DNA of 64,000 bases, from the NCBI RefSeq assembly GCF_001830325.1, contig NZ_MHZG01000001.1, forward strand, positions 496,001 through 560,000, in the 5' to 3' direction. Below, piece after piece: positions 1 to 64,000 of this stretch. Below the pieces are notes generated by a model, which was not told the origin of the DNA, made no database searches, and worked only from the letters and a program-made list of their open reading frames with translations. Both the position numbers and the translations under genes were made by a program. Positions within the stretch are counted from its first letter, which is position 1. Every line of letters begins with the position of its first letter. Origin of the DNA: Polynucleobacter sp. GWA2_45_21. GTDB taxonomy: Bacteria > Pseudomonadota > Gammaproteobacteria > Burkholderiales > Burkholderiaceae.

Positions 1-32
1 TCAAAAAGATCTTTGGGATTAATGTTGGCAAT

Positions 33-66
33 AAAAAACCCGACCATAAGCTGATCGGGTTTTTTA
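33..66 (-). terminator. Rho-independent terminator of the MFS gene
   Basis: An inverted repeat with stem CCCGA/TCGGG is flanked by A6 and T6, so it can work on both strands. It lies 17 bases past the stop of the minus-strand MFS gene and may also end a plus-strand gene outside the window. The GC stem is short (5 bp), but the A/T flanks extend it. Confidence 0.75.
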
Positions 67-82
67 TTGAGCAAAAGATTAA

Positions 83-1753
83 CTAATCGTTCGCATAAAT
101 ATCCACATCTTTTGTCTCGCGAATAAACAAAGTACCAATTACTAATGTAATCGCAGCAATGATGATCGGATACCAAAGACCATAGTAAATATTTCCGTTT
201 TGAGCCACCAGGGCAAATGATATTGTTGGCAGCAGACCCCCAAACCAGCCGTTACCAATATGGTATGGCAAGGACATTGATGTATAGCGAATGCGTGTTG
301 GGAACATCTCAACTAGCATTGCTGCAATAGGTCCATACACCATGGTCACCAAAATAACCAAATAGGCCAATAACAACAGTACTGGCACATAACTGATTTC
401 TTCAGGGTTGGCTTTCGCTGGATAGCCCGCATCATTTAGCGCATTACGGATAGCATTTTTAAACTCTGCATCTCTCGACTGACTCTCTACTAAAGTCATT
501 CCCTTTGCTGAATACGCCTGAATTTCAGTTTCACCAATTTTGATAATGGCGGGGCTTCCTACTGCACCAGAAATTGTTTTGTAGCTCGCAGAGTAAGATG
601 CCATAACCTGCTTAGCAATGTCACATGAACTCGTAAACTTAGCTGTGCCAGTTGGATTGAACTGGAAACTACATTCACTCAAATCAGCAGTAATCGTTGC
701 TGGCGCAGCAACCATCGCTTTTTCTAAGGCGGGATTTGCGAAGTGGGTTAATGCGTTAAATACAGAAACTGGCGTGCCTGGGATATAGGTCACTACAGCG
801 AGCAACAGTCCACCCATGATGATGACCTTGCGACCAATCATGTCCGACAAGGTTCCAAAAACAACAAAAAACGGTGTACCAATGATTAAGGCGGCAGCGA
901 TTAATAGATTAGCTGTTGTGGAGTCTACTTTGAGCACCTGAGTAAGGTAGAACAAAGCGTAAAACTGGCCTGTGTACCACACCACTGCTTGACCAGCCAC
1001 CAAGCCAAATAAGGCCAAGAGAACAATCTTCAAATTCTTCCAGCGGGCAAACGACTCGGTCAGCGGCGCTTTAGATAGCTTGCCCTCCTCTTTCATTTTT
1101 TTGAAAGCAGGCGATTCATTCATGGACAAACGAATCCAAATCGATATGCCAAGCAATGCAATGGATACGACAAATGGAATACGCCAACCCCAAACCTCAA
1201 AATCAGAACCCGTCAGCTCACGAGCACCCAAGATCACCAGGAGAGATAAAAACAAACCCAAAGTAGCCGTCGTCTGAATCCATGATGTATATGCACCGCG
1301 ACGACCATGCGGTGCATGCTCGGCAACATAAGTGGCAGCGCCGCCATACTCACCACCCAAGGCCAGGCCCTGTAGCATCCGCAATGCAATGAGGATGACT
1401 GGGGCAGCAACACCAATCGAGTCGTAATTTGGCAAGATGCCAACAACAAAGGTTGAGACACCCATTAACAAAATGGTGACTAGGAAGGTGTACTTACGAC
1501 CAATCAGATCTCCGAGCCGTCCAAATACCAAAGCACCAAACGGTCGGACGATAAAGCCAGCAGCAAAAGCCAACAAGGCAAAAATAAAAGCGGAACCCTG
1601 GTCTAGCCCTGAGAAAAACTGTTTAGCAATAATGGCAGCCAATGAGCCATATAAATAAAAGTCATACCATTCGAAAACAGTACCCAAGGACGAAGCAAAA
1701 ATAACTTTGCGTTCCTCAGCAGTCATGGGGGCGACCTTAGTTGATCGTGACAT
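83..1753 (-). CDS. MFS transporter, metabolite:H+ symporter (MHS) family
   Basis: Predicted inner-membrane proton symporter for a small organic acid or osmolyte; the substrate cannot be told from sequence. The N-terminal half has MHS hallmarks: FEWYDFYLYG near residue 30, a GRLGDLIGRK loop near 80 and the LQGLALGGEYGGA segment near 130. A second SDMIGRK loop follows near residue 306. At 556 residues it exceeds the usual 430-450 because about 120 hydrophilic residues (roughly 336-458) are inserted between two membrane segments of the C-terminal half; the insert holds two cysteines. I chose the start three codons inside the ORF because AGGA lies 9 bases before that ATG, whereas the first ATG abuts it. 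It is transcribed alone and ends at a hairpin. Confidence 0.88.
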   Translation of the reverse strand: MSRSTKVAPMTAEERKVIFASSLGTVFEWYDFYLYGSLAAIIAKQFFSGLDQGSAFIFALLAFAAGFIVRPFGALVFGRLGDLIGRKYTFLVTILLMGVSTFVVGILPNYDSIGVAAPVILIALRMLQGLALGGEYGGAATYVAEHAPHGRRGAYTSWIQTTATLGLFLSLLVILGARELTGSDFEVWGWRIPFVVSIALLGISIWIRLSMNESPAFKKMKEEGKLSKAPLTESFARWKNLKIVLLALFGLVAGQAVVWYTGQFYALFYLTQVLKVDSTTANLLIAAALIIGTPFFVVFGTLSDMIGRKVIIMGGLLLAVVTYIPGTPVSVFNALTHFANPALEKAMVAAPATITADLSECSFQFNPTGTAKFTSSCDIAKQVMASYSASYKTISGAVGSPAIIKIGETEIQAYSAKGMTLVESQSRDAEFKNAIRNALNDAGYPAKANPEEISYVPVLLLLAYLVILVTMVYGPIAAMLVEMFPTRIRYTSMSLPYHIGNGWFGGLLPTISFALVAQNGNIYYGLWYPIIIAAITLVIGTLFIRETKDVDIYAND

Positions 1754-1861
1754 CTCCAACATTCCTAATAATTTTTTTCAGGGGCAGATTATCCCTTGGA
1801 AATTTACTTTCAAATATACAAATTAGGGTATCTCCTCATCAAGTTATAAAAAATTTTGAAC

Positions 1862-1894
1862 AAAAAAAAGAGGAGGCAATGCCTCCTCTTTTTT
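1862..1894 (-). terminator. Strong terminator of the TRAP operon
   Basis: A perfect 8-bp GC-rich inverted repeat, GAGGAGGC-AAT-GCCTCCTC, has A8 on one side and T6 on the other. It sits 14 bases past the dctM stop and should end the minus-strand TRAP transcript before the MFS promoter region. Confidence 0.9.
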
Positions 1895-1907
1895 ATGAAC
1901 AACTCTT

Positions 1908-3233
1908 CTACCAACCAATTGCTTTAGGCAACCAAAGTGAAATTTGTGGGTAGTAGAAAACTAAGAACAATGCTACACCCTGCATAAACAAGAACGGCAA
2001 GACACCAATGTACAAGTCCCTAATTTTTACTTCAGGCGGGGCAACTCCTTTGAGATAAAAAAGTGCCCAACCAAATGGCGGCGTTAAGAATGATGATTGT
2101 AGGCAAACCGTAATCATCATCGCAATCCAAACAGGATCTGCACCTTGCGCCAAGAGAACAGGCAGAAATAATGGTACTGCAATGTAACTAATTTCAATCC
2201 ACTCAATAAAAAATCCGAGCACAAAAATTAGCAAGAGCATGAACCAAATATCGCTATTAATACCGCCGGGTATTACCTCGAACATCCCAGAGATGAGCTC
2301 CTCACCATTAAGCCCCCTGAAGGACAAAGCAAAGACTTGTGCACAAATTAAAATAAACATCATTAATGCACTGATCTTGGTGGTATCTATTGCGACTTGC
2401 TTCAAAATATCCCACTTAAAGCGACCAGATAAAAAAGTTACCAAAATTGAACCGACGGCACCCATCGCTGCAGCTTCAGTTGGTGCAGCAACACCGCCAA
2501 CGATAGAGCCCAATACAGCAACTACCAACATAATTGGTGGAACCACGACTTTCCAAAAACGTACCCATAGCTCTTTACCAGAAACACGACTGCGCTCTTC
2601 CTTAGGAATAGGCGGCATCAAATCAGGTTTGAGCCAGCCTAAAATCAAAATGAAGACTATATAAACCACCACCAAAATCAACCCAGGGCCTACTGCAGCG
2701 GCAAACAAAGTACCAACCGACAACTGCATGATGTCGGAGAGCAAAATTAAAATGAGACTAGGTGGAATAATTTGACCCAAAGTACCAGAGGCACAAATCG
2801 CACCGCAGGCAATACTCTTGTTATAGCCACGTCGTATTAAGGTTGGCAGGGTCAGCAGACCCAAGGTGATGACAGTAGCACCAACAATCCCGGTGGTAGC
2901 ACCCATCAAAGCCCCGAACAAAATAATTCCGACCGCCATGCCGCCCTTGACACCACCAGCTATGTGCCCAATCACGTCTAACAAATCATCCGCGAGCCGG
3001 GATTTTTCCAGCATGATCCCCATAAAGATAAACAAGGGAATTGCAAGCCATTGATAACCCGCCACAATGCCAAACACTCTTGCTGGCAATAAGTTAAACA
3101 AGGAGGTTCCGAATCCTAAAAATCCAAATACGAACCCCACTGTCGCCAAAGTAATAGCAACTGGAACACCAATCATCAATAGAATGAAAAAGCCTATCAG
3201 CATCAGAATGGCCATCACATGCATATCAAACAT
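1908..3233 (-). CDS. dctM: TRAP transporter large permease (DctM subunit)
   Basis: Twelve-helix-type membrane subunit that carries out Na+-coupled import in a tripartite periplasmic (TRAP) system. The protein is very hydrophobic throughout, with family segments such as GATTGIVGATVITLG and CGAICASGTLGQIIPPS. The ORF track starts nine codons earlier, but the ATG at 3233 is preceded by a near-perfect AGGAGGT at good spacing, giving 441 residues and an 8-base overlap with the dctQ stop. This argues for translational coupling with dctQ. It is the last gene of dctP-dctQ-dctM and runs into a strong hairpin. Confidence 0.93.
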   Translation of the reverse strand: MFDMHVMAILMLIGFFILLMIGVPVAITLATVGFVFGFLGFGTSLFNLLPARVFGIVAGYQWLAIPLFIFMGIMLEKSRLADDLLDVIGHIAGGVKGGMAVGIILFGALMGATTGIVGATVITLGLLTLPTLIRRGYNKSIACGAICASGTLGQIIPPSLILILLSDIMQLSVGTLFAAAVGPGLILVVVYIVFILILGWLKPDLMPPIPKEERSRVSGKELWVRFWKVVVPPIMLVVAVLGSIVGGVAAPTEAAAMGAVGSILVTFLSGRFKWDILKQVAIDTTKISALMMFILICAQVFALSFRGLNGEELISGMFEVIPGGINSDIWFMLLLIFVLGFFIEWIEISYIAVPLFLPVLLAQGADPVWIAMMITVCLQSSFLTPPFGWALFYLKGVAPPEVKIRDLYIGVLPFLFMQGVALFLVFYYPQISLWLPKAIGW

Positions 3234-3750
3234 GCTGACCTCCTTTGGTGCTATAGCCATTCAGAATCACCCGACAGAGCTCCCCGACGCCTTGCAAAGC
3301 CAGTAAAGCAAAGCCAATTGGAATTAATCCCTTCACAATCCAGCGATAAGGAATACCTCCTGGATCGGGCGACATTTCTCCAATCGAGAAAGACTGGACA
3401 ACATATGATGAGGACAAGTAGATAAATAGCAGCGCCACAATGATTGTGAGCACTGCTGAAAGAATGTCTACTCGATATTTTGTCTTAGGTGAGTAATTGG
3501 CGTAGAACAAATCAACCCGAACATTATCCCCACGTAACAAGGCATAACTCATACCGAATAAGATTAATGCCGCCAATAGATGCCACTCAAGCTCTTGTGC
3601 CCACACCGAACCAATGCTCATGGTGTAGCGTAAAAAAACGTTAACTGTTATTAATCCCACAATGGCCAAGGCCACGTAAGACGTGGCCTTGCCAGTGAAA
3701 TCAATTAAGCCTTCGATACGCAATGCGATTTTTAATAACAAAGGATGCAC
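3226..3750 (-). CDS. dctQ: TRAP transporter small permease (DctQ subunit)
   Basis: Four-helix membrane subunit of the TRAP transporter, needed with DctM for uptake. At 174 residues it is normal in size. It shows a conserved W..E pair (WAQELEWH, near residue 50) and the short charged loop RGDNVRVD before the third helix, both typical of the family. It lies 33 bases after dctP and overlaps dctM by 8 bases, so the three genes form one operon. Confidence 0.92.
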   Translation of the reverse strand: MHPLLLKIALRIEGLIDFTGKATSYVALAIVGLITVNVFLRYTMSIGSVWAQELEWHLLAALILFGMSYALLRGDNVRVDLFYANYSPKTKYRVDILSAVLTIIVALLFIYLSSSYVVQSFSIGEMSPDPGGIPYRWIVKGLIPIGFALLALQGVGELCRVILNGYSTKGGQHV

Positions 3751-3783
3751 TGATATTCCTAACTTAAATGATTAAAACAAAAA

Positions 3784-4884
3784 TCAACCGCGAACTTTGC
3801 TGTGGTACGTTGCCTCGCTGTAAGAAGCCCAGGAATCGTAATTGCGCTTAAAGGCAAAATAAGAATCATGTACTTTTTTAGTCATAGGATCAGCAGCGGC
3901 AGACTCGTCCAAAATCTTCTTCGTTTCAGTGCGCATCGCAGCTACTACTGAATCTGGCAATTGCAGAGCAGTAACGCCTTGCTTCTCAACCAAATCTTTC
4001 ATTGCCTCGGCATTGTTACGCTGACACCATGCCTCACCAATGACATTACAAGCTGCAGATGCATTTTGCACAACCGCTTGAAGATCTTTAGGTAGCTTTT
4101 CCCAAGCTGCTTTATTAATCAAAAGCTCAGAAGTAGTTGCTGGCTCATGCCAACCAGTGGTGTAGTAGAACTTAGCTGCTTTTTGCAATCCAAGACGACG
4201 GTCTTGAAATGGGCCAACGAATTCAGCTGCATCAATCACGCCACGCTCAAGCGCCGGGAAAATCTCACCGCCTGGCAATACTTTTACATCAACACCCAAC
4301 TTGGCATAGACCTTACCAGCAAGTCCAGGGATACGCATTTTTAGACCCTTGAGGTCTGCGACGCTATTAATTTTCTTTTTAAACCAACCAGTCATTTGCA
4401 CACCGGTGTTACCGCAAGGCATGGCAATCATGCCAAAAGGTGCATAGGTTTCATTCCAGAGATCAATACCGCCACCGTCATATAGCCAACCATTCATCCC
4501 TTGAAAATTTAGGCCGAATGGCACAGCCGTAAAGTACTGAGCTGCAAATGTTTTGCCAGTCCAGAAATAACTATTAGCATGATTCATTTCAACCGTGCCA
4601 GATCGAACAGCATCAAAACCCTCAAATGCGGGAATCAATTCTCCAGCGCCAAAAACTTGAATCTTTAAGCGGCCATTGGACATCTCCCCAATGCGTTTTG
4701 CTAAATCAGTTGCGCTACCAGGTCCATCCATGTAAAACGGCGCACCCTTTGGGTAGGCGCTGGTCATCTTCCAGTTAAAAGTTTGTGATGATTGCGCTCG
4801 CACGATGGATGGAGCGCCCAAGGTAGCCCCAACAACACCTGCACCAATTCCTGCACTGAGAAACTTACGACGGTTTGTTTTCAT
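3784..4884 (-). CDS. dctP: TRAP transporter substrate-binding protein, TakP-like, Tat-type leader
   Basis: Periplasmic receptor that captures the substrate and hands it to DctQM. The N-terminus (NRRKFLSAG, then a hydrophobic run ending near residue 30 at VRAQ) is a twin-arginine type signal, implying export in folded form. The body carries segments resembling TakP, the 2-oxo-acid binder: FGAGELIPAFE, a GGGIDLWNE stretch, GNTGVQMTGW and GLKMRIPG followed by EFVGPF. A 2-oxo-monocarboxylate or lactate-like ligand is therefore the best guess, from similarity only. It is first in its operon, with RBS AGGAGGAG and an FNR-type promoter box upstream. Confidence 0.92.
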   Translation of the reverse strand: MKTNRRKFLSAGIGAGVVGATLGAPSIVRAQSSQTFNWKMTSAYPKGAPFYMDGPGSATDLAKRIGEMSNGRLKIQVFGAGELIPAFEGFDAVRSGTVEMNHANSYFWTGKTFAAQYFTAVPFGLNFQGMNGWLYDGGGIDLWNETYAPFGMIAMPCGNTGVQMTGWFKKKINSVADLKGLKMRIPGLAGKVYAKLGVDVKVLPGGEIFPALERGVIDAAEFVGPFQDRRLGLQKAAKFYYTTGWHEPATTSELLINKAAWEKLPKDLQAVVQNASAACNVIGEAWCQRNNAEAMKDLVEKQGVTALQLPDSVVAAMRTETKKILDESAAADPMTKKVHDSYFAFKRNYDSWASYSEATYHSKVRG

Positions 4885-4897
4885 AATTGACTCCTCC

Positions 4898-4946
4898 TGA
4901 AAAAATACTAACTACACACATATGGTTAAAAGTTGATGAACATCAA
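4898..4946 (-). promoter_or_regulatory. FNR-type activated promoter for dctPQM
   Basis: TTGATGAACATCAA (4933-4946) matches the FNR/DNR consensus TTGAT-N4-ATCAA at all ten defined positions. On the minus strand a TAGTAT -10 candidate lies at 4910-4905. The implied transcription start at 4898 places the box centre at exactly -41.5, the classic class II activator position. The resulting leader would be only about 14 bases and begin in the Shine-Dalgarno sequence. Site and spacing are seen in the sequence; regulation by an FNR-family protein is inferred. Confidence 0.6.
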
Positions 4947-5176
4947 GATTTCCGAAATGACTTATCAGCATTGCAATGCAACAAATCATGTTTTTTCCTG
5001 CTGAGTCAATGTAGAGCATATTGATCAAGACAAGGTCAGTACATTCCCTAATGCAGTGCATAAAGCGCACTTTTTTTGGGATGATGGAACTTCATGCTTC
5101 AATTTGGTGTCTGCAAGAATCTAAACTACCTTTACTAAATTAATTACTCATAACTGCAATAGGAGAAATACAAATA
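4947..5176. other. Intergenic region between the dctP promoter and the GGT-family gene
   Basis: With the dctP promoter this gap totals 292 bases. It holds an isolated TTGAT half-site at 5021, a weak hairpin with T7 (5055-5077) and an AGGAG ribosome site for the downstream gene. I see no convincing -35/-10 pair for the plus strand and no small ORF. Confidence 0.5.
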
Positions 5177-6775
5177 ATGCAACCAAAATGGGGTATTCGT
5201 GGAATGGCGGTAGCGCCACACTCGCTAGCATCTGAGTCAGCCTTAGGAGTTCTTAAAGAGGGTGGTAACGCTTTAGAAGCAATGATTGCTGCTGCAGCAA
5301 CGATTGCAGTGGTCTATCCCCATATGAATTCGATTGGTGGAGACTCATTCTGGGTAGTTCATTCACCCGGAAAAGCAATGGGGGGCATTGACGCCTGTGG
5401 AGCTGCAGCAGGATTGGCCACTAAAAACTGGTACGCAGAGCGCGGTATTACTAAAGCGATTCCATTTAGAGGCGCTGTTGCAGCCAATACTGTTGCTGGA
5501 ACTATTTCTGGTTGGGGTGCTGCTCAGAAACTTTCTCAACAAGGTCTTCGCGGCAAGCTTCCACTCTCCCGCCTCTTGGCTGATGCTATCTACTACGCAG
5601 AAGCTGGCGTGCCAGTTACTTACAGTCAATCGAGCTTAACTGACAAAAAACGTGCAGAGCTCATTGATATTCCAGGTTTCGCAAATACCTTTTTAATCAA
5701 CGGTCAAGCGCCTGCGGTTGGCAGCATCTTTAAACAAGATCGCCTTGCTAAGACCTTGCGCCAAATTGCACGCAAAGGAACTGATGATTATTACCGCGGA
5801 GACTTAGCAGAGTTATTAGCCAAAGAACTGACTGAACTCGGTAGCCCACTCAGACTGAGTGACCTTCATCGTCACCACGCAAAATTAATTGATCCACTGG
5901 AGTTAAAGCACAGCATCGGAAATGTGTACAACATGACTCCACCAACTCAAGGTGTTGTGTCATTGATGATTTTGGGAATCTTAGATCAACTCAATCTCAA
6001 GCGCTTCAAAGTAGACAGTGCTGAGTATGTACACCACTGTGTTGAGGCCACTAAGCAGGCTTTTAAAGTCAGGGATCGATACGTCACGGATCCAGCTTAC
6101 ATGACTAAACACGCACAGTCTTTCTTGGCACCAGCATTCTTAAAAAAACTGGCTAAAAATATTGACCCTGAAAGAGCATTGCCTTGGGGTCAAGGTAAGG
6201 GTCCTGCTGACACGATTTGGATGGGCGTTGTCGATGGTGAAGGCAACTGCGTTTCTTTTATTCAAAGTATCTATCATGAATTTGGTGCAGGAATTGTGTT
6301 ACCGAAATCCGGTGTCAATTGGCAAAATCGCGGCTGCAGTTTTTCATTAGATCCTAAAACACTGAATCACTTAGAGCCCTATCGCAAGCCGTTCCACACC
6401 TTAAATCCAGCCATGGCTTTATTTAATGATGGACGTTCTATGGTTTATGGAACGATGGGAGGCGATGGACAGCCCCAAACACAATGTGCGGTCTTTACGC
6501 GCACAGCTACTTATGGACTTGATCCTCAGGATGCAATTAGTCGTCCTCGCTGGTTACTGGGACGTACCTGGGGGCAAACCAGTGATAGCTTAAAACTCGA
6601 ATCGCGTTTTAACCCATGGGTCGCTAAAGAGCTCCATGCTCTTGGACATGAAATTGAAATGCTAGATGCTTTTGATGAAACCGTAGGGCATGCGGGCTGC
6701 ATTATTCGAGAGCCCTCCGGAACCTTGCGCGGCGGCTGGGACCCTCGTAGCGATGGAGCAGTTAGCGCTTATTAG
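5177..6775 (+). CDS. Gamma-glutamyltransferase-family Ntn hydrolase, substrate unknown
   Basis: A 532-residue member of the gamma-glutamyltranspeptidase superfamily, proenzymes that cut themselves before a threonine which then acts as nucleophile. The likely nucleophile is Thr346 in GPADTIWMGVVD, and the N-terminal fold motif GGNALEAMIAAA is clear. It is not a canonical GGT. There is no signal peptide, the substrate-binding arginine motif (FRE..P) is replaced by DACGAAAG, and the usual double-serine and GSPGG loops read TLNPAM and GTMGGDGQ. These changes recall oxamate amidohydrolase (HpxW) and acylase-like branches, so an amide or acyl-amide hydrolase of the cytoplasm is plausible. It is divergent from the TRAP operon and overlaps the next gene tail-to-tail. 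Confidence 0.85.
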   Translation: MQPKWGIRGMAVAPHSLASESALGVLKEGGNALEAMIAAAATIAVVYPHMNSIGGDSFWVVHSPGKAMGGIDACGAAAGLATKNWYAERGITKAIPFRGAVAANTVAGTISGWGAAQKLSQQGLRGKLPLSRLLADAIYYAEAGVPVTYSQSSLTDKKRAELIDIPGFANTFLINGQAPAVGSIFKQDRLAKTLRQIARKGTDDYYRGDLAELLAKELTELGSPLRLSDLHRHHAKLIDPLELKHSIGNVYNMTPPTQGVVSLMILGILDQLNLKRFKVDSAEYVHHCVEATKQAFKVRDRYVTDPAYMTKHAQSFLAPAFLKKLAKNIDPERALPWGQGKGPADTIWMGVVDGEGNCVSFIQSIYHEFGAGIVLPKSGVNWQNRGCSFSLDPKTLNHLEPYRKPFHTLNPAMALFNDGRSMVYGTMGGDGQPQTQCAVFTRTATYGLDPQDAISRPRWLLGRTWGQTSDSLKLESRFNPWVAKELHALGHEIEMLDAFDETVGHAGCIIREPSGTLRGGWDPRSDGAVSAY

Positions 6776-7391
6776 TAATAAATAATTTGGGTACGCGTAG
6801 ATCCCAATGAATGGCAGCTACGCGTAATCCGAATATAGCAAGCATGCAAACTACCGAAGCTTCTAGCGTGTATTGCGGCAAGTAATTCAGCGCCAACACA
6901 TAGAGAGTGCATCCAATAGTCACGGGAATCGCATATAGCTCATGGGACATCAGCAAGGTTTTTCTGCCCGCTAGAACATCTCGTAATAGGCCGCCCCCAA
7001 TAGCAGTAACCACGCCCAATATGACAGGCGCTACCGGCAAACCGAATCCAAGATTCCAGACTTTATCCGCCCCTTGAATCCCAAACAAAGCCGCGCCCAG
7101 ACCATCTATATAAAGCATCGTCCGATAGATCTGCGGTTGTGTAAAAAACGATTCCGCCACAAACGTCAACACACAAGCACCAAGAGCAACCCAGATATAA
7201 ATTTGCGAAATTGACCAAAAAGCTGGGACATCCAAAATCATGTCGCGAATCGTACCGCCGCCAATTGCAGTAATGACGCCCAAAACCAAGACGCCAAATA
7301 AATCAACGCCACGATCAGAGATGGCTAAAACCCCTGTAACAGCAAAGGCAACTGTGGCGATCATGCCAATCCAGAAATTAATTTGATCCAT
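6762..7391 (-). CDS. TRIC / UPF0126 family membrane protein (YadS/YicG-like)
   Basis: Small polytopic inner-membrane protein of the family related to trimeric intracellular cation channels; some bacterial members are reported as glycine transporters. The two-repeat build is visible: VITAIGGGTIRDMI in the first half and VVTAIGGGLLRDVL in the second. The ORF track adds 23 residues, but the internal ATG at 7391 has an AAGG ribosome site and starts right at the first membrane helix, giving the family's usual length (209 aa). The longer form would also reach close to the divergent maiA start. Its 3' end overlaps the preceding plus-strand gene by 14 bases. Confidence 0.85.
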   Translation of the reverse strand: MDQINFWIGMIATVAFAVTGVLAISDRGVDLFGVLVLGVITAIGGGTIRDMILDVPAFWSISQIYIWVALGACVLTFVAESFFTQPQIYRTMLYIDGLGAALFGIQGADKVWNLGFGLPVAPVILGVVTAIGGGLLRDVLAGRKTLLMSHELYAIPVTIGCTLYVLALNYLPQYTLEASVVCMLAIFGLRVAAIHWDLRVPKLFITNKR

Positions 7392-7471
7392 GACCTTGAG
7401 TCTAAAGCACTCGGGTGTGACGAGCAATGAAGTCCTGAATATACTGAGACTTACGATCACAGGAAATTCTT

Positions 7472-8152
7472 ATGAAAACCCAACTTTATAGTTTTTGGCG
7501 TAGCTCAGCAGCTTTTAGGGTGCGCATTGCCCTCAATTTAAAAGGGGTCGATCATCAAATCATTCCGATTCATCTTCTCAAGAATGGTGGCGAACAGACT
7601 AGTGCGGAATACACAGATAAAAATCCTACTCGCTTAGTACCTCTTTTAATTGAAGGTGATCATGCTATTCATCAATCACTCGCCATCATTGAGTATCTGG
7701 AGGAAACGCACCCCAACCCTCCACTACTCCCAAAGAGTGCAATTGATCGGGCTTGGGTGCGCGCTTTAGCAATGGATATTGCTATCGATGTTCATCCCAT
7801 TGGTAATTTGCGGGTGCTGCGCTACTTAATGAAAAACCTGGGTGTGAGTGCAGAGAACAAAGATGCTTGGAGCCAGCATTGGATGATGCTGGGTTTAGAG
7901 AACCTAGAGAAACAATTAACTAAAAACGCTAGGGTGGGTCGCTTTGCTTATGGAGATATGCCGGGTCTTGTCGATATTTGTTTAGTGCCGCAAATATTTA
8001 ATGCGCTCAGTGCGAAGATGGATATGAAGGCCTACCCGACACTCATGAAGATATTTAATGAATGCATGACCTTGCCTGCTTTCATTGATGCTGCCTGGGA
8101 AAAACAAATTGATGCAGAGGGATTAAATCCCTCTATTCCACCAAAGGAATAG
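7472..8152 (+). CDS. maiA: Maleylacetoacetate isomerase (zeta-class glutathione transferase)
   Basis: Cytosolic glutathione-dependent isomerase that converts maleylacetoacetate (or maleylpyruvate) to the fumaryl form in aromatic or tyrosine breakdown. The N-terminal thioredoxin-like domain carries the zeta-class signature, here SSAAFRVRIALNLKG; the cysteine of the textbook SSCSxRVR motif is alanine. The helical C-terminal domain contains DIHPIGNLRVLRYL-like and GDMPGLVDICLVPQ segments. At 226 residues it is of normal length. No other tyrosine or gentisate pathway gene is nearby, so the pathway is uncertain. It overlaps the convergent AEC gene by 30 bases. Confidence 0.85.
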   Translation: MKTQLYSFWRSSAAFRVRIALNLKGVDHQIIPIHLLKNGGEQTSAEYTDKNPTRLVPLLIEGDHAIHQSLAIIEYLEETHPNPPLLPKSAIDRAWVRALAMDIAIDVHPIGNLRVLRYLMKNLGVSAENKDAWSQHWMMLGLENLEKQLTKNARVGRFAYGDMPGLVDICLVPQIFNALSAKMDMKAYPTLMKIFNECMTLPAFIDAAWEKQIDAEGLNPSIPPKE

Positions 8153-9052
8153 TGAGAGTGTCAGTAGTGATCCAACAGTAGTTACCAGCACCACTCGAGA
8201 AATGACTCTACCATCCGCCATATAGTATTGAGCCAGCATGTATGGCCCTGTGCCAGTTGGCATGGCCGCTAAGATCACTGCCGCATTGACCCATAGCGTA
8301 GGCAATTCCAGAAGAGGGCCAGCAATTAACCAGGCAATGATTGGCTGAATAATCAGCTTGCCAAAGCTAATGCCCCACACCTTGCTCGAAGCATTTTCAT
8401 CTTTACGAATCAGAAATAATCCGATTGATACCAACGCGCAAGGTGTTGCTGCTGCAGCCAAAAATGAAATCACTTGTGCCAATGGGTCGTAAATTACCCA
8501 ACCAGAAGCAGACCATGCTAGACCTAATACGGGTGACACTAAAAGTGGATTGGAGGCCAAGGACTTCAGCACACTCCAAACTATTTCATGGGACTTTTTA
8601 TGCGACAACATATCGATCTCAATCAGAATCGTCGCCAATGCAAACAGAATAAACACCAGGAATGTAGCAATGATGGCTGGTGCTAGGCCATCTTGACCAA
8701 GCGCGAGTAGACATAACGGAATACCCATGTAGCCGGTATTCGAATAAGAGGCGCTCAAACCAGCAAAGCTTGCTGCTGCTAAGTCACGCCCTTGATACCA
8801 ATAGAAGATCAGAACGAGAACAAAGACAATTAAGGCACTGATTAAAAAGGCGGCAATAAATCCAGGCTGCCAGAGCGTCTCCCAGCCACTATTGGCTGCG
8901 AAGTTAAAGAGTTGGGCAGGGAGCGCAAGCCAGATAACAAATCGATTGAGTTCAATAGATGCATTAGCGCCCAACTTACCACTTTTGCCACTGAAGTAGC
9001 CTAATAAGATCAGCGCAAAAACAGGAAAGAGAACGTTGAAGACGTAGATCAC
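8123..9052 (-). CDS. AEC-family transporter (auxin efflux carrier-like permease)
   Basis: A 309-residue membrane protein with about ten hydrophobic segments. The start FNVLFPVFALILLGYFSGK and the SYSNTGYMGIPL motif near residue 105 mark the AEC family. Bacterial relatives (for example MdcF) move malonate, malate or other small acids, but the substrate cannot be read here. It follows the carbonic anhydrase-like gene by 13 bases on the same strand and probably shares its transcript. The last 30 bases overlap maiA on the other strand. Confidence 0.88.
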   Translation of the reverse strand: MIYVFNVLFPVFALILLGYFSGKSGKLGANASIELNRFVIWLALPAQLFNFAANSGWETLWQPGFIAAFLISALIVFVLVLIFYWYQGRDLAAASFAGLSASYSNTGYMGIPLCLLALGQDGLAPAIIATFLVFILFALATILIEIDMLSHKKSHEIVWSVLKSLASNPLLVSPVLGLAWSASGWVIYDPLAQVISFLAAAATPCALVSIGLFLIRKDENASSKVWGISFGKLIIQPIIAWLIAGPLLELPTLWVNAAVILAAMPTGTGPYMLAQYYMADGRVISRVVLVTTVGSLLTLSLFLWWNRGI

Positions 9053-9065
9053 GGGTAAGTCTTAA

Positions 9066-9590
9066 TTATGCAATCTTGCGTAGTGTCGCTTGATAACGAA
9101 GCGCATTCTGAACATAGCGTCCCGCGATGTCATTAATGCCAGCAATTTGTTCGGGGCTAAGCAATTTAACAACTTTCGCTGGCGTGCCCAAAATCATGGA
9201 GCCATCCGGAAACTCTTTTCCTTCTGTGATTAAAGCGCCTGCACCTACAAGACAGTTTTTACCAATTTTGGCGCCATTCAAAATAACTGCACCAATACCA
9301 ATCAAACTACCGTCACCAATCTGGCAACCATGCAACATCACTTTGTGACCAACAGTCACGTGTTTGCCAATGACTAAGGGATAGCCAGGGTCAGTATGCA
9401 AGACAGAAGCATCTTGCACATTACTTCCCTCACCAATCTGAATATGGTCGTTGTCCCCGCGTACTACTACCTGAGGCCAAACGCTCGCATTTTTTTGGAG
9501 CTCAACCATGCCAATTACTTCAGCGCTCTCGGCAACCCAAGCCCCCTCAGCTAACTGGGGAGCATTTCCGTCTAGTTCAAATATAGCCAT
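9066..9590 (-). CDS. Gamma-carbonic anhydrase-like hexapeptide-repeat protein (YrdA family)
   Basis: A 174-residue left-handed beta-helix protein. Hexapeptide repeats run from about residue 30 to 140. The three zinc-binding histidines of gamma-class enzymes are present in VLHTDPG and [11 protein letters not shown]. Family members are trimers that bind zinc or iron; some hydrate CO2, while others such as PaaY are thioesterases. The cytosolic location and lack of a signal fit the YrdA group. It probably leads a two-gene unit with the AEC carrier. Confidence 0.9.
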
Positions 9591-9625
9591 GACCCATTAT
9601 AGGTAATGACTATATTTATGAAAGC

Positions 9626-10828
9626 CTACCAGTTAGGCTCGCGGTCTGGAGTGGAAGAAATGCGGTGAATACTCAAATCAGCACCGTCATACTCTTCTTC
9701 ATGCGACATACGGATGCCCAAGAATGCTTTCAAGAGGCCGTAAACCACGATACCCCCTACCAAAGCAATCCCAACTCCTAAAAGGCTGCCGATGAGCTGC
9801 CCTAAGAAAGTGACCCCACCCATGCCGCCAAGCGCTTTACTTCCAAAAATACCTGCGGCTAAACCGCCCCACAAACCGCATAAGCCGTGTAATGGCCAAA
9901 CGCCCAATACATCGTCAATCTTCCAGCGGTTTTGCACTAAGGTAAACATATATACAAATAGGCCGCCAGCAATTAAGCCCACGACTAATGCGCCTAATGG
10001 ATGCATTAAGTCTGATCCAGCGCAGACAGCTACCAAACCAGCCAAAGGGCCGTTGTAAGTAAAGCCAGGGTCATTGCGACCAATCACCCATGCAGCCAAA
10101 GTCCCGCCAACCATTGCCATCAAAGAGTTCATGGCGACTAAGCCGCTGACCTTATCAATGGTCTGCGCACTCATTACATTAAAGCCAAACCAACCCACTG
10201 CCAAAATCCAAGCGCCCAAAGCCAAGAATGGAATGCTTGATGGTGGGTGTGCGGCAATATGACCTTCTTTGGTGTAACGGCCACGTCGTGCGCCCAGCAA
10301 AATAATGGCCGGCAATGCAATCCATCCTCCTACTGCATGAACCACGATCGAGCCCGCAAAGTCATGAAACTCTTCGCCAGTCAGCCCTTTAATCCAGGCC
10401 TGAATGCCGTAGTGCTGATTCCATGCGATTCCTTCAAAGAAGGGATAGACAAAGCCCACCAAGACAAAGGTTGCAATTAATTGCGGATTAAATTTAGCGC
10501 GCTCTGCAATACCGCCAGAAATAATGGCTGGAATTGCAGCAGCAAAGGTCAATAAGAAAAAGAATTTGACTAGCTCATAGCCATTTTTCTCGGCCAATAA
10601 TTCTGCCCCTGAGAAAAAGTTCACGCCATAAGCAATGCTGTAGCCAATAAAGAAATAAGCGATTGTCGAAACAGCAAAGTCGACCAAGATTTTGACTAAA
10701 GCATTGACTTGGTTCTTTTTGCGAACCGTGCCGAGCTCTAAAAAAGCAAACCCTGCATGCATTGCCAAAACCATAATGGCGCCGAGCAATATAAATAAGA
10801 CATCACTGCCTGATTTCAAGACTTCCAT
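9626..10828 (-). CDS. amtB: Ammonium transporter
   Basis: Trimeric inner-membrane channel for ammonium uptake. The 400-residue protein has about eleven hydrophobic segments and the two pore histidines in SIVVHAVGG (near residue 165) and PLHGLCGLWGG (near 315). No separate cleavable leader is evident; the first segment reads straight into helix one. Unlike many proteobacteria, no PII gene (glnK) adjoins it. A palindrome with NtrC half-site spacing lies about 75 bases upstream, which would fit nitrogen control, but no sigma-54 promoter accompanies it. Confidence 0.95.
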   Translation of the reverse strand: MEVLKSGSDVLFILLGAIMVLAMHAGFAFLELGTVRKKNQVNALVKILVDFAVSTIAYFFIGYSIAYGVNFFSGAELLAEKNGYELVKFFFLLTFAAAIPAIISGGIAERAKFNPQLIATFVLVGFVYPFFEGIAWNQHYGIQAWIKGLTGEEFHDFAGSIVVHAVGGWIALPAIILLGARRGRYTKEGHIAAHPPSSIPFLALGAWILAVGWFGFNVMSAQTIDKVSGLVAMNSLMAMVGGTLAAWVIGRNDPGFTYNGPLAGLVAVCAGSDLMHPLGALVVGLIAGGLFVYMFTLVQNRWKIDDVLGVWPLHGLCGLWGGLAAGIFGSKALGGMGGVTFLGQLIGSLLGVGIALVGGIVVYGLLKAFLGIRMSHEEEYDGADLSIHRISSTPDREPNW

Positions 10829-10892
10829 TGAAGTACCTCCCAGATATTTTGTGCATCATTATGGGGAATGCATAAGGCAATTTTTTCTGGTG

Positions 10893-10911
10893 TTGCACCC
10901 ATTTAGTGCAA
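10893..10911. promoter_or_regulatory. NtrC-like palindrome between amtB and the Rap1a-like gene
   Basis: TTGCAC-N7-GTGCAA is a perfect 6-bp inverted repeat. The TGCAC-N7-GTGCA core has the same half-site spacing as enterobacterial NtrC sites. It lies in the divergent region next to amtB, a standard NtrC target. I found no GG-N10-GC sigma-54 element toward either gene, so the assignment is tentative. Confidence 0.4.
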
Positions 10912-10966
10912 TTTATGGGCATCAATATGGTTTATGATCGAAATATATACACCCGAGGGAGAACCC

Positions 10967-11329
10967 ATGAAAAAAGTTTTATCAATTTTGGCTATTTTGG
11001 CTGCTTTTTCTGGCTTGGCACAAGCGCAGGAAAAAATTCCTGTTCTGAGTACGCAAGAGCTGGCAAAAGTCTGCAAATTACCAGCCAGCCCAGAATCCCG
11101 TAGCTTTTGCATTGGTTACACCACAGCTATTTATGACACTTACTTAGCCACACGTCACCCACAACGTGCCAAGCCTTACATTTGCGTTAAGCAACCTGCT
11201 CCGGCCCGTGATGAAGTTATTGGTGAGTTTGTAAAGTTTGCTGACGCCAATCAACAAACTGCAGACAAGCCAGCAGCTGGTGTTTTCTTGGGCTTCTTGG
11301 CGGCACGTTTTCCTTGCGCCAGAAAATAA
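10967..11329 (+). CDS. Secreted Rap1a/Tai immunity-like protein
   Basis: A 120-residue protein with a clear Sec signal peptide (MKKVLSILAILAAF...AQAQ), so it is periplasmic. The mature part has four cysteines in the pattern VCKLP / FCIGYTTAIYD / YICVKQ / FPCARK. This fits the Rap1a/Tai family, named for immunity proteins against type VI amidase effectors but widespread as orphan genes. No effector or type VI gene is nearby, so immunity is not established here. The start is the ATG at 10967, 11 codons inside the ORF, after the ribosome site GAGGGAGA. It may be co-transcribed with the following lipoprotein. Confidence 0.7.
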   Translation: MKKVLSILAILAAFSGLAQAQEKIPVLSTQELAKVCKLPASPESRSFCIGYTTAIYDTYLATRHPQRAKPYICVKQPAPARDEVIGEFVKFADANQQTADKPAAGVFLGFLAARFPCARK

Positions 11330-11377
11330 TCCAAGCCACTCAGCATATTTAATCTATAGACATAAGGAACAGTTGAT

Positions 11378-11665
11378 ATGAAAAAAATTATCGCTATTAC
11401 TGCTGCAACCCTAGCAATCGCAGGTTGCTCCAACATGAGCAATACAGAACAACGCACCTTATCTGGCGCTGGTATCGGCGCAGCTGCAGGTGCAGTTGGT
11501 ACAGCCATTTTTCACGGCAACCCAATCTGGGGTGCAGTTGGTGGCGCGGCAGTTGGTGCAGCATCTGGCTATGTATACGATGCCTACAAAAAAGAGCAAG
11601 CATCTGAGTACAACTCTGGTTACAACGCTGGCAAAAATAATCAACCAGCTAAAGCACCGAACTAA
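11378..11665 (+). CDS. Small glycine-zipper lipoprotein
   Basis: A 95-residue predicted outer-membrane lipoprotein. The leader ends in the lipobox IAGC, making Cys17 the lipidated residue. A glycine-zipper membrane segment follows (GAGIGAAAGAVGTAIF and GAVGGAAVGAASGYVYD), then a hydrophilic tail with YNSGYNAG. Such proteins (YMGG/SlyB/OmpA-like glycine-zipper group) are usually linked to envelope stability, but the exact role is unknown. It lies 48 bases after the Rap1a-like gene and ends before a strong shared terminator. Confidence 0.8.
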   Translation: MKKIIAITAATLAIAGCSNMSNTEQRTLSGAGIGAAAGAVGTAIFHGNPIWGAVGGAAVGAASGYVYDAYKKEQASEYNSGYNAGKNNQPAKAPN

Positions 11666-11712
11666 TCTGCCATTACCTGTATCGGTAGTGCTGTAGATTT
11701 AAAGTAGTCAAC

Positions 11713-11748
11713 AAAAAACCCGACTTGTTAATTGCAAGTCGGGTTTTT
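11713..11748. terminator. Bidirectional terminator between the lipoprotein gene and htpG
   Basis: A perfect 9-bp stem, CCCGACTTG/CAAGTCGGG, with a 7-base loop is flanked by A6 and T5. It lies between two convergent genes and should stop both transcripts. Confidence 0.9.
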
Positions 11749-11771
11749 CTTTTAATACCTCAGTTGCAGTC

Positions 11772-13673
11772 TTAACTTAAAAGCAATTGATTAATCCGCT
11801 TTACATAAGCAGCAGGATCACTTAACTGACCACCTTCTGCCAAGAGCGCTTGATCAAAAAGCACCTCAGTCCACTCATCAAACTGTTTGTCATCTGACTT
11901 GAGCTTCAGTAGCAGTGGATGCTCAGGATTAATTTCCAAAATCGGCTTCATGTCGGGCGCTTGTTGGCCTGCAGCCTTGAGCATCCGCAATAAATTACCA
12001 GATAGCTCATTCTCATCAGAAACTAAACATGCTGGAGAGTCAGTCAAACGGAAAGTAACGCGCACATCCTTCACCTTGTCTTCCAAGGCAGCTTTCATAC
12101 GATCGAGCAGATCCTTGAAATTCTTTTCAGTTTCTTCATGCTCTTTCTTTTCTTTCTCATCACTAAGATCGCCAAGATCAAGTCCACCCTTGGCAACTGA
12201 AGTCATCTGCTTGCCATCAAACTCTGTAAAGAAAGAAAGCATCCACTCATCCACGCGATCGGACAGCAGAAGCACTTCAACACCCTTCTTGCGGAAGATT
12301 TCTAGATGCGGACTATTTTTTGCAGCGTTAAATGAATCGCCAGTGACGTAATAAATTTTGTCCTGACCTTCTTTCATTCTAGAAATGTAGTCCGCCAAAG
12401 AAACTGTCTGCTCAGCTGAATCAGAGTGCGTACTTGCAAAACGCAAGAGCTTCAAAATGCGCTCTTGGTTTGCTTGATCTTCGCCAACACCCTCCTTCAG
12501 AACCTGCCCAAACTGCGCCCAGAAGGTGCGGTACTTTTCTTTCTTGGTCTCATCATCGCTATTAGCCAGCTCCTCAAGCATGCTCAGCACACGCTTAGTA
12601 GAGCTCTCCCGAATAACCTTGACATCACGCGACTCTTGCAGAATTTCACGAGACACATTCAATGGCAAATCTGTTGAGTCAATCACGCCTGTAACAAAAC
12701 GTAGATACATAGGCATCAATTGCTCTGCATCATCCATGATGAATACTCGCTTGACATACAACTTGATCCCACCACGTTTATTTCGATCCCATAAATCAAA
12801 TGGTGCTCGCGCTGGAACATATAACAGTTGTGTAAATTCGCTGCGACCCTCTACCCGATTTAATGAATAGCAGAGTGGGTTTTCATAATCATGGGATAAG
12901 TGCTTATAGAACTCGTTGTATTGCTCCTCGGTAATTTCTGATTTGGAGCGCGCCCATAAAGCGCTGGACTGATTAATGCTCTCGAGCTCATCCTTTATGA
13001 CCTGCTCTTTTTTATCAGCATCCCACTCTTCTTTATTCATCTGAATAGGTAGCGAGATGTGATCGGAATATTTGCGAATAATTGACTTCAGCTTGTGCGT
13101 AGAAAGGAAGTCATCTTCGTCTTCGCGCAAATGCATGGTGATGGATGTGCCGCGTTGTGGGCGATCGATGCTCTCTACAGTGAATTCACCCGAGCCATCA
13201 GACTCCCAACGCACGCCATCGGCTGCTGGCAAACCAGCTCGACGAGTTTCCACGGTAATGCGATCAGCAACAATAAATGCCGAATAAAAACCAACGCCAA
13301 ACTGACCAATCAAGGCTGCATCTTTCTGCTGATCACCAGAGAGTTTTGAGAAAAACTCTTTTGTTCCGGAACGAGCGATCGTTCCTAAATTGGCAATCAC
13401 CTCATCTCGACTCATGCCAATGCCATTATCAGAAATGGTGACGGATCTAGCGGCCTTATCAAAACTGACCTTGATCTTTAAATCAGGATCATCACCATAC
13501 CAATCTGGATGCTCTATCCCCTCAAAGCGGAGCTTGTCTGAAGCATCAGACGCATTAGAAATTAACTCACGAAGAAAAATTTCCTTGTTGGAGTACAAGG
13601 AATGAATCATCAACTGCAATAATTGCTTTACTTCGGCCTGAAAGCCTAAAGTCTCTTTACTAGCAACAGTCAT
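11772..13673 (-). CDS. htpG: Chaperone HtpG (Hsp90)
   Basis: Cytosolic ATP-dependent Hsp90 chaperone, 633 residues, full length. The GHKL ATPase motifs are in order: [15 protein letters not shown] (near 35), [10 protein letters not shown] (near 80) and [11 protein letters not shown] (near 125). The middle and dimerisation domains follow without gaps. A consensus-quality sigma-32 promoter lies 40-70 bases upstream, so heat-shock control is strongly indicated. It is a single-gene unit between the rhodanese gene and a terminator. Confidence 0.98.
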
Positions 13674-13716
13674 GTAGCTACCCCCTTAATGAATACCAAT
13701 CAACTAGATTGACCCT

Positions 13717-13744
13717 AGATGGGGTCAAAATCTAGCATTTCAAG
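13717..13744 (-). promoter_or_regulatory. Sigma-32 (RpoH) heat-shock promoter of htpG
   Basis: On the minus strand the sequence reads CTTGAAA, 13 bases, then CCCCATCT. This matches the sigma-32 consensus CTTGAAA-N11-16-CCCCATNT at every defined position. The predicted start near 13710 gives a leader of about 37 bases. Confidence 0.9.
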
Positions 13745-13763
13745 GCTCAAAAATGAGGAAGGG

Positions 13764-14174
13764 TTAGCCTGAATGGGGTTTTGGGTGCTTTTCTGCCACG
13801 GGGAGCCCCGCCTTTTTCCAGGCGCTAAAACCGCCCTCCAAGTGGCAAACACAGGGAACTCCCATTTTTTGAAGGGTTTCGGTGGCCAAGGAAGATCTCC
13901 AGGCCGAGGCGCAATAAAGCACTAAACGCTTACCCTCACCAAAAACCGGCTTGAAATAGGGGCTTTTAGGATCCACCCAAAACTCCAGCATGCCCCGAGG
14001 AGCATGAAAAGCACCAGGAATCATGCCTTCGCGCTCTAACTCCCGAACATCCCGAATATCAATAAAAACCGTGTTTTCATCATCAAGCAGGGTTTTGGCC
14101 TGATCCAAGGGCACCGTTTCAATCTGAGCCATTGCGTTGGCAATTAAATCCTCATACCCCAGAATTAAACTCAT
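13764..14174 (-). CDS. Rhodanese-domain sulfurtransferase
   Basis: Single-domain rhodanese of 136 residues, probably cytosolic. The domain runs from about residue 20 to 128, with VFIDIRDVRELEREG, GAFHAPRGMLEF and the active-site loop YCASAWRSS containing the catalytic Cys88. Small rhodaneses of this type pass persulfide sulfur, but the partner is not evident from context. It sits upstream of htpG on the same strand, separated from it by the heat-shock promoter, and is divergent from the antiporter gene. Confidence 0.88.
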   Translation of the reverse strand: MSLILGYEDLIANAMAQIETVPLDQAKTLLDDENTVFIDIRDVRELEREGMIPGAFHAPRGMLEFWVDPKSPYFKPVFGEGKRLVLYCASAWRSSLATETLQKMGVPCVCHLEGGFSAWKKAGLPVAEKHPKPHSG

Positions 14175-14255
14175 ATTTACCCCAATATAGATAGCGATTA
14201 ATGGCAGTCAAACAAAATCGAATTAGTTAAAACTACAGTCTGATAATATCTTCCC

Positions 14256-15518
14256 ATGAACTTTACCCCTACAGAACTCGGTGCCAGTATTATTTTCGCG
14301 ATAGCGGTACTGCACACCTTTAGCACCTCCTATTTTGAAACTCTAGCCAAAAAGTCTCGCCTGCATTCTGGCTTATGGCATCTACTTGGCGAAGTAGAGA
14401 TTGTTTTTGGTTTCTGGGCAGCAGTGCTGTTAATTTACATTGGCTTTGCAACTGGTCTTGATAGCGCCAGAGAATACGCAAGCAAGCGTAATTTCACAGA
14501 GCCGCTTTTTGTATTTGCCATCATGGTGGCTGCGGGTAGCAAACCGATTCTGACTTTTGCAACCCACCTTCTCTATAGTCTAGGAAAATTTTTACATGTC
14601 GCCTTGCGAACACGCGAAGCGCCAATGCTGTATTTCCTCACCTTATCCCTTACTCCGTTACTTGGTTCATTTATTACCGAACCAGCAGCAATGACGCTTG
14701 CGGCATTCTTATTACGCGATCTGGTTTACAAACATAAATGCTCTACCCCCTTGCTGTTTGGAACTTTAGGGGTACTTTTCGTCAACGTTTCGATTGGCGG
14801 TACATTGACCAATTTTGCTGCGCCGCCCGTACTGATGGTGGCTTCTACTTGGGGTTGGTCCAGCAGTTTCATGTTCTTCAACTTTGGCTTAGCGTGTAGT
14901 GCGGCGATCTTCATCAACTCACTGATCCTGACATTGTTGTTCCACCGCCAGCTCGTTGAACCAGAAGAGAAAAAGATTCCTGAAAAAATTCCGTTCACCG
15001 TTACTTCAGTTCATTTGCTGTTTTTAGCGGGCATTGTTTACTTCGCACATGACCCAGTTATTTTCATGTGGCTCTTGTTATTCTTTATTGGCTACACCAC
15101 TGCTTATCCAAAACATCAAAGCCCATTGATTTTGCGTGAGGCATTATTGGTTGGATTCTTCCTTGCCGGCTTGGTGGTCTTAGGCGCCCTGCAAGGCTGG
15201 TGGTTGCAACCACTCCTGGAGAAGATGAGTCCAACAGCAGTCTTCTACGGAGCGACAGCACTTACTGCGATTACTGATAATGCAGCACTAACTTACCTTG
15301 GCTCTCTAGTAACCGGCACGTCTGCAGAATTCAAATTAGCTTTGGTGGGTGGCGCAGTTGCTGGTGGCGGTTTAACCGTTATTGCTAATGCACCTAACCC
15401 AGCTGGTTTGGCAATCTTACGCAGCCATTTCCCGAATGGCGCGGTTTCTGCACTGTATCTGTTCCTAGGCGCACTACCTCCAACGATTGTTGCTATTTTG
15501 GCTCTGCGCTTGCTGTAA
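14256..15518 (+). CDS. Putative Na+/H+ antiporter (Na_H_antiport_2 family)
   Basis: A 420-residue integral membrane protein with about eleven hydrophobic helices. Conserved-looking polar stretches in helices include SFITEPAAMTLAAFLLRD and ALTAITDNAALTYLGS, a pattern of the ArsB/NhaD-like ion transporter superfamily and specifically of the putative Na+/H+ antiporter family PF07399. Ion specificity is a family label and not shown here. It has its own promoter region facing the rhodanese gene and ends 55 bases before miaB. Confidence 0.75.
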   Translation: MNFTPTELGASIIFAIAVLHTFSTSYFETLAKKSRLHSGLWHLLGEVEIVFGFWAAVLLIYIGFATGLDSAREYASKRNFTEPLFVFAIMVAAGSKPILTFATHLLYSLGKFLHVALRTREAPMLYFLTLSLTPLLGSFITEPAAMTLAAFLLRDLVYKHKCSTPLLFGTLGVLFVNVSIGGTLTNFAAPPVLMVASTWGWSSSFMFFNFGLACSAAIFINSLILTLLFHRQLVEPEEKKIPEKIPFTVTSVHLLFLAGIVYFAHDPVIFMWLLLFFIGYTTAYPKHQSPLILREALLVGFFLAGLVVLGALQGWWLQPLLEKMSPTAVFYGATALTAITDNAALTYLGSLVTGTSAEFKLALVGGAVAGGGLTVIANAPNPAGLAILRSHFPNGAVSALYLFLGALPPTIVAILALRLL

Positions 15519-15573
15519 TTTGTTTTTTGTAAAATTTGAGCTTGGCCCCCAGTTATAAACCTGAGAACGGCAT

Positions 15574-16932
15574 ATGAAAAAGCTCTATATCAAAACCTTC
15601 GGCTGTCAGATGAACGAGTATGACTCGGGCAAGATGGCCGACCTCCTGCATGCCGATGAGGGCATGGTTATGACTGACACGCCTGAAGATGCAGATGTTG
15701 TTCTACTGAACACCTGCTCTATTCGTGAAAAAGCGGAAGATAAGGTATTTTCCGATTTAGGTCGCTTACGTGAACTCAAGAAAACCAAACCCAATTTATT
15801 AATTGGTGTTGGAGGTTGCGTCGCCAGTCAGGAAGGTCAACAAATTATTAGCAGGGCGCCTTATGTTGATGTCGTCTTTGGCCCACAAACCTTACATCGC
15901 TTATCTGATCTGATCGCTCAACGTCGCGAAACCGGTAGATCTCAAGTAGATATTTCTTTTCCAGAAATAGAGAAGTTTGACCGCCTACCTGCCTCGCGAC
16001 AAACTCGTGGCTCTGCTTATGTCTCCATCATGGAAGGTTGCTCAAAGTATTGCAGCTATTGCGTAGTTCCTTACACTCGTGGTGAAGAAGTATCACGCCC
16101 ATTTGATGATGTATTAACTGAAGTAGCAGGCCTAGCTGCGCAAGGCGTTAAAGAAATTGTGCTGCTCGGTCAAAACGTCAATGCCTATTTAGGCAAAATG
16201 GGTGATACAGAAGAAATCGCAGACTTTGCACTCTTGATTGAATATGTTGCAGAAATTCCAGGCGTCGAAAGAATTCGCTTCACGACTAGTCATCCCAAAG
16301 AATTTACTCAGCGCTTAATTGATGTCTACGCCAAAGTTCCCAAGTTGGTAAGTCATTTACATCTTCCAGTACAGCACGCATCCGACTCGGTTTTATCCGC
16401 CATGAAACGGGGTTATACCGCCCTGGAATACAAGAGCATTATTCGTAAGATGCGCGTTGTGAGGTCTGACTTGACGCTCTCTAGCGACTTCATTGTGGGC
16501 TTTCCAGGCGAGACCGATGAGGATTTTGCAAAGCTACTTAAGATGGTTGAAGAGCTTAATTTTGATAACAGCTTTTGCTTTATCTTCAGCGCACGTCCCG
16601 GTACACCTGCTGCCAATTTGAGTGACGACACTCCTTATGAGGTCAAACTTAAGCGGCTACAAACATTGCTTGCCCTACTGGAGTCACAAGCAAATCAAAT
16701 TAGTAAAAACATGTTGGGTAATACTGAGCGAGTACTCGTTGAAGGCCTAGCAAAAGACGGTGTCAATCTACAAGGTCGCGCCGCTAACAATCGCGTAATT
16801 CATTTTGCTGCACCAAATGAAGATATTGAATCCCTCATAGGTGAAATAGTAGACATACGCATTACTGAAGTGCTCAATTACACCCTCCGAGGTGAGCTTA
16901 TTGGCGAACTCACTTCAACCCATACCCACTAA
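15574..16932 (+). CDS. miaB: tRNA-2-methylthio-N6-dimethylallyladenosine synthase MiaB
   Basis: Radical-SAM methylthiotransferase that adds the methylthio group to i6A37 of tRNAs reading UNN codons. Three cysteines of the N-terminal cluster domain are present ([27 protein letters not shown]). The radical-SAM CxxxCxxC motif is CSKYCSYC near residue 155, and a TRAM-like domain ends the 452-residue protein. It opens a run of plus-strand genes, leaving one base before ybeY. Confidence 0.97.
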
Positions 16933-16933
16933 G

Positions 16934-17410
16934 ATGGCAATCAAGCAAGCGACTTCCTCTAAATTGGAAATTGATATTCAATTTGCTAGTGATGCCATTG
17001 AAGATAAAGTGCTAGCGATTGCCTCTTTAGCAGCAATGAAAAAATGGGTGAAAGCAAGCACCCTCCTCAACGGCCTTGTCACCTTGCGCTTCGTCAATGC
17101 CGCTGAGGGTAAAAAGTTGAATTTTGCTTTTCGGAACAAAGATTACGCAACCAACGTACTCACCTTTCCATATGAGCTAACTAAAACGACATTGGCTACT
17201 GATATTATTTTTTGCCTTCCCGTAGTTCAAAAGGAGGCAAGGGAGCAAGCTAAAACTACTAAGGCTCACTTAGCTCACCTCATCATTCATGGTTGCTTAC
17301 ATGCCCAAGGCCTTGACCATGAGAGCAATGCTGAAGCACGCAAAATGGAAGGTAAAGAAATTGCGATTCTCAAATCACTGGGTTTTACAAATCCTTACGC
17401 ACCCATTTAA
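16934..17410 (+). CDS. ybeY: Endoribonuclease YbeY
   Basis: Metal-dependent RNase for 16S rRNA 3'-end maturation and 70S ribosome quality control. The catalytic zinc motif H-x3-H-x5-H is present as IHGCLHAQGLDH near residue 120, and FRNKDYATNVLTFPY is the usual signature before it. I take the ATG one base after the miaB stop (158 aa). The ORF track start at 16892 is a GTG inside miaB with a poorly spaced ribosome site. In many proteobacteria phoH (ybeZ) lies between miaB and ybeY; here it is absent. Confidence 0.92.
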   Translation: MAIKQATSSKLEIDIQFASDAIEDKVLAIASLAAMKKWVKASTLLNGLVTLRFVNAAEGKKLNFAFRNKDYATNVLTFPYELTKTTLATDIIFCLPVVQKEAREQAKTTKAHLAHLIIHGCLHAQGLDHESNAEARKMEGKEIAILKSLGFTNPYAPI

Positions 17411-17466
17411 AGCATTCTTAACGCCCTCTTCACTGAATTTACATATTTTTACGATATTCTTATTAC

Positions 17467-18306
17467 ATGCCTGACCCCAATAAATCCCTTTTAGAACGAT
17501 TGGCCGATTTTTTAACGCCACAACCAACCAGCCCAGCAGAACGTCGCCAAGAACTCATTGAGACCCTCAGAGAAGCGCAGACCGAGGGCTTAATTGATGC
17601 AGATGCTCTCTCCATGATTGAGGGCGTATTTCAGGTGGGCCAGCTATGTGCTCGTGATATTTTGATTCCTAGAGCCCAGATTGATTGGATTGATATCAAT
17701 CAATCTCTACCTGAAATTATCCAAAACGTGATTACTGCCGCTCACTCACGCTTTCCTGTGTTTGAAGGTAGCCGCGACAATGTCATTGGCACCTTGCTAG
17801 CAAAAGACTTATTGCGTCACTCCTCTGAAAAAGATTTTCAGGTACGTGATTGGCTCCGCCCTGCAGTTTTCATTCCAGAATCTAAACGTTTAAGCGTTTT
17901 GCTGCGTGACTTCAAAGATAACCGCAATCACCTGGCAATCGTTGTAGATGAATACAGTGGTGTTGCTGGTGTGATTACGATTGAAGACGTGCTGGAACAA
18001 ATTGTTGGTGATATTGAAGATGAGCATGATATTGATGAAGAGGCAGACAACCTGATCTCTTTAGATAATGGCGATATTCGAGTTAAGGGTATTACAGAGC
18101 TAGCACAATTTAATGAGGCTCTAGGCACTCAATTCCACGATGAAGATATTGAGACTGTTGCTGGCTTAGTCATTCAACATCTTGGTCGAGTACCAAAGAT
18201 GGGTGAAGTTATTGAGATCGACGGAATTGAATTTGAGGTTCAGCGCGCTGACCCAAGACAGATCCATATTCTGCTCGCACGACAACTTCCTAAAAAACTT
18301 CCCTGA
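17467..18306 (+). CDS. corC: CorC/HlyC-family CBS-domain protein (YbeX-like)
   Basis: A 279-residue soluble protein: a short N-terminal helix, two CBS domains (about residues 55-115 and 120-180; DILIPRAQIDWID and AIVVDEYSGVAGVITIEDVLEQ) and a C-terminal CorC/transporter-associated domain (from about 195). It has no membrane helices, so it matches the YbeX/CorC branch and not membrane-bound CorB. The family was linked to Mg2+/Co2+ efflux and, for YbeX, to ribosome maturation. Its place between ybeY and lnt is the conserved order. Confidence 0.9.
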   Translation: MPDPNKSLLERLADFLTPQPTSPAERRQELIETLREAQTEGLIDADALSMIEGVFQVGQLCARDILIPRAQIDWIDINQSLPEIIQNVITAAHSRFPVFEGSRDNVIGTLLAKDLLRHSSEKDFQVRDWLRPAVFIPESKRLSVLLRDFKDNRNHLAIVVDEYSGVAGVITIEDVLEQIVGDIEDEHDIDEEADNLISLDNGDIRVKGITELAQFNEALGTQFHDEDIETVAGLVIQHLGRVPKMGEVIEIDGIEFEVQRADPRQIHILLARQLPKKLP

Positions 18307-18314
18307 GAATTAAT

Positions 18315-19838
18315 TTGATTGATCAGCAATCAACCAGGTTTGGTAATGGCATCAATGTATTGCTGCTATTTTTTCTGGGAGTCTTGCTAGCCGCTGCTGC
18401 TGAGCTCACTTATGGTGGCTGGATACAAATCCCCATTCTGAGTTTGATTTGGTGGCGGATGAGTCAGCAAGCAAGACCATCCATTAAAAATCAATTTACC
18501 TCTGGAATGGCCTTTGGTCTAGGCTACTTTGTTCTGGGCTTATGGTGGATCTACATTAGCCTGCATGATGTTGGTGGTATGCATGCAGCTCTTTCTGGGT
18601 TTGCCGTCCTGCTCTTATCTGCCTTTTTGGCTATCTATTTTTCAGTCGCCACCCTCATCCTCTGTTTACCTAAACGCAAGTACTTAACAGGCTTGGTACT
18701 AGCAGCATCTTGGGTGCTCATTGAATACTTACGTAGCGTAGTCTTAACTGGCTTTCCTTGGATGGGGCTTGCTGAAGCACAATTCAACGGCCCCTTCGCG
18801 CCTGTTGCGCCATTCTTGGGTGGCCTAGCCTGCACATTTTTAGTGGTATGGGTCTCTTGGGAGTTCAGTCAATTAAAGAAAAATATATTCTTTAGCAGTG
18901 CTTGCATTATTTCTACGATCGCACTTGCACAACTCGCGAGCTTCTGGACCTTCACAAACCCAATTGGCGAGCCGCTCAGTGTTCGTTTAATTCAAGGTAA
19001 TTTTGAGCAAAGCCTCAAGTTCAACCCCAAATCCATTGAAGACCAGTTTAGTTTTTATACCAATGCCATCGAAAGCCAAGCAGCTGATCTCATCATTACT
19101 CCAGAGACTGCATATCCTTGGCCACAAAGTAACCTACCTGCAGGCTTATTAGGATCACTCCAACAGTTTTCTACCAATACCTCCAGCAATGTTTTGCTTG
19201 GCTTGATTGGAGAGACTGGTGGCTCTACTGGTGTGAAATACACCAACCGGGCTCTTGGACTTTCTCCAAACGCTCCAAGTTATCAATATGACAAATCCCA
19301 CTTGGTACCCTTTGGTGAATTTATTCCGCCCGGCTTTCAATGGTTTGTGAATGCATTTCATGTTCCTATGAGCGACTTTGCACGTGGCACATTAGATCAG
19401 GCCCCCTTCAGCATTATTCGATCTGGCAAAGAATCAATTCATGCAGCCATCACGATTTGCTATGAGGACGTATTTGGCGGGGAGCTAGCGTCCCGAATTC
19501 ATCACAGCAGTAAACCCGTTAACTTGTTGATCAATATGACTAATCTGGCCTGGTTTGGGGATTCTCAAGCGCCAGCACAGCAATTAAGGCTGTCCCAGTT
19601 ACGCTCCCTGGAGACTGGCCTCCCAGCGCTGCGAGCTACAAATACTGGTATTACGGCAGCCCTTGGCCCAGACGGGAAAGTGCTATCTCAGCTTGGTGAA
19701 TTTACCCAAGGCGTGCTCAGCCTGAAGATTCAAGCCTACTCAGGCAAAACCCCTTATGTCATTTGGGGAAATGCCCCCATTTTGAGCCTTTCTTGCCTCT
19801 TGCTCATCCTGGGCCTGATTCGCCATAAACGAAACTAA
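18315..19838 (+). CDS. lnt: Apolipoprotein N-acyltransferase
   Basis: Inner-membrane enzyme that adds the third acyl chain to the N-terminal cysteine of lipoproteins. The 507-residue protein has about seven N-terminal helices and a periplasmic nitrilase-like domain. The Glu-Lys-Cys triad is visible: E264 (ITPETAYPW), K327 (YDKSHLVPFGE) and C382 (ITICYEDVFG). A final membrane helix follows. The start is a TTG 8 bases after corC; no better ATG lies before the first helix. Lipoproteins to serve include the small one at 11.4 kb. Confidence 0.95.
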   Translation: MIDQQSTRFGNGINVLLLFFLGVLLAAAAELTYGGWIQIPILSLIWWRMSQQARPSIKNQFTSGMAFGLGYFVLGLWWIYISLHDVGGMHAALSGFAVLLLSAFLAIYFSVATLILCLPKRKYLTGLVLAASWVLIEYLRSVVLTGFPWMGLAEAQFNGPFAPVAPFLGGLACTFLVVWVSWEFSQLKKNIFFSSACIISTIALAQLASFWTFTNPIGEPLSVRLIQGNFEQSLKFNPKSIEDQFSFYTNAIESQAADLIITPETAYPWPQSNLPAGLLGSLQQFSTNTSSNVLLGLIGETGGSTGVKYTNRALGLSPNAPSYQYDKSHLVPFGEFIPPGFQWFVNAFHVPMSDFARGTLDQAPFSIIRSGKESIHAAITICYEDVFGGELASRIHHSSKPVNLLINMTNLAWFGDSQAPAQQLRLSQLRSLETGLPALRATNTGITAALGPDGKVLSQLGEFTQGVLSLKIQAYSGKTPYVIWGNAPILSLSCLLLILGLIRHKRN

Positions 19839-19898
19839 TCGCGATTTCATAGTTCACCTGCTTAGCCATGTAAAATCAAAGGCTTAGCCAGGTAAATC

Positions 19899-20783
19899 AT
19901 GCTTACTTTTCAGCAAATCATTCTCAAACTCCAAGATTACTGGGACCAACAAGGTTGCGCCCTATTGCAACCTATTGACCTTGAGGTCGGTGCCGGTACA
20001 TCTCATACAGCCACTTTCTTGAGGGCCATTGGCCCTGAGCCATGGAAAGCGGCTTACGTCCAACCTTCACGTAGACCAAAAGATGGTCGCTACGGAGAAA
20101 ATCCAAACCGTTTGCAGCACTACTACCAGTACCAGGTAGTGCTTAAACCTGCACCAGAAAATATTCTTGAGCTCTACTTGGGCTCCCTAGCTGCTTTAGG
20201 TCTTGATCTTCAAAAAAACGATGTCCGCTTTGTTGAGGACGATTGGGAGAACCCAACCCTCGGTGCCTGGGGCTTGGGCTGGGAAGTGTGGCTGAACGGC
20301 ATGGAAGTCACTCAGTTCACCTATTTCCAGCAAGTGGGCGGCATTGATTGCAAACCTGTTTTAGGCGAAATCACCTACGGTATCGAGCGTTTGGCGATGT
20401 ACATCCAAAATTGCTCCAACGTATATGACCTCGTTTGGGCCGATGGCATCTCTTATGGTGATGTGTATCACCAGAATGAAGTAGAGCAATCTTGCTACAA
20501 CTTCGAACACTCCAATACCGACCTCTTGTTTGCAAACTTCACCAATTATGAGAGTGAGGCCAAACGCTTGATGGAGGTGCCATTAGCCTTACCCGCCTAT
20601 GAAATGGTGCTCAAGGCTGGGCACACCTTTAACTTACTAGATGCGCGCGGTGCTATTTCAGTGACTGAGCGTGCCGCCTATATCGGACGCATCCGCAATC
20701 TATCTCGTGCAGTGGCGCAGGCTTACTTTGAGTCTCGTGAGAAGTTGGGTTTCCCGATGTGCCAACGTCAATCCAAAGCCTAA
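19899..20783 (+). CDS. glyQ: Glycine--tRNA ligase alpha subunit
   Basis: Catalytic alpha chain of the bacterial alpha2beta2 glycyl-tRNA synthetase. The 294-residue protein begins [19 protein letters not shown] and carries the class II segments [24 protein letters not shown] and [20 protein letters not shown], as in well-known GlyQ proteins. It is full length and lies 16 bases before the glyS start, so the two are co-translated. Confidence 0.98.
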
Positions 20784-20799
20784 TCAGCTCGATCTAATT

Positions 20800-22938
20800 A
20801 TGAGTACACCGAATTCCCTTTCTCAATCAGACAATCTCCTGATTGAAGTGTTTACCGAAGAGCTTCCACCAAAATCCTTACGCCGCCTAGGTGATGCCTT
20901 TAGTGAGGGCATTTATTCCACACTGAAGTCCGCTGGCCTCTTGAGTGAAAATTCCGTTGCCACTGGCTACGCAACACCGCGTCGCCTTGCTGTTCAGATT
21001 ACTCATGTCTTGAGTCAAGCGCCAGACTATCCAGTACGCGAAAAATTACTGCCGACCAGCATTGCTTTTGATGCAGCAGACAAACCTACTGCGCCACTTC
21101 AAAAGAAATTAGCCTCTTTGGGTTACGCTGATATTGATCTCTCCACCCTAGAAAAATCAGGCGAAGGAAAAAATGAGGCACTGTATCTCAATGTCGTTGC
21201 TAAAGGCGCAGCATTAGAGCAAACCGCCCAACAAGCACTTGAGCAAACACTCAGCAAATTGCCTATCGCCAAAATGATGCACTATCAAGTGCTACAGAAA
21301 AATGGTGAACTGGCAGACGTTGAGTTTGCTCGTCCTGCACATCGCATCATTGCCCTGCATGGCAAACAAGTCCTTAATATCAGCGCACTAGGAATAGATG
21401 CGGCCAATCAAACTGAAGGTCATCGCTTTTTAGCTCCAGGCCTTATTACGATCGCCTCCGCAGATCAGTATGAATCCGATCTCAGCACTAAAGCCAAAGT
21501 ATTACCAAGCTTTGATAAGCGTCGTACATTTATCGAATCTGCATTATTAAAAGCTGCTGGTGCTGATTTAGTGTTGATGCCAGATAGCCTATTGGATGAA
21601 GTAACTGCTCTGGTTGAGTGGCCAGCAATTTATGAATGTCATTTTGATCAAGAGTTCTTGGGGGTTCCTCAAGAGTGCTTGATCCTGACAATGCAGACTA
21701 ATCAAAAATACTTTGCATTGACTGATAAGCAAGGCAAGTTACGCAATCGCTTCCTCATTGTTTCCAATATCGAGACTGATAAGCCAGAAGCGATTATTTC
21801 TGGTAACGAACGTGTAGTGCGCCCGCGTCTATCCGATGCGCGCTTTTTCTTCCAGCAAGATCAAAAGCGCCCGTTAGCATCCCGAGTAGCTGATCTTGGA
21901 AAAGTGGTTTATCACAACCAGCTTGGCAATCAATTGGATCGCACTAAGCGTGTTCAAGGAATTGCAGTAGGTATTGCCAAAGCCTTATCAGCTGACGAGA
22001 CGCTAGCTAGTCGCGCCGCTGAAATTGCTAAAACTGATTTACTAACCGATATGGTTGGCGAGTTCCCAGAGCTCCAAGGCATCATGGGTCGCTACTATGC
22101 AACGCATGATGGCGAAAATGCCGAAGTCGCGTCCGCTTGCAGCGAACACTACATGCCCCGCTTTGCTGGTGATGCATTGCCACAAACTCAAATCGGCACC
22201 ATCCTCGCTATTGCGGACAAGCTAGAAACATTGGTCGGCATTTGGGGTGTTGGTCTTGCACCGACAGGTGACAAGGATCCATATGCCCTGCGTCGTCACG
22301 CTTTAGGTGTTTGCCGTCTCTTGCTAGAGAAGAACCTGAGCCTAAGTCTGCCCGACTTAATTGAGTTGGCTCGCAAACAATTTTCACAAAAAGACGTACA
22401 AGAAAAAGCTAAAGCAGAAGATATTTACGCTTTCATCATTGATCGTCTGCGTGCCTACTTACGCGACCAAGCAGTTGCAGGCAAGCCATTCACGACTGAA
22501 GAGATTGATGCTGTATTAAGTCAGTCACCTGCTCAACTCAATGATTTAATCGATCGCTTAGCTGCATTGCGTGAATTTAACGCCTTGGCGGAAGCTACTC
22601 AACTAGCTGCTGCCAATAAACGCATCAGTAATATCCTCAAAAAGAATGTAGGCGCTATTCCGGCGGCTTGCTCAAGCAAGCTCTTGCAGGTTCCCGCTGA
22701 AATCGCGCTCCATCAGGCGCTTGAGAAACTCACCCCAACACTGAGCGCCGCCTATGAGCAGCGTCAGTTCGTAGATCTATTGAAGGCACTCGTAGCTCTC
22801 AGCGCCCCAATTGATCAATTCTTTGCCGATGTGATGGTGATGGATCCAAATCCAGAGCTGCGTGATAACCGCTTGGCTCTCCTGCAACAACTTCACCAGA
22901 AAATGAATCTCATTGCCGATCTCGGCAAATTAGCATGA
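20800..22938 (+). CDS. glyS: Glycine--tRNA ligase beta subunit
   Basis: Beta chain of glycyl-tRNA synthetase, responsible for tRNA recognition. At 712 residues it has the expected size, with LLIEVFTEELPPKSL at the N-terminus and an HD-like region containing DLLTDMVGEFPELQGIMGRYYA near residue 410. The ORF track begins 43 codons earlier inside glyQ; the ATG at 20800, just after the glyQ stop, is the natural start. The stop overlaps the gmhB start as ATGA. Confidence 0.97.
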   Translation: MSTPNSLSQSDNLLIEVFTEELPPKSLRRLGDAFSEGIYSTLKSAGLLSENSVATGYATPRRLAVQITHVLSQAPDYPVREKLLPTSIAFDAADKPTAPLQKKLASLGYADIDLSTLEKSGEGKNEALYLNVVAKGAALEQTAQQALEQTLSKLPIAKMMHYQVLQKNGELADVEFARPAHRIIALHGKQVLNISALGIDAANQTEGHRFLAPGLITIASADQYESDLSTKAKVLPSFDKRRTFIESALLKAAGADLVLMPDSLLDEVTALVEWPAIYECHFDQEFLGVPQECLILTMQTNQKYFALTDKQGKLRNRFLIVSNIETDKPEAIISGNERVVRPRLSDARFFFQQDQKRPLASRVADLGKVVYHNQLGNQLDRTKRVQGIAVGIAKALSADETLASRAAEIAKTDLLTDMVGEFPELQGIMGRYYATHDGENAEVASACSEHYMPRFAGDALPQTQIGTILAIADKLETLVGIWGVGLAPTGDKDPYALRRHALGVCRLLLEKNLSLSLPDLIELARKQFSQKDVQEKAKAEDIYAFIIDRLRAYLRDQAVAGKPFTTEEIDAVLSQSPAQLNDLIDRLAALREFNALAEATQLAAANKRISNILKKNVGAIPAACSSKLLQVPAEIALHQALEKLTPTLSAAYEQRQFVDLLKALVALSAPIDQFFADVMVMDPNPELRDNRLALLQQLHQKMNLIADLGKLA

Positions 22939-23507
22939 GCATCAGCTCTTCTAAACTCATCATTCTGGATCGCGATGGCGTGATCAATGAAGATCGAGAT
23001 GATTATGTGAAGTCGAGTGATGAGTGGATTCCTTTGCCAGGCAGTCTTGAGGCAATTGCACTACTCAATCAAGCCGGCTACCAAATTGCTGTAGCGACGA
23101 ATCAGTCTGGCTTGGCAAGGGGTTATTTCAATATCAATGATCTCCATGCGATGCATGGCAAGATGGATAAGCTACTCAAACCCTTGGGTGGTCATATCGA
23201 TAGCATTTTCTTTTGTCCACATACCGATGCCAATGCATGCGATTGTCGCAAGCCTTTGCCGGGAATGATGAAAGAGATCGCACTTCGTTATAAAAAAAAT
23301 CAGAGCGCTACACCCTTATTAGGGGTGCCGATTGTTGGTGATTCCTTACGTGACCTTCAAGCGGGCATTGCTTTGGGTGCTAGCCCGCATTTAGTCTTAA
23401 CCGGCAAAGGCAATAAAACTTTGGCAAAGGGTGGCCTCCCTGAGGGGACACAAATTCATGCAGATTTGATGGCATTTGCGACCACACTCCTGCAAGATAA
23501 GGTTTAA
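22935..23507 (+). CDS. gmhB: D-glycero-beta-D-manno-heptose-1,7-bisphosphate 7-phosphatase
   Basis: HAD-superfamily phosphatase of the ADP-heptose pathway for lipopolysaccharide inner core. Motif I is LDRDGVINEDRDDYVK (near residue 11) with the DxD nucleophile. The zinc-binding loop of the GmhB family reads CPHTDANACDCRKPLPGM near residue 95, and motif IV is VGDSLRDLQAG near 135. The 190-residue length is typical. Overlap with glyS (ATGA) and the close plsC start suggest translational coupling. Confidence 0.94.
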   Translation: MSISSSKLIILDRDGVINEDRDDYVKSSDEWIPLPGSLEAIALLNQAGYQIAVATNQSGLARGYFNINDLHAMHGKMDKLLKPLGGHIDSIFFCPHTDANACDCRKPLPGMMKEIALRYKKNQSATPLLGVPIVGDSLRDLQAGIALGASPHLVLTGKGNKTLAKGGLPEGTQIHADLMAFATTLLQDKV

Positions 23508-23514
23508 TAGAAAT

Positions 23515-24249
23515 ATGATTTTTATTCGCTCAGCCCTATTTACGATCTTCCTGCTGATATTCACGCCGATCTGGTCAGTGCTCTGCATTCTCGTTTTTCC
23601 TTTCTTAAATCCTGAGAATCGCTATCGCTTTATCGGACTCTGGAATAAGGTGGTGATCTGGATCTTGCAACCCCTCTGTGGTATCCATTACGAGATTCGG
23701 GGCATGGAAAACATGATGGCGGTTTTGGATAAACCGGTTGTTGTGTTGAGTAAACATCAATCTGCCTACGAAACCATTTTTTATATTGCCAAGCTTCCTA
23801 AGCAAGTCTGCTTCGTTTTTAAAAGAGAGTTGCTTTGGATTCCTTTCTTTGGCTGGGCTTTGGCTTTGCTCAAGATGATTCACATTAATCGCAATAGCAA
23901 AGAAACTGCTGCACTCTCCGTTGTTGGACAAGGAAAAAAACGTTTGAGTGAAGGTAAGTGGATTTTGTTATTTCCAGAAGGCACTAGAACACCTACTGGA
24001 TCACATAAGCCCTATAGCAAGGGTGGTGCAAGGCTTGCCAGCGCTACTGAAGCCTTAGTAATCCCAATTGCCCACAACGCAGGTCGTTGCTGGCCTAAGA
24101 ATAGCTTCCTAAAGCAGCCTGGAACAGTCATCTTCTCAATCGGCCCCGCCATTACTTCTGCTGGAAAAACTGGCGGGCAACTGCATCAAGAAGTGGAAAA
24201 GTGGATTGAAGCTGAAATGCGGGTGATTGATCCCGCCGCCTACAAGTAA
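23515..24249 (+). CDS. plsC: 1-acyl-sn-glycerol-3-phosphate acyltransferase
   Basis: Membrane-bound acyltransferase making phosphatidic acid in phospholipid synthesis. An N-terminal membrane helix is followed by the acyltransferase motif I KHQSAYETIF (an H-x4-E form of HX4D), motif II FKRELLWIPFFGWAL and motif III FPEGTRTP near residue 155. I use the ATG at 23515, 7 bases after gmhB, giving 244 residues; the ORF track adds 13 residues from inside gmhB. It ends convergently with rsmA, 10 bases apart. Confidence 0.92.
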   Translation: MIFIRSALFTIFLLIFTPIWSVLCILVFPFLNPENRYRFIGLWNKVVIWILQPLCGIHYEIRGMENMMAVLDKPVVVLSKHQSAYETIFYIAKLPKQVCFVFKRELLWIPFFGWALALLKMIHINRNSKETAALSVVGQGKKRLSEGKWILLFPEGTRTPTGSHKPYSKGGARLASATEALVIPIAHNAGRCWPKNSFLKQPGTVIFSIGPAITSAGKTGGQLHQEVEKWIEAEMRVIDPAAYK

Positions 24250-24259
24250 TACTGAGCGG

Positions 24260-25039
24260 TTAATGGGCTAAAGTTTTGGCCCACTCAATATAGCGCTCCA
24301 CCGGAATATCCTGGGCACGCGCCTTTAACTCCGATTCGGATAAAGAGAGTCGATCTGCAAAGGCGGATAAGTTTGTACGCAGTATTTTTCTTCTTTGGGA
24401 AAACGCTGCGGCCACGACCTTTTCCAAGGCATGCCACTGCGCATCACTTAAGTTGAAATCCCGTCGCGGAATCATGCGCACGACCGCTGAATTGACTTTA
24501 GGTTGTGGGTCGAAAGCTTCGGGCGGGACTTCTAAAACTTGCTCCATATCGTAGCGAGCTTGCAGCATGACAGATAGTCGGCTGAATTCAGAACCGCCAG
24601 CCTTAGAGACCATACGCTCAACCACTTCGGCTTGGAGCATGAATACCTGCTCATCAATCGCATGGGCAGCAGAAACAAGATGAAAGAGTAATGGGGAGGA
24701 GATGTTGTAAGGCAAGTTACCAACTACCTTACACAAGCCACTATTAGCCGGTCGTGCGTTTGCCCATTCGAGGAAATCAAACTTGAGTGCATCACCCTCG
24801 ATGACATTCAGACCCTGAAGATTCTCCTGATTCCAATAGGCAACTAAATCTCGATCAATTTCCAAAAGATCTAAGTGATCTAGATTATTTAATAAGGGTC
24901 TTGTGAGTGCACCAAGGCCGGGGCCGATCTCAATCACATGCATATTTTCACTCGGATTGATTGCGGCAATAATGGAATAAATTACTCCAGAATCCTGCAG
25001 AAAATTTTGGCCAAATCGTTTACGAGCGCGATGCGTCAT
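24260..25039 (-). CDS. rsmA: 16S rRNA (A1518/A1519-N6)-dimethyltransferase
   Basis: SAM-dependent enzyme (KsgA) dimethylating two adjacent adenines near the 3' end of 16S rRNA. Signatures: RFGQNFLQD at the N-terminus, EIGPGLGALTRPLL for SAM binding (near residue 37) and the catalytic NLPYNISSPLLFHL near 107. The 259-residue protein is full length. It overlaps pdxA by 4 bases and is the last gene of lptD-surA-pdxA-rsmA, the order known from enterobacteria. Confidence 0.97.
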   Translation of the reverse strand: MTHRARKRFGQNFLQDSGVIYSIIAAINPSENMHVIEIGPGLGALTRPLLNNLDHLDLLEIDRDLVAYWNQENLQGLNVIEGDALKFDFLEWANARPANSGLCKVVGNLPYNISSPLLFHLVSAAHAIDEQVFMLQAEVVERMVSKAGGSEFSRLSVMLQARYDMEQVLEVPPEAFDPQPKVNSAVVRMIPRRDFNLSDAQWHALEKVVAAAFSQRRKILRTNLSAFADRLSLSESELKARAQDIPVERYIEWAKTLAH

Positions 25040-26061
25040 GTTTTTAAATTCTTTACATTGATAGCCAATTGGTAGGCCAAGCGTAGTGCCTCCAACATGC
25101 TGCCTGAGTCAGCTAAACCTTTACCAGCAAGATCTAACGCTGTGCCGTGATCTACCGAAGTACGAATAATTGGCAAACCTAAAGTGACATTCACTCCACC
25201 ACCAAAGCTCACAAACTTAAATGGCGCCAAACCTTGATCGTGATACATCGCAATGAATGCATCTAAGCTATCCAAGGCTTTGGCATCAAACATCGTGTCA
25301 CCTGGATAAGGTCCACTCACCTGAATGCCTAGTTCTTTAGCAGCTTTGATAGCAGGTTCAATCACATCAATTTCTTCACGACCGAGATAGCCTGATTCAC
25401 CTGCATGAGGATTAAGTCCCGCCACCCGAATCACTGGCTTAGAAATTCCAAATCTTGTCTTCAAATCCCGATCGACAATCTGAATCGTTTCCAAAATATG
25501 CTGTTGATTTAGCGCTTCAGGAACTTCTCTCAAGGGTAGATGGGTTGTAGCTAAGGCTACCCGAAGGTCACGACTTTGATGCAAGCCTAAAAATCCTTCT
25601 GGCAATGTTGTACATAACATCATGACAACATGCTCTTGATGACAAAGCTGAGCTAGATATTCAGTATGTCCTGTAAATAAGCCATCACTTGAAACATTGC
25701 CTTCGTTGATAACACTCTTTTGTATCGGAGCGGTCACCATCGCATCAAAACGACCTTCAAGACATCCCTTAACGGCGGCATCCAGGATATTCAGGACATA
25801 CTGAGCGTTTTTCGGATTGAGCTGACCTGCTATTGCTGGTGTAGCTAAGGCGATTGATTCCACCTGCAATCGATTCGTTAACTCTTGAGGAATCTTAGTC
25901 GCTGAAATTAAGCTGGGGTCAGCAAGCAAAGTAATCGTGCTTGCAGGCTGCTCTTGCAAGAATGCTAAAGCAGCTACAATAGAAACCTCTGGACCAATCC
26001 CTGCAGGCTCTCCAGAGCTAATGACTAAATTAACGAGGGCTGGCTGCTGGATCATCTGCAT
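25036..26061 (-). CDS. pdxA: 4-hydroxythreonine-4-phosphate dehydrogenase
   Basis: NAD-dependent enzyme of the DXP-dependent vitamin B6 pathway. The 341-residue protein shows the N-terminal SSGEPAGIGPEV motif, FTGHTEYLAQLC around the first metal histidine, AGLNPHAGESGYLGREE near residue 220 and MYHDQGLAPFKFVSFGGGVNVTLGLP near 270. Its start lies 32 bases inside the 3' end of surA. A second in-frame ATG two codons on is an equally possible start. Confidence 0.96.
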   Translation of the reverse strand: MQMIQQPALVNLVISSGEPAGIGPEVSIVAALAFLQEQPASTITLLADPSLISATKIPQELTNRLQVESIALATPAIAGQLNPKNAQYVLNILDAAVKGCLEGRFDAMVTAPIQKSVINEGNVSSDGLFTGHTEYLAQLCHQEHVVMMLCTTLPEGFLGLHQSRDLRVALATTHLPLREVPEALNQQHILETIQIVDRDLKTRFGISKPVIRVAGLNPHAGESGYLGREEIDVIEPAIKAAKELGIQVSGPYPGDTMFDAKALDSLDAFIAMYHDQGLAPFKFVSFGGGVNVTLGLPIIRTSVDHGTALDLAGKGLADSGSMLEALRLAYQLAINVKNLKT

Positions 26062-27478
26062 TAATGATCTTCACCGTAGCGGTGTCGCGTAATTCACGTA
26101 ACCAATCTTGATAAGCTTGTTCAAATTTACGCTCACGGATTGCCGCACGGGCAAATTGACGCTGCTTCTCCAGAGTTAATTGCGCTTCACGACGCTCGAG
26201 AACCTGAATCAAATGCCAACCAAACTCGGTTTTCACTGGGTTACTGACTTCACCAATTTGCAAGCGATTCATTGCTTGATCAAATTCTGGAACCAAATCA
26301 CCAGGACCCATCCAACCCAGATTGCCACCGTTCGCAGCAGATCCATCTTCAGAATACTTTTTAGCCAGTTCGCCAAAATCAGCAGTCTTTGCGCGAACTT
26401 GATCGCGATAACCAGCCAATCGTCTTTCGGCATCTTGATCTGTTAAGCCTGCGCGACTACGCAACAAGATGTGACGAGACATAGTCTGTGTCACCATGAT
26501 GTTTTGTGGAGTAGTCGCACTTTCTTGGGGAGCTGCTTGCTGTGGCTCAGGTGCACCAGCAACTAAGGCGCGTCGATCCAGAACCTTGAGTACGTGATAG
26601 CCAGCGGGGCTCTTTACCACTGCATTAGCAAGTTGCCCACCACCCGTATTTCTCACAGCTTCATAAAATAATTGTGGCAAGCGATCTGGGGTACGGTAAC
26701 CCAAGTCTTGAAACTTAATTTTTGGATTGTCTTTTGCAGCCATTGCACCAAGCTGCAAAAAATCGACGTCACCACGTGCTTCACGCAATAAAGATTCCGC
26801 CTGCTCCTTTGCTGCAGCCTGAGCACCGGCACCTGCATTTGCATCTACTGGAATAAAAATTTGAGCTACGTCGATTTCCTCTGGCTCACCCTTAGCAGCT
26901 GGGGTAGAGCGCGTCGCCCTTCCCCCGCCAGCCGCCTCACGATTGCGATCAATAATGAAATTGTCCACCTCTGCATCAGAAATCTTAATCTTACCTTCTA
27001 CCTCGCGCTCACGATAGCGACTAATAATCACATCATCACGCAACATTTGGCGATAGCGATCATAAGTACTCCCAGTAGCGGCAATTTTTACCTTCAACTC
27101 CGCAATGGTTAATTTATTCTTAGCCGCAATATCGCCAATAATCTTGTCGAGCTCTTTATTGCTTACCGTTACACCTTCTTGCTCGGCATTTTGCAACTGG
27201 ATCTTTTCAACGATGAGACGCTCAAGCACTGTCTTGCGTAGAGTAGCTGGATCGGGAAGCTTGGCACCCTGCTTTTGAAGCGCTGCAATACGATCATCAA
27301 TCTCCTTACGCGTGACATAACCTGTATTGACGACCGCTGCAACACCATCAATATTGCGAATTTTGCTATCAGCCGAAGTCTTGGAGCCATCTTGTGCAAA
27401 TGCAAACTGAGACATAAAAGCAGTAGAGGCCAAAATCATGGCCGCAAGGGCTTGGTTAAATCGATTCCTATACATCAT
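26030..27478 (-). CDS. surA: Periplasmic chaperone / peptidyl-prolyl isomerase SurA
   Basis: Chaperone that delivers outer-membrane proteins, including LptD, to the BAM machinery. A Sec signal peptide (ends near residue 29 at FAFAQ) precedes the SurA N-terminal domain and two parvulin domains: about residues 200-300 (EIDVAQIFIPVD...GYHVLKVLDRR) and 330-440 (TMSRHILLRSRAG...GWHLIQVLERR). At 482 residues it is slightly longer than E. coli SurA, partly due to a Gly/Arg-rich linker near 190. It overlaps the lptD stop by 4 bases. Confidence 0.96.
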   Translation of the reverse strand: MMYRNRFNQALAAMILASTAFMSQFAFAQDGSKTSADSKIRNIDGVAAVVNTGYVTRKEIDDRIAALQKQGAKLPDPATLRKTVLERLIVEKIQLQNAEQEGVTVSNKELDKIIGDIAAKNKLTIAELKVKIAATGSTYDRYRQMLRDDVIISRYREREVEGKIKISDAEVDNFIIDRNREAAGGGRATRSTPAAKGEPEEIDVAQIFIPVDANAGAGAQAAAKEQAESLLREARGDVDFLQLGAMAAKDNPKIKFQDLGYRTPDRLPQLFYEAVRNTGGGQLANAVVKSPAGYHVLKVLDRRALVAGAPEPQQAAPQESATTPQNIMVTQTMSRHILLRSRAGLTDQDAERRLAGYRDQVRAKTADFGELAKKYSEDGSAANGGNLGWMGPGDLVPEFDQAMNRLQIGEVSNPVKTEFGWHLIQVLERREAQLTLEKQRQFARAAIRERKFEQAYQDWLRELRDTATVKIINADDPAASPR

Positions 27479-30009
27479 TGATAGTTCTCATATATTGAAG
27501 GTGGTATAGGCTTGGAAGTAGGCATATATCCAGGAACATTAAGTCTCATGATATCAACTGGATTGCTGCCAGCGCTACCAAAACCCCTAAATTCTATTTG
27601 GAATAAAACCTGGGTGGTGGTTATTTGCGAGGTATTGAGCATTTGAGAGTAGGCGCCACGTAAAGTCCAGCAATCCTTCATCCATTCAAGGGCTACTAAG
27701 GTATTCAGGGTCCTTGTTGATAGAGCGTCGTAACCCCAACGGCCTAAGACTGAAACCTCTCGCGTAAGAGGCCACTGGCCGGAGATGTTATATTGGTCAG
27801 TGGTAGTGACTGCGGTTGAAACGGGGGTTAACTGATTAGTTGATCCAAAAACGTTTCGATAACCAAAATTTAAGCTACGCCCGGGTGTTGGACGCCAACT
27901 CCCGCCAACAGTTGTTTGCATTAAGCGGTTTAATTGCGTGTTGTACTGACCGAACACATCAGCAGAAAAGTTTCCAAGCAGGCGAATCGATCCAGCCCCT
28001 AGAGTGTCTGAATACGTTGTTGGATTTGTATTAGTAGCTCCAAGCGTCACTTTCTGCCCAGTAAAGTCCTGCCTTTGCGCCAGCGTTACTGTCGCACGTT
28101 CTGCACCAGTATTTGCCTCAATCATACGGCTGGTCATGCCCATAGTCAGTTTATTGTTGTCCGCAATGCGGTCATTACCTACAAAGTCATTTTCAGCAAA
28201 GATTTGACTTATTCCGAAACCCGCATATGCCGTATCAAAAACTGGTGTGTAGGTTTGATTCTGATAGGGCGTGTAAACATAAAAAGCCCTTGGTTCCATC
28301 GTGAGCAACATATCACGCCCAAAGAAACCTTTTAACTCGGTAGCATCTCTTTCGAATGCTAAACCTGAGTCAAGACTGAAGGTGGGGATCGTAAAACCTT
28401 GGGCATTAGGGGCTCCAGGTGTATAGGCAGTTGCTACATAAGTATTCGACTGAAAACTCACCTTGGGAGTAATGTAGTACCCAGGGGTGATTTGAGGTAA
28501 GGCCATAGCACCCTTAATAACCGTTCTATCTGCCTGGCTATACAAGAACGTACCGTATGGAGCGCCTGCAGGTGCTGCCAAAGGGTTTCCGTTTACGTTG
28601 TAAGCAAACCTGGTGAAATCCGTTGAGAATGTAGTGACCGGACCAGAAGGCAGCGCCAAATACTTACCGCTAGCATCTGCAACTGTTGGCGTTAAACGAT
28701 TGCTATAACTCGCGTTAATGTTTGGGAGAATGTTATATGGTGACTGAACAGTCACCGTTGGGTCAGGTTGCAAAGTCTGGAAGGTGGCTGCCTTTGCTGA
28801 CACGTTCCAATTACTTAAGCTACCCGTCAAGTTTTTAGTAGTGCCCACTTCTTGACGGAACTGACTAGTTACAGCCCCCGCAATACTTTGCGAAAAGTCG
28901 GTTGGATAAAGGTTATCCGAAACCCTCGCCATATTGGCATATCCAGTCCAGGCGCCAGCAATGGGGATGCCACCCATTCCCAATAAGTCACCACTAAAGT
29001 TTTGCCTCTGCTGCCAGTCATAACGCCAACGATCGGTTCCAGTCTTTCGGTCGTAAGGAAGATAGTCCCCCATTAGATTGCCAGAGTACTGCTTGTCCAA
29101 GAACTGGTACCTAGCGCCCAACTGCACACCACGTTGACCCATGACTCGGGGCAGTAACAGCAAATCACGATTTGGCGCAATATTGACATAGTAAGGCTGG
29201 GTCACATCAATACCATTATTGGAGTTATAACCAGCTACTGGTGCCAAGATTCCGGAACGCCGTTGATTTGATGTTGGCGCAGTGAAGTAAGGCACATAAG
29301 CGATTGGCACATCATAGAACCGCATGACCCCATGCGTACCAACCATTTCTTTTTGCTCGTTATCAATCTCCAAAGTACTCGCCGTGAAATACCAATCTAA
29401 ATTTTCTGGAGTACAGGTTGTGTAGGTGGCTTTATCAAACACAAATACATCAGCAGTTTCAATCGTTAATTTTTTTGCATTACCACTAGCACGGTTATCA
29501 CGCAGCTCGTAGTTGGGGCTTTCCATTTCTCCTTCACGCGCATCTACTTTAAAACGCGCTTTTGGCCCTCTGAAAGATGCGTTGCCTTTTGAAAATTCAG
29601 TATTGCCTAATAAGTTGGCTACATCAGAATCAGGGTCGTATTTAATTTCATCCGCTTTCATCACTGCGCCATTACGACGAATTTGTGCGCGTCCCTTTAA
29701 GCGCATTTCACGATCAACGATTCCATCAATCGAATCGCTAGAAGTAAACGTTAAAGCCTGCCCATCATTAATCGGTTTTCCAACCCGCAGTTGATCGTCT
29801 AACTTGAGGACAGTAACATCACCCCGATCAGGTATTAAAACGGAGTTGGCAGATCTGCCTAAAGACTGTGCAGAAGGAGGTAAAGGTGCGGGTGCCTGGG
29901 CCATAGTTGAGAGGGCAAATTGCGACAATGCAACCCCCATGATTACGCGCAGGGTGACAGCTAAAAAAAGAGGGGCGCAAAGGCCGGCGCGACGGCGATA
30001 ATGACTCAT
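27475..30009 (-). CDS. lptD: LPS-assembly outer-membrane protein LptD
   Basis: Outer-membrane beta-barrel that inserts lipopolysaccharide at the cell surface with LptE. An N-terminal leader ending near residue 38 (TMAQA) precedes an OstA/jellyroll domain (about 60-200, DGIVDREMRLKGRAQIRRNG) and a C-terminal barrel with many aromatic strands. The mature protein contains only two cysteines, C199 and C780; E. coli LptD has four, forming two inter-domain disulfides. At 844 residues it is complete. It heads the minus-strand operon and is divergent from amgK, 33 bases away. Confidence 0.95.
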   Translation of the reverse strand: MSHYRRRAGLCAPLFLAVTLRVIMGVALSQFALSTMAQAPAPLPPSAQSLGRSANSVLIPDRGDVTVLKLDDQLRVGKPINDGQALTFTSSDSIDGIVDREMRLKGRAQIRRNGAVMKADEIKYDPDSDVANLLGNTEFSKGNASFRGPKARFKVDAREGEMESPNYELRDNRASGNAKKLTIETADVFVFDKATYTTCTPENLDWYFTASTLEIDNEQKEMVGTHGVMRFYDVPIAYVPYFTAPTSNQRRSGILAPVAGYNSNNGIDVTQPYYVNIAPNRDLLLLPRVMGQRGVQLGARYQFLDKQYSGNLMGDYLPYDRKTGTDRWRYDWQQRQNFSGDLLGMGGIPIAGAWTGYANMARVSDNLYPTDFSQSIAGAVTSQFRQEVGTTKNLTGSLSNWNVSAKAATFQTLQPDPTVTVQSPYNILPNINASYSNRLTPTVADASGKYLALPSGPVTTFSTDFTRFAYNVNGNPLAAPAGAPYGTFLYSQADRTVIKGAMALPQITPGYYITPKVSFQSNTYVATAYTPGAPNAQGFTIPTFSLDSGLAFERDATELKGFFGRDMLLTMEPRAFYVYTPYQNQTYTPVFDTAYAGFGISQIFAENDFVGNDRIADNNKLTMGMTSRMIEANTGAERATVTLAQRQDFTGQKVTLGATNTNPTTYSDTLGAGSIRLLGNFSADVFGQYNTQLNRLMQTTVGGSWRPTPGRSLNFGYRNVFGSTNQLTPVSTAVTTTDQYNISGQWPLTREVSVLGRWGYDALSTRTLNTLVALEWMKDCWTLRGAYSQMLNTSQITTTQVLFQIEFRGFGSAGSNPVDIMRLNVPGYMPTSKPIPPSIYENYQ

Positions 30010-30042
30010 AGATCCAGACCCGCCTTATTATACGAATCGACC

Positions 30043-31044
30043 ATGACTGACTCTCGCTTAGACTCCCTCCGTAGCTGGCTAAAAGGCCTTGAACCTAGCT
30101 GGCAATTAGATCTCCCCACTTTGGCCCCCGCCTCGGCAGATGCCAGCTTTCGACGGTATTTCCGGATTGGGTCCAAAAAGCCAGATTTTCCGACTTTAAT
30201 CGTGATGGATGCCCCACCCCAACATGAGCCCTTAGATGCCTTCATTAAGGTCGATTTATTGCTTGAAAGTGCAGGTTTAAATGTCCCAAAAATTCTAGAA
30301 AAAAATTTGGGTGAGGGCTTTCTTTTGCTCAACGATCTTGGCACCAAAACCTACCTCGCAGAACTCAATTCTGAGAGTGCCGATCATCTCTACAAAGATG
30401 CGACCCATGCTTTGGTACAAATGCAGTTGGCAAGCAAACCTGATGTCCTGCCAAATTATGATGAGGCACTCTTAAAACGTGAGCTGGATTTATTTCCTGA
30501 GTGGTATCTCAAGAAGCACTTGCAAATCGAATTAACTGAACTTCAGCATTTTCAAGTCAAGCAAGCATTTGAACTCATCATTCAAAATAATCTTGCACAA
30601 GCAAAAGTCTATGTTCATCGCGACTATCACTCACGCAATCTGATGGTGACGGAAAAAAATAATCCAGGCGTGATCGATTTTCAAGATGCAGTTTATGGTC
30701 CCATTACTTACGATGCCGCCTCGCTCTGGCGTGATGCTTATATTGCATGGCCTGAAGAACGGGTGATTGATTGGGTGATTAAATTTTGGGAAGCCGGACG
30801 CAAAGCAGGATTGCCAATGCCAGATGATTTTGGTCAGTTCTATCGTGACTTTGAGTGGATGGGCTTACAGCGACATCTCAAAGTTTTAGGTATTTTTGCA
30901 AGGCTGTTTCATCGCGATGGTAAAGATGGCTATCTCAAAGATATTCCATTGGTGCTCGAGTATGCGATTGCTACTGCAAATCGTTATATCGAATTAAAGC
31001 CTTTGGCACGCATTTTGGAATTGACGCGTCCTACCAAGGAATAA
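30043..31044 (+). CDS. amgK: N-acetylmuramate/N-acetylglucosamine kinase AmgK
   Basis: Aminoglycoside-phosphotransferase-fold sugar kinase that phosphorylates MurNAc at the anomeric carbon in the cell-wall recycling shortcut to UDP-MurNAc. The kinase motifs are VHRDYHSRNLMV near residue 205 (catalytic Asp) and VIDFQDAVYGP near 223 (metal Asp). The internal ATG at 30043 (MTDSRLDS) is preferred over 30001, which lies inside the divergent lptD leader. Assignment rests on the adjacency to murU, 12 bases downstream, as in Pseudomonas. Confidence 0.9.
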   Translation: MTDSRLDSLRSWLKGLEPSWQLDLPTLAPASADASFRRYFRIGSKKPDFPTLIVMDAPPQHEPLDAFIKVDLLLESAGLNVPKILEKNLGEGFLLLNDLGTKTYLAELNSESADHLYKDATHALVQMQLASKPDVLPNYDEALLKRELDLFPEWYLKKHLQIELTELQHFQVKQAFELIIQNNLAQAKVYVHRDYHSRNLMVTEKNNPGVIDFQDAVYGPITYDAASLWRDAYIAWPEERVIDWVIKFWEAGRKAGLPMPDDFGQFYRDFEWMGLQRHLKVLGIFARLFHRDGKDGYLKDIPLVLEYAIATANRYIELKPLARILELTRPTKE

Positions 31045-31056
31045 CAGCAAACCATC

Positions 31057-31773
31057 ATGAATCATCACAACCTCATTCCATGTTTTTTACTGGCTGCCGG
31101 TCGTGGCGAGCGTATGCGTCCGCTAACGGATGAATTACCTAAACCGCTGCTCACCATCAAAAATAAGTCCTTGCTTGCCTGGCATTTGGAAGCTTTAAGT
31201 GCAGCAGGCCTAAAAGAGGTTGTCATCAATCATGCTTGGCTTGGCAAAAAGATTGAGGAAGCTCTAGGAAATGGCAGTCAATTTGATCTAAATATCACCT
31301 ACTCCCCAGAAATTAGCGCCCTCGAAACTGCTGGGGGCATTCGCAAAGCACTCCCTTTGCTGAACCCCAGCGATTATTTCTTGGTGATTAATGGGGATGT
31401 TTTTAGCCCAAAGCTGCCAATTCAGGGACTTTTGGATCAAGTTTCTGCCTTACGCAGCATGCCAAATCAGCCTTTGGCCCATCTGTTGATGGTTCCAAAC
31501 CCAATTCAACATCCTGAGGGGGACTTTTATCTGAAAGACTCCAAAGTGACTAATGAACCACTAGATGGAGCTGAAAAACTCACCTTTTCCGGCATTGGGC
31601 TTTATCACCGAGATCTCTTCAAAGAGTTAGAGTTAAATGTACCTACCAAATTAGCCCCACTCCTCAGGGAGGCTATGGCCAAAAATCGAGTGTCCGGTGA
31701 AAAATATGCCGGTCCGTGGCACGATGTAGGTACACCTCAACGATTACAAGATCTCAATGCAGCGCATGAATAA
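31057..31773 (+). CDS. murU: N-acetylmuramate-1-phosphate uridylyltransferase MurU
   Basis: Nucleotidyltransferase that makes UDP-MurNAc from MurNAc-1-phosphate. The 238-residue protein has the GT-A-like signature LAAGRGERMRPLTDELPKPLL near residue 8, a metal-binding GDVFSPK near 108 and a late WHDVGTPQRL stretch. Similar proteins include glucose-1-phosphate nucleotidyltransferases, but pairing with amgK makes MurU the best name. With AnmK at 41 kb this completes most of the Pseudomonas-type recycling route. Confidence 0.9.
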   Translation: MNHHNLIPCFLLAAGRGERMRPLTDELPKPLLTIKNKSLLAWHLEALSAAGLKEVVINHAWLGKKIEEALGNGSQFDLNITYSPEISALETAGGIRKALPLLNPSDYFLVINGDVFSPKLPIQGLLDQVSALRSMPNQPLAHLLMVPNPIQHPEGDFYLKDSKVTNEPLDGAEKLTFSGIGLYHRDLFKELELNVPTKLAPLLREAMAKNRVSGEKYAGPWHDVGTPQRLQDLNAAHE

Positions 31774-33136
31774 GTCTAATATTTACCAACAACGCCGAGT
31801 TGAACTCGCAAAGCTGATCTGTGCAAAAACTGGTGGGGGCATTGCCATCATTACTACGGCACCTGAGACTGCCCGCAATCGAGATAGCGAATTTCCTTAT
31901 CGTCACGACAGTGATTTTTTCTACCTCACTGGTTTTGAAGAGCCGGGTGCAACGCTCGTATTAAAGATTGCTGGATCAACATCACAACCAAAGCTGGAAT
32001 CACATCTTTTTTGCAGACCTAAAGATGCGGAGCGTGAAATTTGGGATGGCATTCGTTTGGGACCAGAAGCTGCGCCATCGATCTTGGGTGTGGAATACGC
32101 CCATAGCAATCATGAGCTCGATAAAAAACTGGGTGAGTTATTAGCAGATCAAGATGCCGTCTATATTCGCCTCTCAGAAAGCGCTGAAACAGATCGTCGC
32201 TTACGTCATTGGATGAAACAAGTACGGGCCCAAGCACGTGCTGGTGTGAACCCACCATCTGAGTTTCATGATGTAGAGAGTTTAATTCATGAAATGCGTC
32301 TCTTTAAAGATGCTCATGAAATCGATGTCATGCGTCGCGCTGCCCAAATTTCTGCACGCGCCCATATTCGTGCCATGCAAACCTGCAAACCCGGTATGCG
32401 TGAATACCATCTCGAAGCAGAACTGCTTCATCAGTTCCGCTATAGCGGTGCGCAAAGCGTTGCGTATAACAGCATCGTTGCTGGTGGTGCCAACTCTTGC
32501 ATCCTACATTACCGCGCTGGCGATACTGAACTGCGCAGCGGTGAACTCTGCTTGATTGATGCGGGCTGCGAACTAGATGGCTATGCTTCCGACATTACCC
32601 GCACATTCCCAGTGAACGGTAAGTTCACTGGGCCGCAACGCGCTCTGTATGACATCACACTAGCTTCACAAGAAGCTGCCATTGCAGCAACAAAGCCAGG
32701 CAATACATTTATGCAGCCACATGAGGCAGCATTAAAGGTGCTCACTCAAGGCCTGCTTGATGAGAAGCTTCTCAAGCTTGCAGAAGTAGGTTCTTTAGAT
32801 AATGCAATTGAGACTGGCGCCTATCGTCGCTTCTATATGCACCGCACCTCGCACTGGTTGGGCATGGATGTGCACGATGTTGGTTCGTATCGCGAGCCAC
32901 TTGGCACATCTACAGATTCCACTGAAAAACCATGGCGCCACCTTAAGTCTGGCATGGTCCTCACCATTGAGCCAGGTTTATATATTCGTCCAGCAGATGA
33001 TGTAGATGAGCGCTTCTGGAATATTGGCATCCGCATTGAGGATGATGCGGTAGTGAATGATTCTGGATGTGAATTAATTTCTCGCGGCGTACCAGTCAAG
33101 GCCGATGAGATTGAAGCGCTAATGAAGAATCATTAA
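31757..33136 (+). CDS. pepP: Xaa-Pro aminopeptidase PepP
   Basis: Dimanganese peptidase removing N-terminal residues before proline. An N-terminal domain (to about 170) precedes a pita-bread domain with the five metal ligands in context: DAGCELDGYASDITRTFP, HRTSHWLGMDVHDVG, LTIEPGLYI and GIRIEDDAVV. At 459 residues it is full length. Its first ATG lies 17 bases inside murU; the ATG three codons later is an alternative. pepP next to a ubiH-type gene is the order known from E. coli. Confidence 0.94.
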   Translation: MQRMNKSNIYQQRRVELAKLICAKTGGGIAIITTAPETARNRDSEFPYRHDSDFFYLTGFEEPGATLVLKIAGSTSQPKLESHLFCRPKDAEREIWDGIRLGPEAAPSILGVEYAHSNHELDKKLGELLADQDAVYIRLSESAETDRRLRHWMKQVRAQARAGVNPPSEFHDVESLIHEMRLFKDAHEIDVMRRAAQISARAHIRAMQTCKPGMREYHLEAELLHQFRYSGAQSVAYNSIVAGGANSCILHYRAGDTELRSGELCLIDAGCELDGYASDITRTFPVNGKFTGPQRALYDITLASQEAAIAATKPGNTFMQPHEAALKVLTQGLLDEKLLKLAEVGSLDNAIETGAYRRFYMHRTSHWLGMDVHDVGSYREPLGTSTDSTEKPWRHLKSGMVLTIEPGLYIRPADDVDERFWNIGIRIEDDAVVNDSGCELISRGVPVKADEIEALMKNH

Positions 33137-33146
33137 GTTACTAAGC

Positions 33147-34316
33147 ATGTCAGCAAAGAACTTCGATATTTTGATTCAAGGTGGCGGGCCAGTTGGCTTA
33201 GCCTGTGCAGCATGGTGCTTGCAAAAATTTCCAGAAGCTAAGATTGTCTTGCTCGATCGCAACCCTATTGATGATGCTGATTTAGCTGCTGCCGATAGCA
33301 GAGGAATAGCCTTATCGCACGGCAGCAAATTATTGCTAGACACCATTGATGCGTGGCCTACGGAGTGCGCAGATATTCATCGAGTGCACGTATCACAAGC
33401 AGGTCGCTTTGGTCGTGCCCTGATGACTCGCGAAGAACTTGGAGAGGATGCATTAGGTCACATCATTCGCTATCGCGATATTCATCTCACACTGCGTCAG
33501 GCTTTAAGAGTCATTCAAACAAAGAGTCCCAATTTTGTTTGGGAGCACATCAATACCAACAAAGGTGCCGATACCGATACTTCACATATTCAAGCCAAAT
33601 GCGTAGTGCATGCTGAAGGTGGTTTATTTAAAACCCAGGATTGGGTGGAATCCGGTAGAGACTACGAGCAATCCGCCTTAGTTGGCTTAGTCGAGGTTGA
33701 GAATGCATCGCCCCATCAAGCATGGGAGCGATTTACTTCTGAAGGACCTTTGGCAGTTTTGCCAAGTCACTATGGCCCCAACATTCTCAATTTGGTTTGG
33801 TGTGGAACGCCAAGCTCTTCGCAAGCGCGTCTTGCTTTAAGTGATACTGATTTCCTGAAAAGCCTGCAAGCCGAGTTTGGTTCACGTATTGGTCAGTTCC
33901 TCAAAATCCATGATCGCCGCCTTTATGAGTTGGGACTTAATTACCGCAAAGAAATTAGTCAGGGTAATGAAGTTTGGATTGGCAATGCCGCCCAGACTTT
34001 GCATCCTGTTGCAGGACAGGGTCTAAACCTTGGATTGAGGGACGCCTACCTCTTGGCCGAAAAACTCAGCATCCTGTTCTCTAAGCCTGAAGATCAAAAA
34101 ACTGCACCAGCGATTGAGGCAACATTGCAGGACTATGCCCAAAGCCGTAAGGCGGATCGGTCAGCAACCATAGGCTTAACTGACTTCATGGCTCGAATCT
34201 TCACCTCCAAGCTATTCCCTATTGTGATCGGTCGTGGATTGGCTTTATCGACCCTCCAATGGCTCCCACCAATCAAGACAGCCTTAGCTCGCCAGATGAT
34301 GTTTGGTAGGCGCTAA
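33147..34316 (+). CDS. UbiH/COQ6-family FAD-dependent monooxygenase
   Basis: Flavin hydroxylase of the ubiquinone pathway type, 389 residues. The FAD-binding motif IQGGGPVGLACAAW lies near residue 8. The second flavin motif is GNAAQTLHPVAGQGLNLGLRDAYLLAEKL near 275, the classic UbiH/UbiF signature. Which ring position it hydroxylates cannot be told; betaproteobacteria have several paralogues. The pepP-ubiH adjacency favours UbiH. It probably ends the amgK-murU-pepP-ubiH unit. Confidence 0.88.
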   Translation: MSAKNFDILIQGGGPVGLACAAWCLQKFPEAKIVLLDRNPIDDADLAAADSRGIALSHGSKLLLDTIDAWPTECADIHRVHVSQAGRFGRALMTREELGEDALGHIIRYRDIHLTLRQALRVIQTKSPNFVWEHINTNKGADTDTSHIQAKCVVHAEGGLFKTQDWVESGRDYEQSALVGLVEVENASPHQAWERFTSEGPLAVLPSHYGPNILNLVWCGTPSSSQARLALSDTDFLKSLQAEFGSRIGQFLKIHDRRLYELGLNYRKEISQGNEVWIGNAAQTLHPVAGQGLNLGLRDAYLLAEKLSILFSKPEDQKTAPAIEATLQDYAQSRKADRSATIGLTDFMARIFTSKLFPIVIGRGLALSTLQWLPPIKTALARQMMFGRR

Positions 34317-34354
34317 GAGGCTGAAACAGCCCTCAAAATTCAAGCATTCCTCAT

Positions 34355-34423
34355 TTGATCTAAATCACAGAATCTGCCTATTTTTTAGGCAGATTGAGGC
34401 TGACTTGTGCTAAAGTGACACCC
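34355..34423 (+). promoter_or_regulatory. FNR/CRP-type box and extended -10 promoter before dusB-fis
   Basis: TTGATCTAAATCAC (34355-34368) differs by one base from TTGAT-N4-ATCAA and can also be read as TTTGA-N6-TCACA, one base from the CRP consensus. An extended -10, TGC-TAAAGT, lies at 34408-34416. The implied start near 34423 puts the box centre at -61.5, a standard class I activator position. A 10-bp inverted repeat (34371-34395) lies between them. Confidence 0.45.
34371..34395. repeat. Perfect 10-bp inverted repeat upstream of dusB
   Basis: AATCTGCCTA and TAGGCAGATT flank five T residues. The Ts are in the loop and no T-run follows the stem, so it is not a standard terminator. It could be a protein site or a weak transcript end for the preceding ubiH unit. 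Confidence 0.6.
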
Positions 34424-34465
34424 TTTCCCCAGCACTAGAAGCCCTCCAGAACGCATCCAAAACCC

Positions 34466-35482
34466 ATGAAGATTGGCCCGCACCTTCTCGCAAATAGATT
34501 ATTTGTTGCCCCAATGGCAGGGGTAACGGATCGCCCTTTTCGCCAGCTTTGCAAAAAGCTTGGTGCCGGCTATGCCGTGTCTGAAATGATTGCCTCTAAC
34601 GCATTGCTGTGGAAGAGTGAAAAAACCCAGCGTCGCGCTAATCACCAAGGTGAATTTAAGCCGATTGCAGTCCAGATTGCTGGAGCTGATCCCAAGATGA
34701 TGGCTGCAGCTGCCAAGCTTAATGTCGATCATGGCGCCCAGATTATCGATATCAATATGGGTTGTCCAGCCAAAAAAGTGTGCAATGTTGCAGCCGGTTC
34801 TGCGCTATTGAGAGACGAACCTCTAGTGCAGCAAATCTTGGAAGCTGTAGTTCAGGCTGTAGGCATAGGATCTGACGCAGTACCAGTGACCTTAAAGATT
34901 AGGACAGGTTGGGACCGCGAACATAAAAATGCAATTGATATTGCACGTCTTGCTGAGAAATCTGGCATCTCCATGTTGACCGTTCATGGTCGCACGAGAG
35001 CTGACCTGTATCACGGCGAAGCTGAGTACGAAACCATTGCCGCCGTGAAGAATAGTGTTGCCATTCCGGTGGTTGCTAATGGTGATATCACTACCCCAGA
35101 AAAAGCCCAATTTGTTTTAAAAGAAACTGGTGCTGATGCCATCATGATTGGCCGTGCCGCTCAAGGGCGTCCCTGGATTTTTCGTGAGATTCATCACTAC
35201 CTGGAAACTGGCGGCAAGTTACCTACACCGCAGATCAATGAGATTCAAGAGATCATGAATGCCCATCTGATTGATCACTACGAGTTCTATGGCGAATATG
35301 TCGGCTTGCGTACAGCGCGCAAGCATATTGGTTGGTACTGCAAGGGATTGCGTGACTCCCATGCCTTCCGCCAAAGAATGAATACCGCCGATGATTGCAA
35401 AACCCAATTACAGATGGTGAATGATTTTTTCAATGAAATGAAATCCCATTCTGATCGTTTGTTGTTTTTAGAAGCAGCCTAA
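34466..35482 (+). CDS. dusB: tRNA-dihydrouridine synthase DusB
   Basis: FMN enzyme reducing uridine to dihydrouridine in tRNA. The 338-residue TIM-barrel protein shows APMAGVTDRPFRQLC at the N-terminus and INMGCPAKKVCNVAAGSALL near residue 95, containing the catalytic cysteine. TVHGRTRADLYHG lies near 170 and ANGDITTPEKAQ near 210. It is the first gene of the conserved dusB-fis operon, 28 bases before fis. Confidence 0.97.
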   Translation: MKIGPHLLANRLFVAPMAGVTDRPFRQLCKKLGAGYAVSEMIASNALLWKSEKTQRRANHQGEFKPIAVQIAGADPKMMAAAAKLNVDHGAQIIDINMGCPAKKVCNVAAGSALLRDEPLVQQILEAVVQAVGIGSDAVPVTLKIRTGWDREHKNAIDIARLAEKSGISMLTVHGRTRADLYHGEAEYETIAAVKNSVAIPVVANGDITTPEKAQFVLKETGADAIMIGRAAQGRPWIFREIHHYLETGGKLPTPQINEIQEIMNAHLIDHYEFYGEYVGLRTARKHIGWYCKGLRDSHAFRQRMNTADDCKTQLQMVNDFFNEMKSHSDRLLFLEAA

Positions 35483-35510
35483 ATTTAGTTTTTAGTTATT
35501 TAATTTATCC

Positions 35511-35750
35511 ATGACCACTAAGCACCCCATCACTGAATGTATTGAGACCCAACTCCAAGGCTATTTGGATGATCTCAAAGGAACGCCCCCATCTGACTTG
35601 TACCAAATGGTTCTCGCAGTAGTTGAAAAGCCGATGCTCGAACTAGTGATGCAGCACGCAAAGCAGAATCAATCCTTGGCTGCCCAATACCTTGGTATCA
35701 ACCGCAACACACTGCATAAGAAGTTAGTTGAACACCAACTCCTGAAATAA
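35511..35750 (+). CDS. fis: DNA-binding protein Fis
   Basis: Nucleoid-associated regulator with a C-terminal helix-turn-helix. The 79-residue protein is shorter than E. coli Fis (98) because the N-terminal beta-hairpin arm is reduced, as is usual in betaproteobacteria. The DNA-binding end QNQSLAAQYLGINRNTLHKKL is plainly Fis-like. It follows dusB, the known partner, and its supply is probably set by the upstream dusB promoter. Confidence 0.95.
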   Translation: MTTKHPITECIETQLQGYLDDLKGTPPSDLYQMVLAVVEKPMLELVMQHAKQNQSLAAQYLGINRNTLHKKLVEHQLLK

Positions 35751-35798
35751 GCCCAACCCTATTTGCAAATTCTTGATTAATTAAACCTTCTGAAAAAT

Positions 35799-37379
35799 AT
35801 GATCCGCACAGCCCTACTCTCTGTTTCCGATAAAAATGGCATTGTGCCGTTCGCTAAAGCCCTTCATGAGCAAGGTGTCAAGCTGATCTCTACAGGTGGC
35901 ACAGCAAAACTCTTAGCTGAAAATAATTTGCCTGTAGTGGAGGTATCTTCACTCACTAAGTTTCCAGAGATGTTGGATGGCCGCGTGAAGACATTGCATC
36001 CCATGGTTCATGGTGGCTTATTGGCTCGCCGGGACTTCCCTGAGCATATGGCCGCTTTAAAAGAGCATGGCATCGATACGATCGACATGCTCGTGATTAA
36101 CCTCTATCCATTTAATGAGACGGTTGCTAAAGCGGATTGCTCATTTGAAGATGCGGTTGAGAATATCGATATTGGTGGACCGGCAATGTTGCGTGCTGCC
36201 GCTAAGAACCATCAAGATGTGACCGTACTCATTTCTCCAGAAGATTACGCACCCGTACTTGAAGAAATGAAAGCCAATAAGAACGTGGTTTCTTATAAGA
36301 CCAATTTGGGTCTAGCTAAAAAAGTATTTGCCCACACAGCGCAATACGATGGCGCAATTGCAAATTATCTATCTGCATTAGGTGATGACCTCGATCACAA
36401 GAAGCGTTCTGCTTATCCAGAAACCTTGCATCTTGCCTTTGAAAAGGTACAAGAGATGCGCTATGGTGAAAATCCACACCAATCAGCTGCCTTCTACAAA
36501 GATATCTACCCAGTTGATGGCGCACTTGCCAATTACAAACAATTACAAGGTAAAGAACTTTCTTATAACAACATTGCCGATGCTGACTCCGCCTGGGAAT
36601 GCGTCAAGAGCTTTACTGGCAATGCTGGCGGTGCTGCAGCGTGCGTCATCATCAAACACGCAAATCCTTGCGGCGTAGCTGTTGCTGCTAATGGTCTAGA
36701 GGCTTATCAAAAGGCATTCAAAACAGATCCGAGCTCAGCATTTGGCGGAATTATTGCCCTCAATGTGCCATGTGATGGCGCTGTTGCTGAAGCGATTTCC
36801 AAGCAGTTTGTAGAAGTATTGATTGCACCTAGTTTTAGCGATGAAGCAAAGGCTATCTTTGCTGCCAAACAAAATGTACGTCTCTTAGAAATTCCTCTAG
36901 GTACTGCATTTAATACTTTTGACTTTAAACGTGTTGGCGGTGGTTTATTAGTTCAATCTCCTGATGCGAAGAACGTCCTTGAGAACGAAATGCGTGTTGT
37001 CAGCAAGCGCCTCCCAACCCCAAGCGAAATGCACGACATGATGTTTGCATGGCGTGTTGCCAAGTTCGTCAAATCCAATGCGATTGTGTATTGCGCTAAT
37101 GGCATGACCCTAGGCATTGGCGCTGGCCAAATGAGCCGCGTAGACTCTGCACGTATGGCAAGCATTAAAGCTGAAAACGCAGGCTTAAGCCTCAAAGGTT
37201 CTGCGGTAGCAAGCGATGCCTTCTTCCCATTCCGTGATGGTTTGGATGTCGTTGTGAATGGTGGTGCAAGCTGCGCAATCCAGCCGGGCGGCAGCATGCG
37301 TGATGATGAAATCATTGCGGCTGCTAATGAGCATGGCATCGCCATGATCTTCACTGGCACGCGTCACTTCCGTCATTAA
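35799..37379 (+). CDS. purH: Bifunctional AICAR formyltransferase / IMP cyclohydrolase
   Basis: Catalyses the last two steps of IMP synthesis. The N-terminal IMP cyclohydrolase domain (about 1-195) has [13 protein letters not shown] and [13 protein letters not shown]. The C-terminal formyltransferase domain contains [13 protein letters not shown] near residue 285, with the catalytic Lys-His, and ends in [10 protein letters not shown] and [10 protein letters not shown]. It is full length at 526 residues. It lies 48 bases after fis and 23 bases before ruvC. Confidence 0.98.
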
Positions 37380-37402
37380 ACAAGGCAAATAACAAGTCAC
37401 CC

Positions 37403-37924
37403 ATGCGCTGGATAGGAATCGACCCTGGTCTACGAACAACGGGTTTTGGTGTCATTGATGTTGATGGCCAAAAACTGAGCTACGTAGCCTCTGGGACGAT
37501 TGAAAGCGGTGATCCAGACCAAGGCCTTCCTGTGAGATTGGGGATCCTGTACGCCGGTATTAAAGAAGTTCTAGAGACCTACCAACCAGAACAGGCGGCT
37601 ATCGAAGAAGTATTTCTGAACGTCAATCCTCGTTCTACCCTGATGCTGGGTCAGGCCCGAGGTGCAGTGATCGCAGCCCTCGTATCCGACAAACTCCCTG
37701 TTGCAGAGTTCAGTGCACTCAGAGTAAAGCAGTCCATCGTAGGAACAGGTAGAGCCACCAAGCCTCAAGTTCAGGAAATGGTGAAGCGATTACTGCGTCT
37801 AAGCCGTGCCCCTGGAACCGATGCGGCCGATGCCTTAGGGGTAGCGATTTGCGCTGCGCATCATGCCCAGATTCCGAAAGCAATTACTGCTGCTCTTGCA
37901 CCCAAAAAGACTAGCAAGAAATAA
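37403..37924 (+). CDS. ruvC: Holliday-junction endonuclease RuvC
   Basis: Resolves Holliday junctions after RuvAB branch migration. The 173-residue protein has the RNase H-fold acidic residues in [14 protein letters not shown] (D7 area), [22 protein letters not shown] (near 68) and the C-terminal [17 protein letters not shown] (near 140). It is the first gene of ruvC-ruvA-ruvB, with 26 bases to ruvA. Confidence 0.97.
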
Positions 37925-37950
37925 CAATACAAACAGGTTAAGATCTTTAC

Positions 37951-38535
37951 ATGATTGGTCGCATACAAGGCATTCTCGTTTCAGTTCATCCACCCCGTCT
38001 CTTGGTCGATTGCCAAGGCGTTGGCTATGAGATCGATGTGCCAATGAGCACTTTGTATCAACTGCCAGAGACCAATCAAAAAATTACGCTTCTCACCCAC
38101 TTTCAGGTGCGGGAAGATGCGCAGCAACTCTTTGGCTTTGCTACAGAAACAGAGCGCGCAGCTTTTAGACAACTGATCAAGATTAGCGGTGTTGGTTCAC
38201 GCACTGCCCTTGCCGTACTTTCTGGCATGAGTGTCAATGAATTGGCTCAAGCCATTGCTATGCAAGAAGCAGGGCGCCTGACTCAAGTCCCCGGCATTGG
38301 CAAAAAGACTGCTGAACGCCTTTGCCTTGAGCTCAAAGGTAAGTTGGCTCCAGATTTAGGAATTGTTGGTGGCAAGCCCCAAGCAATTGAGGCAAGCAGT
38401 GAAGTATTACAGGCCCTCTTGGCGCTGGGTTATTCAGAAAAAGAAGCGCATCTTGCCCTCAAACAAATACCGCCTGATACCACTGTGTCCGATGGTATCC
38501 GCATGGGTCTCAAATACCTCTCGAAGTCTTCATAA
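37951..38535 (+). CDS. ruvA: Holliday-junction branch migration protein RuvA
   Basis: Tetrameric junction-binding subunit that loads RuvB. The 194-residue protein shows [10 protein letters not shown] at the OB-fold, then two helix-hairpin-helix motifs ([16 protein letters not shown] near 75 and [18 protein letters not shown] near 112). A short linker leads to the C-terminal RuvB-binding domain ([15 protein letters not shown]). It lies 31 bases before ruvB. Confidence 0.97.
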
Positions 38536-38566
38536 CTAGTCACCCAAACACCACTACACTTGCAGT

Positions 38567-39637
38567 ATGGCAATCCACACAGAAGACCTCAGCTCAATTC
38601 CAGAAGATTTACCGGAAGGTAATGACCGCATCGTTAGCGGTGCAGCCGGAAACTCGGAAGCCGTCTTCGAAAGAGCCTTGCGCCCAAAACAGCTTGATGA
38701 GTATGTTGGCCAAACTAAGGCACGCGCCCAATTAGAAATTTTCATTACTGCGACAAGAGCAAGGCAAGAAGCTCTAGATCACGTTCTTTTGTTTGGCCCC
38801 CCAGGCCTTGGTAAAACTACCCTAGCCCACATCATTGCCAGAGAGCTTGGTGTGAACTTGCGCCAAACTAGCGGCCCTGTTCTGGATAGACCTGGTGATC
38901 TTGCTGCATTGCTGACCAATTTAGAAGCAAATGATGTGCTCTTTATTGACGAGATTCATCGCCTCTCTCCAGTAGTGGAGGAGATTCTGTATCCCGCACT
39001 AGAGGACTACAGCCTAGACATCATGATTGGCGAAGGCCCTGCAGCACGTAGCGTCAAGATTGATCTCAAGCCATTTACTTTGATTGGCGCGACTACTCGT
39101 GCTGGCATGCTCACCAATCCTCTACGTGATCGCTTTGGCATTGTGGCAAGACTGGAGTTCTACACCACTGAAGAGCTCACCAAAATCATTACACGCTCCG
39201 CCAGCTTACTAAAGGCCGATATTGACCCAGAGGGATCGATTGAGATTGCAAAGCGTGCTAGAGGCACTCCACGTATCGCCAATCGCCTATTACGTCGCGT
39301 ACGTGACTATGCTGAAGTCAAAGGCACTGGTACGATTACCAAAGATATGGCCGATGCAGCATTGAAGATGCTCGATGTCGATCCAAGTGGTTTTGATGTG
39401 ATGGACCGTAAATTACTAGAAGCCATCTTGCATAAGTTTGATGGTGGCCCTGTAGGTATTGATAACTTGGCCGCAGCAATTGGTGAAGAGCGTGACACCA
39501 TTGAGGATGTCTTAGAACCCTACTTGATTCAACAAGGCTACTTGCAAAGAACCTCGCGTGGCCGAGTAGCAACTCGTCAGGCTTATGAGCACTTTGGCCT
39601 CACCCCGCCTAGCGGCTCTGCTAGCCTCGATATTTGA
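38567..39637 (+). CDS. ruvB: Holliday-junction helicase motor RuvB
   Basis: AAA+ hexameric motor for branch migration. Walker A is [15 protein letters not shown] near residue 70, Walker B is [11 protein letters not shown] near 125, and the sensor region [18 protein letters not shown] lies near 175. A winged-helix DNA-binding domain ends at residue 356. It converges with tyrS with only three bases between the stops. Confidence 0.98.
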
Positions 39638-39640
39638 GAT

Positions 39641-40873
39641 TTAGCTCAGCGTAACCTTGGCAAACTTACGCTTGCCAACCTGAACAACATAAGTACCCGC
39701 ATCAACCTTTAACTGTTTATCGGTAACTGTTGCGCCATCAACTTTCACGCCGTTTTGCTCGATGTTGCGCATCGCTTCAGACGTAGATGGCGCCAAACCT
39801 GCAGCCTTCAAAAGGCTAGCAATTCCCATTGGGGCACCAGAAAGAGTTACTTCCGGGATGTCGTCCGGAATCCCGCCTTTAGCGCGGTGATTAAAGTCTT
39901 CTAATGCTTTTTCTGCAGCAGCTTGAGAATGAAAGCGTGCAACGATTTCTTGTGCGAGTAGCACTTTGCAATCTTTTGGATTTCTGCCGGCAGCCACCTC
40001 TTGCTTCATTAAATCAATTTCAGCCATGGGGCGGAATGAGAGCAAGGTGAAGTAATCCCACATTAATTCATCGGAGATGCTCAATAGCTTGCCAAACATC
40101 TCGCCAGCAGGCTCGCTGATGCCAATGTAATTGCCTTTGGACTTACTCATCTTGTCTACGCCATCCAAACCAACGAGGAGAGGCATAGTCAAAATACATT
40201 GCGGCTCTTGGCCATACTCACGTTGGAGCTCGCGCCCAACTAAGAGATTAAATTTCTGATCCGTACCACCAAGCTCCAAGTCGCTCTTCAAGGCAACAGA
40301 ATCATAGCCCTGCATCAATGGATATAAGAACTCATGTACAGAGATGGGCACGCCGCTACGGTAGCGCTTAGTAAAGTCATCACGCTCTAGCATTTGGGCA
40401 ACGGTATATCGAGCTGCCAGCTGAATCATGCCGCGTGCACCTAGAGGGTCGCACCACTCGCTGTTGTAGCGCACCTCAGTTTTAGCAGGATCCAGCACCA
40501 TACTCGCTTGACGATAGTAGGTCTCCGCGTTCACAGCAATCTCTTCAGCGGTCAGCGGTGGACGTGTTGCATTACGTCCAGAGGGGTCACCGATCATGCT
40601 GGTGAAGTCGCCAATCAAGAAAATCACAGTGTGACCTAAATCTTGTAACTGACGTAACTTGTTCAAAACAACGGTATGGCCCAAATGAATATCAGGCGCA
40701 GTTGGATCTAAACCCAACTTAATACGCAAAGGCGTACCTGTCGCCTGGCTCTTAGCCAACTTCTGAATCCAATCTGCCTCGACCAATAACTCATCACAAC
40801 CCCTCTTGGTTACTTCAAGGGCTGCAAAAACTTCAGGAGTCAGTGGGTATTTTTGTTCTGGTTTAGCCGTCAT
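39641..40873 (-). CDS. tyrS: Tyrosine--tRNA ligase
   Basis: Class I aminoacyl-tRNA synthetase. The HIGH motif is [11 protein letters not shown] near residue 62 and the KMSKS motif is [12 protein letters not shown] near 240. An S4-like RNA-binding domain (about 345-410, [22 protein letters not shown]) ends the protein. The HLGH form and 410-residue length match the TyrZ-type enzyme common in betaproteobacteria. It is a single-gene unit, divergent from anmK. Confidence 0.97.
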
Positions 40874-40974
40874 GCTGATTGGGTTAGCTTAGTGACTTAC
40901 TTAGTCGGTTAAATTAGTATTTAGATTGCTAAAGCATAATTGTCGCATTCCTGAGAATAAAGCCCTGATACTGC

Positions 40975-42105
40975 ATGAATAAGCCTCAATCTCTCTATAT
41001 TGGCCTGATGTCTGGCACTAGCCTGGATGGGATCGATGCCGTGCTGGCAAAGATTGAAGCCTCCGGTCAGACCTCCCTTTTGGACTCCGCAAGCATTGCC
41101 TTTAGCCCTGAATTACGCAAAGCCCTACTGGATCTCCAGACCCCCGGGCCAAACGAGATTCACCGGGAAAATCAGGCTGCTAATGCCTTAGCAGTAGCCT
41201 ATGCGGATGCAGTCAAGCAATTACTAAGTCAGGCCAAGCTGTCTTCAGCAGATATCAGCGCGATTGGCGCCCACGGTCAGACTATTCGTCACCAAGCTGA
41301 TCTTGCTCATCACCTTGCCTATACCCATCAAACTCTCAATCCAGCGCTTCTGGCAGAGTTGACCGGAATTGATGTCATCGCGGACTTTAGAAGTCGCGAC
41401 TTAGCAGCAGGTGGTCATGGTGCGCCTCTAGTGCCAGCCTTTCATGCCCAACAGTTCGCTACAGATAAAAATATCGCTGTACTCAACCTTGGCGGTATTG
41501 CTAACCTGACCCTATTACCCAAAGATGGTGAAGTAAAAGGATTTGATTGCGGGCCCGGCAATATGCTGATGGATGCTTGGATTGCAGATCAGCAAGGTCA
41601 TGCTTTTGATGAGAACGGTACTTGGGCATCACAAGGCAAAGTCAATCAAGCGCTGTTATCAAGAATGCTGACAGATTCATTTTTCGCAAAAGCGCCACCA
41701 AAGAGTACAGGGCGTGATGACTTTCATCTAGAGTGGTTGCAAAAGCAAGTTGGCTCAGACAACATTAATGCAGAAGATGTTCAAGCCACACTATTGCAAT
41801 TAACTGTGGACTCAGCCTTGCAAGCTTTAGAGCGCTATGCCCCGCAAACCCAGACACTGATTATCTGTGGTGGTGGTGCACGTAATAGCGCACTTCTCAA
41901 TTTATTTAAATCCAGAGCTGAAATCTTATTTAAAAACACACTAGAGATTGTGACCAGCGATGCGCTCGGCATTGATCCACAGCTAGTGGAAGGTCTTGCA
42001 TTCGCATGGCTTGCTTGGGCCCACAAAGAAAAACGGCCAGCGAATTTGCCAGCCGTTACGGGAGCGAGGGGTCCTAGAATTCTAGGCGCTTGCTATCCTG
42101 CGTAA
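40975..42105 (+). CDS. anmK: Anhydro-N-acetylmuramic acid kinase
   Basis: Opens the 1,6-anhydro ring of anhMurNAc and phosphorylates it during peptidoglycan recycling. The 376-residue ASKHA-fold kinase begins with LMSGTSLDGIDAVLAKI and has GAHGQTIRHQ near residue 98, AVLNLGGIANLTLL near 170 and ICGGGARNSALL near 297. Together with amgK-murU at 30 kb it fits the Pseudomonas route, where the product is dephosphorylated by MupP before AmgK. No mupP or murQ is in this window. Confidence 0.96.
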   Translation: MNKPQSLYIGLMSGTSLDGIDAVLAKIEASGQTSLLDSASIAFSPELRKALLDLQTPGPNEIHRENQAANALAVAYADAVKQLLSQAKLSSADISAIGAHGQTIRHQADLAHHLAYTHQTLNPALLAELTGIDVIADFRSRDLAAGGHGAPLVPAFHAQQFATDKNIAVLNLGGIANLTLLPKDGEVKGFDCGPGNMLMDAWIADQQGHAFDENGTWASQGKVNQALLSRMLTDSFFAKAPPKSTGRDDFHLEWLQKQVGSDNINAEDVQATLLQLTVDSALQALERYAPQTQTLIICGGGARNSALLNLFKSRAEILFKNTLEIVTSDALGIDPQLVEGLAFAWLAWAHKEKRPANLPAVTGARGPRILGACYPA

Positions 42106-42123
42106 ATAAATTGCTTTCTCTCT

Positions 42124-42501
42124 TTAAGCAGAGAAAGAAGATCCGCAACCACAAGTAGTTTGGGCATTTGGATTTTTGATTACGAACTGTGATCCGTTGA
42201 TGTCTTCTTTGTAATCAATCTCAGCACCAACTAAATATTGGAAGCTCATCGAGTCAACCAACAAAGTGACGCCATTCTTTTCAAAAAGTGTGTCATCTTC
42301 ATTCACAGCATCATCAAATGTGAAGCCATACTGAAATCCTGAGCAACCACCGCCTTGAACAAACACGCGCAGTTTTAATTCAGGATTGCCTTCTTCAGCA
42401 ATCAAGTCGGCCACTTTTGCAGCAGCGCTATCCGTAAACACCAATGGAACTGGTGGCTCGGCTAAATCTTGTGCAGTGTCTTGCGTAGCTAATTGGGTCA
42501 T
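42124..42501 (-). CDS. erpA: Iron-sulfur cluster insertion protein ErpA
   Basis: A-type carrier that delivers Fe-S clusters to apo-enzymes. The 125-residue protein has the three ligand cysteines in [11 protein letters not shown] near residue 52 and the C-terminal TTCGCGSSF. The longer, acidic N-terminus and the EDTLFEKNG region fit ErpA over IscA. Clients in this window would include MiaB and the large FAD/Fe-S protein, by inference. It lies downstream of argC on the same strand with an 83-base gap. Confidence 0.92.
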
Positions 42502-42584
42502 GATTTACTCCTAATTCAAAAGGCAATGGTTCATTTTAGGCTTTTAATTCCAAGTGTGCTGAAGGGTCTTTCCAGCACCCTCAG

Positions 42585-43643
42585 TTACGGGGAAACAGCA
42601 ATTTGCGTTAATCCAGTAGTCTCCGGCAAGCCAAACATCAGGTTCATACACTGAACACCCTGACCTGAGGCACCCTTCACCAGGTTATCTTCCACCACCA
42701 AAATGACTAAAGTATCCCCATCGCCAGGACGGTGAATAGCAATTCGCAAGCCATTGCTGCCCCGCACAGACCGTGTCTCTGGATGACTACCGGCAGGCAT
42801 CACATCTACAAAAGGCTCGCCTTTGTAGAAATCCTCATACAGCTTCTGGAAATCCACCTTCATTCCAGCCTCAGTCAAGCGAACATACAGCGTTGAATGA
42901 ATACCCCTAATCATTGGTGTCAAATGCGGCACAAATGTCAGACCAATCTGATCGTGACCAGCGATAGCCTTCAATCCCTGGATGATTTCTGGAAGATGAC
43001 GATGTCCTTTAACTCCATAAGCCTTGAAGTTGTCTCCCGCCTCTGACAGCAATGTGCCGATTTCCGCCTTACGGCCAGCACCAGATGTACCTGACTTAGA
43101 GTCAGAAATAATGTGTGTGCCATCAATCAGTTGTTTGCCGCCAGTAGACTTTGGTGAAAGCAATGGCGCAAGCCCAAGCTGCACAGAGGTTGGGTAGCAG
43201 CCAGCCAAACCCACTACGCGGGCTTTTTTAATTTCTTCACGATTGATTTCTGCCAAACCGTAAACTGCCTCAGCCAAAATTTCTGGGCAACCGTGTTCCA
43301 TGCCATACCACTTGGCAAATTCTTTGACGTCTTTTAAACGGAAGTCAGCTGCGAGATCCAAAATCTTCACATTGTTCGCGAGCAGTTCTTTTGCTTGTGC
43401 CATTGCTACACCATGAGGTGTTGCAAAGAACACCACATCGCACTCATTTAACTTAGCTTCATCCGGTGTCGTGAATTTGAGATCAATGCGGCCACGTAAA
43501 GATGGAAACATCTCAGCTACTGGCATGCCAGCTTCTGTGCGAGAAGTAATTGCTTGGATCTTTACTTCGGGGTGTTGCGCGAGCAAACGCAGCAATTCCA
43601 CTCCGGTATATCCAGTGCCACCTACGATGCCAACTTTAATCAT
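42585..43643 (-). CDS. argC: N-acetyl-gamma-glutamyl-phosphate reductase
   Basis: NADPH-dependent third step of arginine synthesis. The N-terminal dinucleotide fold has [17 protein letters not shown]. The catalytic cysteine is in [14 protein letters not shown] near residue 150, and the [11 protein letters not shown] segment lies near 210. I chose the ATG at 43643, which has GGAG at proper spacing (TTTTGGAGAATGAC-ATG); the track's start is a TTG within that site. The protein is 352 residues. Confidence 0.96.
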
Positions 43644-43703
43644 GTCATTCTCCAAAATACTGACTGATGAATTTTATTCCTTGAATACCTCGATTGTAGA
43701 AAC

Positions 43704-43729
43704 AAAAAGGGCCGCTTGCGCGACCCTTT
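43704..43729 (-). terminator. Terminator after rpsI
   Basis: On the minus strand a stem of ten positions with one mismatch (AAAGGGTCGC / GCGGCCCTTT) with a 4-base loop is followed by TTTTTGTTT. It separates rplM-rpsI from argC. Confidence 0.8.
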
Positions 43730-43757
43730 CGATAAAACTTTAAGCGACTGAAAGAAA

Positions 43758-44159
43758 TTAGCGCTTGCTGAACTGCTTACGACGACGCGCGCCATGCAGA
43801 CCAACTTTTTTACGCTCAACTTCACGAGCATCGCGAGTTACCAAACCTGCTTTAGACAGGGCTGGCTTCAAGGCGTTGTCGTAGTCGATCAATGCACGAG
43901 TAACGCCGTGACGAACTGCACCAGCTTGACCAGTTTCACCGCCACCGCTAACGTTTACTTTGATATCAAAGGTTGTTAGGTGAGCTGTGAGAGCCAAAGG
44001 CTGACGAGCGATCATGCGTGATGTTTCGCGAGCAAAGTAAGCATCGATAGGTTTACCGTTAACAGTAATCTCACCTTTGCCAGATTTAATGAATACACGT
44101 GCTACAGAGCTCTTGCGACGACCTGTACCGTAATTCCAATTTCCGTAATTAATAGCCAT
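43758..44159 (-). CDS. rpsI: 30S ribosomal protein S9
   Basis: Small-subunit protein whose C-terminal tail reaches the P-site tRNA. The 133-residue protein contains [14 protein letters not shown] at the N-terminus, [19 protein letters not shown] near residue 70 and the basic end [11 protein letters not shown]. It follows rplM by 9 bases in the universal L13-S9 pair. Confidence 0.98.
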
Positions 44160-44168
44160 TTGGTTTCC

Positions 44169-44597
44169 TTAGATCTCTAACGCTTTTGGCTGTTGAGCCG
44201 CATGCGGATGACTGGCGTCGCCATAGACTTTTAATTTCTTAATCATGGCATAACCTAGTGGGCCTTTTGGCAACATACCCTTCACAGCCTTCTCCAAAGC
44301 GCGACCTGGGAAACGATCTTGCATCTTGTCGAAGTTAGTCGAGCTAATACCACCTGGGTATCCGCTGTGACGGTAATAAATTTTGTTCAAGCCTTTTGTG
44401 CCTGTAACACGCAGCTTAGAAGAGTTGATGACAACAATGAAGTCGCCGGTATCAACGTGTGGGGTGTATTCAGGCTTGTGCTTGCCGCGTAGACGGAGTG
44501 CCACTTCACTGGCGACACGACCGAGGACTTTGTCCGTAGCGTCAATCACGAACCATTCATGCACTACCTCATGGGATTTTGCAGAAAAAGTTTTCAT
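44169..44597 (-). CDS. rplM: 50S ribosomal protein L13
   Basis: Early-assembling large-subunit protein. From the internal ATG at 44597 ([15 protein letters not shown]) the protein is 142 residues, the standard length; the track's extra eight residues are unlike any L13. It carries [25 protein letters not shown] and [11 protein letters not shown] hairpin terminator and candidate RNA lie 160 bases upstream on the same strand, raising the chance of leader-based control. Confidence 0.98.
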
Positions 44598-44756
44598 GAT
44601 TTCTAAAATTGTTATGGTCAAAAAAAATTACTCCAACCAAATTACGTCCACCTTGGCCCTGCTTATGTTTGCAAGCTCGCAGATTCTGCAATTTAACTGG
44701 TACAACAAATTACCGCTGACCGGCTCGGTAATCCAGTAAAGCCTTGAATTGTAACC

Positions 44757-44786
44757 CAAAAAAAACCCAGGAACGAGTCCTGGGTT
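44757..44786 (-). terminator. Terminator ending the candidate small RNA upstream of rplM
   Basis: A perfect 9-bp stem, AACCCAGGA/TCCTGGGTT, with a 5-base loop is followed on the minus strand by a run of T residues. No coding gene ends here in that direction, so it must close a non-coding transcript or act as an attenuator for rplM. Confidence 0.85.
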
Positions 44787-44859
44787 GGAATCCACCTATG
44801 TTTAAGTGGAGGAGACACTGGGAGGCATATCGATCTCTTATATAAGACTGACAGCCAAT
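44757..44859 (-). ncRNA. Candidate small RNA (or rplM leader), about 100 nt
   Basis: On the minus strand a sigma-70 promoter predicts a start near 44859 and a terminator closes at 44757. Between them are unpaired-looking C/U-rich stretches (GCCTCCCAG and GTCTCCTCCACTT), which resemble the anti-Shine-Dalgarno seed loops of many regulatory RNAs. A small hairpin, CCACTTAAACATAGGTGG, lies between the seeds and the terminator. There is no open reading frame of note. It could equally be an attenuated leader of rplM-rpsI, whose start is 160 bases downstream. Confidence 0.55.
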
Positions 44860-44865
44860 ATGGTT

Positions 44866-44914
44866 ATTCTACACAAAAAATATGGTGCAACGCAAGAATA
44901 TTGACCAAAATCAA
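44866..44914 (-). promoter_or_regulatory. Sigma-70 promoter with FNR-like box for the candidate RNA
   Basis: On the minus strand TTGCGT (44895-44890), 18 bases, then TAGAAT (44871-44866) forms a good promoter. Just upstream, 44901-44914 reads TTGAT-TTTG-GTCAA, one base off the FNR consensus. Its centre is about -48.5 from the predicted start, not a standard activator distance, so control by FNR is speculative. Confidence 0.5.
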
Positions 44915-45017
44915 TTTTTTGATGTTTTTTAGCAATATCAACGCCAAAACAAAGCTCCACTATTATTGGTAAACTATTGATAATATTGATTAATTTACTA
45001 ATTTAGGGGCCACTAAC

Positions 45018-45443
45018 ATGGAATGTCGAGTATCTTGGTTGGGTATTGGCGGAATGGCCTTTTCAGCAGAAACTGGAAGCGGCCATCAAGTCACCATGGA
45101 TGGGCCACCTGAAGCTGGCGGTAAAAATAGTGCTCCAAGGCCTATGGAACTACTTTTAGCAGGGACTGGCGGCTGCTCAGCCTTTGATGTAGTTTTAATC
45201 CTACAAAAGGCACGCCAGGAGATCAGCGCCTGTGATGTCAAGCTAACCGCCGAGAGAGCCGAGACTGAGCCTAAGGTATTTACCAAAATTAACCTGCATT
45301 TCACGGTTAAAGGCAAAAATCTCGATTTAAGCAAGGTTGAGCGCGCAGTGAAGCTATCCCACGAAAAGTACTGCTCAGCCACAACGATGCTCGCCAAAAC
45401 AGCTGAGATCACCTATTCCATTGACGTTCTAAACGACGAATAA
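45018..45443 (+). CDS. OsmC-family protein (YhfA-like)
   Basis: A 141-residue OsmC/Ohr-fold protein of the YhfA type. The first conserved cysteine lies in LAGTGGCSAFDVV near residue 56 and the second in EKYCSATTML near 118. OsmC and Ohr proper reduce organic hydroperoxides with such a cysteine pair; activity of the YhfA branch is not well established. It is a lone plus-strand gene, transcribed away from the candidate RNA and toward rnpB. Confidence 0.85.
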   Translation: MECRVSWLGIGGMAFSAETGSGHQVTMDGPPEAGGKNSAPRPMELLLAGTGGCSAFDVVLILQKARQEISACDVKLTAERAETEPKVFTKINLHFTVKGKNLDLSKVERAVKLSHEKYCSATTMLAKTAEITYSIDVLNDE

Positions 45444-45457
45444 GTATTGAGAGAAGT

Positions 45458-45764
45458 GCAGAGTCAATCGATAAGCCGGATTCTGTCGCCTAGATTTGCA
45501 TCTAGGGGCAATCATTCCTCTAGGCCGGCAGTTACCTGACGGCTCAAGCTCCCTACCCGCAGACTCAGCGGGACGCCTCATCGCCTGCTTACTTGGGATT
45601 GCTCCAGGTGGAGGTTACCGCGTTTCACCGTAACTAAATACGCTCGTCTCTGTGGCCCTATTCCTCACGTCACCGTGGATGGCCGTTAGCCATCACCCTT
45701 CCCTATGGAGTCCGGACTTTCCTCCCCCTCAATAAAGAGGCGGCGATTGCCCAATTGACTCTGC
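45458..45764 (-). ncRNA. rnpB: RNase P RNA (class A)
   Basis: Catalytic RNA of RNase P, which trims tRNA 5' leaders. On the minus strand the 5' end GCAGAGTCAATTGGGC pairs with the 3' end ATTGACTCTGC to form helix P1. The universal core GAGGAAAGTCCGGACTCC is present near 45726-45707, and the 3' part reads ACAGAATCCGGCTTAT. The length of about 307 nt fits a bacterial class A RNA. End positions are taken from P1 pairing and are approximate. Confidence 0.95.
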
Positions 45765-45770
45765 GCCTGC

Positions 45771-45800
45771 AGTCTAACGCAGTCGCAGAAATTTAGTCTA
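45771..45800 (-). promoter_or_regulatory. Promoter of rnpB
   Basis: Two copies of TAGACT stand as -35 (45800-45795) and -10 (45776-45771) with an 18-base gap on the minus strand. The expected start, near 45764, coincides with the RNA end deduced from P1 pairing. Confidence 0.55.
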
Positions 45801-45828
45801 AAAATGAATTAGGGAAGTGTTGAATGAC

Positions 45829-46887
45829 TTAAGCCAAAGTCCAGGCAATGGTCTCACCAGCACGTAGCGGCACAATCGTGGCATCACCCAAAGGAAGTTC
45901 TGCTGGAATGCTTTGTGCCTGCTTCACCAAAGTAATTTTCTTAGTATTGCGGGGCAATGAATAAAAGTCAGGACCATAAAAACTAGCGAAACCTTCAAGC
46001 TTATCTAACTTGCCAACACTCTCAAATGCCTCAGCGTATAAACCCAAGGCATTGAAAGCGCTGTAACAACCAGCACAACCGCAAGCAGCCTCTTTAGCAC
46101 CCTTGGCGTGTGGCGCACTATCGGTGCCCAAGAAAAATCTGGGGCTGCCACTCGTCGCCGCTTCTACTAAAGCAACTCGATGCTCTTCACGCTTGAGTAC
46201 TGGCAAGCAATAATTGTGTGGGCGAATTCCCCCAGCAAAAATCGCATTACGATTCATGAGTAAATGTTGCGGTGTAATAGTTGCAGCTATGGTATTTTTT
46301 CCAGCAGTTTGTGCATCACGCACATAGTGTGCAGCTTGCTTAGTAGTGATGTGTTCAAACACAATCTTCAGCTCAGGAAAATCTTTACGCAAAGGCTCGA
46401 GCACTTGATCAATAAATACCGCCTCACGATCAAAGATGTCAATATGCGCACTAGTGACCTCGCCATGCACTAACAAGGGCATGCCGACAGACTGCATTGC
46501 CTCAAGCGCAGCGTAACAACGCTTGATATCACTGACCCCTGCATCACTATTGGTTGTTGCGCCAGCTGGGTAAAGCTTAAATCCAACAATGCCAGCCTCT
46601 TTTGCCTTGCGTACCTCATCAGCTGATGTGTTATCAGTGAGATATAAAGTCATCAAAGGAGTAAAGCTCGTCACACCCAATGATTGAAGATTCACTTCAA
46701 TCCGAGTGCGATAGGCATTTGCCAAATCCACTGTCGTCACAGGCGGCTTCAAGTTCGGCATGATAATGGCGCGGGCAAATTGGCGCGCAGTATCTGCCAA
46801 TACATCTTTCATGACTTCACCATCACGAATATGTAAATGCCAGTCATCCGGCTGAATCAGTTCAATTTGTATTGGGCTAATGGTCAT
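45829..46887 (-). CDS. pyrC: Dihydroorotase
   Basis: Zinc enzyme of pyrimidine synthesis (type II, like E. coli PyrC). The metal-binding HxH lies in [10 protein letters not shown] near residue 15. The carboxylated lysine is in [15 protein letters not shown] near 105, LLVHGEV lies near 140 and [15 protein letters not shown] near 250. At 352 residues it is full length. It lies 2 bases downstream of the glycerate kinase gene and before the rnpB promoter. Confidence 0.96.
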
Positions 46888-46889
46888 AA

Positions 46890-48212
46890 TTATTTATCAA
46901 GCAAGATGATGCGGAAATCATTCACATTTGTCAGTGTAGGTCCAGTTTCCACCAATGCATCTAATTGTGCAAAAAAATCGTAGCAATTGTGCTGAGTTAA
47001 ATACTCCGCAGGAATGAGACCTTCCTTGCTTGCAGCCAAGCGAGTCTCGGGAGTGAACCACGCACCGGCATTCTTCTCGCTCCCATCAATCCCATCAGTA
47101 TCGGCTGCCAATGCCGCCAATTGAGGAATTTCCTGGGAAGCGGCAAACAGTGAGAGTAAGTATTCGCTGCAGCGACCACCACGACCTTTTATTCCATTGG
47201 GAATTGTGACGGTGCACTCACCACCTGAAATAAGGGCAATGGGCTTGCCAGTCTTAGCCAACAAATGCTCACGCACCAAAGCCGCTTGCTCAATACCGAC
47301 ATCCCTAGCTTCGCCTGTAACCGTGTCGCCCAAGATCACCGGCTCGTAGCCTTGTGTCCGGACGTAATCTGCTGCAGCCTCAAGACTCTTATACGCAGTA
47401 GCGATCACATGATTGTTTACTAGAGCGCCCTTTAGATCAGCTTCTTTTAAAGTCTCAGGAATTTCACCAGCAAGACCACGCTTTAAGTGCGATAAAACAG
47501 ATGATGGAATAGCGTCAGCACTTAGCTCATGTTTATCCAGGATATCCAAGGCATCTTGATAGGTGGAGTAGTCTGGAGCACAAGGGCCACTGGCAATATC
47601 CGCAGGTGCATCTCCCGTAACATCAGAGATCAGCAAAGCCTCAACTCGGGCGCCACGTGCAATTGCTAGTCTTGCCAAGTTGCCACCCTGAATCGCTGAC
47701 AAGTGTTTGCGAACAACGTTCATCTCCTCGATCGGTGCGCCAGAACGCAATAGCGCTTCAGTAGTCTTGCGCATATCGTCAATACTGATCCCGGCCTGAG
47801 GCAAAGTAAGCAAGCTTGAGCCACCACCAGAAATCAAGGTAATCAGAATATCGCCAGCCTGCAGCTCAGCAACCAAGCGATAGATTTCTTTAGCGCCATC
47901 CATGCCCGCCTGATCGGGTACGGGGTGACCTGCTTCAATAATTTGAATATGACTGGTTGGGGAGTGGTGCCCATATCGAGTTAACACTACGCCCTCAAGA
48001 ATTGCATCAGGCCAACAACTTTTCGCATGAGACTCTAGGGCTGTTGCCATAGACGCACTTGCCTTACCGGCCCCCACCACCAAACATCTTCCTTTAGGCT
48101 CTGAACCTGGTGGAAAGATCTTGCTGAGATACTCTGGGACGATTTTCTTGGGATCGGCAACCGCCAAAGCTGCCGCAAAAGCATTTTTGAGAATAGTTTC
48201 TTGCTGGCTCAT
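46890..48212 (-). CDS. Glycerate 2-kinase (MOFRL family)
   Basis: A 440-residue member of the GckA/TtuD family; members phosphorylate D-glycerate to 2-phosphoglycerate, and older annotations call them hydroxypyruvate reductase. An N-terminal DUF4147 domain has [12 protein letters not shown] near residue 45 and [13 protein letters not shown] near 130. The C-terminal MOFRL domain has [11 protein letters not shown] and [13 protein letters not shown] with [17 protein letters not shown]. Its context does not reveal a glyoxylate pathway. Confidence 0.88.
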
Positions 48213-48221
48213 ACGGATATT

Positions 48222-50045
48222 CTAATCAAGAGTACTTCGCTCTTGCATTTGCCACATCTCAGCATATCGGCCATTAGCAGCCAAGAGTTCAATATGGGTT
48301 CCACGCTCCACAATTTGGCCATGATCCATGACCAAAATTTGATCGGCATGAACAATGGTCGAAAGCCTGTGTGCAACGATCAAAGTTGTACGGTTTTTGG
48401 CGAGGCTAAGCAATTCTTCCTGAAAGGCTCGCTCCGTTTTGGAATCCAGCGCCGATGTTGCCTCATCAAAAATGAGCATCGCTGGTTTTTTGAGGAGGGT
48501 TCGTGCAATCGCAACACGCTGCTTCTCGCCACCTGACAGCTTTAAGCCACGCTCACCTACTTGGGTTTCATAGCCATCGGGGAGATGTTGGATAAAGCGA
48601 TCTATCTGTGCGGCTCTTGCGGCCTCGTGCACCTCTTCAATCGAGGCATTGGGATTGCCATAGGCGATGTTGTAGCCAATCGTATCGTTAAATAGGACTG
48701 TGTCTTGTGGAACGATACCAATCGCCTTTCGTAAACTCGATTGAGTGACATCGACAATATTTTGATCATCGATCAAGATCTTGCCAGATTGAACATCATA
48801 AAAACGGAATAACAAGCGCGCCAATGTGCTCTTACCCGCACCACTCTGTCCCACGACAGCGGTAATTGTTCCCGCAGGGATATTAAAACTCACGTCTTTC
48901 AGAATTTCACGTTTGGCATCGTAATGAAACGAAACATTCTCAAAGCGAATATCAGGTCCACGACTTTGATTCCTAATTAGTAAAGGTGTCGCATTGGGTG
49001 CATCAGCAATCTCTTTCTCGGTGTTAAGGAGTGAGAACATGCGATCCATATCTGTGAGCGCCTGCTTGATCTCACGATAAATCACCCCCAAGAAATTCAA
49101 TGGAATATATAACTGAATCATCAGGGTGTTCACCAAAACTAAGTCACCCAAGGTCATCGATCCATCAATCACACCGGAGGTCGCACGCCAAAGTATGAGA
49201 ACCAAACCAACCGCAATAATAGTTTGCTGCCCAAAATTCAGAACTGCTAAGGATTTCTGAGATTTAACGGCAGCGGCTTGATAGCGCATTAAATTCTGAT
49301 CGTAGCGACTCGCTTCAAATGCCTCATTACCAAAATACTTAACTGTCTCAAAATTCAATAGTGAATCAATTGCTTTTTGATTGGCCTTGGAATCCATATC
49401 ATTCATGGTGCGACGGAAATGGGTTCGCCATTCAGTAACAATGACCGTAAATGCAATATAGAGTACTAAGGCAACCAGGGTAATAATGGCAAACCAAATA
49501 TCGTATGCATAGGCTAAGAATCCCAGCACCAAACAAAATTCAATTAGTGTTGGAAGGATGCTGTAAAGCGAATAAGAGATCAGAGACTGGATGCCGCGGG
49601 TACCACGCTCAATATCCCGACTCACTCCGCCAGTCTGACGAGCCAAATGAAAGCTCAGCGCCAAGGAATGTAAATGCTCAAAAACTTGGAGCGCTACTTT
49701 ACGTACCGCATTTTGGGTGACCCGCGCAAAAAGAGATTCACGCAACTCAGTAAAAATTGAAGCAGAGATTCTTAAAAGGCCATAGGCCAGTATCAATCCG
49801 GCCGGGACTACTAACAATGCTTGCGGAGAATCTGCCTTGATATTAAGAGTATCAATTAATTGCTTCATCAAAATCGGAATACCGAGATTGGTAACCTTAG
49901 CAGCAACTAAGCATGTCAGAGCAATAGCTACCCTAAACTTATATTCGAGAAGATAAGGCAGTAAATCGCGAATAACCTTCCAATCACTCCCTTGTGAAGG
50001 CTTAGAAGCTGCTGCCGAATGATGATGCCCTGATGAATGTCTCAT
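48222..50045 (-). CDS. ATM1-type ABC exporter (fused permease and ATPase)
   Basis: A 607-residue half-transporter. Six membrane helices (about 35-320) form the exporter domain with the typical RGTRGIQSLISYSLYSILPT segment. The nucleotide-binding domain has Walker A GQSGAGKSTLARLLFRFY near 400, signature LSGGEKQRVAIARTLL near 505 and Walker B LIFDEATSALD. It most resembles the ATM1/HMT1 group, which moves glutathione-linked metals or persulfides. The N-terminus carries a short histidine-rich stretch (HSSGHHHSAA) that could bind metal. It is co-directional with nudB 24 bases upstream. Confidence 0.88.
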   Translation of the reverse strand: MRHSSGHHHSAAASKPSQGSDWKVIRDLLPYLLEYKFRVAIALTCLVAAKVTNLGIPILMKQLIDTLNIKADSPQALLVVPAGLILAYGLLRISASIFTELRESLFARVTQNAVRKVALQVFEHLHSLALSFHLARQTGGVSRDIERGTRGIQSLISYSLYSILPTLIEFCLVLGFLAYAYDIWFAIITLVALVLYIAFTVIVTEWRTHFRRTMNDMDSKANQKAIDSLLNFETVKYFGNEAFEASRYDQNLMRYQAAAVKSQKSLAVLNFGQQTIIAVGLVLILWRATSGVIDGSMTLGDLVLVNTLMIQLYIPLNFLGVIYREIKQALTDMDRMFSLLNTEKEIADAPNATPLLIRNQSRGPDIRFENVSFHYDAKREILKDVSFNIPAGTITAVVGQSGAGKSTLARLLFRFYDVQSGKILIDDQNIVDVTQSSLRKAIGIVPQDTVLFNDTIGYNIAYGNPNASIEEVHEAARAAQIDRFIQHLPDGYETQVGERGLKLSGGEKQRVAIARTLLKKPAMLIFDEATSALDSKTERAFQEELLSLAKNRTTLIVAHRLSTIVHADQILVMDHGQIVERGTHIELLAANGRYAEMWQMQERSTLD

Positions 50046-50069
50046 CGCTCTATCTTAGTCACTTCTGCA

Positions 50070-50513
50070 CTAAGGCGCAGAGAACAATTGCAGAATGGCC
50101 TGACCATTACTGGGAGAAAAACATTTAGTAGCGGCCTCTGTAAATGGGAGCCACTGATAGGCGATATGCTCCCGGGGAGCTAATTGGACTTGAGTATCAT
50201 TCGGCACCAGAAGTGAAAACCAATGCTCAGTATTTCTAGTGACACCAGGAGCATAGCGAAGACGCCACTGTGGATAAATCTCATACTCAATCTGATGATG
50301 CATATCTCGTAAAGAGTTTGCTGGGAGAGATTGAACATCAATACCAGTTTCTTCAAGGACTTCGCGCGCAGCAGCGACACGAAGATCTTCATCAGCGAAA
50401 TCAACGCTTCCGGTAACAGATTGCCAGAAGCCGGATTTATCGGCCCGCTCTATCAGCAAGACCTCCCCATTCGATTTATAGATGACAACTAAAACCGAAA
50501 TGGGGATTTTCAA
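50070..50513 (-). CDS. nudB: Dihydroneopterin triphosphate pyrophosphatase NudB
   Basis: Nudix hydrolase for an early folate step. The Nudix box fits GX5EX7REUXEEXGU as GSVDFADEDLRVAA followed by AREVLEETGID, near residues 36-58. The 147-residue size and the position directly after aspS match E. coli nudB. Other Nudix substrates cannot be excluded. Confidence 0.88.
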   Translation of the reverse strand: MKIPISVLVVIYKSNGEVLLIERADKSGFWQSVTGSVDFADEDLRVAAAREVLEETGIDVQSLPANSLRDMHHQIEYEIYPQWRLRYAPGVTRNTEHWFSLLVPNDTQVQLAPREHIAYQWLPFTEAATKCFSPSNGQAILQLFSAP

Positions 50514-50535
50514 GATGCTTTAAATACTCTTTTAC

Positions 50536-52335
50536 TTAAGCAGCTGGGGCAGCTTGGCGCAAGCGAATGTGCAGCTCTTTTAACTGACGCTCATCTACTG
50601 GGCTAGGAGCTTGAGTCAATAAACACTGTGCACGCTGCGTTTTAGGGAAGGCAATCACATCACGAATAGATTCAGCACCAGTCATCATGGTGACAATGCG
50701 ATCCAAACCAAACGCAATACCGCCATGCGGAGGCGCGCCATATTGCAAGGCATCTAATAAGAATCCAAATTTAGCCTGTGCTTCTTCAGCGCCGATCTTC
50801 AATGCACGGAATACCTGGCTCTGAACTGCTTCCTGGTGAATACGAACTGATCCGCCACCAATCTCGCTACCATTGAGAACCATGTCATAGGCTTTAGCCA
50901 AGCACTTGCCTGGGTTGGATTCAAGATATTGCATATGCTCATCTTTAGGGCTAGTGAATGGATGGTGACATGCAACCCAACGGGCGCTGTCTTCATCGTA
51001 CTCAAACATTGGGAAATCTACTACCCACAATGGCTTCCAACCCTCGGTAGAGAGACCATGCTCTTTACCCCAAGCAGAATGACCAATCTTCAAGCGCAAT
51101 CCACCGATAGCGTCATTCACTACTTTTTCTTTATCAGCACCGAAGAAAATGATGTCGCCATCTTTAGCGCCAGTGCGTTTCAAGATGCCTTCAATGGCAG
51201 CATCATGCAAATTCTTCACGATTGGTGATTGCAAGCCATTACGGCCTTCTGCAACGGAGTTCACCTTAATCCATGCCAAACCTTTAGCGCCATAGATTGC
51301 TACAAATTGAGTGTAGTCATCAATTTCACTACGGCTAATTTCAGCGCCACCAGGTACGCATAAACCAACTACGCGCCCACCTTCTTGATTAGCTGCGCCG
51401 GAGAAGACTTTGAAATCGACATCTTTCATTAAGTCAGTCAATTCAGTGAATTCAAAATTCACACGCAAATCAGGCTTGTCTGAACCAAAGCGTGCCATAC
51501 CTTCTGAATATGGCATTGTTGGAAACGGGTTTGGCAATTCCACATTCATGGTGGTTTTGAAAATATGACGAATCATGTTTTCAAATAAGTTACGAATTTC
51601 CAATTCATCTAAGAAAGCGGTTTCACAGTCGATCTGAGTAAATTCAGGTTGGCGATCAGCACGCAAATCTTCGTCACGGAAACACTTTGTAATTTGGTAG
51701 TAGCGATCAAAGCCGGCCACCATCAACAACTGTTTGAACAACTGAGGAGACTGTGGCAGTGCAAAGAACTGGCCATCATGAACACGTGAAGGAACTAAAT
51801 AGTCGCGCGCACCTTCAGGAGTGCTCTTCGTCAACATCGGCGTTTCAATATCAATAAAACCCGCAGCATCCAAATAGCGCCGGCATTCCATAGCGACGTT
51901 GTAACGTAAGCGCAAATTCTTTTGCATTTGTGGGCGACGCAAATCCAGAACGCGGTGAGTTAAGCGAGTGGTCTCAGATAAATTCTCATCCTCTAATTGG
52001 AATGGGGGAGTGATGGATGCGTTCAAAATCACCAAGCTATGACAAAGCACTTCAATCTTGCCGCTCACTAAATCATTATTCTCAGTGCCAGCTGGACGCG
52101 CACGAACCAAGCCTTTGATCTGAATACAAAACTCATTACGCACCTGCTCAGCTAAAGCAAACATCTCTGGACGATCCGGATCACATACCACCTGCACAAA
52201 ACCCTGGTGATCTCGTAAGTCAATAAAGATTACGCCACCGTGATCACGGCGTCGATTTACCCAACCAGAGAGGGTAATTTCCTGACCAATGAGTGATTCA
52301 GTTACCTGACCGCAGGTATGGCTTCGCATCGACAT
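50536..52335 (-). CDS. aspS: Aspartate--tRNA(Asx) ligase
   Basis: Class II synthetase of 599 residues. An OB-fold anticodon domain (about 1-105, [26 protein letters not shown]) precedes the catalytic core with [18 protein letters not shown] near 220 (motif 2), a bacterial GAD insertion domain and motif 3 [13 protein letters not shown] near 535. Betaproteobacterial enzymes of this kind are often non-discriminating; that depends on gatCAB elsewhere. It lies 16 bases after the DUF502 gene. Confidence 0.97.
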
Positions 52336-52351
52336 AACAATTTCCTATAAA

Positions 52352-53005
52352 TCAAAGATGACGGTTTGGCCCAATCGCGGGCAAACCAGTTGAACTAGTG
52401 GGAGGAACAGATCCCATTGAAACAATGTGCTTGAGCGCCGCTTCGACACTCATCTCTAATTCAATGGTGTTCGCACGGGGGACAATCATAAAAAATCCAG
52501 AAGTCGGATTTGGTGTGGTTGGTAGGAATACGTTGACATATTCCTCACCCAACTTCGCAGCCACTTCTTTAGCTGGCATACCAGTCTGAAATGCAATCGC
52601 CCAAGAATCTGCATGGGGATAACGAATTAATAATGCTTTACTAAAAGCTTGGCCACTACCAGAAAATAGCGTGGAGGATACCTGCTGAACGCTGGAATAA
52701 ATTGATCGCACAATAGGAATGCGATTCATGAACTGGTGCCATATCTTCAGCCACCATTGCCCTGCAAAACTAATTGCAAGCAATCCAGTAAGCATGATGA
52801 CCGCAACAACAATCAGAATGCCGACACCTGGCAACTCACGGAAATGCCGTAAATCTCCAGCAAACTGATTGGGGAAAATGGTGATGAGGGCTTGCATAAC
52901 AGAGCCAAAAACACCGTCGAGCAGGCCCAAACCCCATGCAATCACCCAAATAGTGACTGACATTGGTGCCCACACCAGAATGCCTGCGATGAAGTATTTT
53001 TTCAT
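52352..53005 (-). CDS. DUF502 family membrane protein
   Basis: A 217-residue protein of unknown function. Two membrane segments near residues 5-27 and 60-80 are followed by a soluble part with the family stretch RIPIVRSIYSSVQQVSSTLF near 95 and VFLPTTPNPTSGFFMIVPR near 160. No enzymatic motif is visible. In many proteobacteria it lies next to aspS, as here, which argues for a housekeeping membrane role. Confidence 0.88.
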   Translation of the reverse strand: MKKYFIAGILVWAPMSVTIWVIAWGLGLLDGVFGSVMQALITIFPNQFAGDLRHFRELPGVGILIVVAVIMLTGLLAISFAGQWWLKIWHQFMNRIPIVRSIYSSVQQVSSTLFSGSGQAFSKALLIRYPHADSWAIAFQTGMPAKEVAAKLGEEYVNVFLPTTPNPTSGFFMIVPRANTIELEMSVEAALKHIVSMGSVPPTSSTGLPAIGPNRHL

Positions 53006-53069
53006 TTGCCTATGCTTGAACTTTGCCTAACCTGGCATTTTAGCGGTTTAAGCGCCGGCAGGCGACAGA

Positions 53070-54656
53070 CTAGTAAAGACCAAGGCCGATTATCAGAATC
53101 CCAGCCAAAAAACCGCCGGCAAATAGCAAAGCCCCTGCCAAAAGGCGATGGGTGCGTCTTTCCTGCAATAAAAGGCCTTTTAAGACCTCCAATTCAGCAT
53201 TTGACTCTCTTCGAGGGATGCGTGCCTGCGCCAAACTCTCCGCAATCAAACGCGGCAGGGTCGGCAAGATTTGTGCCCAGCTTGGCGCCTCAGCCTTGAT
53301 ACCGTCAACCAAAGCCCGCCAACCAAGCTGCTGACTGACCCATTTTTCCAAAATTGGCTTTGCAGTCTTCCAGAGGTCTAAGTCTGGATCAAGCTGACGC
53401 GCAAGACCTTCAACGTTCAGTAAGGTCTTCTGAAGCAAAGTGAGTTGCGGCTGAATTTCCACCTTAAACCGTCGGGAAGTTTGGAATAAACGCATCAGCA
53501 CGATCCCCAGGGAAATTTCTTTCAGTGGTCGATCAAAGTAAGGCTCACAAACGGAACGCACCGCCCCCTCAAGCTCTTCGACGCGCGTGTTTGCCGGAAC
53601 CCAACCAGACTCGATATGCAATTCAGCAACACGACGGTAATCGCGATTAAAGAAGGCGAGGAAATTTAATGCCAAATAACTTTTATCAGACTGACTCAGC
53701 GCGCCAACAATACCGAAATCCAAAGAAATAAATCGGCCGAATGTTTCTGGCTCAAGACTGATCATGATGTTGCCAGGGTGCATGTCCGCATGAAAGAAAC
53801 CATGCTCGAAAACTTGCGTGAAAAATATTTCTACGCCATCGGCTGCAAGTTTTTTAAAGTCAACACCTGCAGCGCGCAACTCGGCTGTTTTCCCAATCGA
53901 GATGCCATCCATCTTTTCCATCACGATGACATTCGTATGACACAAATCCCAATACATCTCTGGAATCATTAACTTTTTAGAATCAACAAAATAGCGACGC
54001 AACTGACTTGCATTTGCTGCCTCACGCATCAGATCTAATTCATCATGCAAATGAGTGTCAAACTCAGCAACGTTTTCACGAGGCTTTAAGCGACGTCCAT
54101 CTTCGGAAAGTCTCTCAATAATTTTTGCTAAGTCATAGAGCAAAGCAAGATCGCCATCAATGATTGGCAGAATGCCAGGGCGCAGAACTTTAATCGCAAC
54201 AGCGCGGCCCTCCCACTCTGGATGCTTCTCGGTTCCACGCAATAAGCCAAAGTGCACTTGGGCTACGGAGGCACTCGCTACGGGGGTTGCATCAAAACTA
54301 ATAAATACTTCTTCGATGGACTGCCCAAGTGCTTGCTCAATGAGGCGACAAGATTCTTCATTCGAAAATGGCGGGACTTGATCTTGCAGTTTCGCCAACT
54401 CGTTAGCAATATCTTCAGGCAATAAATCACGACGTGTAGAAAGCACTTGACCAAATTTCACGAAGATTGGGCCCAGCGCCTCTAGAGTCAATCGAATCCG
54501 CTCACCTCTGGGTAAAGATTGACCTGGAGAGGTCCAACAAATGACAGTCAATATGCCACGACGAATACCAGGCTTCAGAATATCGCGCAGTAATGGCAAC
54601 ATGCCATAGCGCCATGCAGTAAAGAAAATAAAGGAAAGGCGGGCTAGACGACGCAC
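53070..54656 (-). CDS. ubiB: Atypical kinase UbiB of ubiquinone biosynthesis
   Basis: ADCK/ABC1-family protein needed for coenzyme Q synthesis, thought to act through ATPase activity at the membrane. The family KxGQ motif is in [19 protein letters not shown] near residue 68. [11 protein letters not shown] with the kinase lysine lies near 150, and [13 protein letters not shown] near 287 and SLDFGIVG near 310 are the catalytic loops. Two C-terminal membrane helices anchor it. At 528 residues it is complete, and it follows ubiJ by 6 bases. Confidence 0.95.
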
Positions 54657-54662
54657 AATGAA

Positions 54663-55277
54663 TTAACCTTTTCGCTCTATAAGTTGGATGCGCTTTTCTA
54701 TGCGATCAACTGCATCACGCAAAGAATTTAATTCATTTTTACGAATCATAAAATCTCGTTTATTCAAAAGTACTTTTCTTTCTTCGCTGACATACTCAAT
54801 AACATTTTCCAACAAGTCAGTCGCCGCAGATTTCCCGGCAGAAACGAATTTTTTACCCTGGCGTACAGCAAAATTAGCAGGTGCATCTCCAATGAAACGC
54901 GCCAGATCCTCTTCATACTCCCACCGAATCTGCCCTGCCAAGCGACCTAATAATTGCGCTAGGTCAGCGTCGCCAGTGATCTTGACGGACTTCATGGCCT
55001 GTTCCCGCAAATTACCAGAACCGCCAGCTAATGAGCTAAGCACCTCAGAAGAGACTTCCAGCTCAAGAGATGGGGCATCAATATTGCTTACAGCAACCAA
55101 AGAGCCCTCGGGCGCTATCTCAAAACCCAAATTGCCGATTGGCAAACCCAACAAAATCACTTTGCCAGCATGTCGAGCCAACTCTGCCATAGCCCATGGC
55201 TCAGCTTTGAGTACGTGATTAATTCCTTGAGAGGCAGCAGAAGCAGCAATTTGATGGGTAGTAGAAGTGGTGGTCAT
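54663..55277 (-). CDS. ubiJ: Ubiquinone biosynthesis accessory factor UbiJ
   Basis: SCP2-domain lipid-binding protein that helps assemble the soluble Ubi complex. The 204-residue protein has an N-terminal SCP2-like domain (about 5-115, GSLVAVSNIDAPSLELEVSS) and an alpha-helical coiled C-terminus (DAVDRIEKRIQLIERK). The start is the ATG at 55277; the track start lies in the preceding gene's terminator. Place between ubiE and ubiB is the conserved ubiE-J-B order, here split by a Tim44-like gene. Confidence 0.88.
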   Translation of the reverse strand: MTTTSTTHQIAASAASQGINHVLKAEPWAMAELARHAGKVILLGLPIGNLGFEIAPEGSLVAVSNIDAPSLELEVSSEVLSSLAGGSGNLREQAMKSVKITGDADLAQLLGRLAGQIRWEYEEDLARFIGDAPANFAVRQGKKFVSAGKSAATDLLENVIEYVSEERKVLLNKRDFMIRKNELNSLRDAVDRIEKRIQLIERKG

Positions 55278-55283
55278 AAGTGT

Positions 55284-55305
55284 AAAAAACCCGCACAAGT
55301 GCGGG
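55284..55305 (-). terminator. Terminator between the Tim44-like gene and ubiJ
   Basis: A perfect 7-bp stem, CCCGCAC-AA-GTGCGGG, is followed on the minus strand by T6. It lies just before the ubiJ start, so ubiJ-ubiB either depend on read-through or have their own promoter within a very short space. Confidence 0.85.
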
Positions 55306-55329
55306 CTTTCAAGGGAAAGTACCTCAAGC

Positions 55330-56247
55330 TTAAACTAACTGTGAAATACCCGCTAGTACCCAGCCTCCAGGACCACTTACAGGCTTACTTAAGTTCCAAA
55401 TTTCAGAAAAATTATTTGCCTGTGCACCTGCTTGCTCACGGATCATGCCCGTGAACTGAACGCTACAGTAATAAGTATTGTCAGCTGTTTCAATTCCCAA
55501 TAACTGTGCATTGAGCGTAACCACATCAGTTTGGTTGGCACTGTCGGCGCGACCAGATAGGTCTTGTTCAATTGTTGCGAACATTTCAGGTGTGGTGTAC
55601 TCGCGCAAAGCAGCTAAGTCGCCCTGATCCCATGCTTTTTGCAGGGTTGAGAAATATTGCTTTGCATTATCCAAAAATGCGTACTCATCGAAACCTGGTG
55701 GCAGGGTGGACTGGAATGGCGCTGGCTCACTAGAAATTCCACCAAATGCATTTGCAGCTGGCGTAAACGCAGGCTCCTGCCTAGGCGCCTGATCCACATT
55801 GGCACGTTGCATTCCTTGGGAAGCTACTTGCGGGCCTTTGTTAGCACCAGATAAAGCAGGCATCATTCTTCTCATGACGAACATGATGGCAAAACCTGCT
55901 AAAGCAGCAATCAATAATCCAGTAATCAATGAAGCGGCGCCCTCACCCAAACCGAAATGAGATAAGAGGTAGCCAATACCAAGTCCCGCAGCAAGACCAC
56001 CGAGGATTCCACCCATGCCGCCAAAACGACTGGCTGCTGGTGCTGGTGCTTTAGGAGCTGTAGCCGGAGCAGCTGGCTGAGCTTGTTGAGCTGGTTTTTG
56101 TACAGGAGCAGCTTGTTTTTGCATTGGCGCACTTGGTGCCTTACCAATACTTCTACCGCCACCTAAACGAGCGGCATCAGCATGACCAACCGTGGCAAAA
56201 ATTAAGCTGACACTTAATAGCGTTGCCTTGAAAAAATGCTTATTCAT
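55330..56247 (-). CDS. Tim44-like domain membrane protein
   Basis: A 305-residue protein with a Sec signal peptide (ends near residue 25, HADA), a low-complexity Ala/Pro/Gln-rich stretch (about 38-72), a glycine-rich membrane region (about 75-130, GGILGGLAAGLGIGYLL and a second helix) and a C-terminal Tim44/calcium-channel-like domain (about 180-305, FLDNAKQYFSTLQKAWDQGD). The function of bacterial Tim44-like proteins is unknown. It lies between ubiE and ubiJ and has its own terminator. Confidence 0.85.
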   Translation of the reverse strand: MNKHFFKATLLSVSLIFATVGHADAARLGGGRSIGKAPSAPMQKQAAPVQKPAQQAQPAAPATAPKAPAPAASRFGGMGGILGGLAAGLGIGYLLSHFGLGEGAASLITGLLIAALAGFAIMFVMRRMMPALSGANKGPQVASQGMQRANVDQAPRQEPAFTPAANAFGGISSEPAPFQSTLPPGFDEYAFLDNAKQYFSTLQKAWDQGDLAALREYTTPEMFATIEQDLSGRADSANQTDVVTLNAQLLGIETADNTYYCSVQFTGMIREQAGAQANNFSEIWNLSKPVSGPGGWVLAGISQLV

Positions 56248-56304
56248 CTTTTTTATCTCCTATGGAACTACTTTAATTCTGGACTGCTAAAAACTACAAA
56301 TTCA

Positions 56305-57048
56305 CTAGTATTTAATACCAATATGAAGTGCAACGATACCCCCAGTCATTCTATGGGTATCCACTTCATCAAAACCCACTCCCAACATCATTTCCTTCAG
56401 GGTTTGAGCATCTGGGTGCATCCGAATGGATTCGGCTAAATAACGATAGCTCTCAGAATCTTGAGCGATTTTTTCACCCAACCAAGGCAAAACCTTGAAT
56501 GAATACGTGTCATAGACTGGCTGTAAAAAAGCATCTGGCTTAGAAAACTCCAAGACTAGAACTCGACCGCCAGGTTTAATGACCCGCAACATCTCCGCTA
56601 GAGCAACATCTTTGTGCGTCATATTGCGCAAACCAAAGGCTACCGTCACTACATCAAAATGATTATTGGGGAAAGGGATTTTCTCTGCATCGAACTGAAC
56701 GCAAGGCAAAGCCAAGCCCTGATCTAAAAGACGATCGCGACCAACTCCGAGCATGGAAGCATTAATGTCGCTTAACCACACTTGTGCCTCTGGGTTATGA
56801 CCCCAGCCAGCTGCACGTGCAAATGCCGCAGCCAAGTCACCTGTACCACCAGCAATATCTAAAACTTTTTGCCCGGGACGAACTTGTGCACGAGCAATCG
56901 TGACTTTCTTCCACAGGCGATGAAGGCCGAATGACATTAAGTCGTTCATCACATCGTATTTGCTAGCTACAGAATGAAATACCTCTGCGACCTTACCTGC
57001 TTTTTCAGTCTCATCGACGCTTTGGTATCCAAAGTGAGTCTTACTCAT
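56305..57048 (-). CDS. ubiE: Ubiquinone/menaquinone C-methyltransferase UbiE
   Basis: SAM methyltransferase adding the C2 methyl in ubiquinone synthesis. The 247-residue form starts at the ATG at 57048 ([18 protein letters not shown]), the usual N-terminus; the track start is a TTG ten codons earlier. SAM motif I is [16 protein letters not shown] near residue 62, and [14 protein letters not shown] near 130 and the end [13 protein letters not shown] are typical UbiE. No menaquinone gene is in the window. Confidence 0.95.
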
Positions 57049-57074
57049 ATTCTTTGCTCTATCTAATGAAATAC

Positions 57075-57464
57075 TCAATGACTACCGCAAGACTTGCCAC
57101 CAGCAACACCCATTGGAGCATCTCGGTCTAATCCAGCAGCAGCTAATTTATCTAAATGCTCTTTCCAAAGTGCGTCGTGGTTCTCACACAAAAATTCTAA
57201 GTAGTCCCAAGAATACAAACCAGAATCATGACCATCTGAAAAAGAAGGCTTCAAGGCGTAGTGGCCTACAGGCTCAATATTGGCAATGAGGACTTCACGC
57301 TTACCGGTTTGCAAAGTTTCCTGTCCAGGACCGTGACCCTGAACCTCAGCAGAAGGAGAAACCACTCTTAAGAACTCAAAAGGAAGGCGATAAGTGTTGC
57401 CGTTTTCATAAGAGAGTTCTAAAACTTTTGACTGCTGATGCACTACAACATTCGTTGGAATCAT
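57075..57464 (-). CDS. DUF971 domain protein
   Basis: A 129-residue protein related to the N-terminal domain of gamma-butyrobetaine hydroxylase. It has the family pattern [30 protein letters not shown] near residue 15, [24 protein letters not shown]-like text near 65 and a Cys/His-rich tail (GGKSCGSH). Alone it has no oxygenase domain, so catalysis is unlikely. Metal or Fe-S involvement has been suggested for such proteins. It shares a base with the preceding stop and precedes ubiE. Confidence 0.85.
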
Positions 57465-60400
57465 TAAACCAATACCCTTTCAATGCCGCCTTGATTTGCC
57501 TTAGTAACATAATCCTTCATCCAATCAGGGCCTAACAATTTTTGTGCCATTTCAACTACGATGTAATCGGCAGTCGTATCACTATCGGCATCAAAGCGAG
57601 TAAGCCCTTGTAGGCAAGAAGGGCAGCTTGTTAGCACTTTGACATCACCAGTGAAATCGTCTTTACGTAATTCATTGGCAGCCTTCTCCATCTCGATCTG
57701 CTTACGGAAGCGCACTTGAGTGGAAATATCAGGGCGAGTTAGAGCAAGGGTTCCAGACTCACCGCAACAGCGATCATTCTTCTGAATGGCTTTGCCATCT
57801 TCAAGCTGAATCAACTCATTTACCGTTTTCATTGGATCCTGCAACTTCATCGGTGAGTGGCATGGATCGTGATACATATATTTCACGCCAGTGACGTTTG
57901 AGAGCTTAACGCCCTTCTCGAGTAAATACTCATGAATATCAATGATGCGGCAACCTGGGAAGATCTGTTCAAACTGATAACCCGCTAACTGGTCGTAGCA
58001 AGTGCCACATGAAACTACAACCGTCTTGATATCTAAGTAGTTCAGGGTATTAGCAACGCGATGGAAGAGAACACGATTATCCGTAATCATCTTCTCTGCC
58101 TTATCAAAGTCACCATTGCCGCGCTGTGGATAGCCACAACAGAGGTAGCCTGGGGGTAATACCGTTTGTACACCCACATTCCACAACATTGCTTGCGTAG
58201 CCAAACCCACTTGCGAGAACAAACGCTCAGATCCACAACCAGGGAAATAAAACACGGCTTCCGTATCCGCAGAAGTCGTTTTTGGATCACGAATAATCGG
58301 CACGTAATTCGCATCCTCAATATCTAAAAGTGCGCGCGCAGTTTTCTTCGGCAAATTACTAGGCATCTTCTTATTCACAAAGAAAATAACCTGCTCTTTT
58401 ATATTGGGCTTAGTAACTGTTGCAGGTGGATGAGCAGTTTGCTTACGCGCCAGCTTACGGAATACATCGTTACCCAAACGCTGAAGCCTATAACCCCAAC
58501 CAATCATGGTCTTACGAGCCAACTTGATTGTGTCTGGGTCGGTGGCATCCAAGAAGAGCATAGATGCCGCCGTTCCTGGATTGAAACGTTGTTGACCCAT
58601 CTTACGCAACAAGTTGCGCATATTCATGGTGACATCACCGAAGTCAATTTTGACTGGGCATGGCGTTAAGCACTTATGACATACGGTGCAGTGCGCTGCA
58701 ACGTCATCAAACATCTCCCAATGACGAATCGACACGCCACGGCGTGTCTGCTCTTCATATAAGAAGGCTTCGATTAACAGCGAGGTTGCCAAAATTTTGT
58801 CGCGTGGACTGTAAAGCAAATTTGCGCGCGGTACATGCGTAGAGCAGACTGGCTTGCACTTACCGCAACGTAAACAATCTTTCACGCTATCTGCGATCGC
58901 GCCAATATCGCTCTGCTGCATGATGATGGACTCATGGCCCATCAAGCCAAAGCTCGGAGTGTAGGCAATGCTGAGATCCGCATGTGGCATTAATTTGCCT
59001 TTGTTAAAGCGTCCCTCAGGATCCACACGTTTTTTGTAAGCGCGGAAATCTTTGAGCTCTTCCTCAGTCAAATACTCGAGCTTTGTAATACCAATCCCAT
59101 GCTCACCAGAAATCACACCATCCAATGAGCGGGCTAATTTCATAATCCGATCAACTGCACGATGTGCATCTTGCAACATCTCGTAGTCATCCGAATTCAC
59201 TGGGATATTGGTATGCACATTACCATCACCAGCATGCATATGTAAGGCTACAAATACACGCTTACGTAGGATGTTTTTGTGAATAGCCTCTAATTCATTG
59301 AGGATCGGCTCAAACACCAAGCCGCCAAAAATGATTCTCAGTTCAGCACGAACCTCAGCCTTCCATGAAGCACGCAAACTGTAATTCTGCAAATCTGGGA
59401 AGTACGTATCCATCTGCGTCAGCCAGTCTGACCAACGCGCCCGCACTTTAGAAATAAGCTCTAAAGCTTGTTGAACGCGATCACCCAAAATCTCTGCAGT
59501 TGGAATCTCGTACTCTTCGGTAGATTTACCTAGTGGCAATGCGCTCTTTTTCAAGAAAGCTTCGAGACCATCTAAAACTTGTAATTTATTTTTAAGCGAG
59601 AGCTCAATATTGATGCGCTCGATGCCCTCGGTGTACTCACCCATACGAGGTAATGGGATCACCACGTCTTCGTTGATCTTAAAAGCGTTAGTGTGACGAG
59701 CAATCGCAGCAGTGCGCGCACGATCAAGCCAAAACTTCTTACGTGCTTCAGCACTCACCGCTACAAAGCCTTCGCCCACTCGGTTGTTAGCCATGCGCAC
59801 AACTTCACTAGTCGCTGCCGCCACCGTTTCTTCATCATCGCCAGCAATGTCGCCAATCAATACCATCTTAGGCAAAGCATTGCGCTTGGACTTCGTGGAA
59901 TATCCAACTGCTCTTAAGTAGCGATCATCCAAGTGTTCTAGGCCGGCAAGGATTGGCCCACCATCCTTACTCAAACCATCGAGATAGGCCTTGATTTCTA
60001 CAATGCTCGGAATCGCCTCTTGTGCTTGACCAAAAAACTCTAAGCAAACAGTTCGCATGAACTTAGGCATGCGATGCAATATCCAAGTAGCGCTGGTAAT
60101 TAAGCCATCGCAACCTTCTTTTTGAACGCCAGGTAAGCCTGATAAAAACTTATCAGTCACATCCTTACCTAAACCTTCTTTACGGAAGCGCTTACCTTCT
60201 ACTTCTAAAATTTCTGTTTTAAGAATGCGTTCGCCTGGCTCACTCAAGCCATCAGACCAAGTCAGCTGAAAACGTACTTTTTCTACTACGTGAATTTTTC
60301 CCAGATTGTGGTCAAGACGTTCGATATCTAGCCAATTACCCTCTGGATCGACCATGCGCCAGCTAGCTAAGTTGTCCAGTGCAGTGCCCCACAAGACCGC

Positions 60401-61303
60401 CTTCTTACCGCCAGCGTTCATGGCAATGTTGCCACCAATGCAACTCGCATCCGCTGAAGTTGGGTCGACCGCAAACACCAGCCCAGAGCGCTCTGCAGCA
60501 TCTGAAACTCTACGAGTGACTACACCAGCCCCAGTAAAGATCGTAGAAACTTCATGCTCTACACCCGGTAAGTGTTTAAGCTTGACAGCATCGATTTGCT
60601 CAAGCTTCTCAGTATTAATCACTGCCGACATAGCGTAGAGAGGAATAGCGCCGCCGGTATAACCCGTACCACCTCCGCGAGGAATGATGGTTAAACCCAA
60701 TTCAACACAGGCTTTCACTAAACCAGGGATTTCAGATTCGTAATCCGGCTTAAGCACTACCAATGGAAACTCAACACGCCAGTCTGTTGCATCAGTCACA
60801 TGCGCTGCACGTGAGACACCATCAAAACAAATATTGTCAGAGGCGGTAATTCGACCCAACTCTTTACGAGCGCGCTTACGAATTTCTGCAACCTCTTTAA
60901 AGCCCTGCTCAAAACTATCAACCGCATGGTGTGCGGCTTTCAATAAAACCTGCACTTGCTCAGCAGATTCGCCGCTAGATCTTTTCTTCACCTCGCCAAG
61001 GCGATGCCACAAAGCATCAATCAACAATTTGCGACGATTGGCGTTATCCAATAAGTCATCTTGCAGGAAAGGATTGCGTTGCACAACCCAGATATCACCC
61101 AGAACTTCGAACAACATACGGGCAGAGCGGCCAGTTCGGCGCACACCACGCAAATCATTCAGAACGCGCCATGACTCCTCACCCAACAAGCGAATAACGA
61201 TTTCACGATCGGAAAAAGAGGTGTAGTTGTAGGGGATTTCGCGGAGGCGGGGTGAGCCCGCTTCGGCATCCAACAACTGGTTCAAAGCTAATGGAGCGTT
61301 CAT
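57464..61303 (-). CDS. Giant FAD/Fe-S oxidoreductase with DUF3683 N-terminus (D-2-hydroxyacid dehydrogenase type)
   Basis: A 1279-residue fused dehydrogenase. Order: a DUF3683 region (about 1-130), an FAD-binding PCMH domain with the glycine-rich [12 protein letters not shown] near 204, and an FAD-oxidase C-terminal domain ending near [13 protein letters not shown]. Two 4Fe-4S binding motifs follow ([11 protein letters not shown] near 808 and [13 protein letters not shown] near 871), then two CCG domains (CCGYP near 1054, CCGESGT near 1178). This joins the GlcD- and GlpC/LutA-like parts in one chain, as in D-lactate or D-2-hydroxyglutarate dehydrogenases. The natural substrate is unknown. The start is the ATG at 61303; the track extension of 39 residues lies in the shared promoter region. 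Confidence 0.88.
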
Positions 61304-61438
61304 AGCGTCATATTTGATAAATATGCATTTTAATTGAGGGATCCTGATATTGGCAGGAAACCAAGAAAGATGTTGGTCTAAGGCGATAAACCCTTGCAAA
61401 TCTAAGGGCTTAGAGCCCATTCATGGTACGCTCATCGC

Positions 61439-62959
61439 ATGGCAACGAACTATTTAAAGAAAATTTTATCGGCCCGAGTCTACGATGTGGCCAGGGAAAC
61501 AGAGCTCCAAGTAGCCCCCGAACTCACGAAGCGCTTAGGTAACCAAGTTTTACTCAAAAGAGAGGATAACCAGCCGGTTTTCTCCTTCAAACTGCGTGGC
61601 GCCTACAACAAAATGGCCCATTTACCCCCAGAAGCCCTAAAACGGGGGGTTATTGCAGCTTCAGCCGGCAATCATGCCCAAGGCGTGGCCTTGGCGGCAG
61701 CCAAAATGAAGTGCAAAGCGGTCATCGTGATGCCCCTCACCACCCCCAGCGTCAAAATTGATGCAGTCAAGGCACGCGGTGGGTCTTGGGTTGAAGTGAT
61801 CTTGCATGGTGAGTCCTATAGCGATGCTTTCCAATACTCTGAATTGTTGGAGAAAAAACGGGGCTTAACCTTTGTCCATCCTTTTGATGACCCCGATGTC
61901 ATTGCTGGACAAGGAACGATTGCCCAAGAAATTTTTCAGCAACACCAAGAGCCTATCGATGCCATTTTTGTCGCTATCGGTGGTGGTGGCCTCATTGCGG
62001 GCATTGGTGAATATGTCAAAGCAGTCAGCCCCAAGACCAAAGTAATCGGCGTTCAGTCAGTTGATTCAGATGCAATGAGAAGATCGCTCGAAGCCAATAA
62101 GCGCATCGAGATGAAAGATGTCGGCCTCTTCTCGGATGGCACTGCAGTCAAACTCGTTGGCAAAGAAACTTTTCGTATCTGCAAACGCGTAGTTGATGAC
62201 ATCATCACTGTTGATACTGATGAAATCTGCGCCGCTATTAATGATGTCTTCACAGATACTCGCAGCATTTTGGAACCGGCTGGCGCTTTAGCCATTGCCG
62301 GCATGAAGAAGTATGTCGAGAAGCATCACCTGAAAAAGAAAACATTGGTAGCAATTGCTTGTGGCGCGAATATGAATTTCAGTCGCCTACGCTTTGTTGC
62401 TGAACGCGCTGATGTTGGTGAATTCCGCGAAGCTGTTTTTGCGGTCACCATTCCTGAAGAGCGTGGCTCATTCAAGCGCTTCTGCGAGTTGCTTGGCAAG
62501 CGTAATGTCACTGAATTTAACTACCGCATTGCCGACCAAAGCGAAGCGCATATTTTTGTTGGTATTGGCACTCAAAAGGCCGCTGATAGCACCACTATTG
62601 CAAAGCATTTTCGCAAAGCAAAATTTGCAACGATCGATCTGACGCATGATGAGTTAGCAAAATCTCACCTGCGCCACATGGTGGGTGGTCGCTCCACTCT
62701 TGCTCAAGATGAATTGCTCTATCGCTTTGAATTTCCTGAGCGCCCAGGCGCTTTGATGAAGTTCCTGACCAGCATGGCACCCAACTGGAATATCAGTCTT
62801 TTCCATTACCGCAATCACGGTGCAGACTATGGTCGCATCTTGGTTGGCCTGCAGGTTCCCAAAAATGAGCAGAAGAAATTTCAAAATTTCTTAGCTTCAC
62901 TCGGTTACCCACACTGGAATGAAACTGATAATCCTGCTTATCGCCTGTTCCTTAAATGA
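61439..62959 (+). CDS. ilvA: Threonine ammonia-lyase, biosynthetic
   Basis: PLP enzyme making 2-oxobutanoate, the first step to isoleucine. The 506-residue protein has the PLP lysine in FSFKLRGAYNKM near residue 50, the phosphate loop IGGGGLIAGIGEYV near 180 and two C-terminal ACT-like regulatory domains (about 325-405 and 415-500). That layout is the feedback-regulated E. coli IlvA type. It is divergent from the FAD/Fe-S gene and sits 14 bases before the nucleotidase. Confidence 0.97.
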   Translation: MATNYLKKILSARVYDVARETELQVAPELTKRLGNQVLLKREDNQPVFSFKLRGAYNKMAHLPPEALKRGVIAASAGNHAQGVALAAAKMKCKAVIVMPLTTPSVKIDAVKARGGSWVEVILHGESYSDAFQYSELLEKKRGLTFVHPFDDPDVIAGQGTIAQEIFQQHQEPIDAIFVAIGGGGLIAGIGEYVKAVSPKTKVIGVQSVDSDAMRRSLEANKRIEMKDVGLFSDGTAVKLVGKETFRICKRVVDDIITVDTDEICAAINDVFTDTRSILEPAGALAIAGMKKYVEKHHLKKKTLVAIACGANMNFSRLRFVAERADVGEFREAVFAVTIPEERGSFKRFCELLGKRNVTEFNYRIADQSEAHIFVGIGTQKAADSTTIAKHFRKAKFATIDLTHDELAKSHLRHMVGGRSTLAQDELLYRFEFPERPGALMKFLTSMAPNWNISLFHYRNHGADYGRILVGLQVPKNEQKKFQNFLASLGYPHWNETDNPAYRLFLK

Positions 62960-62973
62960 GATGTAATCCGTAA

Positions 62974-63882
62974 ATGTCATACACACTCACCGGGAAACTC
63001 GTCGTTGCGATTTCATCGCGCGCTTTATTTGATTTTGAAGAAGAAAATCGTATCTTCGAATCAACCGATGACAGCGCCTACATGAAACTCCAATTAGAGC
63101 GCCTATCTAAAGCTGCACAAACTGGAGTTGCATTTCCGTTGGTAAAGAAGTTGCTCGCTTTTAATGAAGAGGGTGAGCAACGTGTTGAGGTAGTAATTCT
63201 TTCTCGCAATGATCCAGTGAGCGGCTTACGCGTATTCCGTTCAGCCGAACATCATGGCCTTCATTTAGAGCGTGGCGTATTTACTAGAGGGCGCCCACCC
63301 TATCACTACCTTCGATCACTTCATGCCAACCTATTTCTCTCGGCTAACGAAGATGATGTGCGTGCCACAATCGATGCAGGTTTTCCTGCGGCACGTGTTT
63401 ATCCAGAATCGAGCAAGACTGCAGAGTCTCACCCAAATGAAATCCGTATCGCCTTTGACGGAGATGCTGTTTTATTTTCCGATGAGGCGGAGCAAGTATT
63501 CCAGAGCGAAGGCTTGGTTGCCTTTGTCGATCATGAGAGTAAGAAGGCTGCGATCCCATTACCACCGGGCCCATTTAAACCCTTGCTAGAAGCGCTGCAT
63601 CGCTTACAACGTAGTACCAGTGAAAAAGGGATGCGTATTCGTACTGCTTTAGTCACCGCTCGCTCTGCACCCGCACATGAACGTGCCATTCGCACACTCA
63701 TGGCTTGGGGTATCGATGTTGATGAAGCCATGTTCCTCGGCGGACTTTCCAAGAGCGAATTCCTGCGCGAGTTTGAGCCAGACTTCTTCTTTGATGATCA
63801 AACAGGTCACTGCCAATCTGCCGCATCAGTAGCGCCTACTGGTCACGTTGTATCTGGCGTTTCCAATAAACCTAAAAGCTAA
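62974..63882 (+). CDS. Cytosolic 5'-nucleotidase family protein
   Basis: A 302-residue protein of the family related to vertebrate cytosolic 5'-nucleotidase I (PF06189). The HAD-like core is seen in RIAFDGDAVLFSDEAEQVFQ near residue 155, GMRIRTALVTARSAPAHERAIRTL near 220 and FFDDQTGHC near 270. It likely dephosphorylates a nucleoside monophosphate, but the preferred base is unknown. Its stop overlaps the queF start (TAATG), suggesting coupling. Confidence 0.88.
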   Translation: MSYTLTGKLVVAISSRALFDFEEENRIFESTDDSAYMKLQLERLSKAAQTGVAFPLVKKLLAFNEEGEQRVEVVILSRNDPVSGLRVFRSAEHHGLHLERGVFTRGRPPYHYLRSLHANLFLSANEDDVRATIDAGFPAARVYPESSKTAESHPNEIRIAFDGDAVLFSDEAEQVFQSEGLVAFVDHESKKAAIPLPPGPFKPLLEALHRLQRSTSEKGMRIRTALVTARSAPAHERAIRTLMAWGIDVDEAMFLGGLSKSEFLREFEPDFFFDDQTGHCQSAASVAPTGHVVSGVSNKPKS

Positions 63883-64000
63883 TGTCCACAATCCCGCTTG
63901 GCCAGGCAACACAATATCCCGATCAATACGATCCGAGCCTGCTCTTTCCTATTCCGCGTTCTGAGAATCGCCTCAAGCTAGACATCAAACCCAATCAAGC
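63882..64000 (+). CDS. queF: NADPH-dependent 7-cyano-7-deazaguanine reductase QueF (5' part only)
   Basis: Only the first 39 codons are inside the window. They read MSTIPLGQATQYPD then QYDPSLLFPIPRSENR, which matches the N-terminus of long-type (E. coli-like) QueF, LGK.T.Y...YD.SLL..VPRS.NR. QueF reduces preQ0 to preQ1 for queuosine tRNA modification. It overlaps the nucleotidase stop by one base. Confidence 0.85.
   Translation, partial: MSTIPLGQATQYPDQYDPSLLFPIPRSENRLKLDIKPNQ

What the first reader, a model, noticed from the sequence alone, without database searches (positions are those of the whole stretch)
44757..44914. Undescribed ~100-nt transcript upstream of rplM: small RNA or L13 leader attenuator
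A full non-coding transcription unit is visible: FNR-like box, -35/-10, two C/U-rich anti-Shine-Dalgarno-like stretches, a hairpin, and a perfect terminator. It points at rplM-rpsI 160 bases on, so two readings compete: an oxygen-linked regulatory RNA analogous in concept to FnrS/AniS, or a ribosomal-protein leader that stops transcription. I do not recognise it as a named family.
Basis: partly seen in the sequence, partly recalled or inferred. Interest (0 to 1): 0.75.

Follow-up and report, generated by a model that had tools for sequence, protein, structure and literature searches.

The report
Known sRNA family, probable storage-granule control
The stretch encodes a small regulatory RNA of an already catalogued betaproteobacterial family that blocks ribosome-binding sites; new here is that its promoter, in many related species, carries the binding sequence of PhaR, the sensor of carbon-storage granules, which suggests a testable answer to what switches this family on.

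Summary
On the minus strand lies a complete unit: an FNR-like box (44901-44914), -35/-10, two anti-Shine-Dalgarno stretches, a hairpin and an intrinsic terminator, 160 nt before rplM. It is not undescribed: it matches Rfam RF02278, Betaproteobacteria toxic sRNA (51.8 bits, gathering score 50). The family includes B. cenocepacia ncS27/bdhR1 and B. pertussis S17, which act in trans on ribosome-binding sites. In Polynucleobacter the osmC-sRNA-rplM order is nearly universal, and many other Burkholderiales families share it. The leader-attenuator reading fails: the RNA ends upstream of a separate, conserved rplM -10. The oxygen reading is partly supported: the FNR-type box is conserved in 55 of 81 Polynucleobacter copies, but sits near -47, is missing from deeper lineages and persists in some genomes without FNR. 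Unexpectedly, the -35 region matches the published PhaR consensus TGCRNYGCASMA exactly. The site recurs at 57 of 79 Polynucleobacter copies and 29 of 62 other Burkholderiales copies (about 0 in shuffles), and at three of five phasin genes in this genome. I propose a PhaR-repressed, granule-induced sRNA with an added FNR-type input, analogous to rhizobial MmgR; this is inferred, not shown experimentally.

The parts
44901..44914 (-). FNR/CRP-family box TTGATTTTGGTCAA, centre about -47 from the predicted start
   Evidence: Present as TTGAYNNNNRTCAA in 55 of 81 Polynucleobacter copies; outer TTGA/TCAA invariant among these; shuffles give 0.2 on average
44883..44895 (-). PhaR-type site TTGCGTTGCACCA; its last 12 bases match TGCRNYGCASMA exactly; overlaps the -35
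   Evidence: Consensus from PMC6201568. Strict match in 57/79 Polynucleobacter and 29/62 other Burkholderiales copies (shuffle mean 0.06 for the Polynucleobacter set; 0.16 for the 80-copy set that contains the 62)
44890..44895 (-). -35 element TTGCGT
   Evidence: Sequence; conserved; the mapped B. pertussis S17 promoter has -35 TTGCAT, 17 bp, -10 TACTAT (PMC11722255)
44866..44871 (-). -10 element TAGAAT; transcript start predicted at about 44859-44861
   Evidence: Sequence and conservation; start not measured
44757..44860 (-). predicted primary sRNA, about 104 nt
   Evidence: Promoter-to-terminator interval; fold z -4.5
44757..44817 (-). RF02278 core (likely the processed form, about 60 nt, by analogy with S17S and ncS27)
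   Evidence: cmscan 51.8 bits, E 1.6e-7, full model 1-64
44819..44826 (-). first CU-rich anti-SD stretch GCCTCCCA
   Evidence: Sequence; mostly single-stranded in the fold
44806..44817 (-). second CU-rich anti-SD stretch TGTCTCCTCCAC (seed)
   Evidence: GTCTCCTCCA invariant in 31 diverse Burkholderiales copies
44764..44786 (-). intrinsic terminator stem-loop, U-tract 44758-44765
44748..44753 (-). separate rplM -10 (TACAAT) just after the terminator
   Evidence: Near-invariant in the genus, also in copies with unrelated upstream DNA
44172..44597 (-). rplM (L13), downstream neighbour
   Evidence: Pfam PF00572
45018..45443 (+). osmC-like gene, divergent upstream neighbour
   Evidence: Pfam PF02566

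Best explanation
This is the rplM-osmC-linked member of sRNA family RF02278. The RNA starts near 44860, ends at the terminator, and may be trimmed to about 60 nt. Its CU-rich single strand pairs with Shine-Dalgarno regions of many mRNAs (transporters and carbon/amino-acid uptake in studied relatives), probably with Hfq, and lowers their translation. Transcription is most likely held off by PhaR bound over the -35; when polyhydroxybutyrate granules form, PhaR moves to the granule and the sRNA is made. In the main Polynucleobacter clade a CRP/FNR-family protein adds a second, probably oxygen-related, input. Shown here: the sequence, structure, conservation and family match. From papers: trans action and RBS pairing in relatives, and PhaR titration. 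Inferred: PhaR and FNR binding at this promoter, and processing and targets in this species.
For: Rfam match. Conserved osmC-sRNA-rplM order in Polynucleobacter and many other Burkholderiales families. Invariant seed. hfq present. Relatives repress RBSs: ncS27, S17 with Hfq. PhaR site: exact consensus match, strict match in 57/79 and 29/62 copies against about 0 in shuffles and 0/94 in the adjacent rplM leader, usually containing the -35 at 17-18 nt from a -10-like hexamer. phaR (PF07879) in 79/79 good Polynucleobacter genomes. The same motif lies at 3 of 5 phasin genes and upstream of a pyruvate dehydrogenase E1-like gene in this genome, and is enriched 30 to 2 over the reversed control. ncS03/05/27 rise 4-8 fold in glucose medium. 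S17 is thought to be derepressed by an unknown factor. Rhizobial sRNA MmgR is directly PhaR-bound.
Against: No binding or expression data for this species. Twelve Polynucleobacter copies (L002-L006, L085, L087-L092) and about half of the other Burkholderiales copies lack the site although phaR is present in nearly all Polynucleobacter, so the link is not obligatory. Motif matching cannot exclude another regulator with the same TGCN3GCA preference. Biofilm and starvation also raise the relatives.
Confidence: 0.68

Rival explanations
1. The sRNA is mainly an oxygen-responsive regulator driven by FNR, working like FnrS/AniS.
For: FNR-type box in 55/81 Polynucleobacter copies with invariant half-sites. 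The genome encodes an FNR (CxxCx5C, later Cys, ETVSR recognition motif) beside a CcoG-like gene. Box-bearing genomes have a close FNR more often (47/55 against 10/26, p 4e-5; 17/26 if any homologue counts, p 0.05).
Against: Box centre near -47, not the class II -41.5. One box in 62 non-Polynucleobacter copies. Eight box-bearing genomes lack a close FNR, four of them near-complete with no FNR hit. The association is confounded by shared ancestry.
Confidence: 0.2
2. An RF02278 sRNA from an essentially constitutive or growth-phase promoter; the PhaR-like sequence is only a -35 preference or a site for another regulator.
For: Some lineages replaced the whole upstream region while keeping the RNA (L085-L092). 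PhaR binding is untested here.
Against: The palindrome extends beyond the -35 and matches the footprinted consensus; phasin genes of the same genome carry it.
Confidence: 0.22
3. An L13 leader attenuator that stops transcription before rplM.
For: It points at rplM 160 nt downstream and ends in a strong terminator.
Against: No L13 leader match. A conserved rplM -10 follows the terminator. The same RNA occurs at sites not next to rplM, such as L035, L036, L038 and paralogues. No anti-terminator pairing was seen in the fold.
Confidence: 0.04
4. A true toxin RNA, as the Rfam name suggests.
For: Family members inhibited E. coli when cloned (cited).
Against: Toxicity can be explained by off-target RBS pairing; S17S was barely toxic in E. 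coli. It is a conserved core-genome locus and no antitoxin was seen beside it.
Confidence: 0.03

Closest known systems
Rfam RF02278; B. cenocepacia double-hairpin RNAs ncS03, ncS05, ncS27 (bdhR1), ncS62
   Same: Full-length model match, two hairpins, same CU-rich seed. ncS27 lies between BCAL3348a and BCAL3349, and BCAL3348 is listed as a ribosomal protein gene, so it is probably the positional counterpart.
   Different: Longer 5' part (about 104 nt); one copy over threshold here against three to five in Burkholderia; FNR-type box added.
B. pertussis S17 / S17S (PMC11722255)
   Same: Seed and double-hairpin core; mapped -35 TTGCAT and -10 TACTAT resemble this promoter.
   Different: S17 lies by coq7; S17L is 190 nt; its level depends on the Bvg mode.
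S. meliloti MmgR (alpha-r8 family)
   Same: Short Hfq-dependent sRNA whose promoter has a PhaR(AniA) site bound in vitro.
   Different: Different RNA family; reported phasin targets, for which no convincing pairing was found here.
FnrS / AniS
   Same: An FNR-type box upstream of an sRNA.
   Different: No Rfam match to FnrS; box position and phylogenetic spread differ.

Membership tests
RF02278 Betaproteobacteria toxic sRNA | Covariance-model score at or above the gathering score of 50 | tested here: met
   51.8 bits, model 1-64/64
RF02278 Betaproteobacteria toxic sRNA | 5' CU-rich GUCUCCUCCA and two hairpins, the second a terminator | tested here: met
RF02278 Betaproteobacteria toxic sRNA | Inhibits E. 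coli growth when cloned | not testable with these tools
   Reported for relatives only
RF02278 Betaproteobacteria toxic sRNA | Expressed as a discrete short transcript acting in trans | not testable with these tools
   No transcript data for this organism
anti-hemB RF02837 | Score at or above 49.5 bits | tested here: not met
   31.6 bits
FnrS | Match to the Rfam family | tested here: not met
   No match at gathering score or up to E = 1
L13 (rplM) leader | Match to a leader family, or rplM lacking its own promoter after the terminator | tested here: not met
   No match; conserved -10 after the terminator
PhaR regulon | PhaR consensus in the promoter | tested here: met
   TGCGTTGCACCA = TGCRNYGCASMA
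PhaR regulon | PhaR binds and phaR mutation changes expression | not testable with these tools
   Needs EMSA and a mutant
FNR regulon | Box at a classical activating position (-41.5 or -61.5) | tested here: not met
   Box centre about -46.5 to -48.5 from the predicted, unmeasured start; FNR-dependent expression not testable here

The most novel reading that the evidence does not exclude
RF02278 sRNAs across Burkholderiales are, as a class, outputs of the storage-granule sensor PhaR: they are made when carbon is being banked as polyhydroxybutyrate and they shut down nutrient uptake. In some streamlined Polynucleobacter whose rplM-linked copy lost the site, a related RNA instead sits 59-60 nt behind a phasin gene (L097, L099-L102; the phasins of L099, L100 and L102 carry a PhaR-type site), so the link may have been rebuilt through the phasin mRNA.
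Probability: 0.6. Interest if true: 0.72.

Novelty: new member of a known kind. Interest (0 to 1): 0.5.

Why it matters
The RNA is known, but what controls the family was stated as unknown in B. cenocepacia and left to an unnamed repressor in B. pertussis. A PhaR site in the promoter would tie a widespread betaproteobacterial sRNA family to carbon storage, give a reason for its induction in glucose medium, and parallel the unrelated rhizobial sRNA MmgR. It can be tested in one gel-shift and one mutant.

Tried and rejected
L13 leader: rejected (no Rfam match, separate rplM promoter). FNR as sole control: weakened by position, clade limits and genomes without FNR. Gene-loss test for PhaR: uninformative, since phaR is in 79/79 good Polynucleobacter genomes. 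Phasin mRNAs as targets: no convincing pairing for the three motif-bearing phasins (-7 to -10 kcal/mol). Full-genome target search: only the sRNA's own locus matches TGGAGGAGACA exactly; the 17 sites with up to one mismatch were not clearly above the reversed control (11) and were not followed. RNAalifold covariation: weak, because the seed hairpin hardly varies and the terminator stem is shifted in the alignment. The ncS27 functional paper (PubMed 31464662) was not held; supplements were not available, so the published 'common upstream motif' of three B. cenocepacia copies could not be compared.

Full report
OBSERVATION. The 104-nt RNA folds better than all 200 shuffles (z -4.5).

IDENTITY. 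Rfam scores 44757-44817(-) as RF02278 over the full model, 51.8 bits against a gathering score of 50. anti-hemB and SdsR fall below their cut-offs. The sRNA is therefore not undescribed. Its relatives are the B. cenocepacia double-hairpin RNAs (PMC5688073, PMC4603805), four Herbaspirillum RNAs (PMC7011215) and B. pertussis S17 (PMC11722255). In those, CU-rich single strands are predicted to cover ribosome-binding sites, S17 works with Hfq and directly represses one target, and ncS27 overexpression slows growth.

CONSERVATION. The genus is Polynucleobacter: contigs of named Polynucleobacter records have the same lengths as genus contigs (for example 470130 and 389355). 86 of 101 genomes match at E <= 0.001 and 63 exceed the cut-off. 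Nearly all fetched main copies lie just upstream of rplM, mostly with osmC on the other side, and the order recurs in many other Burkholderiales families. In the order sample, 125 of 200 genomes match, some with up to 9 copies. GTCTCCTCCA is invariant in 31 diverse copies.

NOT A LEADER. A near-invariant TACAAT (44753-44748) follows the terminator in the genus, also where the DNA upstream of the sRNA is unrelated, and RF02278 copies occur away from rplM. rplM very probably has its own start and a separate, conserved leader of about 145 nt.

FNR BOX. TTGAYNNNNRTCAA is found in 55 of 81 Polynucleobacter copies (one of the 26 others is cut short by a contig end); shuffles give 0.2. Outer half-sites never vary while inner positions do. 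The genome has an FNR with the Cys pattern and ETVSR, and this box type is enriched genome-wide (37 sites against 3 for the reversed pattern). But its centre lies at about -47, only one of 62 non-Polynucleobacter copies has it, and eight box-bearing genomes lack a close FNR. Box and gene are associated (47/55 against 10/26 for a close FNR, p 4e-5; 17/26 for any homologue, p 0.05; counts made by hand, test), without correction for ancestry.

PHAR SITE. The -35 sits inside TTGCGTTGCACCA. The last 12 bases match the footprint-derived PhaR consensus TGCRNYGCASMA of Bradyrhizobium (PMC6201568) exactly, and fit the core of the R. eutropha palindrome YTKNTGCRNYGCANMAR (PMC12849132). Upstream of RF02278 copies the strict consensus occurs in 57/79 Polynucleobacter loci (looser form 67/79; shuffle means 0.06 and 0.38) and in 29/62 other Burkholderiales loci (looser 33/62). 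For the whole 80-locus set, which adds pattern-found Caballeronia and Polynucleobacter, it is 37 strict and 51 loose, against shuffle means 0.16 and 0.8. Between terminator and rplM it is 0 of 94. Copies share ancestry, so these counts are not independent events; spread over many families and several different distances from the seed argues for selection. In most motif-bearing copies TTGCNN lies 17-18 nt before a good -10.

POSITIVE CONTROL. In this genome the pattern TTGCNNYGCAMMA has 30 hits against 2 for its reverse. Three of the five phasin genes have it within about 100 nt of the start, as does, at about 130 nt, a gene with a Transketolase_N domain that reads like pyruvate dehydrogenase E1; pdhA is a proposed PhaR target in Bradyrhizobium.

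PAPERS THAT FIT. ncS03, ncS05 and ncS27 rise 8.0, 6.9 and 4.3 fold in glucose medium, and their control was called unknown. The S17 promoter has -35 TTGCAT and -10 TACTAT, is BvgA-independent in vitro, and is postulated to be derepressed in vivo. L038 has exactly TTGCAT-17-TACTAT with TGCATCGCACAA; that S17 itself has the full site was not checked. MmgR is a PhaR-bound sRNA promoter in S. meliloti. No held paper found links RF02278 with PhaR, but that search was small and subscription papers are missing.

SECOND RNA BEHIND PHASIN. Weak RF02278 matches (29-30 bits, below cut-off) in L097 and L099-L102 start 59-60 nt after a phasin stop codon, on the same strand, with the TGTCTCCTC start and a terminator. 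The phasins in L099, L100 and L102 have a TGCAGTGCAACA site upstream. Two of these genomes (G006, G027) are among those whose rplM-linked copy lacks the PhaR site. Homology is likely but not proven; the five are orthologues, so this is one event. The window's own phasin has no such RNA behind it.

TARGETS. Not resolved. Among 50 window genes the best seed duplexes are at an ammonium transporter (-21.7 kcal/mol) and a TRAP transporter DctM (-19.1). These are consistent with transporter targets in relatives but have no significance test.

VERDICT. A well-conserved member of a known sRNA family (about 0.97), acting in trans by RBS pairing (about 0.85), with probable PhaR control (about 0.7) and possible FNR-type input (about 0.5).

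Noticed in passing
window 4933-4983: An FNR-type box (TTGATGAACATCAA) and a PhaR-like site (TTGCAATGCAACA) lie 24 nt apart between a TRAP transporter operon (minus strand) and a divergent gene: the same pair of site types as at the sRNA promoter.
   Followed up: partly
L097, L099-L102, near the middle of each locus: RF02278-like RNA with terminator 59-60 nt behind a phasin gene, in Polynucleobacter with small genomes.
   Followed up: partly
L094, L095, L096, L098: A further RF02278-like RNA (AGTCTCCTCCATA, 31-37 bits) preceded by a recurring ACGCTTGT element, in varied gene contexts; may be mobile or repeated.
   Followed up: no
window 44598-44747 (-): The rplM 5' leader (about 145 nt) is conserved well beyond its promoter, for example ATCTGCGAGCTTGCAAACATAAGCAGGGCCAAGGTGGACG; a possible L13 autoregulatory leader.
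   Followed up: no
window 45456-45762 (-): RNase P RNA (RF00010, 241 bits), ordinary.
   Followed up: no
genomes G106, G151, G249, G206: Several Burkholderiales genomes carry 6-9 RF02278 copies, some in tandem within a few hundred bases (G106:C1:1646160 and 1646538).
   Followed up: no
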